Assembly: GCA_029287645.1 (NCBI GenBank)
Contig: JARFQS010000199.1
Span: forward strand, 1-11,259
Length of the DNA stretch: 11,259 nucleotides
Source of the DNA: Thermoanaerobaculia bacterium
Lineage (GTDB): Bacteria > Acidobacteriota > Thermoanaerobaculia > Multivoradales > JAHEKO01
Reading direction: 5' to 3'
In this document: in pieces, positions 1-11,259 of the stretch
Numbering within the stretch: the stretch's first letter is position 1
Layout of the letters: every line of letters begins with the position of its first letter
Notes under the pieces: model-generated
Seen by the model: the letters and a program-made list of their open reading frames with translations, nothing else
Told to the model about the DNA's origin: nothing
Databases searched by the model: none
Position numbers and translations under genes: made by a program

Positions 1-211
1 CTGGTGAGGTATAGGCCCCGGAACCGTCTGTGAAGACGCTCGCAATCCAGTCGCCGTTGGAATAGGAGATGTTGACCAGGACGCCCTCGATCCCGAGGGC
101 CGTGTCGCTGTCGGTGATGGTGCCGGAGAAGGTACCCGTGGTGGCAGCAGCTGACAGCAGACCAGTCGAACACGTGAACAGGCTGACGAGAGCTACCCCG
201 GTGCGTCTCAT
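1..211 (-). CDS. Secreted protein with carboxypeptidase-regulatory-like (Cna-B-like) domain, N-terminal fragment
   Basis: The first 70 codons of a leftward gene that runs off the left edge. The protein begins MRRTGVALVSLF, a typical signal peptide with a basic N-end, a hydrophobic core and an AAA cleavage region near residues 21-23. Next comes GTFSGTITDSDTALGIEGV followed by VNISYSNGDW and FTDGSGAYTSP. This pattern (G-x-V/I-x-D near the start, then a small beta strand, then TDxxGxY) is that of carboxypeptidase-regulatory-like or Cna-B-like beta-sandwich domains found in exported surface proteins. The ATG is preceded by AAAGGGTGA, a plausible though slightly distant ribosome site. A GEMM-I riboswitch lies in the leader, so expression is probably set by a cyclic dinucleotide. 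What the rest of the protein does cannot be known from this fragment. The export signal and domain start are seen; a surface or matrix role is inferred. Confidence 0.8.
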   Translation of the reverse strand, partial: MRRTGVALVSLFTCSTGLLSAAATTGTFSGTITDSDTALGIEGVLVNISYSNGDWIASVFTDGSGAYTSP

Positions 212-310
212 GGCAAAGTTCACCCTTTCTTCCCAGGCCGGCCTTCTCAAAGGAGTGCCCGCCGAAGGATGATCGAGCCCTGCACGAGGCAGGGAGACTG
301 CGCCAATGGA
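212..310 (-). promoter_or_regulatory. Probable expression platform of the GEMM-I riboswitch
   Basis: The 99-nt leader between aptamer and start codon can form a 6-bp hairpin CCCTGC/GCAGGG with a 5-nt loop (294-278). Farther down, TCCTTT (254-249) can pair with AAAGGG (228-223), the likely ribosome-binding stretch, across a 20-nt loop containing a GGCCGGCC palindrome. No run of T follows either hairpin, so control of translation initiation looks more likely than intrinsic termination. The pairings are visible in the sequence; their regulatory role is inference. Confidence 0.45.
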
Positions 311-426
311 GGCTTCGGTAGCCCGGCCGCCTACAGCCCATCGCAGGAGATGCGAGTAGCAGCCATTCAGGCAGAGGTCCGTGGCTTTGCGGCCCTGGCT
401 CGCGCCAGGTGAGCCTTTGTCGAGCC
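311..426 (-). promoter_or_regulatory. GEMM-I (cyclic-di-GMP-I type) riboswitch aptamer
   Basis: Read on the minus strand from 426 to 311. It has the ordered hallmarks of the GEMM-I aptamer. P1 pairs GGCU (426-423) with AGCC (314-311). The 5' core GACAAAGGC aligns with the Vibrio Vc2 core. A perfect 6-bp P2 stem CCUGGC/GCCAGG is capped by a GCGA (GNRA) tetraloop (409-394). The near-invariant CGCAAAGCC follows at 391-383, with the ligand-stacking A at about 388. A longer than usual P3 arm comes next, with CGCA/UGCG at its tip. The conserved 3' core GCCGGGCUACCGA closes it (328-316, one base from P1). The G at 415 aligns with Vc2 G20, which favours c-di-GMP over cGAMP. It sits about 100 nt upstream of, and in the same orientation as, the secreted Cna-B-like gene. 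GEMM-I elements commonly control extracellular, motility or cytochrome genes. Confidence 0.9.
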
Positions 427-463
427 TGTATCAAGTGTATTCGAAGGTCGTTGATGGTGCTAC

Positions 464-1156
464 ATGGATTCGCTGCTAGGCTTGCCGGGAATGCGAGTCT
501 TGCCCTCTCTGATGATGGTCCTACTGGCGTTGTCCCTTCTGGACTGGGCAGGTGGGGCCAAGCTGTCATCTGTCCCAGCGGATGTCCTTCTGCGGCCCGC
601 TGACGAGTTCTGGAACGAGCCGGCCCCCGAGCGCTTTCGAGTGCGCTTCGAGACGACGGAAGGCGACTTCGTCGTGGAGGCTCACAGGGAGTGGGCTCCG
701 CTTGGTGCCGATCGTCTCTACAACCTCGTGAGGGCCGGTTTCTACGACGACAGCCGTTTCTTCCGCATTCGTGCTGGTTACATCGCGCAGTTCGGCATCG
801 CTGGAGATCCGGAGGTCGCCACGGTCTGGAGAGAGCGGGCCTTCGACGACGATACGGTCCGCGAGACCAATACGAGGGGTCGCATCGCCTATGCGATGAC
901 GGGTCCCGACACGCGGACCACACAGCTCTATATCAATCTGGTCGACAACACCCATCTCGACGCTCAGGGCTTTGCACCGCTCGGCGAAGTGGTCGAGGGC
1001 ATGGAGGTCGTGGACCGGCTCTACGCTGGATACGATGAGGGTGCTGGCGGTGGGATGAGGGGTGGCAAGCAGGGCAAGATCTTCAGTGAAGGCAATGCTC
1101 ATCTGGACCGGGAGTTCCCGAATCTGTCGAAGCTCGAAAAAGCTGTCATCGAATAG
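464..1156 (+). CDS. Exported cyclophilin-type peptidyl-prolyl cis-trans isomerase
   Basis: Catalyses cis-trans isomerisation of proline peptide bonds, assisting folding; the signal peptide places it outside the cytoplasm. From the first ATG, residues 10-31 (MRVLPSLMMVLLALSLLDWAGG) form a signal sequence. Residues 58-185 are a cyclophilin domain: RFETTEGDFVVEAHREWAP at the start, FFRI with R101 matching the catalytic Arg55 of human CypA, GYIAQFGIAGDP with Q109 matching Gln63, the TTQLYINL strand (152-159), and LDAQGFAPLGEVVEGMEVVD (165-184). At 230 aa the length fits a single-domain exported cyclophilin with short extensions. No good ribosome site precedes position 464. An in-frame ATG at 491 gives an equally good or better signal peptide (MRVLP) and may be the real start. 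The next gene follows after 9 nt, so this is probably the first gene of an operon. An equally long frame on the other strand is a shadow. Confidence 0.9.
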   Translation: MDSLLGLPGMRVLPSLMMVLLALSLLDWAGGAKLSSVPADVLLRPADEFWNEPAPERFRVRFETTEGDFVVEAHREWAPLGADRLYNLVRAGFYDDSRFFRIRAGYIAQFGIAGDPEVATVWRERAFDDDTVRETNTRGRIAYAMTGPDTRTTQLYINLVDNTHLDAQGFAPLGEVVEGMEVVDRLYAGYDEGAGGGMRGGKQGKIFSEGNAHLDREFPNLSKLEKAVIE

Positions 1157-1165
1157 GGAGGAGAT

Positions 1166-2269
1166 ATGAGTTCGGTATCGAGGTTCGAGTACATTGCGAT
1201 GGCGGGACTGCTGTTCCTTGTTCTGGTAGCGACACCCTGGCAGCTCATGGGTGCCGAGTATCCGACGCCGCTGGAAGGCGACTACCAGATCCAGGACTTC
1301 GAGTTCGAGAGCGGGGAAGTTCTTCCCGAGCTCAACCTGCACTACACGACCATCGGAGAGCTACTGCGAGACAGCTCGGGTTCCGCCACGAATGCCGTGC
1401 TGATCATGCATGGCACCACCGGGTACGGTGGGGGTTTTCTCTCGGAGCGATTTGCAGGGGGGCTCTTCGGTCCTGGCCAGCTTCTCGATGCCGAGCGCTA
1501 CTACATCATCCTGACCGATGCCATCGGGCATGGAAAGTCCAGTCGGCCGAGCGATGGCCTGCACATGGAGTTCCCCGAGTACAACTACGACGACATGGTT
1601 CGCGCGCAGTATCGACTTCTGACGGAGCACCTCGGGGTCGATCACCTGCGGTTGGTCATGGGGACGTCGATGGGCGGCATGCACACCTGGGTATGGGGCT
1701 ACACCTATCCCGACTTCATGGACGCGCTGATGCCACTGGCCAGCCTGCCAGTGGAGATCGCAGGCCGCAACCGGATGATGCGCAAGATGATCATCGATTC
1801 CATCCGCGATGATCCCGGGTGGAACGGCGGCGAGTACACCGAGCAGCCGCCGGGTCTGATCTCGGCCATCCACCCCCTGATCTTCATGGTCAGCAGCCCG
1901 TTACAGTGGCAGAAGGAAGCGCCGACCCGTGAGGAGGCGGAGGAGTTCCTCGAGGCGAGAATTCAACGCTATGCGGCCGGCCTGGATGCCAACGACATGA
2001 TCTACCAGTTCGACTCGTCGCGGGACTACGATCCTTCACCCCATCTCGAGAAGATCGTCGCTCCCCTCCTGGCCATCAACTCGGCCGACGACCAGGTCAA
2101 TCCACCAGAGCTCGGAATCCTCGAGCGCGAGATCGAGCGGGTGCCTCGTGGGCGTGCCGTGGTGCTGCCGATCACCGACGAGACCCGCGGCCATGGAACC
2201 CACTCGATCCCGGCGATCTGGGGTCCCTACCTAGAAGAGCTGCTGGCCGAATTGGAGCCAGCGGGCTGA
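1166..2269 (+). CDS. Exported alpha/beta hydrolase, MetX (homoserine acyltransferase)-like family
   Basis: The 367-aa protein has the alpha/beta-hydrolase fold of the MetX branch. It shows AVLIMHGTTGYGGGF (77-91, oxyanion-hole strand and loop), YIILTDAIGHGKSS (113-126), nucleophile elbow GTSMGGMH with S168, an acid site NSADDQVNPP with D308 or D309, and a C-terminal RGHGTHS with H343 or H346 completing the triad. Unlike cytosolic MetX enzymes it starts with a hydrophobic export signal (MSSVSRFEYIAMAGLLFLVLVA, cleavage probably before residue 31). A methionine-biosynthesis role is therefore doubtful, and an esterase, amidase or acyl-transfer activity on an exported substrate is more likely. 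A strong ribosome site GGAGGAG lies just before the ATG. It is 9 nt from the cyclophilin gene and 11 nt from the SnoaL gene, so co-transcription is expected. The family assignment is firm; the substrate is unknown. Confidence 0.88.
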   Translation: MSSVSRFEYIAMAGLLFLVLVATPWQLMGAEYPTPLEGDYQIQDFEFESGEVLPELNLHYTTIGELLRDSSGSATNAVLIMHGTTGYGGGFLSERFAGGLFGPGQLLDAERYYIILTDAIGHGKSSRPSDGLHMEFPEYNYDDMVRAQYRLLTEHLGVDHLRLVMGTSMGGMHTWVWGYTYPDFMDALMPLASLPVEIAGRNRMMRKMIIDSIRDDPGWNGGEYTEQPPGLISAIHPLIFMVSSPLQWQKEAPTREEAEEFLEARIQRYAAGLDANDMIYQFDSSRDYDPSPHLEKIVAPLLAINSADDQVNPPELGILEREIERVPRGRAVVLPITDETRGHGTHSIPAIWGPYLEELLAELEPAG

Positions 2270-2280
2270 AGGAGAAGGAA

Positions 2281-2667
2281 TTGTCCGATCAACTGGAAGC
2301 GAACAAGCAGACGGCGATGGCCCTCTACGACCTCATGTTCAATCAGTGCAAGCCTGTCGAGGCCGCCGAGAAGTACATTGGCGAGACCTATATCCAGCAC
2401 AACCCGATCGTGGCCGACGGGAAGGAAGCGTTCATCGAGTACTTCGAGAAGATGGCGGCCGAGTATCCAGGCAAGCGGGTCCACTTCGTTCGGGCCATTG
2501 CGGAAGGCGACTACGTCGTGCTCCACTGCCGGCAGGAGTGGCCTGGTGATCAGGAGTACGCGGGGATCGACATCTTTCGGTTCGATTCCGACGGCAAAGT
2601 CGTCGAGCACTGGGACGTCCTTCAGGTCGTTCCGGAGACCGCGGCTCACGACAACGGCATGTTCTGA
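2281..2667 (+). CDS. SnoaL-like / NTF2-fold protein
   Basis: A 128-aa protein with the SnoaL-like layout: helices at the start (MSDQLEANKQTAMALYDLMF), YIQHNP (37-42) with the His-Asn often found lining the pocket, a second helix, then beta strands VHFVRAIAEGDYVVLHC, and a closing segment IDIFRFDSDGKVVEHWDVLQ (96-115) typical of the family. No signal peptide is seen, so it should be cytoplasmic although its neighbours are exported. Relatives include polyketide cyclases and many uncharacterised small-molecule-binding proteins; the specific reaction cannot be read here. The start codon is TTG, supported by GGAGAAGG 4 nt upstream and by the lack of an early ATG that would keep the first helix. 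It lies 11 nt after the hydrolase gene and 5 nt before the FG-GAP gene, inside the same probable operon. Confidence 0.85.
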   Translation: MSDQLEANKQTAMALYDLMFNQCKPVEAAEKYIGETYIQHNPIVADGKEAFIEYFEKMAAEYPGKRVHFVRAIAEGDYVVLHCRQEWPGDQEYAGIDIFRFDSDGKVVEHWDVLQVVPETAAHDNGMF

Positions 2668-2672
2668 AACCT

Positions 2673-4496
2673 ATGCGAATCTCCCAAAGGGTCGGTGTCA
2701 CGTCGCTCGGCTTCTGCCTCTTGCCCCTGATCCTCGGCATGAGCTTTGGCCACCCATGGTCGGCCGCGGCCGAGGAGGGCCAGCCCAGACTGGTCGAGGA
2801 GACCGCTCCGGCTGTCCCTGCCGACCTCCATCTGGATCCCGTGGCTGCTCAGGCGCTGGCCTCTGATGGCCCGTCTTTCGAAGGAGCGCCGCCGGACAGC
2901 ACATCGGCCGGGTCTTCGGGGCTCGAGTTCCAGGACGTCGCCGCCGAGGCTGGAGTGCGGTTCCGCTACACCTTCGGTGACTACGCCTACGACAATATTC
3001 TGGAATCGAGCGGCTCGGGCGTCACCTGGGTCGATCACGACCAGGACGGCGACCTGGATCTCTATCTGCTCAACGGTGTCTACCTCGAAGGCGTCAGTGA
3101 CCCGAAGGGCAAGCGGTCTTTCGGAGAGGCGAGCGACCGCTTCTACTGCAACAACGGCGACGGAACCTTCGTCGACTGCACCGAACAGACAGGCCTGGGA
3201 CACCGCGGGTGGAGCATGGGCGCAGTGGCAGGCGACTACGATGACGACGGCTACCCTGATCTCTTCCTGGCGAACTATGGGCCCAACCGACTCTTCCACA
3301 ACAACGGCGATGGGACCTTCAGCGACGTCGCAGCAGAGGTAGGGCTCGTTGGTCCCAAAGAGCTCAACGACTTCGTCAAGTGGAGCGTCGGAGGCTCCTG
3401 GTTCGACTACGACCGTGACGGCGATCTCGACCTGGCAGTCTGCAACTTCCTGGCCTTTGATCCCCTCTACCTGCACCCAGGCAAGGAATGGGAGATGCCC
3501 GAACCGAAGGAGTACGCAGGGCAGGAGAGCAAGCTCTACGAACAGCGATCCGATGGCCGCTTCGAGGATGTGACCGAGAGCGCGGGTCTGAAGTATCCAG
3601 ACTCGAAATGCATGGGTATTACCGTGCTCGATTTCGACCGGGACGGCCTCCTGGACATCTTCCAGGGCAACGACCACCAGGAGAACTTTCTGTTCAGGGC
3701 CAGAGGCGATGGCACGTACGAGGAGATGGGGCTGACCGCTGGCGTGGCCGTCAATGATGCCGGCCTGGGAACCGGCTCCATGCACGGCACGCCGGGTGAC
3801 ATCGACGGAGACGGTGACATCGATCTGTTGGTGGTGGATCTGCGCCACGGCAGTCTCTACAGAAAGGTGACCCCGACTCTTTTCGAGGACGTGACCTGGG
3901 CCAGCGGAGTGGGCGGACTCTTGGACGGCCTGGGTCAGTGGGGTGCCGGTCTGGTGGATCTGGACCTCGACGGAGACCTGGATCTGTTCACCACGAACGG
4001 CGTGGCGCACATCCTGGTGGGGCAGTATCCAGCGCTGGCCGTCAACGACGGTAAGGGCCGTTTCGAGGATGCTCGTAGCGGTGCGGGCCCCTACTTCTCT
4101 TCCCGACGATCCGGCCGTGGCGCCGCCTTCGGGGACTACGACAACGATGGGGACATGGACATCGTGGTCAATCACGTCGACCACCAGGCGACAGCCGCCC
4201 TGCTGCGCAACGACAGTCGAAGGCAAGGGAGTTGGCTCGGAGTGCGGCTCGTCGGAGGGGCAACCAGGACCTCGCATGGAGCCTTCGTCGAGGTCTCCGA
4301 TGGCGAGCTCTCGAGAGTCAGAGTCCACCAGCCGGCCGCTGGCTACCTTTCGGGCAACGATCCTCGGATCCACCTCGGAATCGGGGGTGCGAAAGGGATC
4401 GACCGCGTCACCGTCCAGTGGCCCTCGGGACGGACCCAGGCCTGGCTGGGTCTCGAGCCGAATCGATACTGGGTTCTGTGGGAATCGTCGGACTGA
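2673..4496 (+). CDS. Exported FG-GAP/VCBS repeat protein with C-terminal ASPIC/UnbV domain (CRTAC1-like)
   Basis: A 607-aa protein with a signal peptide (residues 1-33, core SLGFCLLPLILGMSF, AAA cleavage site). Seven calcium-binding loops of the FG-GAP type follow, at D121, D188, D245, D320, D376, D429 and D488. Each resembles DxDxDGDxDL and they are spaced about 53-75 residues apart, as expected for a seven-bladed beta-propeller binding calcium. The C-terminal part (about 512-605) is an ASPIC/UnbV domain: LRNDSRRQGSWLGVRL, HQPAAGYLSGNDPRIHLGIG, and DRVTVQWPSGRTQ. This domain pair is common in environmental bacteria and in the animal protein CRTAC1. The role is probably extracellular or periplasmic binding, possibly carbohydrate-related, but no enzyme activity is established. 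The gene begins 5 nt after the SnoaL stop with only a weak ribosome site, suggesting translational coupling. The long opposite-strand frame across it is a by-product of the GAC-rich repeats. Confidence 0.95.
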   Translation: MRISQRVGVTSLGFCLLPLILGMSFGHPWSAAAEEGQPRLVEETAPAVPADLHLDPVAAQALASDGPSFEGAPPDSTSAGSSGLEFQDVAAEAGVRFRYTFGDYAYDNILESSGSGVTWVDHDQDGDLDLYLLNGVYLEGVSDPKGKRSFGEASDRFYCNNGDGTFVDCTEQTGLGHRGWSMGAVAGDYDDDGYPDLFLANYGPNRLFHNNGDGTFSDVAAEVGLVGPKELNDFVKWSVGGSWFDYDRDGDLDLAVCNFLAFDPLYLHPGKEWEMPEPKEYAGQESKLYEQRSDGRFEDVTESAGLKYPDSKCMGITVLDFDRDGLLDIFQGNDHQENFLFRARGDGTYEEMGLTAGVAVNDAGLGTGSMHGTPGDIDGDGDIDLLVVDLRHGSLYRKVTPTLFEDVTWASGVGGLLDGLGQWGAGLVDLDLDGDLDLFTTNGVAHILVGQYPALAVNDGKGRFEDARSGAGPYFSSRRSGRGAAFGDYDNDGDMDIVVNHVDHQATAALLRNDSRRQGSWLGVRLVGGATRTSHGAFVEVSDGELSRVRVHQPAAGYLSGNDPRIHLGIGGAKGIDRVTVQWPSGRTQAWLGLEPNRYWVLWESSD

Positions 4497-4546
4497 CGTT
4501 CGAGAACCTCAGGTCTCGAATCGGAGAGGTGAGAAGAGGATGACGC

Positions 4547-6334
4547 ATGACTCCTGAGATCGCCTATCTGCTATCGCTCATCGTCGTGGCGCTCGTGCTC
4601 TTTGCCACGGAGATCCTGTCGATCGATATCGTCGGGTTGGCCCTCCTCCTGGCGCTGACGGTGCCTGGCATCCTCAGTCCAGACGAGGCCCTTGCCGGCT
4701 TCGGAAGCGAGACCATCTTCGTCCTGATCGGGCTCTTCGTCCTGACCGCTGGAATTGCCCGGACCGGGGTCGTGGAGCGGATCGGACTGCGCCTTGCATC
4801 CTTCGGGAGTGATCGGCCTCAGCTCCTGACGAGGCTCCTGGTCACCTCCGCCACCGCCTTGAGCGCCTTCATCTCGAACACCGTCACGACCGCGATGCTC
4901 CTGCCGCTGAGTGTCGGGAGTGCCAAGAGAGCCGGGATTTCGGTATCCAAGGTCCTGATGCCCCTGGCCTATGCCTCTATCCTCGCCGGCGGCATCACGG
5001 TCATCGCCACCTCCACCAACCTGGTGATTTCCGGAGAGCTTCCGTCGTACGGTCTCGAGAGGATCGGTTTCTTCGAGTTGGCCCCTGTGGGCATCGGCCT
5101 CACCCTGGTGGGACTGGTCTATCTGCTCTTCCTCGCGCCACCCCTCATTCCAGACAGGTTCAAGGAGGACCGTCTCGCCACCTACGGACTGCGGCGCTAC
5201 ATCTCGGAGATCGTCGTCACGACAGGCTCCAAGTTGGCTGGCCAGACCCTCACCGAGAGCAAGCTGGGCGAGACCCTCAATGTCACGGTCCTGGGCGTCA
5301 AGCGGGGTGAGAAACGCCAGCTGAGCCCTCGCGGCAATGTCGTCCTCGAGGAGGGAGATGTCCTCTTGATCGAAGGAGACGCCGAGGACATCCTCGCCGT
5401 CAAGGACGTCATGGGTATCGACATCGATACGGGGTACAAGGCCGCGGATCCCGACCTCGAGTCGGACGAGGTGCGGATGGTGGAAGCCATGGTGATGCCC
5501 GATTCCCGATGGGTCCGCAAGTCACCGAGGGGGGCGGGCTTTCGCAAGAGCACGGGGTTGACCGTGCTGGCGATTCACTCACCTGGTGGCGAGAAAGACT
5601 TTCGGCGGCACCTGTCGCGGACACGAATGAAGGCCGGAGACGTGCTCCTGCTGCAAGGCGATGTGGAGAACATCCAGAAGTTGGACCCGCAGCACCTGAT
5701 GAATCTCGAGGACGTCTCGGGACACCACCCGCGATCCCAGAAAGGTCCGCTCGCGGCGGTGATCTTCGTGGCCTCCTTGATCGTTGGAGGATCGGGTCTT
5801 CTACCGATGTCCATCGCTTTCCTGGCAGGCGGTCTCGCTTTGGTCCTGACAGGGGCCCTGCTGCCCGAGGAGGGGTACCGGGCGATCGACTGGCGACTTC
5901 TGGTGCTCATCGGATGCATGATGGCCTTCGGAGTCGCGATGAAGGAGACCGGCACCTCCACCTATATCGCCGATCTCGTCGTGCGGCATGTCAGCCCCCA
6001 TGGCGAGCTGGCGGTCCTGGCCGCGTTCTTTGCACTCACCGCCTTCCTCACGCAGCCCATGTCCAATCAAGCGGCGGCCCTCATCGTCCTTCCTGTGGCG
6101 ATCGAGTCGGCCATGACGCTCGGCTTCGATCCCCGACCACTGGTGATGTCGGTCACCTTTGCCGCCTCCTGCTCCTTCCTCACACCGCTGGAGCCTGCCT
6201 GCATCCTGGTCTACGGCCCAGGGCGATATCGCTTCTTCGATTTCTTCAAGGTCGGCCTGCCGTTGACGATCGTCGTGTTCGTCTTCTGCATGCTGTTGAT
6301 CCCGATTTTCTGGCCCTTCCACCCGGGTAGCTAG
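4547..6334 (+). CDS. SLC13/DASS-type anion permease with two TrkA-C (RCK_C) domains
   Basis: An inner-membrane transporter of 595 aa, the usual length for this subgroup. The N-terminal membrane half (about residues 5-200) includes SAFISNTVTTAMLLP (106-120) with the SNT motif of DASS transporters and the ATSTNLV hairpin segment (154-160). Two soluble TrkA-C domains follow, about 220-290 and 310-380, each ending in a GDVLLL/IxGD element. The second membrane half (about 400-592) contains LTQPMSNQAAALIVLP (501-516), where SNQ replaces the second SNT motif, and SCSFLTPLEPACILVYGPGRYRFFDFFKVGLPL near the end. Known members carry sulfate, dicarboxylates or other anions, often sodium-coupled. The TrkA-C domains are probably regulatory. 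The substrate is not readable here. AGAGGAT lies upstream of the ATG. The 50-nt gap after the FG-GAP gene has no terminator, so it may belong to the same transcript. Confidence 0.92.
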   Translation: MTPEIAYLLSLIVVALVLFATEILSIDIVGLALLLALTVPGILSPDEALAGFGSETIFVLIGLFVLTAGIARTGVVERIGLRLASFGSDRPQLLTRLLVTSATALSAFISNTVTTAMLLPLSVGSAKRAGISVSKVLMPLAYASILAGGITVIATSTNLVISGELPSYGLERIGFFELAPVGIGLTLVGLVYLLFLAPPLIPDRFKEDRLATYGLRRYISEIVVTTGSKLAGQTLTESKLGETLNVTVLGVKRGEKRQLSPRGNVVLEEGDVLLIEGDAEDILAVKDVMGIDIDTGYKAADPDLESDEVRMVEAMVMPDSRWVRKSPRGAGFRKSTGLTVLAIHSPGGEKDFRRHLSRTRMKAGDVLLLQGDVENIQKLDPQHLMNLEDVSGHHPRSQKGPLAAVIFVASLIVGGSGLLPMSIAFLAGGLALVLTGALLPEEGYRAIDWRLLVLIGCMMAFGVAMKETGTSTYIADLVVRHVSPHGELAVLAAFFALTAFLTQPMSNQAAALIVLPVAIESAMTLGFDPRPLVMSVTFAASCSFLTPLEPACILVYGPGRYRFFDFFKVGLPLTIVVFVFCMLLIPIFWPFHPGS

Positions 6335-6352
6335 CTTCGCGCTCAGCTACCC
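6325..6352 (+). terminator. Hairpin overlapping the permease stop codon, possible terminator
   Basis: A perfect 8-bp stem GGGTAGCT/AGCTACCC encloses an inner AGC/GCT stem with a TTCGC loop and a one-base bulge. The TAG stop codon (6332-6334) is within the 5' arm. No T run follows, so it may be a processing or stability element rather than an intrinsic terminator. The structure is clear, the function is inferred. Confidence 0.45.
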
Positions 6353-6406
6353 AAATGGGTGTTGCATAGAGGCGCATGTGCCTGCATTCTTGGGTGGAGG
6401 CAAGCC

Positions 6407-7687
6407 ATGGCGCATCACACCGTCCGCTCAGGCTACGAGCAGCTGGTCGATCGGCTGAATCGGTTCCCGCAAGGGGCGCCCCCCTCCGAGCTGCTTCACG
6501 GCATCCTGGAGATGCTGTTCAGCGAGCGGGAAGCCGGGCTGGTTGCCCTGCTGCCCATCAAACCCTTCAAGGCGAGGCAGGCTGCAACGGTTTGGAAGCT
6601 GACCGAGCTCGAGGCTCGCAGAATCCTGGAGGAGTTGGCGAGCCGTGCCATTCTGCTCGACATCGAAGACCGCGAAGGGGAGCTCCTGTACGTCCTGCCC
6701 CCTCCGATGGCCGGCTTCTTCGAGTTCTCGTTGATGCGGGTCCGTGGGGATGTCGACCAGAAGGTCCTCTCCGAGCTCTTCTGGGAGTACATCACGGTCG
6801 AAGAGGAGTTCATCAAGAGACTCTTCACCGAGGGTGAGACCCAGCTCGGTAGGACTTTCGTACAAGAGGCCGCCCTACCGTCCGACAACGCTCTCCAGGT
6901 TCTCGACTACGAGCGCGCCAGTGAGGTCATCGAGTCGGCGTCCCATAGGGGCGTGGGGTTGTGCTATTGCCGGCACAAGGCCGAGCATTTGGACCGTGCC
7001 TGCGACGCTCCGATGGATATCTGCATGACCTTCAACAACACGGCCGCTTCCCTGATCCGTCACGGTTTCGCCCGCGAGGTCGATGCGGCCGAGGGCCTCG
7101 ATCTACTGCAGCAAGCCCAGGACGAAAATCTGGTTCAGTTCGGCGAGAACGTCCAGCAGCGTGTGAACTTCATCTGCAACTGCTGTGGCTGCTGCTGCGA
7201 GGCCATGATCGCGCAGCGACGATTCGCGGTCCTGAATCCCATTCACACCTCGAACTACCTCCCCGAGGTCGACCAGGCCCTCTGCAATGGCTGTACGAAG
7301 TGCGTCCAGGTCTGTCCGGTCGAGGCCTTGTCCATGGTTTCGGCCAACAACCCCCACCATCCCAAGCTGCGCAAGGCCAAGCTCGATGAGAAGGTATGTC
7401 TAGGATGTGGCGTCTGCGTCCACAACTGTAGCCGTGAGGCGATCCGCCTCGAGCCACGAGATCAGCGGGTGATCACTCCTGTCAACTCGGCCCATCGGAC
7501 GGTCTTGATGGCACTCGAACGGGGCAAGCTCCAGGACCTGATCTTCGACAACCAGGCGATGGCCAGTCACCGGGCCATGGCCGCCATCCTCGGCGTGATC
7601 CTGGAACTGCCCGCAGTCAAGCAGACGCTGGCGAAACGGCAGATGCGATCTCGCTATCTGGACCGACTCCTGGGTATCACCCACTGA
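6407..7687 (+). CDS. Cysteine-rich 4Fe-4S ferredoxin-domain protein with N-terminal winged-helix-like region
   Basis: A 426-aa cytoplasmic protein. Residues about 40-90 (GLVALLPIKPF, WKLTELEARRILEELASRAILLDIE) look like a winged-helix DNA-binding-type segment. Three cysteine groups follow. The first is CYCRHKAEHLDRACDAP then C206 (C186, C188, C199, C206). The second is the dense motif CNCCGCCC at 257-264. The third is two ferredoxin clusters, CNGCTKCVQVCP (293-304, Cx2Cx2Cx3CP) and CLGCGVCVHNC (331-341). That is 18 cysteines, enough for two 4Fe-4S clusters plus at least one more metal centre. The likely role is electron transfer or redox sensing; the partner is unknown and no dedicated enzyme subunit is adjacent. 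I chose the ATG at 6407 because GGTGGAGG stands 6 nt upstream. An upstream GTG at 6359 in the same frame would add 16 atypical residues and lacks support. Confidence 0.85.
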   Translation: MAHHTVRSGYEQLVDRLNRFPQGAPPSELLHGILEMLFSEREAGLVALLPIKPFKARQAATVWKLTELEARRILEELASRAILLDIEDREGELLYVLPPPMAGFFEFSLMRVRGDVDQKVLSELFWEYITVEEEFIKRLFTEGETQLGRTFVQEAALPSDNALQVLDYERASEVIESASHRGVGLCYCRHKAEHLDRACDAPMDICMTFNNTAASLIRHGFAREVDAAEGLDLLQQAQDENLVQFGENVQQRVNFICNCCGCCCEAMIAQRRFAVLNPIHTSNYLPEVDQALCNGCTKCVQVCPVEALSMVSANNPHHPKLRKAKLDEKVCLGCGVCVHNCSREAIRLEPRDQRVITPVNSAHRTVLMALERGKLQDLIFDNQAMASHRAMAAILGVILELPAVKQTLAKRQMRSRYLDRLLGITH

Positions 7688-7738
7688 ATCACAACGCCGC
7701 CGCCGCGATGGAGTCGAGCAGCTGGAGATCTGGGCCGC
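7688..7738. other. Convergent intergenic gap
   Basis: 51 nt between the ends of the iron-sulphur gene (rightward) and the methyltransferase gene (leftward). It has a short GCC-repeat stretch (7696-7706) but no hairpin with a T run on either strand. I see no recognisable terminator. Confidence 0.5.
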
Positions 7739-8683
7739 TTAGCCGAGGAGCGCGTGTCGGGCTAGTCGTATGTCGTCGGGGCCGGTGCGGCAGCAGCCGC
7801 CGATCAGCCTGGCACCGAGGTCGGCCCACTCCTGACAGCTGGTCGCCAGCGACGGCGAGTCCTGAGCGGCGGGCACCCAGGTCGTGGTGGTCGCGTCCCA
7901 GTCTTCCCCCGCGTTGGGATAGACGGCGTTCGGCTTCGTGGTCACGCTGACGGCGGCACGAATCAGCTCGGAGATCAGCCGGGGGGCGGTGCAGTTGATA
8001 CCCAGCGCCACGATCTGCGGGCAGTCGTCGAGCTCAGCAGCGACTTGCGAAAGAGGAGTGCCATCGCTGATACGAAGCTCATCCCGGCAGCTGAAGCTGA
8101 ACCAGGCCTGCCTGTCGGGGGTCTCTTCCAGAAGCCGGCGGAGGGCGCGGGCCTCATCGAGGCTCGGGATGGTTTCGCAGGCCAGAAGGTCTGCGCCGCT
8201 CGAAGCCAGGAGATCCCACCTTTCGCTGTGGAAGTCGACCAGGGCGCTCTCCTCGAGATCGTAATCGCCGCGAAATTCGGAACCGTCGGCGAGGTAGGCT
8301 CCGTAGGGTCCGACACTGGCGGCGACCAGTGGCTTCAATCTTCCACCTCGATTCTCCGGCAGCGACCAGAACGCTGCCCGCGCTTCGAGTGCCAGGTCGA
8401 CCGATCGCTGCAGCAGTCCGATGGCTTCATCCCTGTTCAGCCCGCGCCGGGCGAAGCCTTCGATGGTTGCCTGGTAGCTGGCACTGGCGACGCAGTCGGC
8501 ACCCGCGATCAGATAGTCGAGATGGACCTGTCGAATGCTGTCTGGTTCTTCGATCAGCACCTTCGCCGACCAGAGCTCGTCTTTGAGGTCGAGACCCCGG
8601 GCCTCGAGCTCGGTGGCCAGCCCGCCATCCAGAATGACGACGCTTTGAGCGTCGAGGAGTGTCGCCAGAGGATCGGGTGCCAA
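7739..8683 (-). CDS. Homocysteine S-methyltransferase family protein
   Basis: A 314-aa cytoplasmic enzyme of the family (Pfam S-methyl_trans) that moves a methyl group from a donor such as S-methylmethionine to homocysteine using zinc. The barrel begins with VVILDGGLATELE (15-27), then ASASYQATIEGF (66-77), SVGPYGAYLADGSE (123-136) and ETIPSLDEA (170-178). The three zinc cysteines are present: C231 in GINCTAP and C297-C298 in GGCCRTGP. Length and order match stand-alone MmuM-type enzymes rather than the N-terminal part of MetH. Betaine- or other thiol-methyltransferase variants cannot be excluded, so no symbol is assigned. The start is TTG (8683-8681) with GGAAGAG 6 nt upstream; the frame stays open upstream without an ATG or GTG, so this is the best-supported start. 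It lies 90 nt downstream of the lipoprotein gene on the same strand. No cobalamin or folate domain is present. Confidence 0.92.
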   Translation of the reverse strand: MAPDPLATLLDAQSVVILDGGLATELEARGLDLKDELWSAKVLIEEPDSIRQVHLDYLIAGADCVASASYQATIEGFARRGLNRDEAIGLLQRSVDLALEARAAFWSLPENRGGRLKPLVAASVGPYGAYLADGSEFRGDYDLEESALVDFHSERWDLLASSGADLLACETIPSLDEARALRRLLEETPDRQAWFSFSCRDELRISDGTPLSQVAAELDDCPQIVALGINCTAPRLISELIRAAVSVTTKPNAVYPNAGEDWDATTTTWVPAAQDSPSLATSCQEWADLGARLIGGCCRTGPDDIRLARHALLG

Positions 8684-8686
8684 GGC

Positions 8687-8720
8687 GATCTCTTCCAGGG
8701 AATCGGGTCGGAGGAAGATC
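8687..8720 (-). promoter_or_regulatory. Inverted repeat covering the methyltransferase ribosome site
   Basis: On the minus strand TCTTCC pairs with GGAAGA (16-nt loop), and flanking GATC halves extend the symmetry with a two-base bulge. The right arm contains the ribosome-binding sequence of the TTG-started methyltransferase gene, so folding would mask it. The pairing is seen; regulation is speculative. Confidence 0.25.
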
Positions 8721-8747
8721 CGAATGGTGGCTGCGCTGGGTGTCGAG

Positions 8748-8769
8748 ACCGGGTGAAGTAGAGCCCGGT
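8748..8769 (-). terminator. Weak terminator-like hairpin after the lipoprotein gene
   Basis: A 6-bp perfect stem ACCGGG/CCCGGT with a 10-nt loop starts 4 nt after the lipoprotein stop codon on the minus strand. It lacks a following T run, so it may only slow or protect the transcript. Confidence 0.3.
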
Positions 8770-8773
8770 GGAG

Positions 8774-9199
8774 TTAGTCGCCCTTCAGGGACACCAGGTA
8801 ATCCACCACCATTCCCTCTACGAGGGTGCCTGCATCGACCAGCAGGATGCAGTACTCATTGGCGGTTAGCTGGAAGCTGAAATCGCTGCCCTCGACCACT
8901 GTGGACTGGTAGGTCGGGCGGCACTCGTCCCCGATGGGAAATCCCAGACCGAATCCGACGGACACGGTGAAGCCCTCCGGGGGCTCGAGATCGCCTACCA
9001 TGCCCTTCAATTCGACGATCTCGAATCGGACAATCCCGGTGTCGGGCATGATGAACGTGTGGATCTTGACGTCCGGATTCTGGTAGGCCACCTGACCTAC
9101 GAAGAACTGCTCGCCGCCTTCAGGTTCACTGGGGCTGTTGCTGCACGCGACTGTCACCAACAATCCGATTGCGAGTACTGCGAGGATCCACGACTTCAT
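8774..9199 (-). CDS. Small lipoprotein, hypothetical (PPC-like beta domain)
   Basis: A 141-aa protein beginning MKSWILAVLAIGLLVTVACS, a lipoprotein signal with C19 as the lipid-carrying cysteine; T at -3 is tolerated but not ideal. A short acidic linker SNSPSEPEGGE follows, then an all-beta region: FFVGQVAYQNPDVKIHTFIMPDTGIVRFEI in pieces, FTVSVGFGLGF, SDFSFQLTANEYCILLVDAG and VDYLVSLKGD. The closing pattern (Y-C-x-L-x-V-D-x-G then a final strand) resembles bacterial pre-peptidase C-terminal-like beta sandwiches, but this is a shape comparison only. C93 and C117 could form a disulfide. AGGAGT about 6 nt before the ATG supports this start; the longer frame back to 9328 crosses the upstream hairpin and is unlikely. 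The specific function is unknown. It is probably anchored in the outer or inner membrane leaflet, facing the periplasm. Confidence 0.82.
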   Translation of the reverse strand: MKSWILAVLAIGLLVTVACSNSPSEPEGGEQFFVGQVAYQNPDVKIHTFIMPDTGIVRFEIVELKGMVGDLEPPEGFTVSVGFGLGFPIGDECRPTYQSTVVEGSDFSFQLTANEYCILLVDAGTLVEGMVVDYLVSLKGD

Positions 9200-9207
9200 G
9201 ATGAGAC

Positions 9208-9249
9208 TCCTGAGCTTCGGGGAATGATCTCCCGAAGGCGCCAAGTATA
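9208..9249 (-). promoter_or_regulatory. Possible promoter -10 element and leader hairpin of the lipoprotein gene
   Basis: TATACT (9249-9244 on the minus strand) resembles a -10 box about 45 nt before the ATG; no convincing -35 is found at 17 nt. The leader then forms CTTCGGG/CCCGAAG, a 7-bp stem with a 9-nt loop, just before the ribosome site. The evidence is weak and positional. Confidence 0.3.
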
Positions 9250-9295
9250 CTGCTCCTCCTCCATCTAGGACAGAAGTCGCCCAGGAAGAGAAGTC

Positions 9296-9322
9296 AAGGG
9301 GCCCGAGAATCTCGAGCCCCTT
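9296..9322 (-). terminator. Terminator-like hairpin downstream of the secreted nuclease gene
   Basis: On the minus strand AAGGGGCTCGAG and CTCGGGCCCCTT-type arms form an 11-12 bp stem (one T-G pair) with a very short ATT or GATTC loop, 21 nt after the nuclease stop codon. It is followed by the pyrimidine-rich TTGACTTCTCTTCC rather than a pure T run. This is the strongest hairpin in the window and separates the nuclease and lipoprotein genes. Confidence 0.65.
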
Positions 9323-9343
9323 GTGCATTGCCCTTTTCGGCCG

Positions 9344-10501
9344 CTACTTCCAGCGCACAGGAATCAACAGCTTGGCGAAGACTCCGGCATGATCCGACGG
9401 CCAGAGACCGGACGGGGTCTTGTCGCGCTCTCGTGCACCGAGCACGCGTGCTTTCACGGGCCCCAGGTCGGGCCAGGCCGGGAAATCGGTGTCGTTGCGC
9501 ACGAAGATCAGATCGATGCGTTCATCGAGCTCCGACTCTTCGTTGGTCAGGAGCTCGTCTTGGCAGCACGTGTAGCCGAGCCCGGGGCGTCCAACGCGCC
9601 GAGTCCAGGTGTCCACGTAGCCGGCCGCCGTCATGATCCAGTAGGGGGGTAGGTCAGCAGGATTGTCTTCAGGTGAGGAGTTGAAGTCCCCAACTAGAAT
9701 GATCGGCTTGGTCTCTGGGGCCAGCACGGTTGCCAACTCCAGGGCCTGTAGCGTTTGAACGGGAGGAATCAACGCCGTAGGCGCGACCTCCAGATGGGTG
9801 TTGACGAACCTGTACTCTCGACCCTTGACCTTGGCATCCACGGCCACGTATCCGCGAAGGAACTCCACGACCTCCCCTGCGATGGGGAGGCTGACCTTGT
9901 CAGAGTAGTTGGCTGCCAGAAGGTTCGACGTCTGGACCCCCTTCTGGACGAGAATCACGTCCCGATCGGTCAGCCGAGCGTCGTCGAACAAGGGGGTGGT
10001 CCCGTCGAACCCTACGAACATGGGCAGCTCGATATCGGCATTCTGGACGACACCGGCCACCTCGTATTTCAGGCCCCGATCGGCGAGCGCAGCCATGAAG
10101 ATTTCGAGGAAGTCGTACAGGACGTATTCGGCCGGCACCGGGTTGCCATCGAAGAAGTCTCCCGGAGTTTGATAGCGCCACAGAGAAACCTCTTGCAGTC
10201 CGATCAAGTGGGGTCGAGTCCTGGCGATCTGGTCCGCGATGGCGACGGATCGCTCGGGGAAATCTGTACCCATCATGATGCTCACGACCTGCGCGACCGC
10301 GACCGGGACCGTTTCTGGGTCGACTACCGCGGCTTCTACCACGCGGAAGATGTCCGCACCGAGATAGAGATTGTAGGTCGCCGTCCGAACCGGACCGACG
10401 CCATTGGGCCTGCCATTGTTACCGCTTGCAAAGGCTTCGGTTGTCGCTAGCGGAACGACAAGCAAGGCCAGCGTTAGCACTGTCGTCAGGAATCGTCGCA
10501 T
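9344..10501 (-). CDS. Secreted endonuclease/exonuclease/phosphatase (DNase I-fold) family protein
   Basis: A 385-aa hydrolase with a clear signal peptide (MRRFLTTVLTLALLVVPLATTEAFA, cleavage near residue 26) and the full EEP motif set: RTATYNLYLG with N44, GLQEV with E104 (metal ligand), FVNTHLEV with H236, LVGDFNSSP with D272 and N274, ERIDLIFV with D330, and WPSDHAGV with D370-H371 (catalytic pair). The fold is that of DNase I, sphingomyelinase C and inositol phosphatases; all catalytic positions are intact, so it should be active, using Mg2+ or Ca2+. Whether it acts on DNA, a sphingolipid or another phosphodiester is not decidable from motifs. C312-C313 may form part of a loop bond. The ribosome site AAGGAGGAGGT sits directly before the ATG. 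It is transcribed divergently from the esterase gene across a 275-nt gap and ends at a strong hairpin. Confidence 0.92.
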   Translation of the reverse strand: MRRFLTTVLTLALLVVPLATTEAFASGNNGRPNGVGPVRTATYNLYLGADIFRVVEAAVVDPETVPVAVAQVVSIMMGTDFPERSVAIADQIARTRPHLIGLQEVSLWRYQTPGDFFDGNPVPAEYVLYDFLEIFMAALADRGLKYEVAGVVQNADIELPMFVGFDGTTPLFDDARLTDRDVILVQKGVQTSNLLAANYSDKVSLPIAGEVVEFLRGYVAVDAKVKGREYRFVNTHLEVAPTALIPPVQTLQALELATVLAPETKPIILVGDFNSSPEDNPADLPPYWIMTAAGYVDTWTRRVGRPGLGYTCCQDELLTNEESELDERIDLIFVRNDTDFPAWPDLGPVKARVLGARERDKTPSGLWPSDHAGVFAKLLIPVRWK

Positions 10502-10776
10502 TACCTCCTCCTTACCCGGCCCCCGCCGGAATTGAGAATGAAGGGACAGATTGCAGTGTACCTCCGAAGAGGTGTCGGGGAACCCAGAAGTAGAAAGATT
10601 CCAATACGTCTATGCCTAGCCTGCAACGGGAAGATTCTGTACGAGGTGTCACCAAACGGTTCCATGGCTGGAGGTGTCTAATGGATGTGGGGAGTCGCTC
10701 GACATGGAAACGAGCGCGAGCCGACGATTCGGAGAGTGGCTTCGGTGTGAGGGATCGGGCTCGCATGGAGGGATCG
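10502..10776. other. Divergent intergenic region between nuclease and esterase genes
   Basis: 275 nt that must hold promoters for both divergent genes. Visible items are the strong ribosome site of the nuclease gene (10502-10512), a small UUCG-capped hairpin in its leader (10560-10573), and the esterase ribosome site GGAGGG (10767-10772). I found no convincing -35/-10 pair and no riboswitch consensus. A minus-strand open frame covering most of it has unstructured composition, overlaps the start of the esterase gene and is not called. Confidence 0.5.
10560..10573 (-). other. UUCG tetraloop hairpin in the nuclease leader
   Basis: ACCTC-TTCG-GAGGT is a 5-bp stem closed by C-G around a UUCG loop, an exceptionally stable small RNA hairpin. 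It lies about 60 nt upstream of the nuclease start codon. It may stabilise the leader; no regulatory role is shown. Confidence 0.35.
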
Positions 10777-11259
10777 ATGAAGCGAATTGGCCAGGTGTTC
10801 GTTGGGGCTCTTCTGGGGGCCCTATGCCTTTCTGCCGCGACTGCTTGGAGCCATCCGACTCGGTTGGGGGAGACGGTCTCTGTGCAATCCGAGATCCTGG
10901 AGGAGCCGAGGACCGTGTACTTCAGCCTCCCGGCGAGCAACAGCCAGAGCCAGCGGAGCTACCCCGGCCTGTATCTACTCGACGCCGAGTGGCACGTCCC
11001 CGTGGTCGCCTCCCAGGTGCGCTACCTGTCGGACTGCAGCGCGAGCGACATCATCGCTCCCGAGCTCATCGTCGTGGGACTCGAGAACGTGGATCGGGAT
11101 CGGGATTACACGCCGACTCACGTCCCCGAGTACAAGGGGATGGAATTCCCGACCAGCGGTGGGGCGGCGAGGTTTCGTCGCTTTCTCACTGAAGAGCTGA
11201 TCCCCTGGATCGACAGCACCTATAGGACTGTTCCCCATCGGGTGCTGGGGGGTTGGTCT
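10777..11259 (+). CDS. Secreted esterase-D/IroE-type alpha/beta hydrolase, 3'-truncated by window end
   Basis: The first 161 codons of a gene that leaves the window. The signal peptide is MKRIGQVFVGALLGALCLSAATAWS. Next comes the putative-esterase family (enterochelin-esterase-like) layout: RTVYFSLPA (45-53), SYPGLYLLDAEWH (61-73), PELIVVGLENVDRDRDYTPT (95-114), RFRRFLTEELIPWIDSTYRT (132-151) and VLGGWS (156-161). The last residue, S161, is at the position of the nucleophile elbow G-x-S-x-G, so the catalytic part lies just beyond the edge. Family members hydrolyse siderophore esters, S-formylglutathione or xylan/feruloyl esters; the substrate is open here. GGAGGG precedes the ATG at 10777 by 4 nt; an in-frame ATG at 10765 would put that site inside the coding region and is less likely. 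Two other-frame readings of the same bases lack family motifs and are shadows. Confidence 0.88.
   Translation, partial: MKRIGQVFVGALLGALCLSAATAWSHPTRLGETVSVQSEILEEPRTVYFSLPASNSQSQRSYPGLYLLDAEWHVPVVASQVRYLSDCSASDIIAPELIVVGLENVDRDRDYTPTHVPEYKGMEFPTSGGAARFRRFLTEELIPWIDSTYRTVPHRVLGGWS

Follow-up and report, generated by a model that had tools for sequence, protein, structure and literature searches.

What lies on the minus strand near one end of this contig, between positions 427 and 310, which molecule would it sense, and which gene might it control? The window, by which we mean the whole stretch of 11,259 bases that was analysed, had been predicted to hold here a GEMM-I riboswitch for c-di-GMP or cGAMP ahead of a gene for an exported beta-domain protein. 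Having followed up that prediction, we consider the element to be, very probably, a class-I riboswitch that senses c-di-GMP and lies in the 5′ leader of a gene for an exported, probably beta-sandwich repeat protein.

The aptamer and its relatives

Judged from its sequence, by covariance models and covariation, the element is established as a GEMM-I (c-di-GMP-I) aptamer. A cmscan search found a match over the full length of the RF03167 model (c-di-GMP-I-GGC; all 80 positions) at minus-strand positions 424-313, with 60.7 bits and an E-value of 1.3e-12 over the window, barely above that family's gathering score of 59. It is the sole gathering-level RNA match listed in the 11,259 bases, the tool having omitted one overlapping match of the same clan. 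The main c-di-GMP-I family, RF01051, whose Infernal model the original prediction had named as its check near 426-311, matches the minus strand at 425-314 with 51.8 bits, well over its cut-off of 35. With two Rfam models above cut-off and covariation in agreement, the GEMM-I claim stands. A covariance model of our own, R1, which was built from 22 short-looped relatives, none of them from the window's genome, places the copy at 427-310 (66.4 bits, E 4.1e-16 over 328,601 bases). P1 is longer than in the Rfam model, the pairs A427-U310, G426-C311 and G425-C312 being recognisable by eye, and we take the aptamer with this extended P1 to span 310-427. The core elements that had been named lie on the expected strand: reading the sequence gives a GNRA cap, GCGA, on P2, CGCAAAGCC at 391-383 and GCCGGGCTACCGA at 327-315.

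The element is one of many. In 18 genomes of the family, a search with RF03167 gave 95 matches at an E-value of 0.001 or better, distributed over 16 genomes with 1 to 19 in each; G001 and G002 had no match at that level. Twenty-four of the 95, in 9 genomes, exceed the RF03167 cut-off. In a class-level sample, searched with stricter filters, 24 of 119 genomes carried RF03167 matches; 17 of these genomes are not members of the family, and each holds between 1 and 3 copies. Ninety-one of the 95 family matches were fetched, the four weakest by E-value being left out.

R1 was used to realign 91 matches including the window (weakest E-value 1.1e-7), among which the 22 training relatives match by construction. 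In this alignment, which is biased toward the structure because it was fitted to it, 178 double-change cells were counted against 56.5 in shuffles, none of the 500 shuffles reaching as high. Changes on both sides occur at 19 of 23 pairs, each of the three outermost P1 pairs has double changes, and 93.2% of cells are paired, compared with 17.6 to 42.0% in six slid versions. A MAFFT alignment of the 22 relatives agrees (51 double changes against 17.9 shuffled). In the window, the pairs of P1, P2 and P3 are intact except for one A-C mismatch in P3, and the equivalent of C44, one partner of the interhelical C44-G83 pair of the class, is C; it is C in 90 of the 91 copies.

The ligand pocket

Positions G20, A47, A48 and C92 are given as key ligand contacts in the accessible text of PMC3764141 and PMC4744006, and the window has G, A, A and C at these positions. 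On the minus strand, the G20 equivalent is a G at 415, the A47 equivalent an A at 388 and the C92 equivalent a C at 318; the residues were read from the columns of alignment A2, that at 388 also from the RF03167 alignment, where the consensus is G, and the coordinates were counted from the sequence. The pocket read in this way predicts c-di-GMP rather than cGAMP as the ligand, and of the two molecules originally offered the first is favoured and the second disfavoured. In keeping with this, the window's own genome has 9 GGDEF, 7 EAL and 9 PilZ domain matches, from putative c-di-GMP proteins.

It is improbable that the aptamer prefers another ligand, either 3′,3′-cGAMP or that of the GGC variant. 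The case for this would be that the top Rfam match is the GGC-named family, above RF01051, and that some family copies depart from the c-di-GMP pocket, 2 of 91 having A at 20 with A47 and C92, and 2 of 91 having G at 47. Against it stand the G20, A47 and C92 of the window itself. A at position 20 we take to be the hallmark of 3′,3′-cGAMP (GEMM-Ib) aptamers, and the window has G there. This G argues against cGAMP because a G20A mutant of a c-di-GMP-I riboswitch is reported as cGAMP-binding, as far as the accessible text of PMC7288161 goes. As for the GGC type, we infer from the RF03167 consensus that the name refers to positions 20, 47 and 92, with the middle G at model position 37; no explanation of the name was found in the open-access literature searched, including the accessible parts of papers that name the variant. 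Model position 37, equivalent to position 47, is A in the window, so the G of the GGC type is absent.

Across the 91 family copies, position 47 is A in 88, G in 2 and C in 1, and the full G/A/C pocket is present in 80, the window among them. The other pockets are CAC (3), AAC (2), gap-AC (2), GGC (2), GAT (1) and ACC (1), some of which are perhaps alignment shifts or products of truncation. Since 80 of the 91 copies are G/A/C, the family mostly has a canonical c-di-GMP pocket despite the window's best score being to the GGC model. This carries a caution of more general use: a best match to a variant Rfam model should not be taken to point to a variant ligand, since in this case the pocket is canonical.

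The exceptional copies deserve mention in their own right. The two with A at position 20 (L059 3165-3287 and L095 3287-3405) resemble a cGAMP-type pocket, though alignment shifts are possible, and the two with G at 47 (L071 4968-5065 and L102 533-635) resemble a GGC-type pocket.

The downstream gene and the mode of control

The next feature on the minus strand is the start of a probably exported protein gene at 2-211, supported by the open reading frame list, a signal-peptide heuristic and sub-cut-off Pfam matches. The frame is incomplete because the window is the whole of contig C45 and the frame runs off its end. Its candidate starts are the ATG at 211 and, as an alternative, an in-frame GTG at 223. 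From the aptamer to ATG 211 the gap is 101 nt, and by the hydropathy rule the protein begins like a signal peptide, which bears out the placing of a signal-peptide gene about 100 nt past the aptamer on the same strand. The further claim of an exported beta-domain protein fares unevenly. Export is supported by the signal-peptide-like start; for the beta-domain there are two Pfam matches below cut-off (CarboxypepD_reg, 21.1 bits against 32.3, and SdrD_B, 20.7 against 29.7) and a weak relative that reads as a repeat protein. This relative, from G015, is the only other family match to the window protein (31% identity, E 2.4e-4).

By eye, that relative (L138 1-747, on G015:C212) has repeated beta-type repeats and a FADGFESGDLSAWS stretch at its end, the latter perhaps a C-terminal sorting tag.

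From its position, we infer that the aptamer controls the downstream gene, and the family is consistent with this. Behind 82 of the 91 fetched copies, gene calling gave a gene that has a Shine-Dalgarno match; 3 copies have no called gene and 6 more have no Shine-Dalgarno match of 4. Signal-peptide-like starts, scored by the same simple hydropathy rule, are found in 58 of the 82 downstream genes and in 31 of 199 control reading frames from the same loci (Fisher p 8e-19), a control rate that spurious frames may have depressed. No common protein family emerges: with at most 590 aa taken from each, 78 downstream proteins matched 61 Pfam families at E 1e-5, and no family was shared by more than 3 of them. 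The other 4 of the 82, among them the window's protein, fell below 90 aa and were omitted. The 25 families shown for these 78 proteins include FG-GAP, Lcl_C, subtilase and di-haem peroxidase, and also PAS, protein kinase, citrate synthase and TIR; because of the latter four, the downstream set is not purely exported.

How would the switch act? A terminator scan of window 1-700 found no terminator-like site, and terminator control was set aside for the window; in the leaders of the relatives, terminators were looked for by eye only. A 6-bp hairpin in the leader (278-294, minus strand) is not followed by a T run, and no expression platform could be recognised. Because no terminator was found, control at the level of translation or mRNA decay is most likely. 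The distance from aptamer to start has a median of 50.5 nt over the 82 genes, which would suit translational control; the window's 101 nt is longer. In folding predictions for 74 leaders, enforcing the aptamer raised the mean unpaired probability of the Shine-Dalgarno sequence from 0.339 to 0.427, the value increasing by over 0.1 in 25 leaders and decreasing by as much in 12 (p 0.003). This is a small effect, and the window's leader hardly differs (0.41 to 0.43). Enforcing the aptamer costs a median of 15 kcal/mol of predicted energy over these leaders (about 20 in the window's case); left to itself, with no ligand modelled, the folding program thus prefers other folds to the aptamer. On such modelling we lean slightly, and no further, towards the ligand turning expression on.

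The P3 loops are pyrimidine-rich across the family. Anti-Shine-Dalgarno-like matches of at least 5 occur in 36 of 71 loops of at least 12 nt (17.8 in shuffles), an excess that is confounded because the same stretch pairs within P3, and an anti-Shine-Dalgarno loop in P3 is accordingly kept as a lead and was not adopted.

The favoured c-di-GMP riboswitch would then work as follows. Transcription probably starts near 427, from a -10 box discussed below. The c-di-GMP made by the cell's GGDEF enzymes would bind the G20/A47/C92 pocket, and the bound ligand would lock P1, P2 and P3 together, including the extended part of P1 (310-312/425-427); both the pocket and the helices are established by sequence and covariation. 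The mRNA leader downstream would change, thereby setting expression of the exported protein.

Upstream sequence, neighbouring gene and known systems

On the minus strand, a probable -10 box, TACACT, occupies 434-439 (-15 to -10 relative to the start of the aptamer), and a weak -35-like TAGCAC lies 17 nt before it, at 457-462. A consensus promoter scan of window 1-700 found no promoter. The support for TACACT is its register: a TANNNT starting at -17 to -13 is found in 50 of 89 copies compared with 3.4 in shuffles (2 of the 91 copies have less than 80 nt upstream and are omitted from this count and from those of the dyad below), and the window's box starts at -15.

Base counts upstream of the aptamers reveal conserved blocks, of which the most conspicuous is a dyad, CCACCC-N4-GGGTG, about 54 nt upstream of the aptamer in 62 of 89 copies. 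The refined motif reads C-C-(C/T)-(A/G)-C-C-C-N4-G-G-G-T-G-(G/T)-(T/C)-G-C, then about 20 nt, then T-A-N-N-N-T. In a leave-one-genome-out scan, which is not fully independent as all copies had contributed to its seed pattern, drawn by eye, a score of at least 10 at -61 to -44 is reached by 62 of 89 copies, compared with 0 of 84 distal windows and 0.5 of 89 in shuffles; of the 64 copies that score at least 10, 59 have a dyad beginning between -52 and -56. Outside the family, none of 18 aptamer copies scanned (of 23 outside matches) scores 10 or more, the best reaching 9.1. Of the window's sister copies in its own genome, the one on C2 scores high for the dyad (21.9), whereas the one on C8 falls slightly under the threshold (9.7). 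At the window copy itself the dyad is absent (score -3.6), with TACACT exactly in register.

The dyad is not exclusive to riboswitches. Its strict pattern has 16 matches in 7 of the 18 genomes, against none for a reversed control pattern; 11 of the 16 lie ahead of a GEMM copy, counting truncated or decayed copies that the model supports to some degree, and 4 (L140, L141, L144 and L148) have no aptamer. L152 is a dyad copy whose aptamer looks decayed by eye alone, its model match being located elsewhere. A looser scan of the fetched loci (657,202 bases, both strands) gave 58 matches at GEMM copies and 21 elsewhere, some of the 21 being the opposite strand of the same palindromes, compared with 8 in 1.5 million random bases.

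Several individual loci may be recorded here. Strong dyad promoters stand before truncated or decayed aptamers at L151 1551-1605 (G003:C364), where P3 is missing altogether, at L145 1449-1555 (G017:C296), a weak match of 14.0 bits (E 0.11), and at L150 1402-1468 (G003:C129). A dyad-like GCTACCCAAATGGGTGTTGC (score 16.8) occurs in the window at 6346-6365, plus strand, around the start of a ferredoxin-like reading frame at 6359; by eye, the TANNNT box is absent at the usual distance. Some contigs carry several GEMM copies, including pairs within 1 kb (G014:C229 2217-2300 and 2943-3033; G004:C68 28851-28967 and 29352-29472) and three copies over 10 kb on G003:C198, suggesting local duplication.

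The spacing of the dyad is compatible with a -35/-10 promoter whose operator has its centre near -43 relative to the inferred start site. An operator near -43 is in the place of class II activators. We judged a reading of the dyad as an RNA hairpin less likely than a DNA operator. For DNA speak the narrow position of the dyad, the TANNNT-like box at a fixed distance and the rarity of double changes, one pair having both arms varying (T-A for C-G in 2 of 65 copies). For RNA speak the A or G of the left arm opposite T in 58 of 65 copies, allowable as A-U or G-U, and the middle four bases, with their preference for GTTC or CTTC on a single strand (15 of 65 copies), a bias that a symmetric operator would not require.

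It is tempting to propose, at what we consider even chances, a module with two keys, in which a putative regulator at the CCACCC-N4-GGGTG operator near -43 licenses transcription and the c-di-GMP riboswitch then gates expression, across scattered, largely exported-protein genes of one Thermoanaerobaculia family, in which a genome can hold as many as 19 copies; in this scheme the operator would have been lost from the window copy, or never gained by it. The window copy is in itself a well-supported new member of the c-di-GMP-I class before a probably exported-protein gene, and ordinary in kind. What is less ordinary lies at the level of the family, where riboswitches form a large set, most of them joined to a shared promoter dyad.

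The lack of the dyad bears on whether the window copy still works. It might be a relic that folds and may bind ligand but no longer controls its truncated neighbour, and besides the missing dyad one could cite the long 101-nt spacer, the own-genome copy on C8 with no clear gene behind it, the truncated or decayed copies in relatives, and the absence of the aptamer beside the orthologues of the adjoining cyclophilin gene in G015 and G017, the only two other family genomes with that gene at E 1e-20. We regard this as unlikely: the helices and pocket are intact but for the one mismatch in P3, the P1 extension pairs through letters unlike the commonest ones, the -10 box is in register, and a signal-peptide-like gene comes next.

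The cyclophilin gene itself, also with a signal-peptide-like start, diverges from the riboswitch at 464-1156 on the plus strand. Because its listed ATG is 39 nt from aptamer position 424, either its promoter or leader extends into the riboswitch region or the gene really begins further in. Antisense action on this gene, instead of or besides control of the downstream gene, would suit that closeness, and antisense-acting c-di-GMP riboswitches are proposed from a genome survey in the accessible text of PMC9943018, but it is the least probable alternative, as the next gene on the riboswitch's own strand has a signal-peptide-like start, an arrangement seen in 58 of 82 family cases, and the cyclophilin orthologues of G015 and G017 do without the element.

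If correct, the favoured reading of a c-di-GMP riboswitch before an exported-protein gene would bring exported proteins of an uncultured Acidobacteriota lineage under the control of c-di-GMP, and the conserved dyad would offer an experimental way to a regulator that may work together with the riboswitches across the family. In the library searched, no open-access paper treating both Thermoanaerobaculia and a riboswitch was found, and no description of such a riboswitch set with a shared dyad was recognised in the open-access literature, which was searched by means other than the motif letters.

Among known systems, RF01051 aptamers share with the window the three-helix fold, the GNRA-capped P2, the G20/A47/C92 pocket, a score above cut-off and a probably exported target; the window differs in a long P3 insertion, with possibly its own hairpin, and in scoring higher under the GGC model. 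RF03167 is the top model and has core stretches such as AAAGGC and GCCACGG in common with the window, but at its position 37 (position 47) the window has A and the model G. The 3′,3′-cGAMP riboswitch (GEMM-Ib) has the same fold and belongs to the same class; it differs by A at position 20, where the window has G. The closest parallel for the family as a whole is Geobacter sulfurreducens, for which the accessible text of PMC8835794 gives 17 GEMM-I copies, 12 of them shown to bind cGAMP. Both sets have multiple GEMM-I copies per genome, whereas the Thermoanaerobaculia family has a c-di-GMP pocket in 80 of 91 copies and an upstream dyad in 62 of 89.
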